From an uncultured Erysipelotrichaceae bacterium (GTDB lineage: Bacteria; Bacillota_I; Bacilli_A; Erysipelotrichales; Erysipelotrichaceae): DNA of 51,261 nt. The stretch's first letter is position 1. Every line of letters starts with the position of its first letter. Below, in pieces: positions 1 to 51,261 of this stretch. The notes below the pieces were generated by a model. The model had not been told where the DNA came from. It was given only the letters and a program-made list of their open reading frames with translations, and did no database searches. The DNA lies in the NCBI GenBank assembly GCA_947167125.1, contig CAMVGT010000011.1:1-51261 (forward strand), given 5' to 3'. Made by a program: the position numbers and the translations under genes.

Positions 1-83
1 TACGAATTCAAAAAAGCCTGCAAATAAAGCAAAAAACACTTGATTTAATAGGGAGAGAGACCGCAGTCCCTCTTCACTTTGAT

Positions 84-338
84 TCAGAATCCGAACAGAC
101 CTTTCTTTTTGTATTCCTCTGCGGTAAAAGAGAGGAATGTGTAGCCTGTCTCATCAATTGTTTTTCTGACAGCCTCTTCATCCAGCGGTTCCTCACTGAG
201 AATGACGGACTGCTTTTTCTTTCTGTCCGAGGTGACTTTCTTCACCTGGGGGAAGTTTTTCCGGATGGCGTCATTGATATGTGACTCGCACATGCCGCAC
301 ATCATGCCATCAATGCCCACTGTGGTTTTCAGCATCAT
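84..338 (-). CDS. copZ: CopZ-like heavy-metal-associated (HMA) copper chaperone
   Basis: Small 84-residue cytosolic protein with one HMA ferredoxin-like domain. The metal motif GMMCGMC supplies the CxxC copper site at about residues 13-16. Proteins of this family carry Cu(I) and pass it to the HMA domains of the CopA ATPase. It is the last gene of the csoR-copA-copZ operon and starts 3 bp after the copA stop codon, so it is co-transcribed and probably translationally coupled. No strong ribosome binding site is visible, and two ATG codons in tandem make the exact start uncertain. The GMMCxxC signature also occurs in the two C-terminal HMA domains of the adjacent CopA, which suggests duplication. 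The C-terminal tail KKKGLFGF is not part of the usual fold. Confidence 0.82.
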   Translation of the reverse strand: MMLKTTVGIDGMMCGMCESHINDAIRKNFPQVKKVTSDRKKKQSVILSEEPLDEEAVRKTIDETGYTFLSFTAEEYKKKGLFGF

Positions 339-341
339 TTC

Positions 342-3110
342 TTACTCAATCCCGATGAATTTGTAATCTCTGTCTTCAATTGCCTTTTTGATTGCGTCCT
401 GGGCAACTTCTTTGGAAAGTGTGATTTCAGCTGTTCCCTTTTCATGGCTGACAACTGCTTCGTCAATTCCGTCCAGCGCTTCAAGAGCTTTCTTGACGGA
501 TGCTTCGCAATGCGGGCACATCATGCCTTCGATTCTGACTGTTTCTTTCATTTTTGAATGTCCTCCTTCTTTTCCGATGTATTCATAATCCTGATTGGTG
601 ACCGCAAGAGCCACTTCATCCGGTTTTAATGCTTTGGTGCTTTCCACTTTAACCAATCCGCTCTGATGATCCGCTTTGACATTCACCACACCGTCAATCG
701 CGCCGATTGCCTTCTGCACTCTGGCTTCGCAGTGTTCGCACATCATGCCGCCGACACGGTAAATTTCTTTGATTGTGTCCGGTTTTTCAGCTTCTGTTTC
801 CGTTTCCTGATCGGGAAGTGCGCGGTTACGCATCGGTCTGTCTTTAGATGCGTCATGAACTTTGAACAGATTCAGACGCAGCGCGTTCATGCAGACGGTG
901 AAACTGGAAAGGCTCATCGCCGCAGCGCCCCACATCGGATTCATGGTAAGTCCGAATAAGCCGGCTGCCAGAGGAATGCAGATGAGGTTGTAGAAGAATG
1001 CCCAGAACAGATTTTCATGGATGTTGCGCAGAGTCGCGCGGGACAGACGGATTGCGGCAGCCGCATCGGAAAGACTTGAATTCATCAATACGATATCCGC
1101 GCTGTCAATTGCCACATCTGTACCGGCTCCGATTGCGATTCCGGTATCGGCACTGGTCAGAGCAGGCGCGTCATTGATGCCGTCTCCTACCATCGCGGTT
1201 TTTCCGCGCTTCTGCAGCTGACGGATCACTGCTTCCTTACCATCCGGAAGAACGCCGGCAATCACACGGTCCACACCGGCCTGTCTGCCGATCGCTTCCG
1301 CTGTGCGTCTGTTGTCACCTGTTAACATGACAACCTCAATGCCCATATTGCGCAATTGTTCAATTGCCTGTCTGGAGTCATCTTTGATAACATCCGCAAC
1401 CGCGATCATTCCGGCCAGAACACCGTCTGATTCAAAATAGAGCGGTGTCTTTCCTTCATTTGCCAGCTTTTCGCCTGCTTTCTTCATTTCTTCATTTAAT
1501 GTGACAAGAGAAGAAATATATTTTTCACTTCCGCCCTGTACAAGTGCGCCGTCAATCACAGCACTGAGACCGTTGCCGGCTAGTGCTGTGAATTCAGAAA
1601 CTTCCTGTGCTTCATAGCCGAGCTGCTTTGCGCGGTTTACAATCGCACGGGCAAGCGGATGTTCACTCTTTGTTTCAAGGGAGTTGGCAAGCTTCAGCAA
1701 TGTTTCTTCCGTGAATCCTTCCGAAGGAATCACATCGGTCACCTGCGGCTGACCGGAAGTAATCGTTCCGGTTTTATCGAGTGCCGCAATCTGGATTCTG
1801 CCTGCCGATTCCAGTGCTTCGGATGTTTTGAAGAGAATGCCGTTTTTTGCGCCCATGCCGTTGCCGACCATGATCGCAACCGGAGTTGCCAGGCCAAGCG
1901 CGCACGGGCAGGAGATGACAAGAACCGAAATCGCTCTTGCCAGGGCAAATGACAGTGTCTGTCCGGCAATCAGCCAGCCGATCATGACACAGACTGCAAT
2001 CGCGATGACTGCCGGAACGAAGATGCCGGAAACTTTATCCGCAATTCTTGCGATCGGCGCCTTTGTGGCGGCCGCATCGGAAACCATATGAATAATCTGC
2101 GAAAGGGTTGTGTCTTCCCCGACTCTTGTCGCTCTGCATTTCAGATAGCCCGACTGGTTGATGGTGGCGGCACTGACTGTATCTCCTTCGCTCTTATCCA
2201 CTGGAATGGATTCACCGGTCAATGCGGATTCATTGACCGCACTGCTTCCTTCAATCACCACGCCGTCAACCGGAATGTTTTCACCGGGTCTGACCGCGAA
2301 GATGTCTCCCGAAACGACCTCATCAATGCCGACTTCCACTTCCTGGCCATCACGGATCAGAACTGCTGTTTTCGGTGCCAGTTTCATCAGGCTCTTTAAC
2401 GCATTGGTCGTTCTGCCTTTGGACATTGCCTCAAGCATCTTGCCGACCGTAATCAGTGCAGGAATCATAGCGGCTGATTCAAAATACAGCTGGTTATGAT
2501 AGAGTTCCATCAATTCCATATTGGATGCGCCTTTGGTAATCATCCCGCACATCTCATATACAACAAACAGACTCCATCCGAATGACACTGAAGATCCAAG
2601 CGCCACCAGCGTGTCCATATTGGGTGCCCGGTGCATCAGGCTCGAAAATCCGCTTGTGAAGAATTTGCTGTTGATGATCATGACAATCAGCGCCAGCAGC
2701 ATCTGTGTCAGCGCCAGTCCCAGATGGTTGTGCTCAAAATATGACGGCAGAGGCCAGCCCCACATATTGAAGCCCATCGTAATATACATAAGTACTGCCA
2801 GGAATCCGACAGAGAGGATCAGACGTCTTTTCAGCTTCGGCGTTTCCCGGTCAATCAATGCGTCTTCTTCCATCGCATGTTTCTCACTGGCTGTCAGTTC
2901 CTTCTTTGCGGCAGACTGTTTCGATGCGCCGTATCCGGCATTTTCCACTGCTTTGATAATCGCATTGGCATCTGCTGTTCCTTCAACACCCATGGTGTTG
3001 GTCAGAAGAGAAACCGAACAGGATGTTACGCCCGGAACCGCGTTTACTGCTTTTTCCACACGGGCCTGGCAGGCTGCGCAGCTCATGCCCGTTACTGAAT
3101 ATTTTTCCAT
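342..3110 (-). CDS. copA: Copper-exporting P1B-type ATPase with one N-terminal and two C-terminal HMA domains
   Basis: A 922-residue membrane pump expected to export Cu(I) using ATP. An N-terminal HMA domain has its CxxC at residues 11-14. The transmembrane CPC motif is at 401-403, the phosphorylated Asp at 445 in DKTGT, the SEHPLA motif near 482-487, and GDGINDAP near 642-649. After the last membrane helix and an acidic linker (about 755-780), two further HMA domains follow, with MMCEHC at about 789-794 and MMCPHC at 863-868. Most CopA proteins carry HMA domains only at the N terminus and are about 750-850 residues long, so this tail is unusual. A good ribosome binding site (GAAGGA) precedes the ATG. 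The gene lies between csoR and copZ in one operon under CsoR-type palindromes. Confidence 0.96.
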
Positions 3111-3122
3111 AGATCCTTCTTT

Positions 3123-3434
3123 CTACTTCATCAGCTTCTGCAGAACATTGACAAGTTCATCAATTGTTTCGTCTTTTCCGCTGCGGATATCCTGTGCCAC
3201 ACAGGAGCGGATATGGCATGCCAGCAGTTCCTTGTTGAAACTGTTAAGGGCGCTGGTGATTGCGGACACCTGAATCAGAATGTCCGGACAGTACATATCA
3301 TCCTCAATCATCTTTTCGATACCGCGGATCTGCCCTTCCGCCTTTTTCAGTCTGTTGAGAAGCTTTTTCTTTTCTTCTTCTGTTCTTGCTTTATGTTTTC
3401 CCGAACAATGGGGACACTTTTCCATCTCTTCCAT
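3123..3434 (-). CDS. csoR: CsoR-family copper-sensing transcriptional repressor
   Basis: A 103-residue helical DUF156/CsoR-family repressor. The copper triad of the family is present as Cys49, His74 and Cys78 (MYCPDIL ... LACHIRSC). Binding of Cu(I) there is known in the family to release the repressor from DNA. An extra CPHC at residues 7-10 near the N terminus might bind metal too. A longer reading from 3509 would translate the promoter and operator palindromes, so I start at the ATG at 3434; the ATG at 3425 is also possible. No ideal ribosome binding site is visible for either. It is the first gene of the copper operon, 12 bp from copA, and is probably autoregulated through the two palindromes just upstream. 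Confidence 0.92.
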   Translation of the reverse strand: MEEMEKCPHCSGKHKARTEEEKKKLLNRLKKAEGQIRGIEKMIEDDMYCPDILIQVSAITSALNSFNKELLACHIRSCVAQDIRSGKDETIDELVNVLQKLMK

Positions 3435-3444
3435 AACAATGTTA

Positions 3445-3465
3445 TATATACCCCTAGGGGGTATC
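3445..3465 (-). promoter_or_regulatory. csoR: CsoR operator 2 in the 5' leader
   Basis: A second palindrome, GATACCCCCTAGGGGTATA on the minus strand, lies about 40 bp downstream of the first. It falls in the predicted leader just after the transcription start and before the csoR start codon. The near-identical arms suggest cooperative binding of two CsoR tetramers. Confidence 0.8.
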
Positions 3466-3480
3466 ACTCTTTCCGCTATG

Positions 3481-3509
3481 AATATATACCCCCGAGGGGT
3501 ATATGTCAA
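3481..3509 (-). promoter_or_regulatory. csoR-copA-copZ promoter with CsoR operator 1 in the spacer
   Basis: On the minus strand there is a consensus -35 TTGACA (3504-3509), a 17-bp spacer and a -10 TATATT (3481-3486). The spacer is filled by the palindrome TATACCCCTCGGGGGTATA, which matches the known CsoR operator type (TACCCC/GGGGTA arms). Repressor bound here would block RNA polymerase directly. Confidence 0.88.
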
Positions 3510-3537
3510 CTGCTGTACATCATTTGTTCAAAACAAA

Positions 3538-3595
3538 AAGACCCTCATTCTGCAGCCTTCCGGATTCCGGCAGACACGCCAAGCTTCAGGGTCTT
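3538..3595 (-). terminator. Terminator-like hairpin of an orphan minus-strand transcript
   Basis: Stem AGACCCT/AGGGTCT with a long, partly paired loop (inner GCCGG/CCGG), followed on the minus strand by TTTTTGTTTTG. No recognisable gene ends here. The only candidate upstream on this strand is the short frame at 3864-3977. Confidence 0.5.
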
Positions 3596-3597
3596 TC

Positions 3598-3863
3598 TTT
3601 TATGTTCAGCACTCCAGGGTTTCAGATTCAGAAATGTATACAGTACGATCTTTGTTTGCCAGATGACAGACAATAGTGCTGTTTTTCAAAGAATGACTTG
3701 ATAATACTGATTCCATGCATCCAAATTAACCCGTTGTCCCGATGAATTAATATCATATGCCACATTATAAATGTGATAACAATTCATTGAAATCTGTGTC
3801 GAATAATTGTACAGATAACAGACTCAATAACCACACTTCAGCTTTCAATACAAACAGGCATTT
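3598..3863. other. Gene-poor AT-rich spacer with one palindrome
   Basis: No coding sequence was recognised here on either strand. The only structure I see is CACATTATAAATGTG at 3761-3775, with arms CACATT/AATGTG, flanked by TATCA and TGATA. It resembles a regulator binding site, but no intact gene lies beside it. The stretch may be decayed regulatory DNA of a lost gene. Confidence 0.4.
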
Positions 3864-3977
3864 TCAATCAGTCTGCTGATCCTCAAAGAACGACAGCAGC
3901 TGATTCCAGTCTGTTTTCCTGTCCAGCCAGAACAGCCTGTCATATTCCGGTTCATCGCTTTTTACGATCCCTTTCAT
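3864..3977 (-). pseudogene. Short open frame, possible 3' remnant of a lost gene
   Basis: A 37-codon frame reads MKGIVKSDEPEYDRLFWLDR and continues to DQQTD before its stop. Its composition looks protein-like (aromatic and acidic residues, no repeats), and the frame stays open for eight further codons upstream (QAAAVYNH) before a stop. That fits the tail of a truncated gene better than an independent small protein. No ribosome binding site precedes the ATG, and the MFS terminator lies just upstream. I do not recognise a family. Confidence 0.25.
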
Positions 3978-4006
3978 GTGATTGTAAACCGCGGCGGCCT
4001 GTCACA

Positions 4007-4036
4007 CAAAAAAGGCGATGTTTGTTTATCGCCTTT
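4007..4036 (-). terminator. Rho-independent terminator of the MFS gene
   Basis: Minus-strand stem AAAGGCGAT/ATCGCCTTT with a short loop and a run of T, about 30 bp after the MFS stop codon. Confidence 0.88.
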
Positions 4037-4067
4037 GAAAACCGAACTGTTTAAAAGATCCAGATGA

Positions 4068-5312
4068 TCAGACGCTTTCAATGCCGGAATGACGTTCATG
4101 TTTACGGATTGAACATGCTGCAGTCAATGCCGCAATCAGAATGATCTGACAGCCTAATGCCAGCCAGAAGTTAACTGTATATGTTCCGGTTGCGTCATAC
4201 AGTGTACCGACAAGCGTAGCAGCTGCCGCGTTGGAAGCACCGCCGACAAAGCTGAGAATCGGATAGACAGTCGGATAATAATCCATTCCGAAAAGATATC
4301 CTGCGATCATGGCAATGCCGACCGCACCGACTGCAAATGTTGTCGCAAACATGCCGGCACCGGCATACAGAGCCCACGCCTGACGGAAGAACAGCAGCAA
4401 TACAATCGCAGTAATATTGACAGCAGCCATGATCATGACCGTTTTATACGCGCCGAACCGATCGGTCATCACACCTGTCGCAAGTTTGGAAATAATATTG
4501 AAAGCCATGGATACGGATAACATCAATGCGCCGACTTCCGCCGCAAATCCGATGGATGTGGCATAGCCGGGGAAATGCTGAGGAACTGCGGAAACAACGC
4601 TTGACGCAATTGTCACTATAACCGCCAGAATGAATTTCGGATTGGCAAAATTGAATACTGCTCTGGTTCCTGTCAGCTGCAGAACCTGTCCCTCATCCTT
4701 TGCCTTCATGAATTCTTCATAGCCGTAAGGCTTGATTCCGGAAGTCTCAGGACGGATGGAGATGGGGAATAAAATGGAAGGCAGAATGCACACAAGGGTC
4801 GCAATCGCAACCATGACAAATCCCTGTCTCCAGCCGGAATTTGCGATCACCTTGGAGAAGACCGGTGAAAGAATGACACCCGGCACTCCGGAAAATGCCA
4901 TCGCAAGCGATGTTATCAGACCGTGCTTGGCAAGGAACCAGTAATTCAGAATCATCGTGATTGTGACAAAGCTGATAATGCCGGTACCGATACCGCGGAT
5001 TACACTGAACGCGTAGATCTGCCAGATGGCATTGCAGATGGTATAACCCAAAGTTCCGCCCACCATCATGACACATGCAGCGATAATCAGAATCTTCAGA
5101 TTATTTTCTTTAATGATTTTTGGTACAACCATGCCGATCAATGACGCAATGATCGAAAGAATTGTAATTGCCAGGGCAACACTGCCTCGGCCGATTCCGA
5201 GATCTTCTGCAATAGGTGCGTAAAAAACGCCGGCTGTATTGACGGTAACCCCGATTGAGGCCGCTGCCAGACCGCACATCGCGATCAGCACCATGATATG
5301 TCTGCTTTTCAT
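4068..5312 (-). CDS. MFS transporter (monocarboxylate / oxalate-formate antiporter-like)
   Basis: A 414-residue integral membrane protein with about 12 hydrophobic helices and the MFS loop between the two halves (around residues 190-220). The N-terminal segment NTAGVFYAPIAEDLG and the TDRFGAYK loop in the second half resemble the oxalate/formate antiporter and monocarboxylate carrier branch. The substrate cannot be named from sequence. The start at 5312 has a strong GGGGAGG ribosome binding site with ideal spacing; an upstream ATG at 5339 has none. A minus-strand -10 (TACAAT at 5338-5343) lies just upstream. It is monocistronic, with its own terminator, and divergent from the DIP1984-family gene. 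Confidence 0.88.
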   Translation of the reverse strand: MKSRHIMVLIAMCGLAAASIGVTVNTAGVFYAPIAEDLGIGRGSVALAITILSIIASLIGMVVPKIIKENNLKILIIAACVMMVGGTLGYTICNAIWQIYAFSVIRGIGTGIISFVTITMILNYWFLAKHGLITSLAMAFSGVPGVILSPVFSKVIANSGWRQGFVMVAIATLVCILPSILFPISIRPETSGIKPYGYEEFMKAKDEGQVLQLTGTRAVFNFANPKFILAVIVTIASSVVSAVPQHFPGYATSIGFAAEVGALMLSVSMAFNIISKLATGVMTDRFGAYKTVMIMAAVNITAIVLLLFFRQAWALYAGAGMFATTFAVGAVGIAMIAGYLFGMDYYPTVYPILSFVGGASNAAAATLVGTLYDATGTYTVNFWLALGCQIILIAALTAACSIRKHERHSGIESV

Positions 5313-5360
5313 GAGGTTCCTCCCCTTACTGAATTTCATTGTAGCGCATTTTTCTTTGCT

Positions 5361-5389
5361 TTGTCTGCCTTTGCGATATTTCCTATAAT
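5361..5389 (+). promoter_or_regulatory. Promoter of the DIP1984-family gene
   Basis: -35 TTGTCT (5361-5366), 17-bp spacer, -10 TATAAT (5384-5389). The expected transcription start near 5396 coincides with the GGAGGTGA ribosome binding site, so the leader would be only about 13 nt. Confidence 0.7.
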
Positions 5390-5408
5390 GGATACGGAGG
5401 TGACCGAC

Positions 5409-5858
5409 ATGAAATTAGCCGAAGCACTGCAGGAAAGAGCTGATAATAACAGAAGAATCGAACAGCTGAGATCCCGCTTGCTGAATAATGCACTCAAACA
5501 GGAAGGAGAAGAACCGGCGGAAGATCCGAAGGAACTTCTTAAAGAACTGGATCAATGCATTAAGCGTCAGGAGGAACTGATCGCAAAAATCAATCTTGCC
5601 AACGCGTCTGTTAAAACGGACGGTAAAACATTGACGGAAATGATTGCGGAAAGAGATATGCTCAATGTGCAGATCTCTGCCTACCGCGACCTGATCAATG
5701 AAGCCAGCACGACTTATCAAAGAGCACGGAATTCCGAAATCCGGATTCTGAGTGCGGTCAATGTCAAGGAACTGCAGAAAAAAGCAGATGCCCTTTCGAA
5801 GCAGCTGCGCATGATTGATAACAGAATCCAGGAAACAAACTGGACAAATGAGATTTAA
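5409..5858 (+). CDS. DIP1984 family protein
   Basis: A 149-residue, soluble, highly charged helical protein. It begins MKLAEALQERADNNRRIEQL and carries the conserved middle pattern TLTEMIAERDML, which I recognise from the DIP1984 (septicolysin-like) family of small uncharacterised proteins. Much of it is predicted coiled coil. A frame open further upstream would overlap the divergent MFS gene; the ATG at 5409 has an excellent ribosome binding site (GGAGGTGA) and follows a good promoter. It stands alone between its own promoter and a terminator. The cellular role of the family is unknown, and the septicolysin name should not be read as evidence of toxicity. Confidence 0.75.
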   Translation: MKLAEALQERADNNRRIEQLRSRLLNNALKQEGEEPAEDPKELLKELDQCIKRQEELIAKINLANASVKTDGKTLTEMIAERDMLNVQISAYRDLINEASTTYQRARNSEIRILSAVNVKELQKKADALSKQLRMIDNRIQETNWTNEI

Positions 5859-6053
5859 CAGAGAGCAGGTAATCCGGCGGGGTGAACGGGATCTTTGCGG
5901 CTAAGAATGAGTCCGCACTTCTGCAGCACCGCGGACAGGTGCCATTTCAATGTTATGTCCCGAAAATGCACATCCGCATGCAGCATCTTTCACAATGCAC
6001 TACCATACCGTTAACCGCAGGATGAGGGCGGGAATGGGGAACTCTCTGAAACT

Positions 6054-6086
6054 AAGAACCGGATCAGTCAGACCCGGTTCTTTTCT
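6054..6086 (+). terminator. Terminator between convergent genes
   Basis: Stem AAGAACCGG/CCGGTTCTT followed by TTTTCTG on the plus strand. It serves the DIP1984-family gene and may also stop the convergent kinase-like gene. The roughly 190 bp between the coding end and this hairpin hold nothing I recognise. Confidence 0.78.
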
Positions 6087-6088
6087 GT

Positions 6089-6748
6089 TCACTCGGCTTT
6101 CATTACTTCCGCAAGAATCTTTGCGGAATAATCCAGTCCGAAAACATCCGTGTTCAGTGCGATGTCATATGTATTCAGATCGCCCCATTCCGTATCGCTG
6201 TGGGCTCTGTGCCAGTTGATGCGGATCTGATCCTCTTCATGAATGCCTTTGACGACAGCTTCATCGTCTTTCACATCTTTGTAAAGCGGGGATGTTCTTG
6301 CCTTGACAATCTTTGCCTTCATATCAACTGCATAAGTCATCGCGCTGACACAGCTGTAGCCTTTTGCGATCACTTCTTCTTTTGCGACTCTGTCGTGAAT
6401 CAGACACGGTCCTTTGGCAAGAGCGATATCAACCGCCTTGTCAAAAGCTTCCGTCAGTTTTGCGAAGACCGGATCGCTTCTGAGCTGCTCACCGGTAAAG
6501 CTTTCATTGCGCAGCTTCTTTTCATATGCATCCACATCATCCTTGGTCAGACCGTATTCCGGAACCAGTTCCAGAAGAACCATCGCGTCATAATAATCAA
6601 CGCCGGCTTCTTTACACGCTTTAAATCCGATCATTCTGCCCATGGAGCAGTATGCACTGTCCAGCACCATGCAGTGCGGCTTTTCAAAAACACCTTCAAA
6701 TTCCCTGATTCCTTTTGTGCTTCCCATTGTTCTGACGTCTTCAGCCAT
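6089..6748 (-). CDS. Cytidylate kinase-like family protein with altered P-loop
   Basis: A 219-residue soluble protein. The C-terminal motif RINWHRAHSDTEWGDLNTYD and the following ALNTD match the cytidylate kinase-like family (AAA_26), a P-loop kinase relative whose substrate is generally unknown. In the family the nucleotide loop usually reads GSGGREIG. Here the equivalent segment is SAYCSMGRMIG, with neither the glycine-rich pattern nor a Walker lysine, so catalysis is doubtful. The start at 6748 (GGGTG, then AAGAAA, then ATG) overlaps the end of the upstream LysR gene by 8 bp, indicating translational coupling. Ligand sensing or nucleotide binding without transfer is one possible role, but that is inference. 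Confidence 0.75.
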   Translation of the reverse strand: MAEDVRTMGSTKGIREFEGVFEKPHCMVLDSAYCSMGRMIGFKACKEAGVDYYDAMVLLELVPEYGLTKDDVDAYEKKLRNESFTGEQLRSDPVFAKLTEAFDKAVDIALAKGPCLIHDRVAKEEVIAKGYSCVSAMTYAVDMKAKIVKARTSPLYKDVKDDEAVVKGIHEEDQIRINWHRAHSDTEWGDLNTYDIALNTDVFGLDYSAKILAEVMKAE

Positions 6749-7640
6749 TTTCTTCACCCTTTTTGAACCTTTCTGCCAGCATTTCGGCAAATTCTTCTAT
6801 ATAGTATCCGCTGTTGTCCTTTTTCCAGAACAGACAGAGATTCCGCTCCAGCTGCACCGTCTGCGATAAGAACGGCAGTCTTGCGATTGTGGCGTCAAAG
6901 TGCGACAGCACAGGCTTGCCTTCCACAATCATATAGCCTCTTCCCGAAACAACCATCAGTCTTGCGTCCTTGATGGTTGCCGCATAGATAAACTCACTCT
7001 TGATTCCGAAAATTTCGGAATAATATCTGGATTCCGTTCCTTCCTGCCCCTTGTTTGCCACAATGATGCAAGGCAGGTTTTTGAGATCCGCAGCAGTCAG
7101 ATGATCCAGAGCTGACAGCGGATTCTCTCTGGCAATTTCCACATAGCACTGATTCTTCTGCAGTATGACATTGTTGTAGTCATTGCTGAATACGCGTCTC
7201 TGGTCGGACATAGCGATATCAATTCCTTCCAGACGCAGATAGTCAAACAGTTCTTCATGATTGCCGGTCACAATCCGGATATCGACTTCCGGATATTTCT
7301 TTGTGAAATCCGAAACCGCCAGCTGCAGCTCTTCCCCGCCATAGGTCAGCAGATAGCCGATTCTGACTCTGGCAATATCATCCCTTCCGATCCTCTGCGT
7401 TTCACGGACAAGATTTTCATAATCTGCAACCAGCACAAGACTCTTGCGGTAGAAGTATTCACCGACAGGAGTCAGATCAAACTTTCTTTTTTCCCGTTTG
7501 ATCAGCTGGACTCCGAGTTCCTGTTCAAGAGACTGGATCTGCTGGGAAATCGCAGACTGGGAGATATGACACTTTTCCGCCGCTTCCGTAAATGAACGGC
7601 ATTGCACAACGGCCTGGTAATACCGAAGCTGGTTCAGCAT
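6741..7640 (-). CDS. LysR-family transcriptional regulator
   Basis: A 299-residue regulator with a winged helix-turn-helix at residues 1-60 (SFTEAAEKCHISQSAISQQI) and a periplasmic-binding-protein-like effector domain from about residue 90. The ligand is unknown. It is the first gene of a two-gene unit with the cytidylate-kinase-like protein, and it diverges from the phosphodiesterase-like gene at 7724 across 83 bp. That divergent layout is the classic LysR arrangement, so either unit may be its target. The HTH match is unambiguous. Confidence 0.93.
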   Translation of the reverse strand: MLNQLRYYQAVVQCRSFTEAAEKCHISQSAISQQIQSLEQELGVQLIKREKRKFDLTPVGEYFYRKSLVLVADYENLVRETQRIGRDDIARVRIGYLLTYGGEELQLAVSDFTKKYPEVDIRIVTGNHEELFDYLRLEGIDIAMSDQRRVFSNDYNNVILQKNQCYVEIARENPLSALDHLTAADLKNLPCIIVANKGQEGTESRYYSEIFGIKSEFIYAATIKDARLMVVSGRGYMIVEGKPVLSHFDATIARLPFLSQTVQLERNLCLFWKKDNSGYYIEEFAEMLAERFKKGEENG

Positions 7641-7723
7641 ATGATTGTTTTTCCTTTCAATTCAGTATGTTGCAAATCTCTGTTTGTATTATTATACATA
7701 AGAAAAACAGCAGGTAACAACTT

Positions 7724-8488
7724 ATGACATTGCTCAGAATTATGACATTGAATATCCTGACGGACGGTCTTTACAACTATGGGGATTCCCGTTTCACGCT
7801 GCGTGCTGAAGCACTGAAGGAAATGATCCATGCGGAAAATCCCGATCTGATCGGCGTGCAGGAACTGACTGAAAAAATGAAACCCCGGCTTTCTTCGGTA
7901 TTTGAAACCTATGAAATCACCGGTGACAGCAGAGGCAGTCTTCTGACCGATGAATACTCATCCATCCTCTTTAAAAAGGACAGATTTGAACTTCTGGATT
8001 CCAGCACTTTCTGGCTCTCCGATCAGCCTCACAAAAGAGGTTCAAAGCATTTATTCAGCCAGTTCCCGCGGATTGTGACCTTTGTCCATCTGAAAGACAA
8101 TGAAAGCGGAACTGACTTCAGCATGTACAACACGCATCTTGATCATAACTTTCCGCCTGTTCGTACAAAGCAGGCAGGAATTCTTTACTCGATCATCCTG
8201 GACACACATGAAGGACAGTTTACCGCGGTTACCGGCGACTTCAACGCCGTGCCGGGTTCTCTGGCTCTGCAGGAAGCCTGCGGCAGTGAGCTGTATGATT
8301 TATGCGATGATTCTCTGGGATCCACACTGAAAGGAAAAATCGGCAGTGCCATCCAGCACAACAAACCGATCGACCACATTCTTCTTTCCCGCCACATCAA
8401 GGCAAAGAGCCTGAAAAAGCTGGACGGGAAATATGCCGGTATCTATCCGAGCGATCATTATCCGCTCATCGCGGAAATTGAATACTGA
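7724..8488 (+). CDS. Endonuclease/exonuclease/phosphatase family protein
   Basis: A 254-residue metal-dependent hydrolase of the EEP fold (the family of DNase I, exonuclease III and inositol phosphatases). Conserved catalytic positions are visible: TLNI near the N terminus, the metal-binding Glu in VQELT, GDFNAVP and the terminal SDHYPL. It has no signal peptide or membrane segment, so it is probably cytosolic. The substrate may be nucleic acid, phospholipid or a sugar phosphate and cannot be told from sequence. An AGG element lies about 9 nt before the ATG at 7724. It ends at a bidirectional terminator. Confidence 0.88.
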   Translation: MTLLRIMTLNILTDGLYNYGDSRFTLRAEALKEMIHAENPDLIGVQELTEKMKPRLSSVFETYEITGDSRGSLLTDEYSSILFKKDRFELLDSSTFWLSDQPHKRGSKHLFSQFPRIVTFVHLKDNESGTDFSMYNTHLDHNFPPVRTKQAGILYSIILDTHEGQFTAVTGDFNAVPGSLALQEACGSELYDLCDDSLGSTLKGKIGSAIQHNKPIDHILLSRHIKAKSLKKLDGKYAGIYPSDHYPLIAEIEY

Positions 8489-8492
8489 ATTA

Positions 8493-8523
8493 AAAAAGTG
8501 CAGAGGATGGATCTGCACTTTTT
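8493..8523. terminator. Bidirectional terminator
   Basis: AAAAAGTGCAG/CTGCACTTTTT stem between the convergent EEP-family and trxB genes, with A and T tracts that let it work in both directions. Confidence 0.9.
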
Positions 8524-8527
8524 CATA

Positions 8528-9445
8528 TTACTGATTAATGTAGTGGCATGCCGCAAGCGCAGCGACTGCACCGTCTGCGGCTGCTGTTGTCAGCTGGCGG
8601 ATCTGCTTGGATCTGCAGTCTCCCGCCACAAAGATGCCGGGTGTTTTTGTCAGACACTGCTCATCGGAATCGAAATATCCATATGCATTCAGATCGCAGA
8701 AGTCTTTGAAGCCTTCATTTTCAGGAATCAGTCCGATTGCCACAAACAGTCCGTCGCAGTCGATATCCTGCACGGTTCCGTCTGCTTTATTCTCAATTGT
8801 GACGCCTTTGAATGTTTCACCGTCCGCACGCAGTGCGGTGATCTTTACATTGGTGAAGTATCTGACATGATCCTTGGCAAACAGCACTTCCTGCAGTTTT
8901 GCTTCACCGGTGAAATCCGGCAGATCCTGCAGCATGATCACTTCTCTGCACTTCTGAGAAAGCAGAATCGCTTCCTGAAGAGCGGAGTTGCCGCCGCCTG
9001 CCACGCAGACTGTCTTTCCCGAATAGAAATCACCGTCGCACACTGCGCAATAGGAGATGCCTTCTCCGACGAGATCTTCTTCCCCTTCCAGTCCCAGCAT
9101 GCGGTGCTTCACACCGGTTGCCAGAATGACTGTGCGTCCTGCATGCACTGTTTCCTCTTCCGTTTTCACATATTTCAGATCGCCTTCGCAATCAATGGAA
9201 GTGACGGTTTCGATTTCAAAATCAGCACCCTGGGCAATGATCTGGTCAAACAGTTTATCCGCAAATTCATTGCCGCTCATCGAAAGAGTTCCGGGATAGT
9301 TTTCGACTCTGGGGGAGTGTGTGATCTGTCCGCCGAAGCCTTCTTTTTCGATGATCAGAACCGTCTTGCCGTTTCTTAATGCATACAGCGCAGCTGTCAT
9401 GCCGGCAGGACCGCCTCCGACCACGATCACATCATAGATTGTCAT
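8528..9445 (-). CDS. trxB: Thioredoxin-disulfide reductase
   Basis: A 305-residue flavoprotein that uses NADPH to reduce thioredoxin-type disulfides. The N-terminal FAD-binding GGGPAG, the redox CAVC at Cys133/Cys136, the NADPH-binding GGGNSA and the C-terminal FAD motif GIFVAGDC are all present, and the length is standard. It starts 3 bp after the nrdD stop codon, so it is the third gene of the nrd operon. The C-terminal redoxin domain of NrdD is its obvious local partner. No free-standing thioredoxin gene is seen in the window. Confidence 0.96.
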   Translation of the reverse strand: MTIYDVIVVGGGPAGMTAALYALRNGKTVLIIEKEGFGGQITHSPRVENYPGTLSMSGNEFADKLFDQIIAQGADFEIETVTSIDCEGDLKYVKTEEETVHAGRTVILATGVKHRMLGLEGEEDLVGEGISYCAVCDGDFYSGKTVCVAGGGNSALQEAILLSQKCREVIMLQDLPDFTGEAKLQEVLFAKDHVRYFTNVKITALRADGETFKGVTIENKADGTVQDIDCDGLFVAIGLIPENEGFKDFCDLNAYGYFDSDEQCLTKTPGIFVAGDCRSKQIRQLTTAAADGAVAALAACHYINQ

Positions 9446-9448
9446 TCA

Positions 9449-11857
9449 TCAGCTCCTGGACAGCCATCCCTTGATGTCGGAAACACCGCGGTATTTTTCG
9501 AAGCCTGTTCCGTTTTCAATGACAAGTGTCGGTGCCTGCTTGATGCCGTATTTAGCAACAAGATCACGTTCCTCATTCGCATTGAGAACTGTATATTCAA
9601 CGCCTGCCTTATCCAGCAGTGCGGCTGCAGCCTTGCAGTTGGGGCATGTCGGTGTCTTGAAGAGGATAATGCCGCTTTCGCTGCGTTCAACTTCTTCCTT
9701 TACCGGAGCCTGATCCGCGACAGTCTGTTCAACTGTGACAGGCTGTCTTGACTCTTCTTCGCGGAAGTCATCGAGGGATCTTGATGCCAGTCCTTCAACA
9801 CGGTATGTTCTTCTGTCTTTGAATTCCTGTGACTTGCCGGCATTCCAGTTCTTGACCGGACGGTAGTAGCCGGTAATGCGGGAGTAGACTTCTGTATCTG
9901 CTCCGCACTTCGGACATGTCCATACTTCACCGGCAATATATCCGTCATATTTGCAGACGGAATAGGTCGGGCTCATGGTGTAGTACGGAAGCTTGTAGTT
10001 TTCCGCAATCTTTCTGACCAGAGTCGCAGCCGACTTCCAGTCGGTGAGTCTTTCACCGAGGAATGCATGGAAGACAGTTCCGGATGTATAGAGAGTCTGC
10101 AGCTGATCCTGTACATCAAGAGCGCTGAAGATGTCATCTGTATAGCCTACAGGCAGATGGGAACTGTTGGTGTAGTACGGTGTGCCTGCCATGTTGGCTG
10201 TGATGATTTCAGGATATTTTTCCTTGTCATGCTTGGCCAGACGGTAGGATGTGCTTTCCGCAGGTGTTGCCTCAAGGTTATAGAGGTCGCCGTATTTTTC
10301 CTGATAGTCGGAAAGACGTTCTCTCATGTGGTTGAGGACTTTTACCGCAAAGTCCTGTGTTTCCTTATGTGTCAGATCCTTCTGCAGCCACTTTGCATTC
10401 AGGCCTGTTTCATTCATACCGACCAGACCGATTGTGGAGAAATGGTTGTTGAATGTGCCGAGGTATCTCTTTGTGTAAGGATAGAGACCTGCATCAAGAA
10501 GCTGTGTGATGACCTGTCTCTTTGTATTGAGGGAACGGGCGGAAATGTCCATAACCTTGTCAAGACGTCTGAAGAAGTCTGCTTCATCCTTTGCAAGATA
10601 GGCGAGTCTCGGCAGGTTGATTGTGACAACGCCTACAGAACCTGTGCTTTCGCCGGATCCGAAGAAGCCGCCGCTCTTCTTTCTCAGTTCGCGGAGATCG
10701 AGTCTTAAACGGCAGCACATACTTCTGACGTCGCTCGGTTCCATATCGCTGTTGATGTAGTTGGAGAAATAAGGTGTTCCGTATTTCGCAGTCATTTCAA
10801 ACAGAAGCTTATTGTTTTCTGTTTCAGACCAGTCAAAGTCCTTTGTGATGGAATATGTCGGAATCGGATACTGGAAGCCTCTGCCGTTGGCATCGCCTTC
10901 GATCATTGTTTCGATGAAGGCTCTGTTGACCATATCCATTTCCTTCTTGCAGTCCTTGTACTGGAAATCCATTTCCTTGCCGCCGACAATCGCATTCAGA
11001 TTTGCGAGGTCATTCGGTACGGTCCAGTCAAGTGTGACATTGGTGAACGGTGCCTGTGTGCCCCATCTGCTCGGTGTGTTGACGCCGTAGATGAAGGACT
11101 GGATGCACTGTTTGACTTCGCTGTAACTGAGGTTGTCCGCTTTGACAAACGGTGCCAGATAAGTATCAAAGCTGGAGAATGCCTGAGCTCCTGCCCATTC
11201 ATTCTGCATAATGCCCAGGAAGTTAACCATCTGGTTGCACAGTGTGCTCAGATGCTTTGCCGGCGCACTTGTGATCTTGCCCGGAATGCCGCCGAGACCT
11301 TCCTGGATCAGCTGCTTCAGGGACCAGCCTGCGCAATAGCCGGTTAACATGCTCAGATCATGAATATGAATATCGCCGGATCTGTGGGCGTTGGCAATCT
11401 CTTCGTCATAAACTTCGGAAAGCCAGTAGTTGGCTGTGATCGCACCGGAGTTGGAAAGAATCAGACCGCCGACAGAATATGTGACCGTACTGTTTTCCTT
11501 GACTCTCCAGTCAAGCGCTCTGAGATAGTTGTCGACCAGCATCTTGTAGTCGAGTGTTGTCGCATTGATATTGCGGATATTCTGTCTCTGCTTGCGGTAA
11601 AGGATATATGCTTTCGCAACATCGGCATAGCCGGTTTCGGAAAGAATCTTTTCCACGCTGTCCTGAATATCTTCCACATCGACCAGGCCGTCGCTGATTT
11701 TCGGTTCAAAATCACTTGTGACACGCAGCGCGATCAGATTGATAATGTCATCTGTATATCTTCTGCTGCATGCGTCGAATGCTTTCTTGATTGCGTTTGC
11801 GATCTTGCTGAGATCGAACGGCGCAATCTTGCCGTCTCTTTTCCTGACACTGTACAT
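9449..11857 (-). CDS. nrdD: Class III (anaerobic) ribonucleoside-triphosphate reductase fused to a C-terminal redoxin
   Basis: An 802-residue enzyme that reduces NTPs to dNTPs without oxygen using a glycyl radical. An ATP-cone regulatory domain covers about residues 1-95, followed by the ten-stranded barrel with GYCAGWS (Cys175) and SMCCRLRLD (Cys381/382). The radical loop RITGYY places the glycyl radical at Gly663. The zinc site upstream shows Cys635, Cys648 and Cys651, but the usual second ligand position reads Asp (CKYDG). Beyond the normal end, a linker (about 695-727) leads to a 75-residue glutaredoxin/NrdH-like domain with CPNC at 738-741. The ribosome binding site AAGGAGGGG lies in the end of nrdG. 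The gene sits between its activase and trxB. Confidence 0.96.
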   Translation of the reverse strand: MYSVRKRDGKIAPFDLSKIANAIKKAFDACSRRYTDDIINLIALRVTSDFEPKISDGLVDVEDIQDSVEKILSETGYADVAKAYILYRKQRQNIRNINATTLDYKMLVDNYLRALDWRVKENSTVTYSVGGLILSNSGAITANYWLSEVYDEEIANAHRSGDIHIHDLSMLTGYCAGWSLKQLIQEGLGGIPGKITSAPAKHLSTLCNQMVNFLGIMQNEWAGAQAFSSFDTYLAPFVKADNLSYSEVKQCIQSFIYGVNTPSRWGTQAPFTNVTLDWTVPNDLANLNAIVGGKEMDFQYKDCKKEMDMVNRAFIETMIEGDANGRGFQYPIPTYSITKDFDWSETENNKLLFEMTAKYGTPYFSNYINSDMEPSDVRSMCCRLRLDLRELRKKSGGFFGSGESTGSVGVVTINLPRLAYLAKDEADFFRRLDKVMDISARSLNTKRQVITQLLDAGLYPYTKRYLGTFNNHFSTIGLVGMNETGLNAKWLQKDLTHKETQDFAVKVLNHMRERLSDYQEKYGDLYNLEATPAESTSYRLAKHDKEKYPEIITANMAGTPYYTNSSHLPVGYTDDIFSALDVQDQLQTLYTSGTVFHAFLGERLTDWKSAATLVRKIAENYKLPYYTMSPTYSVCKYDGYIAGEVWTCPKCGADTEVYSRITGYYRPVKNWNAGKSQEFKDRRTYRVEGLASRSLDDFREEESRQPVTVEQTVADQAPVKEEVERSESGIILFKTPTCPNCKAAAALLDKAGVEYTVLNANEERDLVAKYGIKQAPTLVIENGTGFEKYRGVSDIKGWLSRS

Positions 11858-11859
11858 CT

Positions 11860-13008
11860 CTACCCCTCCTTAACACCTCGTAATGTGACTGAAGGAACCA
11901 GATCAATGATCTGCTGCCGAAGTTCCTCCATCTCACTTGCTGAATACGCACTGAATCCGGGCTGAATTACATTCCCCGAATCCATATACTGCTGCAGATA
12001 ATAAGTTTCGTTAGGTCCGATCCATTCCGCGATCTGCTTTAGATCATCCGCGGTATGAAGCTCCCTGACGACTGTCGTTCTGAATTCATGTTCGATTCCG
12101 CATGATTTCAGGAATTCAGCGGATTCCCGGATCGCATCCAGTCTGAATGTCTCCGGATTCATTCCCAAAGTCACTGCGTATTTTTCCGGACTGTTTTTGA
12201 TGTCCATTGCAACATAGTCAACCAGACCTTTATTCACAATGTCTTTCAGTCTGTCCGGATAGCCGCCGTTGGTGTCCAGTTTGACAAGATACCCCATTGA
12301 GCGGATCTTTTCAACCAGAGGCTGAAGATTTTCCTGAAGAAGAGGTTCGCCGCCGCTGATGCAGACACCGTCCAGTAGCCCTTTTCTCTTTTCCAGGTAT
12401 CTGAGAACATCATCCACATCGAAGTATTCATATCTCTCCGGAATGAATACAAGCTCGCGGTTATGGCAGAACGGACATTTGAAATTGCAGCCGGACAGGA
12501 AAACCGTACATGCGGCTTTTCCCGGATAATCCAGCAATGTCATTTTCTGCAGTCCGCCGATTTTCAGACCGCGCAGATCATTCTCGGCCAGAAGCTTTCC
12601 TCTGGCATTGTCCGTTACTTTTGCAAGAACCTGCTCAAAGGTCTTGAAATCGACATCCTCCGCAAGAATGGAACGCATGCGGTTGCGGAATTCATAGACG
12701 TCAACCATGATGGCACCGGCTTTGTCAGTGGTATACAGCCGCTTGACACGATGGTCTTTTTCATCTGTGCGCGACTGAACATAGCCCTGGTCAATCAGGC
12801 GCTGAACACTCTTGGTTGTGGTCCCTTTATCCACTTCGGAGAGCGAAGTCAGCTCCTGCATTGTGATGCCTTCATTCTCATTGATGCATAAAAGGAAGAT
12901 CAATTGTCCGCTTCCGATGTCATACGGAATCAGAGCACGGTCAAAATACTTCTGCGTGTTGCGGTAAAGCACAGAGAGATTTAAAAGAAAATTACTCTGG
13001 TCAGCCAT
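11860..13008 (-). CDS. nrdG: MarR-family DNA-binding domain fused to anaerobic RNR activating protein NrdG
   Basis: A 382-residue two-domain protein. Residues 1 to about 145 form a MarR-type winged helix: the recognition region is ELTSLSEVDKGTTTKSVQRL and the wing TDEKDHRVKRLYTT. Residues from about 148 to the end are the radical-SAM activase: the 4Fe-4S cluster cysteines are Cys174, Cys178 and Cys181 (CNFKCPFC), and the SAM-binding GGEP is near 219-222. The activase installs the glycyl radical in NrdD. One continuous frame with one good ribosome binding site (AGGAGGA) argues against two genes. It is first in the operon and ends 2 bp before nrdD. Inverted repeats in the promoter suggest that it represses its own operon, which is inference. 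Confidence 0.93.
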   Translation of the reverse strand: MADQSNFLLNLSVLYRNTQKYFDRALIPYDIGSGQLIFLLCINENEGITMQELTSLSEVDKGTTTKSVQRLIDQGYVQSRTDEKDHRVKRLYTTDKAGAIMVDVYEFRNRMRSILAEDVDFKTFEQVLAKVTDNARGKLLAENDLRGLKIGGLQKMTLLDYPGKAACTVFLSGCNFKCPFCHNRELVFIPERYEYFDVDDVLRYLEKRKGLLDGVCISGGEPLLQENLQPLVEKIRSMGYLVKLDTNGGYPDRLKDIVNKGLVDYVAMDIKNSPEKYAVTLGMNPETFRLDAIRESAEFLKSCGIEHEFRTTVVRELHTADDLKQIAEWIGPNETYYLQQYMDSGNVIQPGFSAYSASEMEELRQQIIDLVPSVTLRGVKEG

Positions 13009-13041
13009 GAACTATCCTCCTGGATCAGATGAGAATCAGAT

Positions 13042-13057
13042 GGTTGGACTTCCTACC
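13042..13057. promoter_or_regulatory. Inverted repeat in the nrd leader, candidate MarR site
   Basis: GGTTGGACTTCCTACC: arms GGTNGGA/TCCNACC match at six of seven positions. It sits between the predicted transcription start and the nrdG ribosome binding site. Confidence 0.5.
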
Positions 13058-13071
13058 AATTTCATCAAATT
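13058..13071. promoter_or_regulatory. Palindrome at the nrd transcription start, candidate MarR operator
   Basis: AATTTCATCAAATT has perfect five-base arms AATTT/AAATT around four bases. It lies at the expected transcription start of the nrd operon, directly beside the other inverted repeat. Confidence 0.55.
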
Positions 13072-13073
13072 CT

Positions 13074-13101
13074 ATGATACGCCCCACGAGACCAGTGTCA
13101 A
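13074..13101 (-). promoter_or_regulatory. nrdG-nrdD-trxB promoter
   Basis: On the minus strand -35 TTGACA (13096-13101), 16-bp spacer, -10 TATCAT (13074-13079). This is the only convincing promoter upstream of the three-gene operon. Confidence 0.75.
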
Positions 13102-13194
13102 ATGAAATCATCCCCAAATAAAAAAGTATTTCCACTTGCTGTGTTAAATACGCAAAAATACAGGATTATTTCTGAAAACGCGGTGAACTGATAA

Positions 13195-13236
13195 AAGCCA
13201 TGGATCATCAGACTATTATGCCTGATCATCCATGGC
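13195..13236 (-). terminator. Terminator of the treP-treC operon
   Basis: Long stem AGCCATGGATGATCAG/CTGATGATCCATGGCT with a 10-nt loop, followed on the minus strand by TTTTATC. Confidence 0.85.
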
Positions 13237-13265
13237 TCTTTCATTTTCTGTACCTTTGATCTGTA

Positions 13266-14906
13266 TTATTTTTTCTTCAGGATGACTGACTCATAAGGCC
13301 TCAGAATCATATGATTGAGGACTTCGGTGTCTTTGTAGTTGGAAAGATACACTTCATAGCCTTCCAGATCCAGGTCTGCTTCTGTTTCTTCCGCAAAGAA
13401 ATTGTTCAGTACAATCAGACTGTCTTCTTCCGTTCTGCGCTCATATGCGAAGATCTTCGGATGTTCCTGCAGAAGAGGAATGAAGAGTCCTTCCTGTACA
13501 ACCGGCATTGTCTTTCTCATTTCAATCAGTTTCTGATAATGGGCAAAGATTGAATCCGGATCCTCCAATGTCTTCTTAACATTGACTGTATGATAGCTTT
13601 CAGCAGCCTGAATCCATGGCGTCCCGTCTGTGAAGCCGGCATTCGCCGTATCATCCCACTGCATCGGTGTCCGGGCATTGTCCCTGGAACGTTCCTGCAG
13701 GATATGAATGATTTCTTCTTCGCTTTTGCCTTCTTCCTTCAGAACTTTATAGATGTTGGTACTTTCCACATCCACATACTGACTGATGTCCGTGAAGTAA
13801 GCATTCGGCATGCCGATTTCTTCACCCTGATAGATATAGGGAGTTCCCCTCATCATATGCAGAGCTGTTGCCAGCATCTTGCCGCTTTCCTTGCGGTATT
13901 CCTTATCATTTCCGAATCTGGAAATGGACCGCGGCTGATCATGGCAGTTCCAGAATAATGCATTCCATGCGTCTGCCTCCTGCATGCCGATCTGCCAGTC
14001 GGAAAGAAGACGTTTCAGACTCATGAAGTCCATCGGCTGCAGTTCCCACTTCTTCTGGTTTTTGTAGTCAACCTTGAGATGATGGAAGCTGAATACCATA
14101 TCCAGCTCTTTGCCGTCCCCGTTGGCATAGCGTACACAGTTGTCAATGGTTGTGGAACTCATTTCGCCGACTGTCACATGATCCGGATCCTGTCCGAAGC
14201 TGTTCCGGTTGAGTTCCTGCAGATATTCATGTTCCATCGGTCCGTCGGTATAGAACTGTCTGCCGTCAAAGTTATTCGGATCATCCTCAAAGGATGATTT
14301 GGAAATCAGGTTGATAACATCGAAACGGAAGCCGTGTACACCTTTGGAACGCCAATAGTTGACAATGTCAGCACATTCTTTCCTTACTTCGGGATTTGTC
14401 CAGTCGAGATCCGCCTGGGTCACATCGAACAGATGCAGATACCATTCATCGAACTTCTCAACATATTCCCATGCCGGTCCGGCAAACTTGGACTGCCAGT
14501 TGTTGGGAGGAACACCGGGTCCCTTGCCCTTTCTGAAGATGTAATACTTCTTGTATTTTTCATCTCCCGCCATCGCTTTTTTAAACCACTCATGTTCTGT
14601 GGATGTATGGTTGAACACCATGTCGAACATGAGGCCGATGCCGCGTTTTGCGGCTTCGGCACTCAGCTGTTCAAAATCTTCCATGGTGCCGTAGCGGGGA
14701 TCGAAATTTCTGTAATCAGCCACATCGTAGCCGTTGTCACGCTGCGGCGATACGATCATCGGATTAAACCAGATGTAATTGATTCCAAGTTTTTCGAGGT
14801 AGTCAAGCCGGGAAATAATTCCCTGGATATCTCCCCACCCGTCCGAGTTGGAATCCTGAAATGACTTCGGATATATCTGATAAACTACCTTGTCCCTGAA
14901 ACCCAT
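13266..14906 (-). CDS. treC: Alpha,alpha-phosphotrehalase (GH13)
   Basis: A 546-residue cytosolic glycoside hydrolase of family 13. Catalytic residues are Asp196 (GFRFDVINL), Glu248 (TVGEMSS) and Asp323 (NCHDQPR), with the conserved FNHTS region near residue 98. On sequence alone it could be an oligo-1,6-glucosidase. The context (10 bp downstream of a trehalose-type PTS permease, with a TreR-like regulator divergent) makes trehalose-6-phosphate hydrolase, yielding glucose and glucose-6-phosphate, much the more likely role. The length of about 546 residues is typical. The gene has its own ribosome binding site and ends at a strong terminator. Confidence 0.92.
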   Translation of the reverse strand: MGFRDKVVYQIYPKSFQDSNSDGWGDIQGIISRLDYLEKLGINYIWFNPMIVSPQRDNGYDVADYRNFDPRYGTMEDFEQLSAEAAKRGIGLMFDMVFNHTSTEHEWFKKAMAGDEKYKKYYIFRKGKGPGVPPNNWQSKFAGPAWEYVEKFDEWYLHLFDVTQADLDWTNPEVRKECADIVNYWRSKGVHGFRFDVINLISKSSFEDDPNNFDGRQFYTDGPMEHEYLQELNRNSFGQDPDHVTVGEMSSTTIDNCVRYANGDGKELDMVFSFHHLKVDYKNQKKWELQPMDFMSLKRLLSDWQIGMQEADAWNALFWNCHDQPRSISRFGNDKEYRKESGKMLATALHMMRGTPYIYQGEEIGMPNAYFTDISQYVDVESTNIYKVLKEEGKSEEEIIHILQERSRDNARTPMQWDDTANAGFTDGTPWIQAAESYHTVNVKKTLEDPDSIFAHYQKLIEMRKTMPVVQEGLFIPLLQEHPKIFAYERRTEEDSLIVLNNFFAEETEADLDLEGYEVYLSNYKDTEVLNHMILRPYESVILKKK

Positions 14907-14916
14907 ATGATCCTCC

Positions 14917-16836
14917 TCAACCTAATCTGATGACGTCTTTTTCGCATGCATTCACTGCGCCTGTTTTCAGCAGTTCAACTGCTGTGCCGTCAGTGAAGAT
15001 GACAGGTGTGACAACCGGCTTGCCCTGGCTTCTGATATAGTCCAGATCAACATCTGTCAGAAGGTCGCCCTGTCTGACAATGTCACCCTGCTTGACATGG
15101 GGAGTGAAACCCTTCCCATTTAATTCTACAGTATCCATGCCGATATGAATCAGCACTTCTTTTCCGTTTGCGGCTTTTAAGCCATATGCATGTCCGGTCG
15201 GGAAGGCAACTGTGATTTCACCGGAGAACGGTGCATAGATTTTTCCTTCTGCCGGATCGATCGCAATGCCGTCTCCCATTGCCTTGGAAGCGAACACCTG
15301 GTCTTCAACCTGAGTAATCGGCATGACTGTTCCCTTGACAGGAGCTGCGAATGTTTCATTCATCTGTTCAGCAGTGAAAGCAGGAGCAGCTTCAGCTGCA
15401 GGTTCTTCATCGTTTTCATAGAGATCGCCTGTTTCCGGATTGATCTTCTTTCTGCCGATCATGACAGTCAGAACAAACGGTACAACCAGAGCCACCAGCA
15501 TGGCAATTGCGAAGATGAGCATGTACTGCGGAAAGATGGAGATGATGCCCGGCAGACCGCCGACACCGATGGAAGCAGCTGTGACACTGAACATTGTGGA
15601 GATGATTGCAGCAAGGCAGGAACCTGTCATTGCGCAGTAGAACGGCCACTGGTATTTGAGGTTGATACCGAACATTGCCGGTTCTGTGACACCCAGCCAG
15701 CAGGAGATCATGGAAGGATAGTTTACTTCCTGTGCCTTTGCATTCTTCTTCTGCAGATAAGCCATGCCTGCGACAGCAGCACCCTGAGCGATGTTGGAGA
15801 GAGCGATCATCGGCCACAGCATTGTTCCGCCTGTGGAGTTGATCAGCTGAAGGTCAATCGCATTGGACATGTGGTGCAGACCAGTGATAACAAGCGGTGC
15901 ATAGAAGAAGCCGAAGACAGCGCCGAAGAGAACTCTGAACTTGCCGGAGATACCAGCCATTACAAATGCGGATACCCATTCACCGATCTTCCAGCCGACA
16001 GGGCCGAGGATGAAGTGAGCTGCCATAACCGCAAGAAGCAGTGAGCAGAACGGAACCAGAATCATCTGCAGTACCTGAGGAACAATCTTCTTGAAGAAGC
16101 GTTCAAGATACGCAAGTGTGAATGCGGCTAAGATGGCGGGAATAACCTGTGCCTGATAGCCGATCATGCGGAAGCTTGCAAATCCGAAGTTCCATACATA
16201 ATTCGGAGCCCATGCGTCAGCTGCCATACCTGCTACGCCATACGCGTTAACCAGCTGACCGGAGATCAGTGTAAGACCGAGAACGATACCGAGCATCGGT
16301 GTGCCGCCCATCTTTCTCATAACAGACCAGCAGATACCGACCGGAATACCTGTGTGGAATACAGCTTCGCCGATGATCCACAGGAACTTGTCAAGACCTG
16401 CCAGGAATGTGCCGTCCTGCAGGACAACAGCTGTTTCAAGAATATTTCTGAAGCCGAGGATCAAACCTCCGCAGATGATCGCCGGAATTAACGGTGCGAA
16501 GATTTCAGCGATGTTGGACATTGCCTTCTGCAGCGGTGTCTGGTTGTCCTTTGCCGCATTCTTGGCAGCGTCCTTGGAAACGCCTTCGATACCTGCGATG
16601 GAAGTGAATTCCTTGTAGAAGTCGGCTACTTCATTGCCGATGATGACCTGGAACTGACCGGCCTGGGTGAATGTGCCCTTTGCGGAAGGAAGGGATTCGA
16701 TTTTTTTGATGTCAGCTTTTTTCGGATCGGCCAGAACGAAGCGCATTCTGGTCACGCAGTGAGTGATTGCGTTGATGTTTTCCTTACCGCCGACGTATTC
16801 AAGCAGCTTGGTCGCATCCTGTGTAAATTTCCCCAT
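14917..16836 (-). CDS. treP: PTS trehalose permease, fused EIIBCA
   Basis: A 639-residue phosphotransferase permease that takes up trehalose as trehalose-6-phosphate. The IIB domain (residues 1-80) has its phosphocysteine at Cys27 (THCVTRMRF). The membrane IIC domain spans about 105-460. The C-terminal IIA (glucose/Crr type) domain covers about 490-625, with the phosphohistidine near residue 564 (IHIGMDTVEL). A fused IIA means that no separate EIIA is needed. The ATG at 16836 has a strong GAGGAGG site; an ATG 15 bp upstream lacks one. It is the first gene of the treP-treC operon, controlled by three palindromes in the divergent region shared with treR. Confidence 0.93.
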   Translation of the reverse strand: MGKFTQDATKLLEYVGGKENINAITHCVTRMRFVLADPKKADIKKIESLPSAKGTFTQAGQFQVIIGNEVADFYKEFTSIAGIEGVSKDAAKNAAKDNQTPLQKAMSNIAEIFAPLIPAIICGGLILGFRNILETAVVLQDGTFLAGLDKFLWIIGEAVFHTGIPVGICWSVMRKMGGTPMLGIVLGLTLISGQLVNAYGVAGMAADAWAPNYVWNFGFASFRMIGYQAQVIPAILAAFTLAYLERFFKKIVPQVLQMILVPFCSLLLAVMAAHFILGPVGWKIGEWVSAFVMAGISGKFRVLFGAVFGFFYAPLVITGLHHMSNAIDLQLINSTGGTMLWPMIALSNIAQGAAVAGMAYLQKKNAKAQEVNYPSMISCWLGVTEPAMFGINLKYQWPFYCAMTGSCLAAIISTMFSVTAASIGVGGLPGIISIFPQYMLIFAIAMLVALVVPFVLTVMIGRKKINPETGDLYENDEEPAAEAAPAFTAEQMNETFAAPVKGTVMPITQVEDQVFASKAMGDGIAIDPAEGKIYAPFSGEITVAFPTGHAYGLKAANGKEVLIHIGMDTVELNGKGFTPHVKQGDIVRQGDLLTDVDLDYIRSQGKPVVTPVIFTDGTAVELLKTGAVNACEKDVIRLG

Positions 16837-16857
16837 GTCGTTCCTCCTCAAGTATTT

Positions 16858-16877
16858 AAACTTGTTTAAACATGTTT
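16858..16877. promoter_or_regulatory. TreR operator 1
   Basis: Palindrome core CTTGTTTAAACATG (16861-16874), inside the treP leader downstream of the -10. Confidence 0.82.
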
Positions 16878-16886
16878 TGCATTTTC

Positions 16887-16915
16887 AATATAGTCGACTT
16901 GTTTAAACATGTCAA
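16887..16915 (-). promoter_or_regulatory. treP promoter
   Basis: Minus strand -35 TTGACA (16910-16915), 17-bp spacer, -10 TATATT (16887-16892). Operator 2 overlaps the -35 and fills most of the spacer. Confidence 0.85.
16896..16913. promoter_or_regulatory. TreR operator 2
   Basis: GACTTGTTTAAACATGTC, near-perfect palindrome, lying across the spacer and -35 of the treP promoter. Confidence 0.85.
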
Positions 16916-16926
16916 TACTTTTTCTT

Positions 16927-16945
16927 AAACTTGTTTAAACAATTT
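16927..16945. promoter_or_regulatory. TreR operator 3
   Basis: AAACTTGTTTAAACAATTT, the same core TTGTTTAAACA. It is upstream of the treP -35 and nearest to treR, suggesting autoregulation or looping with the other two sites (centres 37 and 32 bp apart). Confidence 0.8.
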
Positions 16946-17012
16946 ATTTTTTATCTCATTCCATGTAAAATATAAGCATCCTCACAGCATCATCGAAATG
17001 GAGAAACCGAAA

Positions 17013-17741
17013 ATGCCAAAATCCAAGTTCGAACAGATTTACCGTATGATCCGCGACGAAATCGAAAGCGGCCAGATCAGCTATGGAGAATTCCTTCCGT
17101 CAGAAAATGAATATGCAGCCCGTTTTAATTGCACCAGAAACACAGTCAGGCGCGCCCTTTCCATTCTTTCCGGAGAAGGTTTTGTTCTGCCCCAGCACGG
17201 ACGCGGAGTTCAGGTGATCTGGCGTCCTGACGCAAACCGTTCAATTTTCACCATCGGCGGAATCGAAAGCTTTGCCGAAGCAACCGGAAGGAATCAGAAA
17301 AAGGTTGTCACCAGAGTCAACTCATTTAAAATCATCACTGCCGACGAAAAGCTCAGCATGAAAACAGGTTTTGATATCGGTTCTGAACTCTATTATATAG
17401 AGCGTGTCCGTGTGGTGGATAACCGGGCACTGATCTTCGATACCAACTACTTCCTGCGCTCTGAAACAGAAGGACTGACACCGGATATTGCGTCAAAGAG
17501 TATTTACCATTATCTGGAAGATGAGCTTCATATGACAATCACCACCAGCCGCAGACGGGTCACAGCTGAAAAAGCCCTGAAGAAAGACAGGGAGCTTCTG
17601 GATCTGGATTCCTATGATTTTGTGCTTGTGGTAACCGGTCAGGTTTTCAATTCAAAAGGAATTATGTTTGAGTATACCCAATCCAGACATCGTCCCGATC
17701 AGGTATGCTTTGTGGAATCAGCAGTCAGACAGAAGGTCTGA
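17013..17741 (+). CDS. treR: GntR-family trehalose operon regulator
   Basis: A 242-residue regulator. Residues 1-70 form a GntR winged helix (GEFLPSENEYAARFNCTRNTVRRAL), and a UTRA effector domain begins near residue 95. In TreR proteins this domain binds trehalose-6-phosphate and relieves repression. Its position divergent from treP-treC, with three identical palindromes between, supports this assignment. I chose the ATG at 17013 because GGAG lies nine bases upstream; an in-frame ATG at 16998 would add five residues. The SseB-like gene follows 24 bp downstream and is probably co-transcribed. Confidence 0.9.
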   Translation: MPKSKFEQIYRMIRDEIESGQISYGEFLPSENEYAARFNCTRNTVRRALSILSGEGFVLPQHGRGVQVIWRPDANRSIFTIGGIESFAEATGRNQKKVVTRVNSFKIITADEKLSMKTGFDIGSELYYIERVRVVDNRALIFDTNYFLRSETEGLTPDIASKSIYHYLEDELHMTITTSRRRVTAEKALKKDRELLDLDSYDFVLVVTGQVFNSKGIMFEYTQSRHRPDQVCFVESAVRQKV

Positions 17742-17765
17742 CATATTCAGAAAGGTTTATGTTTT

Positions 17766-18242
17766 ATGAAAGCAATCACACCGATGACAAATCTGAAAAA
17801 AGATATCATTCTTGACGGGCTTCTGACCAAAAGAAAAGCTCCTCTTTCCGCTGACGGCCTTCAGCAGACGCTTCAGGATCTGACATCCTATATTGCCAGA
17901 AACGGCATCTTCTATGCTGCTGTCTTTCCGAAGAAGGAAGTAAGAGGTATGAGTGAATTCACTGCCGCGGATATTGACAAAGCAGACATCATGCAGGCAG
18001 ATGACAATGAGCTGTATTTCCCGGTATTTTCCGATTATGAAAAACTGCGGAAATTCCGTCCCGAACCGAAAGAAAACGAAGTGTTCTGCATAGTTACAAA
18101 AGAAGACCTTCTTTCCTTCCTGCAGCTCAACGGCAAAATCGCCGCGTGTGTTCTGAATCCGATGGAAGATGATCTGCTCATGCACAGGGTATTGCTGCAG
18201 AATCTGATCACTGCTGGGAAGGATCTTAACAGTTCATATTAA
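17766..18242 (+). CDS. SseB N-terminal-domain-like protein
   Basis: A 158-residue soluble protein. The segment NELYFPVFSDYEKLRKF and the later LNGKIAACVLNPMEDDLLM match the pattern of the SseB N-terminal domain, found in many small Firmicutes proteins of unknown function. No catalytic motif, signal peptide or membrane helix is seen. It follows treR closely and ends at a weak terminator, so it may share the treR transcript. A link to trehalose metabolism is not otherwise supported. The start is supported by AAAGG ten bases upstream. Confidence 0.65.
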   Translation: MKAITPMTNLKKDIILDGLLTKRKAPLSADGLQQTLQDLTSYIARNGIFYAAVFPKKEVRGMSEFTAADIDKADIMQADDNELYFPVFSDYEKLRKFRPEPKENEVFCIVTKEDLLSFLQLNGKIAACVLNPMEDDLLMHRVLLQNLITAGKDLNSSY

Positions 18243-18255
18243 GAAGAATCACCAG

Positions 18256-18278
18256 CCGGACCGTAAAGGCCCGGTTTT
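18256..18278 (+). terminator. Terminator after the SseB-like gene
   Basis: Stem CCGGACC/GGCCCGG with one mismatch and a short TTTT tail. Confidence 0.6.
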
Positions 18279-18281
18279 CAA

Positions 18282-18307
18282 ATGTGCTGTGAACATGTGC
18301 TGTGAAC
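18282..18307. repeat. Perfect 13-bp tandem duplication
   Basis: ATGTGCTGTGAAC occurs twice head to tail between two convergent terminators. Confidence 0.9.
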
Positions 18308-18312
18308 CGGTT

Positions 18313-18348
18313 CAAAAAAAGGAAGCAGACTTCAATCAGACTGCTTCC
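18313..18348 (-). terminator. Terminator of the MATE gene
   Basis: Minus-strand stem GGAAGCAG/CTGCTTCC with extended inner pairing, followed by TTTTTTT. Confidence 0.9.
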
Positions 18349-18355
18349 CGCTGTT

Positions 18356-19723
18356 TCAGAACATTGCCTTTTCTTTCCAGCCGCCTCTGCGGTAGACAAG
18401 GAAGGTAATCAGAGCACCTGCTGACCAGCTGATCAGCATGGACACATACATCATTGCACAGTTGCCCTGCGGCAGTTCCGGTGTTTTGGACAGTGCCACA
18501 AGTCCATAAGCCAGAGGAACTCTCAGCAATACGGAAGAAATGATGGAGATCCACATCGGCGTCATCGTATCGCCGGCACCTCTCATGATACCGGAAAGGC
18601 ACTGTGTCACTTCCATCAGAATATAGCCGACGGCGATGATCCGCATCATGTTGTTGCTTAATGTAATCAGTTCCTGCGTGCTGGTGAAGATCGCCATCAG
18701 ATGTCTGCCGAACACGAGAATAATTGCTGTTAAAACAGCAGAAATTCCCATTGCGACAAGTGTTCCTTTTTTCGCGCCTTCCAGCACTCTGTCCATCTGC
18801 CTTGCACCGATATTCTGACCGGCATAAGTGGTCATCGCAGAACCGAAGGAGAATGCCGGCAGCATGACGAATCCGTCGATTCGCATAACAATGACGTTTG
18901 CGGCAATGAACATTTCGCCGAAGCTGTTTGTCAATGACTGCACAACGATCATGGACATCGAGAAGATTGCCTGGGTAATACCGGAAGGAAGGCCCAGACG
19001 GACCAGTCTGTTCACATAGAACTTTTCAGGAATCAGATATTCCTTCTTCATATCAAACAGTTCCGTCATTCTTGTCAGCTTTAACAATGACAGTGCAGCT
19101 GAGACAAACTGGGCAATAATTGTCGCCCAGGCAACACCGGCAACGCCCATCCTGAACCAGGCCACAAACACCAGGTCAAGAACAATATTGAGAACAGTTG
19201 CGACAAGAAGATAGATGAGTGCGGAAACAGAATCGCCGAGGCCTCGCAGTACACCGCTGAGGATGTTGTAAAGTCCGCCGCCTGCCATACCGATAAAGAT
19301 GATGACAAGATACTGATAGCACCAGTCCATAATGGATTCCGGTGTGTTCAGAAGTCTTAACAGAGGCTTTGTGATCAGCGGTCCGGCCGCCATGATGAAC
19401 AATGACGCGATCAGTGTCATGGTGATGCAGACACCGATTGTCTTGGAAAGCTCTTCCCTTTTTCTGGAACCGAAATACTGGGAAACCATGATCGAAGCAC
19501 CGGTCGCGATTCCCATGAACAGTACAAGCATCAGGTTCAGAATCGGTCCGGCACTGCCTACTGCGGCAAGGGCATTGTCCCCGACAAAGCGGCCGACGAT
19601 AATCGAGTCCGCTGTATTGTACAGCTGCTGGGCAACGTTTCCTATTAACATCGGGATGGTAAAGGCAATAATCACCTTGACCGGATCCCCTTTGGTCATA
19701 TCTACGGGTTTAAAAAGTTTCAT
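18356..19723 (-). CDS. MATE-family efflux transporter
   Basis: A 455-residue membrane protein with 12 hydrophobic helices in two halves. The N terminus (PMLIGNVAQQLYNTADSIIVG) and the following GSAGPI and QYFGSR segments are typical of the DinF/NorM-like MATE branch. Such carriers export cationic drugs or metabolites with a Na+ or H+ gradient; the substrate is unknown. The start has a GGAGG site seven bases upstream. The promoter just upstream has an extended -10 (TG, then TACAAT) and a GC-rich inverted repeat. No regulator gene of its own is adjacent. Confidence 0.93.
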   Translation of the reverse strand: MKLFKPVDMTKGDPVKVIIAFTIPMLIGNVAQQLYNTADSIIVGRFVGDNALAAVGSAGPILNLMLVLFMGIATGASIMVSQYFGSRKREELSKTIGVCITMTLIASLFIMAAGPLITKPLLRLLNTPESIMDWCYQYLVIIFIGMAGGGLYNILSGVLRGLGDSVSALIYLLVATVLNIVLDLVFVAWFRMGVAGVAWATIIAQFVSAALSLLKLTRMTELFDMKKEYLIPEKFYVNRLVRLGLPSGITQAIFSMSMIVVQSLTNSFGEMFIAANVIVMRIDGFVMLPAFSFGSAMTTYAGQNIGARQMDRVLEGAKKGTLVAMGISAVLTAIILVFGRHLMAIFTSTQELITLSNNMMRIIAVGYILMEVTQCLSGIMRGAGDTMTPMWISIISSVLLRVPLAYGLVALSKTPELPQGNCAMMYVSMLISWSAGALITFLVYRRGGWKEKAMF

Positions 19724-19746
19724 ACGCGTCCTCCAAAGCAGTCCCT

Positions 19747-19755
19747 ATTGTAACA
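19747..19755 (-). promoter_or_regulatory. Extended -10 promoter of the MATE gene
   Basis: Minus-strand TGTTACAAT, an extended -10 element with no good -35, about 24 bp before the start codon. Confidence 0.6.
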
Positions 19756-19782
19756 AAACTGCTTCAAATTGAAAGAGTCCTG

Positions 19783-19798
19783 CCCGCTTTTAAGCGGG
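19783..19798. repeat. Inverted repeat upstream of the MATE promoter
   Basis: CCCGC-TTTTAA-GCGGG just upstream of the expected -35 region. It is either a repressor/activator site or part of a tandem terminator after the flavin reductase gene. Confidence 0.45.
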
Positions 19799-19810
19799 TT
19801 TTGCCCGATT

Positions 19811-19833
19811 TAAAAGGGACTGCTGAGAGTCCC
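19811..19833 (-). terminator. Terminator of the flavin reductase gene
   Basis: Minus strand GGGACT-CTCAGC-AGTCCC followed by TTTTAAAT. Confidence 0.75.
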
Positions 19834-19854
19834 AATTCGAATCGATTGATTTCC

Positions 19855-20442
19855 TTATTTTTTGGCCATTGCTTCACGCATCATCGGTGTGCCGGCATTC
19901 CATGCCTGACCCGCTTTTTCACCGGTCAGATAATATCCGTTGCGGAACTGATCAAACATGATCGCGTTCAGCTTTGCCGGATCTACCTTGCCCTCTTCAT
20001 CGAGAACAGATTCATCTGCTTTGACATTGACAATTTTACCGACAATTCCGGATACATATTCATCTCTCAGATGTTCGAGAAGTTCACATTCCATAACAAC
20101 CGGGAATTCTTCAATAACCGGTGCATTTACTTTTTCACTGTGTACAGCATGCAGTCCGGTTCTTTCGAATTTATCAGCCATTGTGTTGCCTGTCGCAATA
20201 CCGAGGAAATCCGCTTCCGCCATATGCGCGCTGTCGGCGATTGAAACAGTGAAAGCTTTGCTGGAAAGAATGTTCAGCCATGTTTTCTTTCCTTCACCGA
20301 TAAAGAGGATGATTTTATCTTCATCGCAGATCTGTCCCCATGCCACATTCATGGCATTGACTTTTCCGTTTTCATCATACGCAGCGACAATCAGCACAGG
20401 CATCGGATAGACAGCCTGAACAAGTCCGAGATCTTTTTTCAT
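19855..20442 (-). CDS. Flavin reductase-like domain protein
   Basis: A 195-residue soluble protein of the flavin reductase / FMN-binding split-barrel type. Typical elements are the N-terminal PMPVLIVAAYDENGKVNAM and MNVAWGQICDEDK, then a central segment around NTMADKFERTGL. Proteins of this group bind FMN and reduce flavins, nitro compounds or quinones. The start at 20442 (AGGA upstream) fits homologues; a longer reading would run across the divergent regulator's promoter. It diverges from an HxlR-type regulator, an arrangement known for genes induced by quinone or electrophile stress. Confidence 0.85.
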   Translation of the reverse strand: MKKDLGLVQAVYPMPVLIVAAYDENGKVNAMNVAWGQICDEDKIILFIGEGKKTWLNILSSKAFTVSIADSAHMAEADFLGIATGNTMADKFERTGLHAVHSEKVNAPVIEEFPVVMECELLEHLRDEYVSGIVGKIVNVKADESVLDEEGKVDPAKLNAIMFDQFRNGYYLTGEKAGQAWNAGTPMMREAMAKK

Positions 20443-20502
20443 TCTGTTGAATTCCTTTCTTTTATCTGCAATCATAATAATTGAATTGCACCACAGAATA
20501 CC

Positions 20503-20527
20503 AGTACGTACATTCAAGTTAGGTACT
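20503..20527. promoter_or_regulatory. Candidate HxlR operator
   Basis: Inverted arms AGTAC (20503-20507) and GTACT (20523-20527) around 15 bp, in the divergent region between the flavin reductase and HxlR genes. The arms are short, so this is tentative. Confidence 0.4.
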
Positions 20528-20548
20528 TTACCAAGGGAGAGTGTAAAA

Positions 20549-20881
20549 ATGCAGAACTGTTCCATTCAGAATGCCAGACTCGAAGAGACCGGATTCAGCT
20601 ATACAATGTCTTTGATTCAGGGAAAATACAAGCTGTTCATCCTGTATGCCCTAAGTGAGTACGGGATTGTACGCTACAATGAACTGAAACGGTACCTGGA
20701 AGGTATTTCATTCAAAACCCTCAGCAAAAGTCTTCATGAGCTGGAGGCAGACGGATTAATCATCCGCAGGGAATATCCGCAGATTCCTCCCAAAGTCGAA
20801 TACAGTCTGAGTGAGGACGGAAAAACACTCATGCCGGTTCTGGATCAGCTTTGCGAATGGGGAGATATCCACAGAAAGTAA
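20549..20881 (+). CDS. HxlR-family transcriptional regulator
   Basis: A 110-residue winged-helix regulator. It shows the family pattern GKYKLFILYALSEYGIVRYNELKRY, GISFKTLSKSLHELEADGLI and PKVEYSLSEDG. A cysteine at residue 4 (MQNCSIQ) is close to the redox cysteine of the well-studied relative YodB, so thiol-based sensing of quinones or diamide is plausible but inferred. The ATG at 20549 has an AGGGAGAG site; the in-frame region before it is promoter. It is divergent from the flavin reductase gene, its likely target. Confidence 0.9.
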   Translation: MQNCSIQNARLEETGFSYTMSLIQGKYKLFILYALSEYGIVRYNELKRYLEGISFKTLSKSLHELEADGLIIRREYPQIPPKVEYSLSEDGKTLMPVLDQLCEWGDIHRK

Positions 20882-20942
20882 CAGCTGATCTGCACCAGCT
20901 CATCGTATGTGAATAACATAACTGCATTTCAATTTAAGTAAA

Positions 20943-20972
20943 TTCCGGAGTAAGACACTCCGGATTTTTCAA
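20943..20972 (+). terminator. Terminator of the HxlR gene
   Basis: TCCGGAGT-AAGAC-ACTCCGGA followed by TTTTT. Confidence 0.92.
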
Positions 20973-21054
20973 TCCTGAACCTTCTGAAATGCCATGCAGA
21001 TTAACCAATGCATGTCAAGATGTATGTGATGAAGTGTCCTCTTTTCAGGCTGAA

Positions 21055-21096
21055 GCCTTTCGTAACAGAAAAAGGGCCTTTCGTAACAGAAAACAG
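21055..21096. repeat. 21-bp direct repeat pair
   Basis: GCCTTTCGTAACAGAAAA at 21055-21072 recurs at 21076-21093, giving a 21-bp period. The surrounding spacer (20973-21374) is AT-rich and holds no recognisable gene; a 69-codon minus-strand frame across the repeat has no ribosome binding site. Confidence 0.85.
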
Positions 21097-21374
21097 TATA
21101 TTACCGGCAGAATATGATACTTTGAAAACAGGAATTCCTTTACTTTAACAGCCGGCAATCGAATAACTTTGAAGCAGAATGACATGTATTTTTCATAGAC
21201 ATGCATTTTCCGAAACCGCAGAACAGCTTTCATATACAGCACGTCCTGAAACAAGATATGTTTCTGTGCTGAATCGTTTATTGAAATGACCTGATCGGAC
21301 GTTCACAGTTTCTCTGCGCACAGAATTCATTTCAATCACAAGAATAGATTTTTCAAATTTACGGGAGGTAAAAA

Positions 21375-22205
21375 ATGTTCGGGATAATCAAAAATATGTT
21401 TGTGAATACAAATTCATCCGTTTCATGCAAATCTAAAAATCAAAGAAGCCAATATTTGCCGGTTATTGGTATTCTGACTGCTGTGCTGATTGGTATATCC
21501 CTTCCAGTCAATGCGGAAGAACCTGAGCCATTCTCAATTGATGATATTATTGGCGGTCAGGATGAAGAATGGGCAGCTGAAAATGACCGGATTAACAGAG
21601 CTAAAATCGAATGTGCTGAGTCAGAACGACTCCATGACAGTATTCAGACCACAGCCGGTTATGTATATCTGAATGTTCCGCTATATCATCAGGAAAGTGC
21701 ACATAACTGTGCACCAGCCAGTGCTCAGATGCTGCTGAAATATATTACAGGCATTAAGTATGATCAATGGGGTCTGGCATCCGCAATGTCTACTTCTCAA
21801 ACCGGAGGGACCTACATTGATAAACTTTGTACAGCAATTAACAGTTATCTGGCAGAAGCAGGAATCGACTTGTATTTCAGTGTCGGAGACACAGATACAT
21901 ATTCGATTGAGTATGCTTTCCAATACACTCTGAATCAGGGATATCCTGTCATTCCTTACGTTCAGATGTATGATCTGCCTTCAAGCAGTCCAATTAATGC
22001 AGTTCATGCGATTTGTGTCAAAGGGTATAACTATACATATCAGAATACTCAGGCATTGAATGCCGGAGGATGGAGCAGAGTTTTTTATTACAATGATCCT
22101 TATATTTATTCCTCTGCATATTACGGCAGCCGGTCCGCAACATGTGCGGTGATGGAAACTGCAGTAATGGACGTACTCGGTCAATATGGTTTTTATGTAT
22201 GGTGA
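21375..22205 (+). CDS. Secreted C39-like papain-fold cysteine peptidase
   Basis: A 276-residue protein. Residues 28-47 form a signal peptide (LPVIGILTAVLIGISLPVNA, cleavage after Ala47). The mature part carries a papain-like C39 family 2 fold: Cys112 (HNCAPASAQML), His211 (AVHAICVKGYN) and Asp241 (YYNDPY). Such proteins cleave peptides outside the cell or act in cell-wall-associated processing; the substrate is unknown. A strong GGGAGG site precedes the ATG. The gene looks AT-richer than its neighbours. A lipoprotein gene begins 4 bp after its stop codon, forming a two-gene secreted unit. Confidence 0.82.
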   Translation: MFGIIKNMFVNTNSSVSCKSKNQRSQYLPVIGILTAVLIGISLPVNAEEPEPFSIDDIIGGQDEEWAAENDRINRAKIECAESERLHDSIQTTAGYVYLNVPLYHQESAHNCAPASAQMLLKYITGIKYDQWGLASAMSTSQTGGTYIDKLCTAINSYLAEAGIDLYFSVGDTDTYSIEYAFQYTLNQGYPVIPYVQMYDLPSSSPINAVHAICVKGYNYTYQNTQALNAGGWSRVFYYNDPYIYSSAYYGSRSATCAVMETAVMDVLGQYGFYVW

Positions 22206-22209
22206 TATT

Positions 22210-23502
22210 ATGGCAAACTGCAAACGAATAATCCTTGCATTTGCACTTCTTCTGACATCTGCATGCAGTGCCCCTGAATCGCAAGCAGATCCGCAGCCGG
22301 ATGACCAGGAAACTGCAGTGCCCGCTTCACCGACTCCTGAAGTTAAGGAACCGAAGTATACATTCACTTATAAAGAAAGCTCCTTTGACGGCGAATTCGA
22401 TGCGATGTTCGCGGAGAATGGCAGAATTTACGGAATCGTCCGGGACAGTGCATATCTCAAGGCAATGGCAGGATTGATCTCCGTGGACGACATCCCTTAC
22501 CGCAATGTTCAGATGTCCAAGACCATGCAGTTCATCGAATGGAATCCGGAAGATGATACATTCAATGTTCTGGCAGATCTGTCTGAATATGATATTGCCG
22601 GCACAAACTGGGTGAGCGCAAACGGAAAGTATTACTTTGTCAGAATGGGGCTGAATGATGAACGGTATTTCAATACCGAATATGATCATGGCTGGTGTGC
22701 ACCGTACGATATCGTCTGCTATAAAGACGGTGAAATAACGGTTCTTGATGAATGCATCGGCATGACCGGAGGAACTGATGTGCCGAATGTCTATAAATAT
22801 AACGGCAAAATATACTATCTCGGTTCAGTTACAGAAGGCATTCACAGAACATACCAGCTGAAAAAGCTTGATCCTGCATCCGACACAATCGAAATACTGG
22901 ATACGATCGAATACGATGCGGAAAGTACGGAAGAAGACGTAATCGATGTACGGAAAGTATGCGGACTGGCGCATATGGTCGGAAATCTGTTCAGCTATGT
23001 TGAGCATTCGGATGACAGACAATCATCGATCATTCATGAATATGATGCGGATACAGGGGCTTTTAAGGAATACACCATTCCCCGATATGTCGAAGATGTC
23101 CTGAGTCTTGACCGTTATCTGTTTATGATCACAACACAATTCGACGATGAAAACCATACTTCCAGATATACAGTGGAAACATATCAGAAAGAAACCGGGA
23201 ACATTTCCGGGCTTCCGCCGGAAAGCTATCAGAAGTTTGCGGCGGATGGAGATGAGGCTGTCGTATATGATGTCCACAGTGTCACAAAGTCAAAGCCCTT
23301 CAGCCACTTCATTGACAACGGCGGACAGTTTGGCATGCTCAATGACCGCACATGGCTGGAAAATACAAAAGTGCCTGATTATTGGGAAAAATACAGATCC
23401 ACGGCACAATTGCTGATGGAAGACAATACAATTTACATTGTCATGGGAGGCACAGCCATCACTTCAACCGATTTGGTACTTGTAAAGGCAGAACAGAAGT
23501 AG
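22210..23502 (+). CDS. Putative lipoprotein of unknown function
   Basis: A 430-residue protein with a lipoprotein signal peptide (lipobox LTSAC, lipidated Cys19). A low-complexity acidic and proline-rich linker (about 20-55) joins a soluble domain. The repeated YxxxGKIYYLGS and KYYFVRMG-like strand patterns suggest a beta-propeller, as in many DUF5050-like extracytoplasmic proteins, but I do not recognise a family. I chose the ATG at 22210, giving a clean signal peptide; an upstream in-frame ATG overlaps the peptidase gene. It is translationally linked to the C39-like peptidase, hinting that the two act together at the cell surface. Confidence 0.72.
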   Translation: MANCKRIILAFALLLTSACSAPESQADPQPDDQETAVPASPTPEVKEPKYTFTYKESSFDGEFDAMFAENGRIYGIVRDSAYLKAMAGLISVDDIPYRNVQMSKTMQFIEWNPEDDTFNVLADLSEYDIAGTNWVSANGKYYFVRMGLNDERYFNTEYDHGWCAPYDIVCYKDGEITVLDECIGMTGGTDVPNVYKYNGKIYYLGSVTEGIHRTYQLKKLDPASDTIEILDTIEYDAESTEEDVIDVRKVCGLAHMVGNLFSYVEHSDDRQSSIIHEYDADTGAFKEYTIPRYVEDVLSLDRYLFMITTQFDDENHTSRYTVETYQKETGNISGLPPESYQKFAADGDEAVVYDVHSVTKSKPFSHFIDNGGQFGMLNDRTWLENTKVPDYWEKYRSTAQLLMEDNTIYIVMGGTAITSTDLVLVKAEQK

Positions 23503-23514
23503 AGACAAGCACAT

Positions 23515-23549
23515 AAAACAAAGAAGACGGTCTCCGTCTTCTTTGTTTT
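23515..23549. terminator. Bidirectional terminator
   Basis: AAAACAAAGAAGACGG-TCT-CCGTCTTCTTTGTTTT, a 16-bp perfect stem between convergent genes. The end of the esterase-like gene overlaps it. Confidence 0.93.
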
Positions 23550-24510
23550 ATTCATTGGGCTGTTTTGCAAAGAAGTTTGCTTTTGCGTACTTCAATGCTT
23601 CCTTTTCCAGCTTTGCGGCTTTCTTTCCAACCGAAGATGAAGGATTCAGCATATCGAAGGCATGATAGCAGCCTTCATAAACCTTATACATCACAGGAAT
23701 ATCACAGGCATACAGATTCTTCATATATGTGACTGTTTCATCTTTGAACGGATCCGCACTTCCGACAATCGAGAATGCCGGAGGAAGATCTGCATAATCC
23801 GTCTGTCTTGCCGGTGCGCAATAGAAGTCTGCCTCTTCTGCTTCTCCTTTATACATTTTCCATGCGGCGTCATTCTTCGCTGAATTCCAGACAGGAGATG
23901 TGTTGCCTGTATTGGATTCTGTCGGTCTGTCATCCATCATCGGATACAGCGGCATCTGGAAAGCAATATTGACTTCCGCGCAATCCCTTGCGTACATGCA
24001 CAATGCGGCAGCCAGTCCGCCGCCTGCGCTTTCTCCTCCGACAAAGATCTGATCCGTCCGGATGCCGAGCTGCTTATGGTTGACGATCATCCACTGCAAT
24101 GCGAGATAGCAGTCATCCAGGGCAGCCGGATAGGGAGCTTCCGTGCTTTTGCGGTAATCCGGCAGTACCATAACCATGGAATCATCCTCCAGGAAGCGGT
24201 CCGCAAAGACCGTGCACTGTTCCGGCAGTCCGATCGCATATCCGCCGCCATGCATCCACAGCATGCCGGCAGCGTTTTCGGGTTTTGCCCCGTGCTTTGT
24301 CACAACACAGATGCGCAGCACAGAGCCGTCATTGCGTTCGATAAAGACCTGGCGCATGGATGTTTTCAGACTGAGCCAGATTCCGGATGAACCGCGTGAA
24401 TAAAACCGGTCCATCGTTTTGAGCTTTTCCGGTGACATTTCCTTTCCGCCAAGCAGGTCCATGATTTTCCCTGCTGCTCTGAGGTCTATTCTGATTTTGT
24501 TTTCACTCAT
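23548..24510 (-). CDS. Alpha/beta hydrolase, hormone-sensitive-lipase type
   Basis: A 320-residue cytosolic esterase-like enzyme. The oxyanion motif HGGGYAIG, the nucleophile elbow GESAGGG, the acid region SADPFKDE and the His in GCYHAFDML together define the HSL family. These enzymes hydrolyse short acyl esters. The start overlaps the patatin-like gene by 8 bp, so the two are translationally coupled and may act on related lipid substrates. Confidence 0.9.
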   Translation of the reverse strand: MSENKIRIDLRAAGKIMDLLGGKEMSPEKLKTMDRFYSRGSSGIWLSLKTSMRQVFIERNDGSVLRICVVTKHGAKPENAAGMLWMHGGGYAIGLPEQCTVFADRFLEDDSMVMVLPDYRKSTEAPYPAALDDCYLALQWMIVNHKQLGIRTDQIFVGGESAGGGLAAALCMYARDCAEVNIAFQMPLYPMMDDRPTESNTGNTSPVWNSAKNDAAWKMYKGEAEEADFYCAPARQTDYADLPPAFSIVGSADPFKDETVTYMKNLYACDIPVMYKVYEGCYHAFDMLNPSSSVGKKAAKLEKEALKYAKANFFAKQPNE

Positions 24511-25366
24511 TTTCTTTCTCCCTGCCCAGGAATTTCTTCACTGCTTCCAGATGGCGCAGTCCTTCTTTTCTTCCCTGGTAATATGTCGCTTTCAATACTT
24601 CCGGATCATGTTCAATCCTGCCTGCCGGCAGAGGTCGCTGCGGGCAGATGACATATGTCATCCCCTGCTCTTCTCTTTCATGAATGTATTCCAGTGTTTC
24701 ATTATAGACAGTATGCCGTTTTTCAAGAGCTTCCATCACTGCCGGATATTTCTTCAGCAGAACCTTCATCACGCCGGCTGCCGCCTGCGGCTTTTTCCGG
24801 TAGGTTTCAGGTCTTGTCAGGATTACCACATTCTTATCATAACCCATTTCCTCAAAAGCTTTCAGAGGAACGGAGTCACTGATGCCGCCGTCAAGATATT
24901 CGCCATCACCGACCTTAACAGCTCTTGAAACAACCGGCATGGAAGCAGAAGCGCGCAGAAACTGCATGTTTTCCTCTTCCATATCATCCAGTTCTTTATA
25001 AACAGGCTTTCCTGTATGGACATCTGTGGCAACCGCATAGAATTTCATCGGATTGGAAACGTATGTTTCATAATCCACTTTATCCAGTTCTCTCGGAAGC
25101 GTGTCATAGCAGAACTTTCCTCCGTAAAGATCACCTGTAAAGATCAAAGACCATACAGAACAGTATCTTGGATCCTTTGCGTAATTGACATTGTATCTGA
25201 GCGCTCTGCCGGGCTGGCGGGATTTGTAGTTGCAGCCGAAAGCAGCCCCGGCTGATACACCGATCGCGCCGTCAAATTCAATTCCGTTTTCCATCATGAC
25301 ATCCAGCACACCGGCGGTAAACAATCCGCGCATGGCGCCGCCTTCCAGTACAAGTCCTGTTTTCAT
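24503..25366 (-). CDS. Patatin-like phospholipase
   Basis: A 287-residue serine hydrolase with a Ser/Asp dyad. The oxyanion loop GGAMRG, the nucleophile in GVSAGA and the catalytic Asp in DGGISDS are all present. It is of the RssA/YjjU-like bacterial type with no signal peptide, so it probably acts on the inner face of the membrane. First gene of a two-gene operon with the HSL-type esterase. It follows the terminator of the yitT operon. Confidence 0.9.
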   Translation of the reverse strand: MKTGLVLEGGAMRGLFTAGVLDVMMENGIEFDGAIGVSAGAAFGCNYKSRQPGRALRYNVNYAKDPRYCSVWSLIFTGDLYGGKFCYDTLPRELDKVDYETYVSNPMKFYAVATDVHTGKPVYKELDDMEEENMQFLRASASMPVVSRAVKVGDGEYLDGGISDSVPLKAFEEMGYDKNVVILTRPETYRKKPQAAAGVMKVLLKKYPAVMEALEKRHTVYNETLEYIHEREEQGMTYVICPQRPLPAGRIEHDPEVLKATYYQGRKEGLRHLEAVKKFLGREKENE

Positions 25367-25399
25367 ATGAATCCCTCCGTTTTTCTATCCTCTTAATAA

Positions 25400-25424
25400 T
25401 AAAACAAAACGGCCCGAAGCCGTC
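25400..25424 (-). terminator. Terminator of the GH2-hslO-dus-yitT operon
   Basis: Minus strand ACGGC-TTCGG-GCCGT followed by TTTGTTTTA. Confidence 0.85.
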
Positions 25425-25436
25425 TGTTTCTGCACC

Positions 25437-26294
25437 TTATTCAAGCGGTGCCTGATAATAATTTCCGACAATCTTCTCAACGCTGTTGACCGAGATGAAG
25501 GCCTTCTGATCAACCGATTTGACTGCCTGAATGACATCATTGATCTGATAAGCGTTGATTGTCGCCAATAACATGTAATGGTCCTTATGGGAATATTCGC
25601 CCATGCACGGAACCCGTGTAATGCCATGGTGGCAGATATGGAATATTGCCTGGGAAACTTCTTCGGGAAGATCCGTGACAATATGCAGTCTTTTCAGTTT
25701 GTAGCGGTGATGCAGTGTATTGACCAGTTCTTTGGAAACATACTGGAAAATCATCGAATAGAGCGCCTGGTTCCAGCCGAAGTTCAATCCGGCAATGACC
25801 AGCACAATCGCGTTCACGATGAACAGATAGTTCCATGTCGGCGTGTTGAACCTTGCGGCAAGATCAATCGCGATAAAATCCGTTCCGCCGCTGGACGCGT
25901 TGCACCGAAGAGCGATCCCGACCGCGATGCCGTTGACAACGCCGCCGAATACGGAAATCAGCAGCGGGTCATGGGTGATCTGCGGCAGATCCAGAAGCTG
26001 GGTCAGAATGGATGTTTCCGTATACCAGAGAACAGAATACAGAACAAATTTGTGGCCGATATTCTTCCAGACAATCACAGTTGTAATGATATTCAGTGCG
26101 AAGTAAATCACACTGAATGAAATACTGATATGAAGATATTCTTCCAGAAGAAGAGAAATCAGTCTGGAAATACCTGCATATCCTCCCGGAAACAGATTTC
26201 CCGAGCGGACAAACGTATTCATCCCGAAGGAGTAAATCAATGCGGACACCGTAACGCCGGCGATGTAGAGCCAATCTTTTCGTTTAAAATACAT
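25437..26294 (-). CDS. YitT family membrane protein (DUF161/DUF2179)
   Basis: A 285-residue protein with five or six membrane helices, followed by a cytosolic DUF2179 domain (about 215-285). The N-terminal GMNTFVRSGNLFPGGYAGISRL and the SSGGTDFIA segment are diagnostic. The function of this widespread Firmicutes family is unknown; transport or signalling is often suggested. It starts 2 bp after the dus stop codon with an AGGGGA site, so it is the last gene of the long operon. Confidence 0.93.
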   Translation of the reverse strand: MYFKRKDWLYIAGVTVSALIYSFGMNTFVRSGNLFPGGYAGISRLISLLLEEYLHISISFSVIYFALNIITTVIVWKNIGHKFVLYSVLWYTETSILTQLLDLPQITHDPLLISVFGGVVNGIAVGIALRCNASSGGTDFIAIDLAARFNTPTWNYLFIVNAIVLVIAGLNFGWNQALYSMIFQYVSKELVNTLHHRYKLKRLHIVTDLPEEVSQAIFHICHHGITRVPCMGEYSHKDHYMLLATINAYQINDVIQAVKSVDQKAFISVNSVEKIVGNYYQAPLE

Positions 26295-26296
26295 TG

Positions 26297-27286
26297 TCAG
26301 TCCCCTGAAAAGCCCTCTGCTTTCAGTCTGCAGCGATATTCTTCCAGAATATCCTTCATTCCTGCCAGTGTTTCCACCTGACAGAGTCTGTTTTTATACT
26401 GCGCCGCAAACGGCATTGAGGCAAGATACCAAGCCGCCATTGAGCGCATCATGCACATCCCTGTATGTTCTGTTTCATAATCACACAGCTTCTGTGCATA
26501 ATCATATGCCAGATCCAGTCTCTCATCAAAGGAAGGTTCTTTCCATTCCTCACCTTTGAAAGCCGCCTGCAGTTCCTGCAGGAAATACGGCCTTCCGAGA
26601 AGTCCTCTTCCGATCATGATCCCATCGCATCCGGTTTCTTCAAACATCCGCTTTGCGTCATCCACAGTCCGTATATCGCCGTTTCCGATGACCGGGATTG
26701 AAACAGCTTCCTTTACCATGCGGATATAGCGGTTATCGCTTTTTCCGCTGTAAAGCTGTCCCCGTGTCCGGCCGTGGACCGCAACCGCGTCCGCTCCCGC
26801 TTTTTCCGCAAGCTGTGCGATTTCAGCACAGGTGATATGATCCTTATCCCATCCGGCCCGCATTTTCACCGTCACCGGACGGTCGGTATGTTCTTTGACA
26901 GCCTTGATGATCTGATAAGCCAGTTCCGGTTCCTGCATCAGCCAGCTGCCGGAATGCGCTTTGATCACCTTCTGCACCGGGCAGCCCATATTGATATCAA
27001 TGATGTCGCAGTCCGTATGCTCTGTCAGATATTCAGCAGCTTCCGTCATTGTCGAAGGATCGCTTCCAAACAGCTGTAAAGCCACCGGATGTTCCCCTTC
27101 CACAGTCGCGCACATATCCTGCGTCCTGACATTCTGATAATGCAGTGCCTTATCGGAAATCATTTCACTGACACTCAGTCCTGCCCCGTAGTCATGGCAC
27201 ATCTTCCGGTAAACCGGATTGGAGATTCCCGCAAGCGGTGCCGCGATGAACCTGTTCTTTAATTCAACTGTACCGATTTTCAGCAC
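26297..27286 (-). CDS. dus: tRNA-dihydrouridine synthase
   Basis: A 329-residue flavoenzyme that reduces uridines in the D-loop of tRNA. The N-terminal NRFIAAPLAGISN, the catalytic Cys in INMGCPVQK, KMRAGWD, VHGRTRGQ and IGNGDI are all family hallmarks, closest to the DusB type. I place the start at the GTG at 27286, preceded by GGAGAAG; an ATG 93 bp upstream would add a non-homologous extension inside hslO. The gene overlaps hslO by 23 bp. Confidence 0.93.
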   Translation of the reverse strand: MLKIGTVELKNRFIAAPLAGISNPVYRKMCHDYGAGLSVSEMISDKALHYQNVRTQDMCATVEGEHPVALQLFGSDPSTMTEAAEYLTEHTDCDIIDINMGCPVQKVIKAHSGSWLMQEPELAYQIIKAVKEHTDRPVTVKMRAGWDKDHITCAEIAQLAEKAGADAVAVHGRTRGQLYSGKSDNRYIRMVKEAVSIPVIGNGDIRTVDDAKRMFEETGCDGIMIGRGLLGRPYFLQELQAAFKGEEWKEPSFDERLDLAYDYAQKLCDYETEHTGMCMMRSMAAWYLASMPFAAQYKNRLCQVETLAGMKDILEEYRCRLKAEGFSGD

Positions 27287-28154
27287 GCTTCTTCTCCAGA
27301 ATACCTTCGATTTCTTCAGGTGTGTAGTGATAGTAGGTATTGCAGTACTGACAATGGATTTCAGCTCCCTTGCCGTCATCGATCATTTCCTGCAGATCGC
27401 TTTCCTTCAGTGTCTTCAATGCGTCCGCGAACTTTTCATGCGAACAGCCGCAGTGCCATCTGACATCCTTTCTGCCGATCACTTCCGCATCCGGGAAATA
27501 CATTCTGATGATTTCTTCCGGATCATGTCCTTCTTCAATCAGGGAAGAAACAGGTCTCAGCACTTTCGCGACTTCTTCGCATGCCTCAATGGCTTCTTCA
27601 CTGGCACCCGGCAGCAGCTGGATGATCAGGCCGCCGGCAGCGCTGACAGAACCGTCCGGATCCACCAATACGCCGACACCGACAATCGACGGCGTCTGTT
27701 CGGAGATCGCAAAGTAATAGGCAAAATCATCGCCGACTTCACCGGTCTGAATCGCGCTGACGCCGGTAAACGGCTCTTTCAGTCCGAGGTCTTTTGTGAC
27801 AGTCAGGGTTCCGTTCGTTCCGATTGCAGCACCGACCGCAAGATGTCCGTCTTCTCTGACAAGATAGACATTCGGATCGCCGATGAATCCCCTGACATTG
27901 CCTGCTCCGTCCGCCTGGGCAAGAACAGTTCCGGCAGGTCCGTGGCCGTTCATGATCGATACAATCTTCTCATTCGGATTTTTCAGATCGCTGGCCATGA
28001 TCGCCGTCGCGCTCATCACCCGTCCTAAAGCAGCGGCACTGGTCGCAAGGCAATGGTGTGCTTTTCTTGCCTCATCGGCAAGCGCGGTTGTGCGCGCCGC
28101 GTGAATGCGCACCTGCCCGCCGAGGGCCTGCGCTATTACAATCTCATCTTTCAT
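27264..28154 (-). CDS. hslO: Redox-regulated chaperone Hsp33
   Basis: A 296-residue cytosolic holdase chaperone. The C-terminal zinc switch is intact as HCGCS and IHCQYC (CxC ... CxxC). In the family, oxidation of these cysteines releases zinc and activates the chaperone. I use the ATG at 28154, nine bases from a GGAG site; an ATG two codons earlier is too close to it. It lies between the GH2 gene (which it overlaps slightly) and dus. An oxidative stress chaperone fits a strict anaerobe exposed to air. Confidence 0.95.
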   Translation of the reverse strand: MKDEIVIAQALGGQVRIHAARTTALADEARKAHHCLATSAAALGRVMSATAIMASDLKNPNEKIVSIMNGHGPAGTVLAQADGAGNVRGFIGDPNVYLVREDGHLAVGAAIGTNGTLTVTKDLGLKEPFTGVSAIQTGEVGDDFAYYFAISEQTPSIVGVGVLVDPDGSVSAAGGLIIQLLPGASEEAIEACEEVAKVLRPVSSLIEEGHDPEEIIRMYFPDAEVIGRKDVRWHCGCSHEKFADALKTLKESDLQEMIDDGKGAEIHCQYCNTYYHYTPEEIEGILEKKRAENRYS

Positions 28155-29878
28155 TTCCATATTCTCCTGTACAGGCGTTCATTCATCCTGCGCATTTTTT
28201 TCTCATCAATCTTGATCATTTTACGGTCAGCCGTAAACAATCCGTTGCATTCATCTTCCACATCGCTCACCTGGGTGTAGATGCAGCCGGAAAGACCTTT
28301 GCGGATCTTTCTGTAAATCAGTCTGTCATACAGCCTGTTGATTGCCGCATCCAGTTCCAGCTTTTCGGTGAATTTCCTATAACCGTAGAGCTCCTGTGCT
28401 TCGCTGTGTCCCTTTTCAATATACGAATAGCCGCCGAATTCACTGAGGATATAAATGCGGTTTCCGTTTTTCGGTCTGACACGCAGAGGGACAAAGTATT
28501 CATGAACACTCTTAAAGTCGCCTGCGCCCTGATCAAACCAGCCGCTCGCGCTGTCGATCAGACGTGTGCTGTCATATTTGCGGATGTATTCCGTCACTTC
28601 TGCCGAATCAAACTGTCCCCAGCCTTCGTTGAACGGGCACCAGGCAAACAGCGATACACAGTTATACAGAGTATCCAGAATCCCGTCAAGCTCTTCATAA
28701 TAGACTTTCTGTTTTCTTTCATCCGTTCTGCCGAGCTTCGGATTGTCATGGTCATCCTGCATGAAGCCGATCGTCGGCATGACGGACTGCCATTTATAAT
28801 CATATGTTCCGCCGTTGGGAATATCCTGCATGACCAGGATGCCCATGCGGTCGCAATGATAATACCATCTGCGCGATTCCACTTTGACATGCTTTCGGAG
28901 CATGTTGAAACCCATTTCCCTGATTTTGGTCAGTTCATGAATCATTGCCTCATCCGCCGGGAATGTCATCAATCCGTCCGGGGTATAGCCCTGATCCAGC
29001 AGGCCGCTGAAAAACAGCGGCTTGTTGTTGAGGCAGAAGCGCAGAATGCCGTCCTGATCATGTCCTGCCGAAAAGCTGCGCATGCCGAAATAGCTCTTTA
29101 CAACATCATCTTCCGTCTGGATGTAGACATCATAGAGAAACGGATCTTCCACTGTCCAGGGATGAACATGATCAATCTGTGCTTCATAATGCAGATCGGT
29201 TGTGATTCCGCGGTGAACGATTCTTCCGTTTTCCGAAATGATGAACTGTGCCTGCTCAAAGTTGCCGGCAAGATCAAAGATGACTCTGGAATGATTCAGA
29301 TCTGGTGTGATTTTCAGATCCTGCACCGCGCCGTCGCTCAGATCCTCCAGCCATACTGTCTGCCAGATGCCGGAAGAAGGCGTATACCACATACCGCTGT
29401 GTTCCAGCTTCTGCTTGCCATAGGCATAATCGCCCTGGTCCGAATCATCAATGCAGCGGACCATCAGTGAATTCTGGTATTTGATCATGCTGGAGATATC
29501 AAATCCGAACGGCGTATAGCCGCCGGCATGGGAACCGACTTCGATACCGTTCATATAAATTGTGCAGTACTGATCCACTGCCTCAAAGTTCAGCCATGTA
29601 TGCAGATAGGAAGGCTTGTAGGCAAACTGCTTGCGGTACCATAAAGCCTTGCCCGGCAGCAGCTGTTCATCCGTTCCGGAAAGTTTTGAGCCAAGCGCAA
29701 AAGGCACAATGATTTTTTTCCATTGTGCCGGATCCGGGTCCTCATTCTGTTCGGTGATCTGATACTCCCAGACGCCGTTCAGATTGGTGTAGCTGTCTCT
29801 CTGCAGCTGCATTCTCGGATATTCCTGCAGAGGGGCCTTCCGGTCCAGTTTTTCTCCCCATTCCGTGAACAATGCCAT
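28151..29878 (-). CDS. Glycoside hydrolase family 2 protein
   Basis: A 575-residue intracellular glycosidase with the GH2 order: sugar-binding jelly roll (about 15-180), immunoglobulin-like domain and TIM barrel (about 280-575). The acid/base Glu is in FNEGWG and the nucleophile Glu in LSEFGG. The family includes beta-galactosidase, beta-glucuronidase and beta-mannosidase; at 575 residues this is one of the short forms, and its substrate is unclear. No signal peptide. It shares an operon with chaperone and tRNA genes rather than a sugar transporter, which is unusual for a catabolic enzyme. Confidence 0.9.
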   Translation of the reverse strand: MALFTEWGEKLDRKAPLQEYPRMQLQRDSYTNLNGVWEYQITEQNEDPDPAQWKKIIVPFALGSKLSGTDEQLLPGKALWYRKQFAYKPSYLHTWLNFEAVDQYCTIYMNGIEVGSHAGGYTPFGFDISSMIKYQNSLMVRCIDDSDQGDYAYGKQKLEHSGMWYTPSSGIWQTVWLEDLSDGAVQDLKITPDLNHSRVIFDLAGNFEQAQFIISENGRIVHRGITTDLHYEAQIDHVHPWTVEDPFLYDVYIQTEDDVVKSYFGMRSFSAGHDQDGILRFCLNNKPLFFSGLLDQGYTPDGLMTFPADEAMIHELTKIREMGFNMLRKHVKVESRRWYYHCDRMGILVMQDIPNGGTYDYKWQSVMPTIGFMQDDHDNPKLGRTDERKQKVYYEELDGILDTLYNCVSLFAWCPFNEGWGQFDSAEVTEYIRKYDSTRLIDSASGWFDQGAGDFKSVHEYFVPLRVRPKNGNRIYILSEFGGYSYIEKGHSEAQELYGYRKFTEKLELDAAINRLYDRLIYRKIRKGLSGCIYTQVSDVEDECNGLFTADRKMIKIDEKKMRRMNERLYRRIWK

Positions 29879-29914
29879 TGCCTGTCCCCTTTCTCCGCTG
29901 TAAGCGGTATGTAT

Positions 29915-30307
29915 TTAAAACTCTTTTTTCTCTTTGATTTTAACGATGGCTGCCGCAATGATGATGACGGCCAGTGAAATACCGTGAAGAAGGCACGGCA
30001 GAGCGAACAGATTTCCTGCGCTCTGCGCAGCACTCTCTGAACTGACATAAGCGCCATGAATCATCGATGCCGCAAATGACACCAGAACCATGAGGATCTG
30101 GGCAGCGGGAAGGTTCACATTTTCAGATGAAAAAGCCTTCATGCACATCGGCAGAGCCGCTGCGATCGCGATCTCCGGTATCAAAGTTTTCAGCTGCGTG
30201 GAAAATGCGGCCGAGCGCATCATAAACAATACCGCTGCCGCCATCACAATTCCGCCTCCGATGCCGTAGAAACATGTCAGCGGAACCGATTGTCTGTTTT
30301 CTTTCAT
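29915..30307 (-). CDS. Small four-helix membrane protein, unknown
   Basis: A 130-residue protein with four hydrophobic segments (about 10-30, 40-57, 67-87 and 104-124) and a basic C-terminal tail, KIKEKKEF. I do not recognise the family; TIGR04086-type small membrane proteins are a possible relation. It follows the ftsH terminator and lies 36 bp upstream of the GH2 gene with no terminator between, so it probably heads the GH2-hslO-dus-yitT operon. Confidence 0.7.
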   Translation of the reverse strand: MKENRQSVPLTCFYGIGGGIVMAAAVLFMMRSAAFSTQLKTLIPEIAIAAALPMCMKAFSSENVNLPAAQILMVLVSFAASMIHGAYVSSESAAQSAGNLFALPCLLHGISLAVIIIAAAIVKIKEKKEF

Positions 30308-30366
30308 ATCTTATCAGGATGGTGTATGACCATCCTCTCCATTCTACATGATTTTTGCGAAGCTCT

Positions 30367-30410
30367 ATGAAGAAAAAGACCGGATCCTGCAGAAGGAAAC
30401 GGCCTTTGTC
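30367..30410 (-). terminator. Terminator of the tilS-hpt-ftsH operon
   Basis: Minus strand stem GGCCG...TCCT/AGGA...CGGTC with internal mismatches, followed by TTTTTC. Confidence 0.7.
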
Positions 30411-30417
30411 ATCCTGA

Positions 30418-32286
30418 TTAAGCTGCCTGCGGAGCAGGTGCCTGTTTCTTGGTCGCAAAGTCTGCGGAGATATCTTCACCGCTGACAACTCTCTGAATCT
30501 GTTCGGCTGTGAGAGTTTCATATTCGATCAGAGCCGCTGCGATCCGTTCGAGTTCAGCACTGTGCGTTTTGATGATCTCCCATGCCTTGTCATGGCAGCC
30601 GTTGACAATCTTTCTGACTTCCTGGTCAATCTCATACGCAACCTCACCGGAAACATTGTTCGGCTGGTTGTAGTCTCTGCCAAGGAAGACATTCTCATTG
30701 CCGGCATTGTACTTGATCGGTCCGAGGTCGCTCATACCGTAGAGGGTAACCATGTCTTTGGCAAGGTTGGTCGCTCTTTCAATATCATTGACCGCGCCGG
30801 TTGTGACATCGTCGAAGAACATTTCTTCAGCAACACGTCCGCCCATGAATGAAGTGATAGATGCCAGCAGATCGTTTTTGGTATTCATCATCTTTTCTTC
30901 CTTCGGTGTCATCAGGTTATAGCCGCCTGCCTGACCGCGGGGAATGATGGTGACTTTCTGAACAACCTGGGCATTTTCAAGGAACAGACCGACAATCGCA
31001 TGTCCGCTTTCGTGATAAGCGACAAGCTTCTTTGTCTTTTCATCATAGGTACGGCTGACTTTGGCCGGTCCCATCATGACTCTGTCGATCGCTTCATCAA
31101 TATGCGACATATTGATCTCTTCCGCATTTTCACGTACTGCGAGAATCGCTGCTTCATTCAGCACGTTTTCCAGATCCGCTCCGGAGAAGCCAGGTGTTCT
31201 CTTGGCAAGCGCGTCAAGATCGATATCATTCGCAAAATGCTTGTTTCTTGCATGAACCTGCAGAATCGCTTCTCTGCCTTTGCGGTCGGGAAGGGATACT
31301 GTAATCTGTCTGTCGAATCTTCCTGCACGCAGCAGAGCCGGGTCAAGGACATCCGGACGGTTTGTTGCGGCAATGACAACAATACCGGTATTGTCCTCCA
31401 TACCGTCCATTTCAACGAGCAGCTGGTTCAGTGTCTGTTCACGTTCATCGTGACCGCCGCCGAAGCCTGCGCCTCTCTGACGGCCTACCGCATCGATTTC
31501 ATCGATGAAGATAATGCACGGTGCTGTCTGCTGTGCCTTCTTGAACATGTCACGGACACGGGAAGCACCGACACCGACGAACATTTCCACAAAGTCAGAA
31601 CCGGAGATGCTGTAGAACGGCACGTTTGCCTCACCGGCAACCGCTTTGGCAAGCAGTGTCTTACCGGTACCGGGATGGCCGCTCAGCAGAACGCCCTTCG
31701 GAATTCTGGCTCCCATTTTTTCAAATTTCTTCGGATATTTGAGATAATCGATGATTTCAGCCATTTCCTGCTTTTCTTCATCGCATCCTGCAACATCGCT
31801 GAACCGCACGCGGATCTTGCCTTCAAGTCTGGCACGGCTTCTCGAGAATTCGAATGCCTTGTTGTTGGCACCGCCTGCACCGTTCATCCGGTTGATCATC
31901 CAGATGGCAAGTCCGCCCATGAAGACAAACGGAATCAGTGACAGCAGGACATCGAGGAAGGTATTGGAAGCTTCCAGATCCACAACTGTGATCTTCGCGT
32001 CACCGAGATTCTCGATCAGAGCTCCGATCTCTTCATCCGTTGAAGGAATTGTGGATGAGAATACAACACGCTTGTCATCATCTTTTTTATAGGCGCCTTT
32101 GACGGTTGTAATATTTCTTCCTACTGAAATCTGGCTTTCCGTGATCTTCTCATTCTTCAGCGTTGACTGCAGCTGTTCATAGCTCAGCTGCGATGTACTG
32201 CTGGAGCCGTTCATCGAGAACAGGCTCAGAACTGCGATCAGAATGATCAGATACGGAAGATAGTTGATCAGTCTGTTTCTCTGCAT
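30418..32286 (-). CDS. ftsH: ATP-dependent zinc metalloprotease FtsH
   Basis: A 622-residue membrane-anchored AAA protease that degrades misfolded or regulated membrane proteins. Two membrane helices (about 8-25 and 110-130) flank the extracytoplasmic domain. The Walker A is GHPGTGKT at 203-210 (the common form is GPPGTGKT), the Walker B contains IDEIDA, and the zinc site is HESGH at 425-429. The C-terminal region is short and ends in a Gln/Ala/Pro tail. It is last in the classic Firmicutes cluster tilS-hpt-ftsH, 10 bp after hpt. Confidence 0.97.
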
Positions 32287-32296
32287 TGTCTACTCC

Positions 32297-32842
32297 TTAT
32301 TTTTCGTAGCATTCCGGTTTCAGAACTCCGATGAACGGAAGACATCTGTACTTCTGATCAAAGTCCATTCCGTAACCGACAACAAATTCATTTGCGACTT
32401 CAAAGCCGATGTAATCCACGGAAATATCCGCTTTCCGGTTTGAAGGCTTATCAAGAAGCGTTACGATCTTTACGCTTCTTGCCCCTCTATGATAAAGCAT
32501 CTCAATAACGGACTGAATTGTTTTGCCCGTATCGACGATATCTTCAACAAGCAGAATATCACGGTTTGCGACTACCGTATCAAGATCTTTCAGAATCTTA
32601 ATCTGGCCGCTGGACTGTGTTCCGACATAGCTGGAAACATCCATAAAATCATATTCAATATCAAGGTCAATTCTCTTTGCGAGTTCTCCGAAGAACGGAA
32701 CCGAACCTCTTAACAGAGCGACAAGAAGAAGATTGTTCGCATCCGCATAATCTTCCGTAATCTGTCTGCCCAGCTCTTTTGTTCTCTCTATAATCTGTTC
32801 TTCGCTGAAAAGAACTCTGTCAATGCTGTGATCTGCCCACAT
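32297..32842 (-). CDS. hpt: Hypoxanthine phosphoribosyltransferase
   Basis: A 181-residue cytosolic purine-salvage enzyme that makes IMP and GMP from hypoxanthine or guanine and PRPP. The PRPP-binding motif VEDIVDTGKT and the LRGSVPFFGELA loop are intact. The ATG at 32842 has an AGGAG site; a longer reading would overlap tilS. In Firmicutes, Hpt and TilS are neighbours and partly co-regulated with ftsH. Length and spacing are normal. Confidence 0.95.
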   Translation of the reverse strand: MWADHSIDRVLFSEEQIIERTKELGRQITEDYADANNLLLVALLRGSVPFFGELAKRIDLDIEYDFMDVSSYVGTQSSGQIKILKDLDTVVANRDILLVEDIVDTGKTIQSVIEMLYHRGARSVKIVTLLDKPSNRKADISVDYIGFEVANEFVVGYGMDFDQKYRCLPFIGVLKPECYEK

Positions 32843-32871
32843 GAAAATACTCCTTTTTTGAGATGGTATGC

Positions 32872-34080
32872 TCAATATTGTAACACATTGAAATCGGGAC
32901 TTATAGAAAAATGCGATATGTCGCAGCCGAGCCCCGGTACAAGGATAATACGCCCCTGCCTGTCGGTCACAACCGGCCAGATCCGCCTTTTATAAAGGGG
33001 AATATGGCGGTCGATAAAGAAGCGGTGAATCTTCTTTGTGCCAAAGCGCAGAGTGATGCTGTCGGAAGGAAGCGGTGAGCGGATGGTGAGCGGAAAGTCC
33101 TGCTCACTGACCGTCACCGCATTGACCCCCGGTTTTCCTTCTTCAACCGCAAACGGTGCCTTCTCTTTGAACCGCATGATTTCTTCAAGGGAACTGAATG
33201 TATATGCATACGGTTCTGAAGGCTTCACCTTAAAGAACGACCCGTCCTCCTGCACAAGATGCAGATCATTGACCGGAAGATCGAAATCATTTTTCTTCAT
33301 CAGCACCTGATCCGTCTGCTTCACAAAAGAAAGAGAAAAATGCTTATCTGTTTCAATCACTTTTCTTAGCAGCGCAAGACGGTCGGCTTCACTCAAAGCA
33401 CGGTATTTTGCCAGACTTACTCTGCCTTCATGAATCATCGTGCCCACACGGCATGAACGTTCTGATGCCTCCGCATTTTTCATATCAATTTCGCGGCGGA
33501 TCATGTCCCGTTCCATTCTGCTTAGGGGCTCCACAATCTGTCTGCGGATCCGGTTGCGGCTTAATGATTCATCCGCATTGGTGGAATCGATAAAATAGCG
33601 GATTCCTCTTTTTTCGCAGTATTCCAGCAGTTCCTTCTTTGTCCTGCTTAACAGAGGTCTTTTCACCAGAACTCCCTGATACATCATTTCTTCCTTCAGA
33701 CCATACCAGGAAGGCACAAGATTTTTTTCCTCCTGCATGAAGTAGGTTTCGATCAGATCATCTTCATGATGCGCCACAAGGATTCCTCTGTATCCGTATT
33801 CCTTCACCAATGAAACAAACCATTCATAGCGCCACTCTCTTGCGGCAGCTTCAAAGTTTCCTTCATATGCAAACGGATCATTCTTCACATACAGCTGAAT
33901 ATGATTCTGCAGGCAGAAAAGACGGATGTAAGTCTCTTCTTCATCCGCCTCTTTTCTGTGATGGTAATTGACATGCGCGGCAGCGCAGGGAATTCCTTCT
34001 TCCAGACACATATTGAGAAGCGCCATTGAATCCGGTCCCGCGGAAACCGCGACCAGCCACATATTTCTGTTATCTGTCAT
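32872..34080 (-). CDS. tilS: tRNA(Ile)-lysidine synthase
   Basis: A 402-residue enzyme that modifies the wobble C of tRNA-Ile(CAU) to lysidine so that it reads AUA. The ATP-pyrophosphatase loop is SAGPDSMALL (usually SGGxDS, so the first glycine is changed to Ala). The second motif HHRKEADEEE and the C-terminal TilS domain follow. It is first of tilS-hpt-ftsH and lies 32 bp after the PemK-like gene. The start codon has only a weak ribosome binding site. Confidence 0.93.
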   Translation of the reverse strand: MTDNRNMWLVAVSAGPDSMALLNMCLEEGIPCAAAHVNYHHRKEADEEETYIRLFCLQNHIQLYVKNDPFAYEGNFEAAAREWRYEWFVSLVKEYGYRGILVAHHEDDLIETYFMQEEKNLVPSWYGLKEEMMYQGVLVKRPLLSRTKKELLEYCEKRGIRYFIDSTNADESLSRNRIRRQIVEPLSRMERDMIRREIDMKNAEASERSCRVGTMIHEGRVSLAKYRALSEADRLALLRKVIETDKHFSLSFVKQTDQVLMKKNDFDLPVNDLHLVQEDGSFFKVKPSEPYAYTFSSLEEIMRFKEKAPFAVEEGKPGVNAVTVSEQDFPLTIRSPLPSDSITLRFGTKKIHRFFIDRHIPLYKRRIWPVVTDRQGRIILVPGLGCDISHFSISPDFNVLQY

Positions 34081-34112
34081 AGCAGAATAATATTACCATG
34101 CCTGCCCGCCTT

Positions 34113-34649
34113 TCACATTGCACTCTCATCATTCATAAAAAGAATATCCATCATCCTTTGCTGCACAGCCCTGAACAAAGAACTGGCCGGGGAAAGGTGT
34201 GCCTTGACATCGATTACTCTTGCCGTATTGACATAGCGCATATCATTCAGGAACAGGACTGAATTCTTATAAAGTCCCTTCACCTTTCCGATCTGCATGA
34301 GATTCTTTTTCCCGTTGGGATTTTCAACCGGGTCATAGGCCTTTGCGCAGGTTGACGGATTGCTCGTCATAGGAATCACCAATGCCTTCTTGGAACAGAT
34401 CGACATGACAAGTCCGAAATGCTGGTAGCCTGCTTCATTGAGATACTGCTGTCCGAAATCCATATAGCAGATATCGCCGGGCTTCACAAAAATACCCATT
34501 TCCTCTCCGGAAAAATAGCCTGAGCGTTCCACCCAGTTCGTTTCGGAAATCATACTGCTGTCTGCAAGGTCCGGTGTGATTGCGTTGTAGAGATCGGTAC
34601 GTGTGCGCACATAACTGCGCCAAAGCTGCTGGTTCTGATAGTCTTTCAT
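34113..34649 (-). CDS. PemK/MazF-fold protein without visible antitoxin
   Basis: A 178-residue soluble protein. The central segment VKPGDICYMDFGQQ and HFGLVMSICSKKALVIPMTS matches the PemK/MazF fold (typically about 110 residues) with extensions at both ends, a form annotated in some Bacillota. Whether it is an active RNA endonuclease is unknown. No antitoxin-like gene is adjacent on either side. The ATG at 34649 uses an AGGGAGAG site that is itself the descending arm of the hairpin ending the upstream glycosyltransferase gene. It precedes tilS. Confidence 0.6.
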   Translation of the reverse strand: MKDYQNQQLWRSYVRTRTDLYNAITPDLADSSMISETNWVERSGYFSGEEMGIFVKPGDICYMDFGQQYLNEAGYQHFGLVMSICSKKALVIPMTSNPSTCAKAYDPVENPNGKKNLMQIGKVKGLYKNSVLFLNDMRYVNTARVIDVKAHLSPASSLFRAVQQRMMDILFMNDESAM

Positions 34650-34652
34650 AAA

Positions 34653-34696
34653 ATAAAAAGCTCTCCCTTCGATATGTTTATTCACCTGGGGAGAGC
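34653..34696 (-). terminator. Terminator hairpin overlapping a ribosome binding site
   Basis: Minus strand stem GCTCTCCC/GGGAGAGC with a 21-nt loop, followed by TTTTTATTTT and then the start of the PemK-like gene. The right arm is the Shine-Dalgarno sequence of that gene. Confidence 0.8.
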
Positions 34697-34706
34697 AATT
34701 TCCACG

Positions 34707-35657
34707 TTACAATTTCTGTAACATCTGATCAGTTTCCTGAACAATGTATACAGGCCTGTTTTTTACTTCCAGATATACCTTTGCAAGGTATTCTCCGATA
34801 ATCCCTGTGCAGAACAGCTGGATTCCGCTGCAGAACAGAATGATGCATACAAGCGATGGCCATCCGGCAACCGGATCGCCGAAGGCAAGCTTGCGGACGA
34901 TGATAAACAGGATACCGATCATCGACAGTCCGAAGAAGATCAGTCCGAGCCATGCGGCTATTTCCAGCGGCTTGACTGTATAGCCGATCAGTCCGTCAAT
35001 GCCGTAATGCAGAAGCGAGCGGAAACTCCATTTGGTTTTTCCGGCAGCGCGGTCGGCATGTTCATAAGGAATCCATTCCGTACGGAAGCCTACCCAGGCA
35101 AAGATTCCTTTGGAGAACCGGTTGTATTCGGAAATCGAAAGAACCGCGTTTACCATCTGTCTGTTCATCATCCGGTAATCCCGTACGCCTTCCACAAGAT
35201 CGGGATCCTTGGAACGGTTGACGATGGAATAGAACCGTCTGGCAAACCAGCTTCTGATCACCGGCTCGCCTTTTCTGTCCATTCTCCGCGCCGCTGCGCA
35301 GTCCGCTCTGTTTTCGCTCAGGATCTCCATCATCTGAATCAGCAGTTCGGGAGGATCCTGCAGATCGGCATCCATGATGGCGGTATAATCGCCTGCCGAT
35401 GCCTTCAGTCCGGCATACATCGCAGCTTCCTTTCCGAAGTTGCGGCTAAATGAAATGTAATGAACCGCTTCATTTTCTGCATGAAAATCACGCAGAATGC
35501 GCAATGTCGTATCGGAAGATCCGTCATCGACAAAGATGTATTCTGTTTCCGCACCGAATTTTTCCCTGATTGTCTTTACGACAGCGGATGTTCTTTCCAT
35601 AAACAGTTTCAGAACATCTTCTTCATTGAAGCAGGGGATAATCAGACTCAGAAGCAT
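34707..35657 (-). CDS. Family 2 glycosyltransferase, GtrB/CsbB-like (polyprenyl phosphate sugar transferase)
   Basis: A 316-residue membrane protein. The GT-A domain has IIPCFNEE, VDDGSSDTT and MDADLQDPPE; two C-terminal helices (about 228-252 and 262-288) anchor it. These enzymes transfer a sugar from UDP-sugar to undecaprenyl phosphate for cell-surface decoration. The start at 35657 matches homologues, though spacing from AAAGGA is long. It lies in the upp operon, 19 bp after the DUF1146 gene, and ends at the hairpin described above. The acceptor and sugar cannot be told from sequence. Confidence 0.9.
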   Translation of the reverse strand: MLLSLIIPCFNEEDVLKLFMERTSAVVKTIREKFGAETEYIFVDDGSSDTTLRILRDFHAENEAVHYISFSRNFGKEAAMYAGLKASAGDYTAIMDADLQDPPELLIQMMEILSENRADCAAARRMDRKGEPVIRSWFARRFYSIVNRSKDPDLVEGVRDYRMMNRQMVNAVLSISEYNRFSKGIFAWVGFRTEWIPYEHADRAAGKTKWSFRSLLHYGIDGLIGYTVKPLEIAAWLGLIFFGLSMIGILFIIVRKLAFGDPVAGWPSLVCIILFCSGIQLFCTGIIGEYLAKVYLEVKNRPVYIVQETDQMLQKL

Positions 35658-35676
35658 AAGCAGTACATTTCCTTTT

Positions 35677-35880
35677 TCAGAATTGATAAACCAGAGCGAG
35701 CACAAACGATCCGCACAGATACGCAAGGCCGATCACGATCATGAAATACAGAATCTGTGCCTGCCGGACATGTCCCTTGCGGAGTATCTTTTCATAATTG
35801 ACCGCGGACATTCCGTACCATGCGGCTACCAGGCAGACAAGATAGACAGCACACCGGATCAGGAATCGATACAATTCCAT
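35677..35880 (-). CDS. DUF1146 family membrane protein (YwzB-like)
   Basis: A 67-residue protein with two membrane helices and the conserved centre NYEKILRKGHVRQAQILYFM. The family is widespread in Firmicutes and often lies near upp, murA or the ATP synthase genes; its function is unknown. It overlaps the upp stop codon by one base (TAATG), a sign of tight translational coupling. Confidence 0.85.
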   Translation of the reverse strand: MELYRFLIRCAVYLVCLVAAWYGMSAVNYEKILRKGHVRQAQILYFMIVIGLAYLCGSFVLALVYQF

Positions 35881-36500
35881 TATTTGGTTCCGAAGATTCT
35901 GTCGCCCGCATCGCCGAGACCCGGAACGATGTAGCCGATATCATTCAGCTTTTCATCCAGAGCAGCCAGATAGATGTCCACATCCGGATGTGCCTTCTGC
36001 ACAGCCTGCACGCCTTCCGGTGCGCCGACCAGGCAGACAAGCTTGATGTTTACAGCGCCGCGCTTCTTGATCTGTGTGATCGCGTCAACTGCGGATCCGC
36101 CGGTTGCCAGCATCGGGTCAACGACCATGACAACAGCATCTTCCAGATTCTTCGGGAATTTAGCGAAATATTCATGCGGCTGCAGAGTTTCTTCATCTCT
36201 GTACATGCCGATGAATCCGACTTTCGCTGTCGGAACAAGTCTTCTGATTCCGTCCAGCAGACCGATACCGGCACGCAGAATCGGAACGATGACAACTTCC
36301 TTGGAAAGTTCGCGGCCGGTGCACGGTCCCATCGGTGTTTCGATCTCAACCGGCCTGACAGGCAGGTCGCGGCATACTTCATATGCCATCAGTTCAGCGA
36401 TTTCGTCCAGGTTCTCACGGAAATCCTTTGTGCCTGTTTCTTTATTCCGCATGATTGTCAGCTTATGCGTGATCAGCGGGTGGTTCAATATATCCAACAT
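35880..36500 (-). CDS. upp: Uracil phosphoribosyltransferase
   Basis: A 206-residue cytosolic salvage enzyme that makes UMP from uracil and PRPP. The PRPP motif [11 protein letters not shown], the RAGIGLLDG segment and the C-terminal [11 protein letters not shown] uracil-binding tail are intact. I use the ATG at 36500, eight bases from GGAGG; an ATG 15 bp upstream overlaps that site. It heads the upp-DUF1146-glycosyltransferase operon. A possible promoter is TTGCAA / TATCAT just upstream. Confidence 0.96.
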
Positions 36501-36565
36501 TGTTTTTTCCTCCATGTTTCTTCCTTAAATGATATTCCAAACAATGGTACAGTTGCAAGGTGGTG

Positions 36566-36571
36566 TATAAT
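36566..36571 (+). promoter_or_regulatory. -10 element of a probably leaderless gene
   Basis: Consensus TATAAT ends 6 bp before the ATG at 36578, so transcription would start at or next to the start codon. No convincing -35 is seen at 17-18 bp. Confidence 0.6.
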
Positions 36572-36577
36572 TTACAC

Positions 36578-37672
36578 ATGAAGATTCTGATCGCGCCATT
36601 CATCCGCAGCACAAAAAACGATGCGGCATATTATATAAGCAACCGCCTCAGCAGCTTTTTTTCTGAGCGCCAGCACGCAGTCGCGGTCAGCACGCCCCTG
36701 CGCTCCAGTGTTCCTTCCGCCGCTCTTTATGAAGCGGCTGAACCGAAGCGTCCCCGTTTTTTCCGCAATGATTATTATTCTTATGAAGAATGGCTGTACA
36801 GCTTCGGCGCCCTGGCAAAGGATTACCTGCACGAGGATACAGAATTTATCCTCGATGCGATTGATGAATTTGAACCGGACGCTGTCATATGCATTGACAG
36901 ACCGGCCGCGGTGATTGCATCAAGAGTCCGTAAAATTCCCTGTCTGCCCATCATCAATACCGCCATGTACAGAAACGCTTCATTGAGCATCAAAATCATG
37001 CAGGGAATCAATCAGGTTCTTTCCGAATATGATCTCGAACAGGTTTTCAGAATCCATACATTATATGACAGCTGTACTTCCCGTCTGATTTTCGGACCGC
37101 TTGAACTGCAGCCCCTGCCTCCCGAGGTCAATGTCAAACGTTTCGGAACCGTCACCCATCAGCAGTCTCTTCCCGAAAAGAGCGATGGCGTCTATATCTG
37201 TTTCCATGAACTGAACAAGAAGCCTGCCGCAGTCCGTAAAATGATTCTTGAAGCATTCTCCGGGGCACGCTATCCGGTATACTGCTCCGTCAGCGGACTG
37301 CCTGCGGAAAAGGTTCAGAACATTCATTTCATCACCGATCTGAAGGAGGATATTCTCCGTCAGTCCGGCGTCTGCATTCATGACGGCAATGATTATATCT
37401 GCGACATCTGTGCCTCCAATGCCATACCGCAGCTGATCGTGACCGATCACCGCTACGGAAGAACCGCCAACGCTTTGGCCGCAAGAAGATACGGTTTCGG
37501 AATCATGGAGGATGAAGCTCATCTTTCCGTGGCCGCATTATATGAAAACTACCGCCGGCTTGTGGTGGATCAGAGATTCAGAGAAGCCGCGCTGGCAATG
37601 CGGGAGGAAATCATCAGTCTTGGCGACAGCGATGATCTCTACCGCCTGATTCTCTCACTGTGCAGAAAATGA
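36578..37672 (+). CDS. GT-B-fold glycosyltransferase-like protein
   Basis: A 364-residue soluble protein. It begins MKILIAPFIRSTKNDAAYYI. It has two Rossmann-like halves, an MGT/GT28-like arrangement with a C-terminal nucleotide-sugar-like segment (about 255-330, including SGVCIHDGNDYICDICASNA and TDHRYGRTAN). The match to UDP-glycosyltransferases is moderate and the substrate is unknown. It is the only plus-strand gene in this part, divergent from upp. It has no Shine-Dalgarno sequence, and a -10 box lies only 6 bp upstream. Confidence 0.6.
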   Translation: MKILIAPFIRSTKNDAAYYISNRLSSFFSERQHAVAVSTPLRSSVPSAALYEAAEPKRPRFFRNDYYSYEEWLYSFGALAKDYLHEDTEFILDAIDEFEPDAVICIDRPAAVIASRVRKIPCLPIINTAMYRNASLSIKIMQGINQVLSEYDLEQVFRIHTLYDSCTSRLIFGPLELQPLPPEVNVKRFGTVTHQQSLPEKSDGVYICFHELNKKPAAVRKMILEAFSGARYPVYCSVSGLPAEKVQNIHFITDLKEDILRQSGVCIHDGNDYICDICASNAIPQLIVTDHRYGRTANALAARRYGFGIMEDEAHLSVAALYENYRRLVVDQRFREAALAMREEIISLGDSDDLYRLILSLCRK

Positions 37673-37697
37673 AAAGGAGCAGCCGCTCCTTTTCATT
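37671..37697. terminator. Bidirectional terminator
   Basis: GAAAAGGAGC-AGCC-GCTCCTTTTC followed by ATTTT, between the convergent glycosyltransferase-like and HAD genes. Confidence 0.9.
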
Positions 37698-37701
37698 TTG
37701 A

Positions 37702-38541
37702 TCAGATCAGTTTCAGATAAGCAAATGCGTTGTAGAGACCGTCATCATCGACATCGGTCGTTACATAGTCAGCTGCTTCCTTGATTTCCGGACCGCCGTT
37801 GCCCATTGCGACATTGAATGCGCAGAGTTCAAACATAGACAGGTCGATCTTCGCGTCACCGAAGGAAATTGTGTCCTTCTGTTCTGCGCCGAGATGTTCA
37901 AGAAGAACTTCAATCGCGTGTTTCTTTGTGATTCCGGCAGGACCCAGATCGCCGAACAGCGCCAGTTCTCCCTTGCCGCCCCATGTGTTGGCGATCAGGT
38001 TCGGGAATTCTGTTTTGGAATCCAGATGATCCTGATAGGAACTCAGAATGAAGCTGATTTTATTGACATCCTCACGGTACAGATCTTCGCCCTGCAGATG
38101 AATGAAGGAATTGACGAAACCGCTGGCAGAAGCTTCCGCTTTTGCAAGGTCAGCACCCTTTCCGGTTGCGTACTTGATCATTGTCGCAGGTCCCTGCTCC
38201 AGCATGTAGTCATTGCAGTACATTCCGGAATTGGCTTCCAGATAGAAACCGAGATGGCGCTCGTTGCACCAGTCGACAATGTGCTTCACATCTTCTTTGG
38301 AAAGACCCTGGTGCATGACGACTTTTCCGTCATCTTCCACGTAAGCGCCGTTTCCGCCGATCATGCCGTCAAGCTCCGGCAGGTCTCTCTGTTCGATTTC
38401 CGCTTTGGAGCAGCCGGTGCAGATATATACCTTATGTCCGTTCGCTCTGGCAAGTTCCACTGCCTTTTTCGCACTGTCCGGGCACTTTGTTTCATAATTG
38501 ATTAAAGTTCCGTCCACATCAACAAATACAATTTTACTCAT
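37702..38541 (-). CDS. HAD-superfamily (Cof-type) phosphatase
   Basis: A 279-residue cytosolic phosphatase. Motif I is DVDGTLINYE (nucleophile and acid Asp), motif II YICTGCSK, motif III Lys in the KKHAIEVLL segment, and motif IV GDAKIDLSMFE. The large C2b-type cap places it with the Cof/YbjI group acting on sugar phosphates or pyridoxal phosphate. Monocistronic, between two terminators. Confidence 0.9.
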   Translation of the reverse strand: MSKIVFVDVDGTLINYETKCPDSAKKAVELARANGHKVYICTGCSKAEIEQRDLPELDGMIGGNGAYVEDDGKVVMHQGLSKEDVKHIVDWCNERHLGFYLEANSGMYCNDYMLEQGPATMIKYATGKGADLAKAEASASGFVNSFIHLQGEDLYREDVNKISFILSSYQDHLDSKTEFPNLIANTWGGKGELALFGDLGPAGITKKHAIEVLLEHLGAEQKDTISFGDAKIDLSMFELCAFNVAMGNGGPEIKEAADYVTTDVDDDGLYNAFAYLKLI

Positions 38542-38587
38542 AGTTTTTCCTCATTTCTGCATTGATTATAACAGAACACATTCCCAT

Positions 38588-38624
38588 GAAAAAAGAGACA
38601 TGCGATTTATATACACATGTCTCT
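38588..38624 (-). terminator. Terminator of the glyA operon
   Basis: Minus strand GAGACATG/CATGTCTC with a 13-nt loop, followed by TTTTTTC. Confidence 0.9.
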
Positions 38625-38633
38625 ATAGAAATC

Positions 38634-39851
38634 TTATTCAAAAGGGAAACGGTCTGTCAGAGCGATGACTTCATTGCGGACACGTGCCTTGAGATCCTCG
38701 TCATCCTTGTTCTTGAGGACTTCCGCGATCCACTTGCCGACCTGTTCGAATTCAGCTTCTTTGAACCCCTTTGTGGTCATGGCAGCTGTTCCAAGACGGA
38801 TGCCGCTGGTTGTGTTGGGCTTCTGTGTGTCGAACGGAATCGCATTCTTGTTTGCGGTGATGTTGACATCATCCAGCGCAACTTCAGCGTCTCTTCCGGT
38901 GATGCCCATGGACATGGTATCAACCAGAATCAGATGGTTGTCTGTGCCGCCTGAAACAAGACGGAAGCCTTCAGCCTGCAGAGTCTTTGCAAGAACCTGG
39001 CAGTTGTCCATCAGCTGCTTGATATACTGCTTGTATTCCGGCTGCATCGCTTCATAGAAGCATACTGCCTTGGCAGCTGTAATATGACACAGAGGACCGC
39101 CCTGGATACCTGGGAAGATTGCCTTGTCCACAGCCTTTGCGTACTGTTCCCTGCAGAGAATCATACCGCCGCGGGGGCCTCTGAGTGTCTTATGTGTTGT
39201 TGTGGTCACAAAGTCTGCATAAGGTACCGGATTCATATGATAGCCGGCTGCCACAAGACCTGCGATATGCGCCATATCAACCATCAGCATTGCGCCGCAG
39301 TCATCCGCGATCTTGCGGAACTGCGCGAAATCGATTTCTCTTGCGTATGCGCTTGCGCCGCAGACGATCAGTCTGGGCTGCAGTTCCATCGCAGCTTTTC
39401 TGATTTCATCATAGTTCAGACATTCTGTTTCACGGTCAACGCCGTAGGAATAGAAGTCATACAGTTTTCCGGAGAAGGAAACTTTAGCACCGTGAGTCAG
39501 ATGTCCTCCTGCCGCAAGGTCCATACCGAGTACTCTGTCACCCGGCTTCAGAACGCTCATATAAACACCCATATTTGCCTGGCTTCCGGAATGCGGCTGA
39601 ACATTCGCATGGTCAGCGCCGAACAGTTCTTTCGCGCGGTCTCTTGCGAGATCTTCAATCGCGTCAACATTCACACAGCCGCCGTAATATCTGTGGCCGG
39701 GATAGCCTTCCGCATATTTGTTGGTCAGAATGGAGCCTGCTGCCTCTCTTACATCTTTTGAGCAGAAATTCTCAGAAGCGATCAGTTCAATGTTGTTCTT
39801 CTGCCGGAGATATTCCGCCTGGATCATCGATTCAAGTGCCTTATCTTTCAT
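38634..39851 (-). CDS. glyA: Serine hydroxymethyltransferase
   Basis: A 405-residue PLP enzyme that converts serine and tetrahydrofolate to glycine and 5,10-methylenetetrahydrofolate. The PLP lysine lies in [14 protein letters not shown], the N-terminal SENFCSK and [11 protein letters not shown] segments are standard. It lies downstream of tsaC (15 bp gap) and ends at a strong terminator. tsaC-glyA-upp proximity matches the Bacillus chromosome order, supporting vertical inheritance. Confidence 0.97.
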
Positions 39852-39866
39852 TTTGCCCTCTTCCTT

Positions 39867-40484
39867 TCAGTCAGCCGCAATCGCCTGCTCAATCTGTTCC
39901 ATCGTTACCGGGCCTTCTCTCAGGATCCGGACAGGTTCGCATGTGCAGTCGATAATCGTGCTTGCTTTGCCGAACATCGGCTTGCCATTCATAATACCAT
40001 CTAAGTCCGGACATGCAAGCTCAATTTCATCAATTGTTCCGCATGTTTTCTGTCCTGACTGATTCGCGCTGGTCATTAACAGCGGTACGCCGACTGTCCG
40101 GATCAGTTTTTCAAGTGCTTCTGAAGTTGCCATACGCACAGCCAGAGTATCCATTCCTCCGTTCACAAAGGCAGGAATTTCTTCTCTTTTTTTCAGAATG
40201 ACCGTGACAGGACCGGGCATGAAGGCTTTGATTACCTTCTGTCCGCTTTCACTGATATAAGCAATTTCTTTGATCTGTCCGATATCGCAGCACATGACCG
40301 GAAATGCTTTATCCTTCGGACGGTGCTTGATTTCCCGCAGCTTTTCCTGTGCCTCCTGTGTATCCATTCTTGCGCATACGCCATAGACCGTATCGGTCGC
40401 CACGGAAATCACGCCGTTATTACGGAGAATTTCAGCAAGCTCTTCGGTTTCGTTTTCTTCAAATCTTCTGATTCTTTTTACCAT
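39867..40484 (-). CDS. tsaC: L-threonylcarbamoyladenylate synthase (Sua5/YrdC family)
   Basis: A 205-residue enzyme that makes threonylcarbamoyl-AMP, the first step of t6A modification of tRNAs reading ANN codons. The signature TDTVYGVCA, KHRPKDKAFPVM and the later TSANQSG are intact. It is of the short, single-domain YrdC type. Its start overlaps the end of the NagZ-type gene by 7 bp. Confidence 0.93.
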   Translation of the reverse strand: MVKRIRRFEENETEELAEILRNNGVISVATDTVYGVCARMDTQEAQEKLREIKHRPKDKAFPVMCCDIGQIKEIAYISESGQKVIKAFMPGPVTVILKKREEIPAFVNGGMDTLAVRMATSEALEKLIRTVGVPLLMTSANQSGQKTCGTIDEIELACPDLDGIMNGKPMFGKASTIIDCTCEPVRILREGPVTMEQIEQAIAAD

Positions 40485-42430
40485 GTCAGACCTGTGCCTC
40501 TTTCATAAGCAATTCCATCTGTAAAGGTTCCGTTTTCAATCACGGGGATATTGACCGGGAGCTTTCCGGACGGTTTCACTTTTCCGAAAATTACATCCAT
40601 CGCTCCGATGATATTCGGACCGTAGGCAGCCGTCGGCATGAAGTTTTCATCACATGCCACAACGCCGGTCTGGTTGTAAACCGCCATTAGCGCATCCGCG
40701 CTTGTCAGCAGCGGCAGATCATACGGCAGCGCGCAGCTGATGGCAATGACTGGAGTGCCGTTGTTATGGGCGGTATCAATCATTTGCAGCAATGAAGGAA
40801 TAATTGCGTTTGCATTGAAATCGATCAGTTCGCTGCTGTACATCGAATCCGTCACAATCAGCAGATCGGCGCTGTCGAGAAGCGCATATGCTTCGCCATA
40901 GTTATCGGAATAGTTTCCGTCAACGACATAGCCTTCCGCAGATGCAGGAATCTGTCCTGACTCCTGCAGACAGTTGAACGCATAGCCGAGCGCATTTGCC
41001 TGCGAAGCACTCATGCCGACCATCAGAATCGTCATGTTTTCTTCTGCAGCCACCGGCAGGATGCCGTTGTTTTCAACAACGGTCACGGCCTCATCCGCAA
41101 GTGCGATTTCAGCTTCATGATGTTCTTCGCTTCCGACTGAACCGACAGCGGCAATCATCTTTTCTGTCTGCGCCTCGCTGTATTCGCGGTCCATAATGCC
41201 GTTTTCGTATTTCAGCGTCAGAATTCTTCTGACTGCTTCATCGACACGTGTCAGCGGGATGGTTCCGTCATTGATCATCGCAACCAGAGCTGACATATAG
41301 GCATCGACATTGGCAATGGATTCTGTTCCGTCTGCCGCAACCGGCATCAGCAGCATATCCGCGCCTGCATTTAATGCAAGGGCAGCGGCGTCCTGCGGAT
41401 TGAAATGAAGAGCAATCGCGTCCATATTCATGGCGTCTGTGATCACCGGCCCTTCAAAGCCCAGTTCGCCCCTGAGAATATCGGTCAGGAATGTTCTGCT
41501 TAAGGTTGACGGCAGTGTGATTTCAGAGCCGTCAAGCGTGCTGGTATACGTTTCAAGTTCAATATTGGGGAACTGGATATGCGCGCTCATGATCATTCCG
41601 TCATAGCCGTCCTCTGCCAGCTTTTTAAACGGAAGCAGATCCGTCTTCATGATTTCTTCGCTGTTTTTTTCAATCAGCGGCAGACCTGTATGGCTGTCTG
41701 TTGCAGTATCGCCATGTCCCGGGAAATGCTTAAGTGTCGGGATGATATTGTTGTTGGCAAGACCGGCAGCGTATTCTTTTACATATTCCGCAACGGTTTG
41801 CGGATCATCGCTGAAAGAGCGCACGCCGATAACCGGGTTGGCAGGATTGTAATTGACGTCTGTATCCGGCGCAAAATCGGTATTGAATCCAAGGGCATTC
41901 AGCTCCGAACCCATGATATCCGCAGCCTTGAACGCGTTTTCCGGTTTTCCGGTTGCGGCGATTGCCATATTGCCCGGCGTTCTTGTGCCGCCGGTCAGAC
42001 GCGTAATCAGTCCGCCCTCTTGGTCAACGCTGATCAGAAGCGGAATACCGCCGTTTTCCTGCGCCGCCGCCTGGAAATCCTGTGTCAGCTGCACTGTCAA
42101 TTCATTTTCAGCCGAAATATTTTCCGCAAACAGGCAGATGCCGCCGAAATGATACTTTGCGAAAAGATCATGAACCTCCTGATTCATGGTATACAGATTT
42201 TCTCCGTTCCATGTTCTGACCGCCATGCACACAAGCTGTCCGGCCTTATCTTCCGTACTCATGGACGCAAGAAGCTCTGCCGCCTTGTCTGCAGCTGTCT
42301 TTTCAGCAGGAACCGGTTCTGCGCTTTCTTCCGGTTCATCAGTGACTGTCGGCTCCGGTGTTTCTTTTGCGCCGCAGCCGACAAGCATTGCGGCAGCCAG
42401 TAATAACGCTGCTGTCTTTTTAAAATACAT
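40478..42430 (-). CDS. GH3 beta-N-acetylhexosaminidase-like lipoprotein (NagZ type)
   Basis: A 650-residue lipoprotein (lipobox LVGC, lipidated Cys19) with a Pro/Glu-rich linker. The GH3 catalytic domain includes VDQEGGLITRL, the NagZ-type acid/base loop KHFPGHGDTATDSH and the nucleophile Asp in ITDAMNMDAI. A second GH3 C-terminal domain follows. Firmicutes NagZ homologues remove GlcNAc from cell-wall muropeptides outside the cell. Translationally coupled to tsaC, downstream of the hexapeptide transferase gene. Confidence 0.92.
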   Translation of the reverse strand: MYFKKTAALLLAAAMLVGCGAKETPEPTVTDEPEESAEPVPAEKTAADKAAELLASMSTEDKAGQLVCMAVRTWNGENLYTMNQEVHDLFAKYHFGGICLFAENISAENELTVQLTQDFQAAAQENGGIPLLISVDQEGGLITRLTGGTRTPGNMAIAATGKPENAFKAADIMGSELNALGFNTDFAPDTDVNYNPANPVIGVRSFSDDPQTVAEYVKEYAAGLANNNIIPTLKHFPGHGDTATDSHTGLPLIEKNSEEIMKTDLLPFKKLAEDGYDGMIMSAHIQFPNIELETYTSTLDGSEITLPSTLSRTFLTDILRGELGFEGPVITDAMNMDAIALHFNPQDAAALALNAGADMLLMPVAADGTESIANVDAYMSALVAMINDGTIPLTRVDEAVRRILTLKYENGIMDREYSEAQTEKMIAAVGSVGSEEHHEAEIALADEAVTVVENNGILPVAAEENMTILMVGMSASQANALGYAFNCLQESGQIPASAEGYVVDGNYSDNYGEAYALLDSADLLIVTDSMYSSELIDFNANAIIPSLLQMIDTAHNNGTPVIAISCALPYDLPLLTSADALMAVYNQTGVVACDENFMPTAAYGPNIIGAMDVIFGKVKPSGKLPVNIPVIENGTFTDGIAYERGTGLTW

Positions 42431-42476
42431 ACCTTAACTCCTTTAACGGCGGCCTTATATCAGCCGCCGTCATTTC

Positions 42477-43136
42477 TTATTTCTGCATTACGATTTCGCC
42501 GCTGTTTTTGAAGATACTGCGTTCCGGTACAACGCCTCTGACGCAGGATGTCGGATAGACACGGCTGTTTCTGCCGATGACTGTTCCCGGGTTGAGAACA
42601 GAGTTGCAGCCGACTTCGACATAATCGCCGATCATCGCGCCGAACTTCTTCATTCCGGTTTCAATGTTTTCATCTGCGCTGTGGACAACAACGAGTGCCT
42701 TGTCGCTCTTGACATTGGATGTGATGGAACCGGCGCCCATGTGGGAATAATAGCCCAGGATGGAATCGCCGACATAGTTGTAATGCGGTGTCTGCACATG
42801 ATCGAAGAGAATGACATTCTTCAGTTCGCAGCTGTTGCCGACAACACAGTTGGCACCGACAAGAGCGGATGAACGGATGAATGCGCAGTGTCTGACTTCT
42901 GTCTCAGGACCGATGATGCAGGGTGCTCCAAGATAAGCGGAAGGGAAAACCTTCGCTGTCTTGTGTACCCAGACATTCTCACTGACCTCATCATATTCAT
43001 TCGGGTCCAGTGTCTTTCCGAGTTCGAGAATCATGTCCTTGATTCCCTTCAGTGCTTCCCACGGATATGTAAATTGGCTGAGATAATCCTTTGCGAGTGT
43101 ATGATCCAGATCATACAGGTCTTTGATTGTATACAT
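42477..43136 (-). CDS. Left-handed beta-helix (hexapeptide-repeat) acyl- or nucleotidyltransferase-like protein
   Basis: A 219-residue protein whose residues 60-200 show hexapeptide repeats (VGANCV, VGNSCE, IGPETE, VGCNSV, IGRNSR). It resembles the C-terminal half of GlmU and is commonly annotated as UDP-N-acetylglucosamine pyrophosphorylase-like, but it has no nucleotidyltransferase domain, so an acetyltransferase or carrier role is possible. The ATG at 43136 has AAGGGGG upstream. It lies between sortase and the NagZ-type lipoprotein, suggesting envelope work. Confidence 0.75.
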   Translation of the reverse strand: MYTIKDLYDLDHTLAKDYLSQFTYPWEALKGIKDMILELGKTLDPNEYDEVSENVWVHKTAKVFPSAYLGAPCIIGPETEVRHCAFIRSSALVGANCVVGNSCELKNVILFDHVQTPHYNYVGDSILGYYSHMGAGSITSNVKSDKALVVVHSADENIETGMKKFGAMIGDYVEVGCNSVLNPGTVIGRNSRVYPTSCVRGVVPERSIFKNSGEIVMQK

Positions 43137-43168
43137 ATTGATTTCCCCCTTTTCTGTATACGTGATGC

Positions 43169-43942
43169 TCAGTTGTCTGAAACCTTTTCCAGTCTGCCGA
43201 TCAGGACATAGCGTCCGTCGGCGATGTCGTAGGAACATGTTGACAGCATCAGCGCCTGATCAGCAGGACCGATTGTTTCTTCCGAGACAAAGGTCGACCG
43301 GGCAATAAAGCTGTTTACATATTCCGTATATTCTTCATCCGACGCGAAGGAAAGCTGGATATAACCGGCTGTTCCGGATGTCACATATCCGGCCACCGGA
43401 TACATTTCATATTCCGCTTCCGGCGTATGGATGAGGAATTTTTTATGAGAATCATAATAACTCTGATCTTTGTAATTTTCCACCTCTGCAAACATCAGAG
43501 GATCATCGAGCATGTGATGGGCATACATAACCGTGACCCTGTCGCTGAAATCCGCATGGTTTTCGGCATCGATAAATACCGTGCCGGCATCATTGTATGT
43601 GCCGTCCATCAGATGCTTGAGATACCAGCTGTTATCCGTCCCATGGACAACCGGATAGTCAATTGTCGATCCTTCCAGTTCAATCCATGCGGCAATATTG
43701 GAATCCACAGCTGCCAATGCATTCCAGTCGATTGTCCTTTTGGACTCTTCATCTTTCGTTTCAGGGCTGTAGATCATAACGGTATCACGCAGATCGTCAT
43801 AGGATTTTCCGGCAACGCGGTATTTTTCCGTTCCCTTCCACAGCTGATAGCCGCTGAATGCGGCAGTACCGAGAGAGATCACCATCACCGCATCCAGAAG
43901 GATTCTGGCAGTTTTTGTCAGTTTCTTTTTCTTCTTTGCCAT
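43169..43942 (-). CDS. srtB: Class B sortase
   Basis: A 257-residue type II membrane protein with a basic N terminus (KKKKKLTK) and a membrane helix at about 12-34. The catalytic triad is His142 or His143 (YAHHM), Cys236 (STCSY) and Arg244. Sortases of this class attach surface proteins to peptidoglycan or polymerise pilins. No LPxTG- or NPxTG-type substrate was seen in the window. The ATG at 43942 has CGGAG seven bases upstream. It has its own promoter and starts the sortase, hexapeptide transferase and NagZ unit. Confidence 0.92.
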   Translation of the reverse strand: MAKKKKKLTKTARILLDAVMVISLGTAAFSGYQLWKGTEKYRVAGKSYDDLRDTVMIYSPETKDEESKRTIDWNALAAVDSNIAAWIELEGSTIDYPVVHGTDNSWYLKHLMDGTYNDAGTVFIDAENHADFSDRVTVMYAHHMLDDPLMFAEVENYKDQSYYDSHKKFLIHTPEAEYEMYPVAGYVTSGTAGYIQLSFASDEEYTEYVNSFIARSTFVSEETIGPADQALMLSTCSYDIADGRYVLIGRLEKVSDN

Positions 43943-43958
43943 AGAAAACTCCGAAATC

Positions 43959-43988
43959 ATCATACTGCATCCGCTTTTTATGCTTCAA
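43959..43988 (-). promoter_or_regulatory. srtB promoter
   Basis: Minus strand -35 TTGAAG (43983-43988), 18-bp spacer, -10 TATGAT (43959-43964). Confidence 0.65.
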
Positions 43989-44013
43989 GTATTTATGATC
44001 CGGCAAATCATTA

Positions 44014-44045
44014 ATATAAAAAGGACCCTTTTTCAGGAATCCTTT
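44014..44045 (-). terminator. Terminator of rpoD-prfA-prmC
   Basis: Minus strand AAAGGA/TCCTTT stem with inner pairing, followed by TTTATATT; the prmC stop codon lies inside the hairpin. Confidence 0.65.
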
Positions 44046-44902
44046 CTCTCAAGATTGAAATATACAAACAGCATGCGGTCCTTGCCGTTCATATCACGGA
44101 CAATTTCATACTTCGCTTCCGGAAGCAGCTCTTCCACCAGTCTGCTCATTCTTTCACGCTGATCCCATCCCATTTCAAAAGCCATAAATGCTTTTTCTTT
44201 GAGAAGTTCCCGGCATCTTTCAAAAATCTTCCGGTAGAAATACAGACCGTCGCTGCCGCCGAACAATGCCACATGCGGTTCAAAGTCCACAACCGATTTT
44301 TCCATCTGTTCATCGGCAGGAATATAAGGCGGATTGGAAATCAGGACATCCAGTTTTCTGCCCTGGGCAATCAGCGGCTCCAGCATGTCTCCTGCTGTGA
44401 AATCAATTTCAGCGCCGTTGATTTCCGCATTCTGTCTGGCGGTGACAAGTGCTTCCTCACTGATGTCTGTCGCATGCATGACCACCTTCGGCTCCTCCAG
44501 GGCAACCGCAATCGCAATCGCGCCGGAACCGGTGCCGACATCCGCACATTCAACCTTTTCATAATCCGGGAAGAATTCATCGATTCTCGCAAGAATCTGT
44601 GCGCAGAGCTCTTCTGTTTCCGGACGGGGAATCAGCACATCGCCGTTGACAATCATCTTATATCCGTAGAACCAGCTGTAGCCGAGCACATGCGCCATCG
44701 GCTCCTGCTTCAGAATCCGTTCCATGCCTTTATCAAATTCAGCTTCCAGTTCCGCCGGCATTTCCTCTTCAAAATTCATATAGAGGTTGTAGCGCTCTCT
44801 CTGTGTAAGCTCCACAAGGTATGCCATGACGGTTTCTGCAGGAACATCATTCTGCTCACACAGCGCCTCATATTTTCTGACGCTTTCCGAAAATCTTGTC
44901 AC
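44033..44902 (-). CDS. prmC: Release factor glutamine methyltransferase
   Basis: A 289-residue SAM-dependent enzyme that methylates the Gln of the GGQ motif in release factors. The SAM motif DVGTGSGAIAIA and the substrate motif SNPPYIP are intact, after an N-terminal helical domain. It overlaps the prfA stop codon by 4 bp (ATGA), so enzyme and substrate are made together. Confidence 0.96.
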   Translation of the reverse strand: MTRFSESVRKYEALCEQNDVPAETVMAYLVELTQRERYNLYMNFEEEMPAELEAEFDKGMERILKQEPMAHVLGYSWFYGYKMIVNGDVLIPRPETEELCAQILARIDEFFPDYEKVECADVGTGSGAIAIAVALEEPKVVMHATDISEEALVTARQNAEINGAEIDFTAGDMLEPLIAQGRKLDVLISNPPYIPADEQMEKSVVDFEPHVALFGGSDGLYFYRKIFERCRELLKEKAFMAFEMGWDQRERMSRLVEELLPEAKYEIVRDMNGKDRMLFVYFNLERKDS

Positions 44903-45975
44903 TGTGCGCTTTCCTCCAGCTTTCTCTTTTCTTCTTCCGCAAGAAGTCCTTCAATCACCGCGTCCAGCTTGCCTTCCATAATGCGGTCAAGCTGGGTGAT
45001 GGTCAGCCCGATTCTGTGATCGGTCACACGGTTCTGCGGATAGTTGTAGGTGCGGATCTTTTCCGAACGGTCGCCCGTTCCGATTTTCGCACGGCGGATT
45101 TTGCCTTCTTCCTCTTCCCTCTGTCTGCTGATTTCTTCATAGACACGGGCACGGATCAGACGCATCGCTGTTTCACGGTTTTCAATCTGGCTTCTTCCTT
45201 CCTGGCAGTTAACAGTTATGCCGGTGGGAATATGCACGATTCTGACCGCGCTGTCGGTCTTGTTGATATGCTGACCGCCGGCGCCTGAAGCACGGTGTGT
45301 TTCAATGGTCAGATCCTTCGGATCGATTTCAATATCCGCTTCCTCCGCTTCCGGCTGACACAGCACCGTTGCCGTGCTGGTATGAATTCTGCCTTGTGCC
45401 TCTGTTTTGGGAACACGCTGCACACGGTGCACGCCGGATTCGTATTTCAGTTCCCGGTAAACATCATTTCCCTTGATGGAGAAAATGATTTGCGAAAAGC
45501 CGCCGGCTTCGGAAACATTCGCTTCCATGACCTGTACTTTCCATCCTTTGGATTCCGCATATTTTGTATACATGCGGTACAGATCGCCGGCAAAGATATT
45601 TCCTTCGTCTCCGCCTGCTCCGCCTCTGATTTCCATGATCGCGTCATGGTCATCATCGGGATCCCGCGTGATCAGAAGATGCTGAATATGTTCGAGCAGC
45701 TTTTCACGCTCAGGTTCGCATTCCTCTTTTTCCATCTTTGCCATTTCACGCAGCTCTTCATCATTTTCATGAAGCATTTCATCTGCCTGTCCGATTCTCT
45801 CATCCAGGCTTTTCAGATGCTGCCATGCGTCCACGGCCTGCTTCAGTGAAGCCTGTTCCTTTGAAAGTCTTGTCAGCTTTGATGGATTGGAGTAGTTCTC
45901 CTCCTTGAGCATTTCACTGCTGATTTCGTTGTATCTGTTTTCAATTTCCGTCAGTTTGGTTCTGACTGCGTCCAT
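44899..45975 (-). CDS. prfA: Peptide chain release factor 1
   Basis: A 358-residue factor that ends translation at UAA and UAG. The stop-codon-reading PxT tripeptide is PKT at 189-191, and the catalytic GGQ is at 233-235. It starts 12 bp after the rpoD stop codon, with a GGAAGGAGA ribosome binding site, and overlaps prmC. No in-frame recoding signal is seen. Confidence 0.97.
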   Translation of the reverse strand: MDAVRTKLTEIENRYNEISSEMLKEENYSNPSKLTRLSKEQASLKQAVDAWQHLKSLDERIGQADEMLHENDEELREMAKMEKEECEPEREKLLEHIQHLLITRDPDDDHDAIMEIRGGAGGDEGNIFAGDLYRMYTKYAESKGWKVQVMEANVSEAGGFSQIIFSIKGNDVYRELKYESGVHRVQRVPKTEAQGRIHTSTATVLCQPEAEEADIEIDPKDLTIETHRASGAGGQHINKTDSAVRIVHIPTGITVNCQEGRSQIENRETAMRLIRARVYEEISRQREEEEGKIRRAKIGTGDRSEKIRTYNYPQNRVTDHRIGLTITQLDRIMEGKLDAVIEGLLAEEEKRKLEESAQ

Positions 45976-45987
45976 AAGGTCTCCTTC

Positions 45988-47145
45988 CTATTCTCTGAGA
46001 TCTCTGAATTCCTGCTTGATCTGCATACTGCGATGCAGGCGGCGCAGAGCCTTTGACTCGATCTGGCGGATTCTTTCTCTTGTGACGTGGCACTCGTTTC
46101 CGACTTCTTCAAGTGTCTTCGGCTTTCCTGTTCCATCCAGTCCAAAGCGCATCCTCACGATTTTTTCTTCCCTTTCCGGAAGTTCTTTCAGAAGCTTGTC
46201 AACCTGGTCGCGGAGAATGGAACTGTTCGCATATGCGACCGGATCCACAGCGGATGTGTCCTGAATGAAATCGCTGAGCGTGCTGTTTTCCTCATCGCCG
46301 GCAGGCGACTCCAGCGATACCGGATCCATGCCGATCTTCTGGATTTCCATCACTCTCTGCGGCGTCATTCCTTCCAGCTGGGCGGCAATCTCCGCCACCG
46401 TCGGTTCTCTTCCGAGTTCCTGCATCAGCTTTCTCTGCACACGGTTGACACGCATAATCTGTTCGGTCATGTGAACAGGCAGACGGATATCTCTGCTCTG
46501 GTCCGCGATCGCTCTGACCATTGACTGCCGGATCCACCATGTCGCATAGGTACTGAAGCGGAATCCTTTTGTGTAGTCAAACTTTTCAACCGCGCGCATC
46601 AATCCGATATTTCCTTCCTGAATCAAATCCTGAAAGGAAAGACCTCTGTTCAGATATTCCTTCGCCATTGATACAACCAGACGCAGATTGGAGGAAATGA
46701 GAATTTCCTTCGCTTCCTTATCGCCTTCTGAAACACGCTTTGCAATATCGTATTCCTGCTGAGCTGTCAGCAGGGGTATCTCGCCGATCTCTCTGAGATA
46801 AACTTTTACCGAATCATTCTGACTCTTTTTCCGTGATGTTTCAATATAAGGATCAGGGGAATCTGTCTGATCCTCCATATCCTCATCCGGTTCATCACTC
46901 ACTTCGTCACGTTCTTCCGCAGCTTCCTTGCTTTCTTCATCCAGCAGGTCCGCGTCGGCACTGATAAAAATGCCCTGCTGCTGTATCCATTCAAAGAGCT
47001 GATCTTCTTCTTCATCTGTCAAATGATTCTTTTCTGCTTCTTCCAGCAGTTCCTTCTGGGTAATTTGTTCACCTTTTTTGGATTTCTCCAGAAATTCGTT
47101 ACAGACAGCACCCAGAGTTTTCAGATTATTCTGTGTGTTATTCAT
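45988..47145 (-). CDS. rpoD: RNA polymerase primary sigma factor
   Basis: A 385-residue housekeeping sigma-70. A region 1.1-like helical part (residues 1-60) is followed by an acidic linker (63-97). Region 1.2 starts near 112. Region 2 includes [17 protein letters not shown] and [12 protein letters not shown] (about 178-206). Region 4 ends with [17 protein letters not shown], the -35-recognising helix. The ATG at 47145 has AGGAAAGGA upstream; a longer frame crosses the promoter. It is co-transcribed with prfA and prmC rather than with dnaG, which is not in the window. Confidence 0.96.
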
Positions 47146-47161
47146 TATGATCCTTTCCTGT

Positions 47162-47173
47162 CTATACGTATAG
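47162..47173. promoter_or_regulatory. Perfect palindrome before rpoD
   Basis: CTATACGTATAG, 12 bp, 16 bp upstream of the rpoD start and near a weak TTGATC / TATACG promoter. Either a regulator site or chance. Confidence 0.35.
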
Positions 47174-47222
47174 TTTAATTCTACTACATTGATCAAAAAG
47201 GGGAAAGTTTCTGAGCTTAAAC

Positions 47223-47264
47223 AAAAAAAGGACAGAAGGCGCTTATTACGGCGGGCTTCTATCC
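47223..47264 (-). terminator. Terminator upstream of rpoD (end of an unassigned transcript)
   Basis: Minus strand GGATAGAAG/CTTCTGTCC with an inner CGC/GCG, followed by TTTTTTT. The rpmE gene upstream already has its own terminator, so this hairpin ends either read-through or a separate RNA. Confidence 0.8.
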
Positions 47265-47270
47265 TCCCTG

Positions 47271-47390
47271 GGGAGGGCTTGATTCAGCGCGGTACATACA
47301 AAAAGCTCTTCATACCGCATTCGCATCGTGTTCGTACAATCAAGTTATCATTTGATCAGTCACAGAACCGATACAATCGCCCTCTTTTTT
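47271..47390. ncRNA. Structured intergenic region, candidate small RNA
   Basis: Nested inverted repeats: GAGGGC (47273-47278) with GCCCTC (47379-47384), CTTGATT (47278-47284) with AATCAAG (47338-47344), and GCGGTA (47289-47294) with TACCGC (47313-47318). On the plus strand the outermost arm runs into TTTTTT. On the minus strand a terminator follows at 47223-47264. No protein-coding frame fits and I do not recognise an RNA family. Strand is undecided. Confidence 0.4.
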
Positions 47391-47404
47391 AGAAAATTAC
47401 CGAA

Positions 47405-47437
47405 AAAAAGAAAAACTGCTGAATGATCAGCAGCTTC
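47405..47437 (-). terminator. Terminator of rpmE
   Basis: Minus strand GCTGCTG/CAGCAG hairpin followed by TTTTTCTTTTTTT. Confidence 0.9.
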
Positions 47438-47641
47438 TTATTTAAGTCCGTATTTCTTATTGAACTTTTCGACACGACCCTGTGCCTGTGCAAATCTCTG
47501 ACGGCCTGTGTAGAACGGATGGCAGTTTGAGCAGGTATCAACCTTGATTTCCTTCAGTGTGGATCCTGTTACAAATTCGCTTCCGCAGCTTGTGCAGACA
47601 ACTTTGCACTGATAATACTTGGGGTGAGTATTCTGTTTCAT
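47438..47641 (-). CDS. rpmE: 50S ribosomal protein L31 (zinc-binding type)
   Basis: A 67-residue ribosomal protein. Cys residues in [11 protein letters not shown] and [14 protein letters not shown] form the zinc site of the C+ type, so it is the zinc-dependent form. The [15 protein letters not shown] tail is standard. Own promoter and terminator. A GGGAGACG ribosome binding site precedes the ATG. Confidence 0.97.
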
Positions 47642-47697
47642 AGTTCGTCTCCCTTCTGCCTTAAGCCTCTATGCGTGCTTAAAGAAAGTGCTTATTA

Positions 47698-47726
47698 ATC
47701 TTATCACACGGTTTTTTCAGTGACAA
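47698..47726 (-). promoter_or_regulatory. rpmE promoter
   Basis: Minus strand -35 TTGTCA (47721-47726), 17-bp spacer, -10 TAAGAT (47698-47703). The short leader contains a TTAAGC/GCTTAA hairpin before the ribosome binding site. Confidence 0.75.
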
Positions 47727-47734
47727 GAAAAATC

Positions 47735-48997
47735 CTAATCAACATTTTCGCGCCAGATCTTCGCTCCGAGGGCACTCAGTTTCTTATCGATTTCCGAATA
47801 TCCGCGGTCGATATGATACACATTGTCAATGGATGTGACACCCTCTGCGAGAAGTCCTGCCACGATCATTGCCGCACCGCATCTCAGGTCTGTCGCGCTG
47901 ACTTTTGTGCCGTAAAGAGGTGTCGGTCCCTTGATGATGGCAGCTGCCTGCATCAGTTCAATATCCGCGCCCATCTTGGCAAGTTCAATACAGTGCTTGA
48001 AGCGTTCAATATAAATCGTTTCGGTGATTTTTCCTTCGCCTTCCGCCTGTGTCAGCAATGCGGTCAAAGGCTGCTGCAGGTCTGTCGCAAAACCCGGATA
48101 CGGTCTGGTGGTGATATCCACACTCTTCAGGTTTTCACTGCGTTCAATCACAACCTTATCCACACCGACTTCCATGTTTACGCCCATTTCCTTGAGCTTG
48201 GAAAGAAGCGCGTCAAGATGCTGGGGAATGATGTTGTTGATGACCATGCGCTTAGCCATCGCGGCAGCGATGATAATGAATGTGCCTGCTTCAATTCTGT
48301 CCGGAATGATTTCATGGAAACAGCCTGACAGACTCTTGACGCCGTCGATGGTGATGACATTGGTTCCGGCACCGCGGATTCTTGCGCCCATCTTGTTCAG
48401 AAGAGTCGCAACGTCGATGATCTCCGGTTCCTTTGCGGCATTTTCAATCGTCGTTCTGCCTTCCGCATAAACGGAAGCCATCATGATGTTGATCGTCGCA
48501 CCGACACTGGCAATATCAAGGAAGATTTTCGCGCCTTTCAGCTTCTTTGCCTGAATGGTATAGCATGCCTTTTCATATGTGACTTTTGCGCCGAGAGCTT
48601 CAAAACCTTTGAGATGCAGATCGATCGGTCTTGGGCCTAAGTAGCATCCTCCCGGCATCTTCATACGGACATATCCGTACTTGCCGAGAAGCGCACCCAT
48701 GAAATAATAGGAAGCTCTCAGTTTTGTGACGATATCATCATCAAGATCCACATTTTCCATATGGGAAGGATCGATGATGATATGATCATTGGCCACTTCA
48801 ATCACTTCAACTTTGAGAATTCTCAGAATATCCGCGAGCGCCTTGACATCTGCGATCTGCGGAATTCCGACAATCGTAACAGGACCATTGGCGAGTACTG
48901 CCGCAGGTATCAGGGCGACTGTTGCGTTCTTTGCGCCGGAAATCTTCACTTCACCTTCCAGAAGATGTCCGCCTTCTATTTTCATTACCTCATGCAT
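47735..48997 (-). CDS. murA: UDP-N-acetylglucosamine 1-carboxyvinyltransferase
   Basis: A 420-residue cytosolic enzyme that commits UDP-GlcNAc to peptidoglycan synthesis by adding enolpyruvate. The catalytic, fosfomycin-sensitive Cys is Cys118 ([12 protein letters not shown]). The N-terminal [11 protein letters not shown] is standard. Its start overlaps the end of the HAD phosphatase gene by 8 bp. Confidence 0.97.
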
Positions 48998-49649
48998 AGG
49001 TATTCTCCCTTCTGATCCATTCTGTAAGTTCCTGGATATCTTTCACAATCAGATCCGCATGGCTCTGATCCTGACGAAACCGGTTGTCTTCACGCGCGAC
49101 TGTAAAGATCCCGGCATTTTTTCCTGCTTCTATTCCAAGTCTGCTGTCTTCATAGACAAGGCATTCCGCCTTGTCCACGTGCAGCGATTCTGCGGCAGTT
49201 TCGTAAATATCTCCTGCCGGTTTGGGTCTGGCACAGTTTTCCCCGCTTTCAATATAATCGAACAGCTCACTGATTCCCATCGCTTCCAGGCTGTTTTTAA
49301 TAATTGACATCGGTGAAGCTGAGCAGACAGCTGTTTTGATGCCCATTGCCCTTAGTTTCCTGAGTTCTTCAGGAATACCCGGAAACATAATCGCTTTATA
49401 ATCCAGAGGATGCAGAACATTGAAATATTCCTCATTCCCTTTGATGATCGTCTCCCTTGGTACTTTGTAATCCAGGAGCTTTTCAAGAAGTGAATAGTTT
49501 TCTTCCATCCCAAGACCGATCGTCGCAAAAACCGCTTCATCCGGGCCGGTATATCCATACTGTCTCAGCTGATCGATCGTTCCCTCTAAATACCAGCATT
49601 CACTGTCATAGAGAATGCCGTCCATGTCAAATAAAACTGCTTTTTTCAT
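48990..49649 (-). CDS. HAD hydrolase, beta-phosphoglucomutase-like
   Basis: A 219-residue phosphatase or mutase of HAD subfamily IA. Motif I is [11 protein letters not shown], motif II SASP, and the C-terminal motif [16 protein letters not shown] is diagnostic. The substrate is probably a phosphosugar. I start at the ATG at 49649 by homology; an in-frame GTG at 49676 is possible, and neither has a clear ribosome binding site. It is coupled to murA by overlap. Confidence 0.87.
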
Positions 49650-49674
49650 CTGCGGATATTCTACATGATTCACC

Positions 49675-49696
49675 ACTGAAAACCAACATTTTCAGT
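49675..49696. repeat. Inverted repeat before the HAD gene
   Basis: ACTGAAAA/TTTTCAGT with a 6-nt loop, without a T tail. Might mark a weak attenuator or an mRNA processing point between the RpiR and HAD genes. Confidence 0.4.
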
Positions 49697-49718
49697 ATCT
49701 GTGTCATCTTTGCGGCGC

Positions 49719-50567
49719 CTAACGGTCAGCCTGCTGGATCTCCGATACAGTTTTGATAATTCCCTGATTGCGTTCATAATCCAGATTGAACAGGATCGCA
49801 TACAGGATATCCAGCATCAGAAATACTGCCGTTCTTGTGCCGAACATATTTGTCCTTGGCTGCGGTTCATAGAAGCCGCCTTCGGATATAATGTCAGCCA
49901 GTTTTTTCAATGTTCCGGTCATAGGTCCGCAGATCAGGCATACCGGTATATTCCGGCCGTTCAGAATCCGTGCGCTGCTGACAAGCGATGTTTCCCTGCT
50001 GCTGTAGGCAATAAACAGCGCGGTGCTGTTTTCCGGCTGGGCGGCAGCGATGCGCACATACTGACCCGGCATCGTGCATGTGTTCACCTGATAGCCGATT
50101 CCGCGCAGCTTGACCGCGAAATCATAGGCCGCTATATAATGTTCCTCCAGCGCATAGATCGTTACCGACCGTGTGCTCTGCATTTCCTTTGCCGTCTGCA
50201 GAAGCGCTTCAGCGGATAAACCGGAATAAATATCATTGATTGCCTTATATTGGATTGAAATCATTTTTCTTGCGGTATCTTCCGGAGAGTCTTCTTTGGC
50301 AAACGGCCTGGAGGCGTCAATATCAATCTTATCCGAGGAAAAGGCATTCAGTTCCTTTGCGAGTTCCACGCAGAGTTCCTTGTGTCCGTGAAATCCGAAT
50401 TTCTTGCAGAAACGGATAATCGTGGATTTTGAGACATAAATCCTCTCTGCGAACTCATCCAGCGTCATGCCGATGACATCTTCGGTGTGGGCACGGATAT
50501 ATTCCGCGATCTGGCTTTCTGTCGGCGTCAGGGCTTCCCTGTTTTTTATACGGTCAATGATTTTCAT
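49719..50567 (-). CDS. RpiR/MurR-family regulator with SIS domain
   Basis: A 282-residue regulator. The N-terminal HTH (about 1-75) has TLDEFAERIYVSKSTIIRFCKKFG. The C-terminal SIS sugar-phosphate-binding domain (about 110-250) has TALFIAYSSRETS. Such proteins respond to phosphosugars such as GlcNAc- or MurNAc-phosphate. The target is unknown; the neighbouring PTS IIC gene is a candidate, though a terminator lies between. Confidence 0.92.
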   Translation of the reverse strand: MKIIDRIKNREALTPTESQIAEYIRAHTEDVIGMTLDEFAERIYVSKSTIIRFCKKFGFHGHKELCVELAKELNAFSSDKIDIDASRPFAKEDSPEDTARKMISIQYKAINDIYSGLSAEALLQTAKEMQSTRSVTIYALEEHYIAAYDFAVKLRGIGYQVNTCTMPGQYVRIAAAQPENSTALFIAYSSRETSLVSSARILNGRNIPVCLICGPMTGTLKKLADIISEGGFYEPQPRTNMFGTRTAVFLMLDILYAILFNLDYERNQGIIKTVSEIQQADR

Positions 50568-50592
50568 AAGTTCATTTTATTTCAATCGGCAC

Positions 50593-50623
50593 AAAAAAAG
50601 AAGCTGTTATCAGAAACAGCTTC
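50593..50623 (-). terminator. Terminator of the PTS IIC unit
   Basis: Minus strand GAAGCTGTT/AACAGCTTC with a 6-nt loop, followed by TTTTTTTGTG. Confidence 0.92.
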
Positions 50624-50627
50624 TGTC

Positions 50628-50933
50628 TTATCTCCCTAATATAAAGTGAATTATATACTGGTAGAGAATCACGCATCCGACGAACGTCCAGAGATATACC
50701 GATGTTCTGTTCAGATGGAGTTTTTCTCTTCTCGTCCAGATATACCAGATACCTACCGGAGGAAGAAAGAGGACTATCGCGTATGCGATCAAGTTCTGTG
50801 TTGACAGAGAATTGACGATACGTTCTGAGTCCTCTTTATTAATGTAACCTTGTGCGATTTCTCGCCGGAGCTTTTTATTCTCCTCTTTTAATTCTTCCTG
50901 AGTAAGTTTCTGGCGTTTTGACGCCTTACTCAT
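50628..50933 (-). CDS. Small membrane protein with coiled-coil N terminus, unknown
   Basis: A 101-residue protein. The lysine- and glutamate-rich N terminus (1-45) looks like a short coiled coil (LTQEELKEENKKLRREI). Two membrane helices follow at about 48-68 and 79-98. It follows the PTS IIC gene by 20 bp and shares its terminator. I do not recognise a family. Confidence 0.7.
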   Translation of the reverse strand: MSKASKRQKLTQEELKEENKKLRREIAQGYINKEDSERIVNSLSTQNLIAYAIVLFLPPVGIWYIWTRREKLHLNRTSVYLWTFVGCVILYQYIIHFILGR

Positions 50934-50953
50934 GAATTATGATTCAGCTTTAA

Positions 50954-51261
50954 TTAAGCAGCTTCTTCAGACTGTCTGTTGGAGATGATAACAAACGGTG
51001 TGTAAACGAGGATGGAAGAAGCAAATGCAATGAGCTGAGATACGCCACCCATCAGCTTACCGGAAGCTGCGAGGAAGCCGAGGATACCTGTAGGTGTTGT
51101 CCAAGGAGCGTCAACGACGAATCTCGGGCAGATACCGATAACTGTCAGGAGGTAGCCGATTGTAACGGATACTACCGGAGCAAGGAAGAACGGGATACCG
51201 AGCAGAGGGTTCATAACCATCGGGATACCGAAGATAATCGGTTCGTTGATGTTGAAGATTC
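50954..51261 (-). CDS. PTS lactose/cellobiose-type IIC component (C-terminal part, truncated by the window edge)
   Basis: The frame is open to the edge of the window and holds the last 102 residues of the gene. It begins IFNINEPIIFGIPMVMNP, the conserved IIC loop of the Lac/cellobiose family (CelB/LicC-like), followed by membrane segments and the stop codon. An internal ATG at 51220 is not the true start. The sugar specificity (cellobiose, chitobiose or lichenan type) cannot be decided from this part. Confidence 0.85.
   Translation of the reverse strand, partial: IFNINEPIIFGIPMVMNPLLGIPFFLAPVVSVTIGYLLTVIGICPRFVVDAPWTTPTGILGFLAASGKLMGGVSQLIAFASSILVYTPFVIISNRQSEEAA

Follow-up and report, generated by a model that had tools for sequence, protein, structure and literature searches.

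In the window, by which we mean the whole stretch of 51,261 nucleotides analysed here from an uncultured Erysipelotrichaceae bacterium, a single gene joins a MarR-type DNA-binding domain to NrdG, the activase of the anaerobic (class III) ribonucleotide reductase (RNR). This raises the question of whether an RNR activase may also be the repressor of its own operon and, if so, which signal governs its binding to DNA. The sequence-only reading had proposed such a repressor, with either the occupancy of the Fe-S cluster or contact with NrdD as the signal.

The fusion gene, its operon and its distribution

The fusion gene (11860..13008, minus strand) is a single open frame of 382 codons with both domain profiles (Pfam/NCBIfam) above their cut-offs, which confirms the continuous frame first read there. 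Its MarR winged-helix domain (residues 1-141, 12586..13008, minus strand) scores 41.1 and 40.2 bits with PF12802 and PF01047 (curated cut-offs 27 and 24.6), and it has the full-length MarR fold with flanking helices and an intact wing motif, D85-x-R87. The radical-SAM activase domain (residues 148-382, 11860..12567, minus strand) reaches 222.6 bits with the NrdG2 model TIGR02495 (equivalog cut-off 131) and carries CX3CX2C as CNFKCPFC at residues 174-181 (12489-12466, minus strand). Profile score, cluster motif and the neighbouring nrdD together identify the protein, by sequence, as an NrdG2 activase. A redox cysteine in the MarR domain was considered and rejected, no cysteine of this part being invariant or nearly so in an alignment of 11 sequences.

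The fusion gene heads an operon. After a gap of 2 bases comes nrdD (9449..11857, minus strand), coding for an ATP-cone (residues 3-92), the NRDD core and a C-terminal glutaredoxin domain, with the core motifs C175, MCCR (C381/C382) and a glycyl-radical loop with G663. The final gene (8528..9445, minus strand) is thioredoxin-reductase-like, at 298.6 bits with TIGR01292 and thus below the cut-off of 343. The glutaredoxin domain on NrdD and the adjoining thioredoxin-reductase-like gene look like a self-contained reductant chain, and many Clostridia loci are built likewise. Between the operon and the next upstream gene lies an inverted repeat (13198-13235; 14-base arms with one mismatch, 10-base loop), which was spotted by eye and is absent from the terminator-scan list, whose loops stop at 8. 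No more than about 5 kb from the fusion gene, the window also codes for a small uncharacterised protein (17766-18242, 158 codons) that is 48% identical over 148 residues to one at a similar distance from the fusion gene in another genome (L331:7735-8244, 169 codons).

The search among relatives called for by the sequence-only reading found a match spanning both domains in 86 of the 195 genomes taken from the window's family, its own included, and, in a class sample of 395 genomes, in two further families (f2, of the same order, n=6; f21, n=5). Beyond f1, f2 and f21, only the NrdG part was matched in the class sample and in a phylum sample (n=392) at the E-value limits used. Many of the genomes are draft assemblies. 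The named fusion loci (L039-L049) come from Erysipelotrichaceae MAGs, one MAG filed under Acholeplasmatales, and the isolate Dielma fastidiosa (L042). The genome of one fusion gene (G138:C15, L033), 75% complete, gave no NRDD match, and the gene adjoins a 475-codon frame without NrdD motifs. An error of sequencing or assembly that joined two genes, the possibility first raised against the fusion, has practically no chance of being the explanation: the same continuous fusion recurs in 86 of 195 genomes, including the single-contig assemblies G006, G031, G052 and G125, and nothing was found in its favour. Stops flagged within some fusion matches are, in the loci translated, the natural stop codon at the gene end. 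In 69 further loci (L050-L118), mostly titled Clostridia, NrdG2 stands alone. NrdD is matched in 60 of these, mostly directly after NrdG2, many also have glutaredoxin and thioredoxin-reductase matches, the gene order in many is that of the window, and a MarR match occurs in none of the 69. The simplest inference is that an older nrdG2-nrdD operon gained a MarR domain at the N-terminus of NrdG2. Judged by title or abstract start, searches of the open-licence PMC library brought up no account of a MarR-NrdG fusion or of a pseudo-NrdD regulator, and the word MarR occurs 0 times in the main text of the RNRdb paper (PMC2795772).

A palindrome at class III RNR genes

A putative operator palindrome, TGGTAGGAAGTCCAACCA on the minus strand (13041..13058), is present upstream of the fusion gene, between the -10 box and the ATG. 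It lies 15 bases downstream of a sigma-70-type promoter, TTGACA-16-TATCAT (13074..13101, minus strand), recognised solely by its match to consensus at 11 of 12 positions. The palindrome is a diverged form of TAGTTG-N6-CAACTA, deviating at 3 of the 12 fixed positions. In a scan with a matrix made from 92 relatives' sites at up to one mismatch, with the window's genome left out, it comes out top among the 51,244 positions of the window (13.7 bits; runner-up 0.8). The same genome has a second, unlinked nrdD (G000:C22, L119) with AAAGGTTGGAAATCCAACCTTT directly before its ATG, and the core found there, GTTGGAAATCCAAC, is the sole perfect copy in the genome of 2.87 Mb. At up to two mismatches the core occurs at 15 places versus 7 for the backward pattern. 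A wider regulon was considered and rejected: among the stretches inspected, on C36 and C40, none was convincing besides the two nrd sites, and a one-mismatch core site on C36 reaches 3 bits by matrix.

In relatives, TAGTTG-N6-CAACTA stands shortly before the start codon. At up to one mismatch it was found in 57 of 85 regions upstream of fusion genes (of 86 genes, that of G084 starts at a contig end, and several of the 85 regions are short). Among the NRDD matches listed, it was likewise found before 35 of 49 second nrdD genes of fusion genomes (the window's own counting as a miss) but before only 1 of 31 nrdD genes of family genomes without the fusion, namely that of G172. The difference is significant if kinship is ignored (Fisher p 3e-10) and, kinship again ignored, holds within a shorter type of nrdD, assigned manually on the lengths of frame and match (33 of 41 vs 1 of 10 among the matches listed, p 7e-5). 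The 49 and 31 regions were hand-picked among the NRDD matches listed, with G051, G058 and many no-fusion genomes, for example, outside them, and an upstream stretch of 42 bases (G187:C26, L228) was excluded from the counts. The backward pattern gave 0, 0 and 0 in the three upstream sets at up to one mismatch, and other spacings gave 0 or 1.

The matrix scan gave a similar picture. At 8 bits or more, sites were found at 68 of 85 fusion genes and, among the NRDD matches listed, at 40 of 49 second nrdD genes and 5 of 31 no-fusion genes, the first two counts being partly self-fulfilling because the matrix was built from those two sets. NrdG-only regions gave 1 of 5, and reversed sequence gave 2, 1, 1 and 0 for the fusion, second-nrdD, no-fusion and NrdG-only sets. 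Among the NRDD matches listed, 38 of the 40 second-nrdD sites positive by matrix are found 400-454 bases upstream of the stretch end, directly before the start codon; the no-fusion matches other than G172 lie outside this range, at 347, 706, 897 and 897 bases. Sites overlap predicted promoters in 65 of 68 cases (control 38.5) and in 38 of 40 (control 17.0), just moderately above control because the promoter scan is loose.

The site in G172 (G172:C13, L346:3999-4016), a 97%-complete MAG of the window's genus, is a perfect one at nrdD with no fusion found, which we ascribe either to loss of the fusion or to an assembly gap. Class I nrdA was examined in 24 upstream regions (23 fusion genomes, and G187, whose fusion ends at a contig edge). 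Sites are perfect in G084 and G181 and have one mismatch in G187 (L309:975-992, L310:292-309, L329:2669-2686), G130 has a weak matrix match and G045 the core alone, and nothing convincing was found in the remaining 19 of the 24. This excludes nrdA as a general target and makes it an occasional one. The same site at the second, unlinked nrdD, and occasionally at nrdA, suggests that the fusion probably also acts in trans. Similar palindromes lie alongside stand-alone MarR genes akin to the fusion's MarR part in two genomes (G052:C1:1624388-1624405 and G054:C2:73358-73375), so the fusion may have inherited the operator together with the domain. As for the claim that the activase represses its own operon, the palindrome between -10 box and ATG and its conservation at relatives' promoters indicate that it probably does.

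NrdR has been described as the general RNR repressor, that of the majority of bacteria (PMC2795772), that of most bacteria (PMC9110341) or a "universal" one (PMC12051234). In the window's family, NrdR (TIGR00244) was found above cut-off in 0 of 195 genomes, while controls were positive in 9 of 14. Weak matches in 29 genomes reach 31.3 bits at best against a cut-off of 124.65 and fall mostly within RNR-length frames, and the window's genome has no TIGR00244 match of any strength. NrdR was likewise not found above cut-off in the family genomes without the fusion, which implies that the fusion is not required as a replacement for NrdR. NRDD was found in 169 of the 195 genomes and the class I small subunit in 66, the window's genome not among the latter. 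That genome also codes for a separate canonical NrdG (G000:C40, 176.5 bits), so another activase is available for its second NrdD.

Pairs that have lost catalytic residues

The partner NrdDs of 85 fusions, the window's included, comprise 54 of active type (with a window-like catalytic motif, that is, MCCR, or C175 where the contig ends early), 27 pseudo-type proteins without the radical-cysteine motif, and 4 left unjudged. The window's CCR aligns with that of Thermotoga maritima NrdD in structures 4coi and 4u3e, and the mutants C329A and C330A in the SCCR of that enzyme are inactive (PMC4493059). The CCR is gone in all 27 pseudo-type NrdDs, and because it is missing we take them to have lost activity, although C175, replaced in 25, is kept in G001 and G091, and the glycine remains in 15 of 27. 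The glycyl-radical loop is missing in 10 of the 25 whose C-terminal end could be read. Mapped on a tree of the 85 fusion proteins, the pseudo-type label must have changed at least four times, starred branches alone forcing that number, and these changes were taken as losses because regain of the motif is unlikely. On this tree, then, the radical-cysteine motif of the partner NrdD has been lost in at least four lineages. The independent tree pairs number four, too few for significance (sign test, median p 0.125).

A match to the ATP-cone profile (E up to 0.001) was obtained for each of the 27 pseudo-type NrdDs and for the window's, and one to NRDD for 26 of these 28. Of the 26 columns invariant across the 28 proteins, 22 fall within the ATP-cone (residues 3-92) and the others are R95, Y111, W145 and A157, with short members making the C-terminal part seem less conserved. 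Residues K6 and R7 of the window NrdD correspond to Lys19 and Arg20 of StNrdD by an offset of 13, which was read from the ends of the match to structure 9d3x, taken here to be StNrdD. Both StNrdD residues are given as possible contacts to the ATP phosphates (PMC12662201). On the fusion side, scored at positions conserved in active-type fusions, the 27 pseudo-type fusions keep 98% in MarR (16 columns) versus 66% in NrdG (49 columns). All 27 have the wing D and R. In NrdG, by contrast, L159 and F170 have gone from every one of the 27, while G152 and N183 survive in 1 and D245 in 2. N183 belongs to the CHN stretch that follows the cluster, and D245 to LDTNG; residues like these serve the active site in pyruvate-formate-lyase activase. 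Most fusions do have CX3CX2C itself (82 of 85, and 24 of the 27 with a pseudo-type partner); it is lost in G013, G037 and G080, where the second nrdD keeps a perfect site.

The palindromes follow the same division. Among the NRDD matches listed, the second nrdD carries the palindrome in 23 of the 23 pseudo-type genomes read (22 perfect, 1 with one mismatch) and, at up to one mismatch, in 8 of 19 genomes whose partner NrdD is of active type, with the window's own counting as a miss. At the fusion's own promoter, a site of 6 bits or more is present in 54 of 54 active-type versus 9 of 27 pseudo-type fusions (18 of 27 being without), a threshold set after the scores had been seen; mismatch counts, independent of that threshold, give 34 of 37 versus 9 of 25 at up to two mismatches. 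The site-less fusions whose surroundings were read (L331-L343) adjoin an unusual NrdD. In G051, where MarR is found solely on a pseudo-type fusion elsewhere, a stand-alone nrdG2-nrdD operon has the site with one mismatch, which is absent in the four other NrdG-only genomes.

Proposed function, rival explanations and known systems

The conserved sites, the failure to find NrdR, and the retention of MarR domain and ATP-cone in pseudo-type pairs indicate repression of class III RNR genes as the most likely role of the fusion, and this role is well supported at the level of sequence. By the same evidence, selection appears to maintain the MarR part for binding DNA, with RNR genes as its targets both in cis and in trans. 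We infer operator binding, repression, and a signal path from NrdD through NrdG to MarR together with its sign. The fusion is thus probably an RNR activase turned repressor of RNR genes that takes its signal from the ATP-cone of the partner NrdD. Under this mechanism, the MarR domain, presumably as a dimer, would bind TAGTTG-N6-CAACTA overlapping or following the promoter of its own nrdG-nrdD-trxR operon and of the second nrdD elsewhere, and would block transcription. The ATP-cone of the partner NrdD would read dATP against ATP, and the NrdG domain, docked on NrdD, would relay the nucleotide state to the MarR domain, so that synthesis of class III RNR would be matched to the dNTP pool. What seems a pure sensor-repressor would have arisen from the pair in at least four lineages, with catalytic residues lost from NrdD and from the NrdG domain, ATP-cone and MarR domain retained, and the remaining intact nrdD as target. 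Whether a dead NrdD with a live ATP-cone, on a dead MarR-bearing activase, is indeed a dNTP sensor that represses the operon of the working NrdD, independent of NrdR and with at least four origins from a moonlighting active pair, is a proposal that we hold to be evenly poised. The ATP-cone might also have been retained for a purpose unrelated to sensing. On a class III NrdD, dATP at the cone changes the enzyme and does not prevent radical formation (PMC11226230).

Of the two signals first proposed, contact with NrdD is now favoured because the ATP-cone and the MarR domain remain when the enzymes lose catalytic residues, whereas occupancy of the Fe-S cluster is weakened as a general signal because 3 of 85 fusions lack CX3CX2C and keep a perfect site at the second nrdD; in the window's own protein Fe-S sensing may still operate. 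The rival built on that signal, in which the same repressor and operators would respond to the state of the [4Fe-4S]/SAM site of NrdG and hence to oxygen or SAM, draws on the presence of the cluster motif in nearly all fusions, most of those with a pseudo-type partner included; we consider it unlikely, since G013, G037 and G080 have lost the motif and since further NrdG residues that active pairs conserve have disappeared throughout the pseudo-type group. In a second rival, the MarR domain would bind its own small molecule, as is usual for MarR proteins, and the NrdG/NrdD part would have no sensing role; that the conserved positions of the MarR part are the best kept also suits this view. It leaves unexplained why an NrdG that has lost activase residues and an NrdD with an ATP-cone stay fused or adjacent in an 18-row clade and three more lineages, and we regard it as rather improbable.

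The palindromes might instead belong to a different, stand-alone MarR regulator, with the MarR part of the fusion as a passenger. Stand-alone MarR relatives do exist, two of them beside a similar palindrome (G052, G054), and G172 has a site with no fusion detected. Yet the sites track the fusion among the NRDD matches listed, the nrdD read in G054, which has a stand-alone MarR and no fusion, deviates at 3 positions and so has no site, and a passenger would hardly be expected with wing D and R intact in every pseudo-type fusion; this explanation strikes us as very improbable.

If the fusion is a repressor signalled by NrdD, a large family of gut anaerobes in which NrdR is not found above cut-off appears to have another protein that does NrdR's work. 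Such a protein links three fields usually kept apart, namely radical-enzyme activation, dNTP sensing by ATP-cones, and transcription, and the recurrent loss of catalytic residues while MarR and ATP-cone persist amounts to a set of natural separation-of-function experiments. How bacteria without NrdR match RNR synthesis to dNTP demand thereby becomes testable with two proteins and two short DNA fragments.

The proposed function resembles that of NrdR, which represses RNR operons from promoter palindromes and senses nucleotides with an ATP-cone (PMC9110341); the same job and the same sensor domain are proposed here. NrdR, however, holds a Zn-ribbon and an ATP-cone in one protein (PMC12176259), whereas here the DNA-binding domain is MarR and the ATP-cone sits on the separate NrdD, so that the fusion is NrdR-like in function and falls outside the NrdR family. 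With NrdG2 (TIGR02495) it shares a score above the curated cut-off, CX3CX2C and the nrdD neighbour, as in Clostridia; the stand-alone NrdG2 loci (L050-L118) differ in being without MarR, while several Erysipelotrichaceae lineages lose activase residues and keep MarR. The fusion shares with MarR-family repressors the fold, the wing motif and a palindrome at its own promoter, here a putative operator, but its MarR domain is fused to an enzyme, and the sites found sit at RNR genes. TIGR04472, the MarR regulator of a radical-SAM mobile pair, also links MarR to radical-SAM genes, but the fusion matches it weakly (27.8 bits, cut-off 240) and is not a member, and, to go by its name, that regulator belongs to a mobile pair as a MarR protein of its own, not fused to NrdG. 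PutA, BirA and NadR are bifunctional enzyme-repressors that combine chemistry and repression of their own pathway in one protein. The fusion differs from them in being the activase of another enzyme, and some of its descendants seem to have been reduced to the regulatory half, alongside a dead client enzyme.
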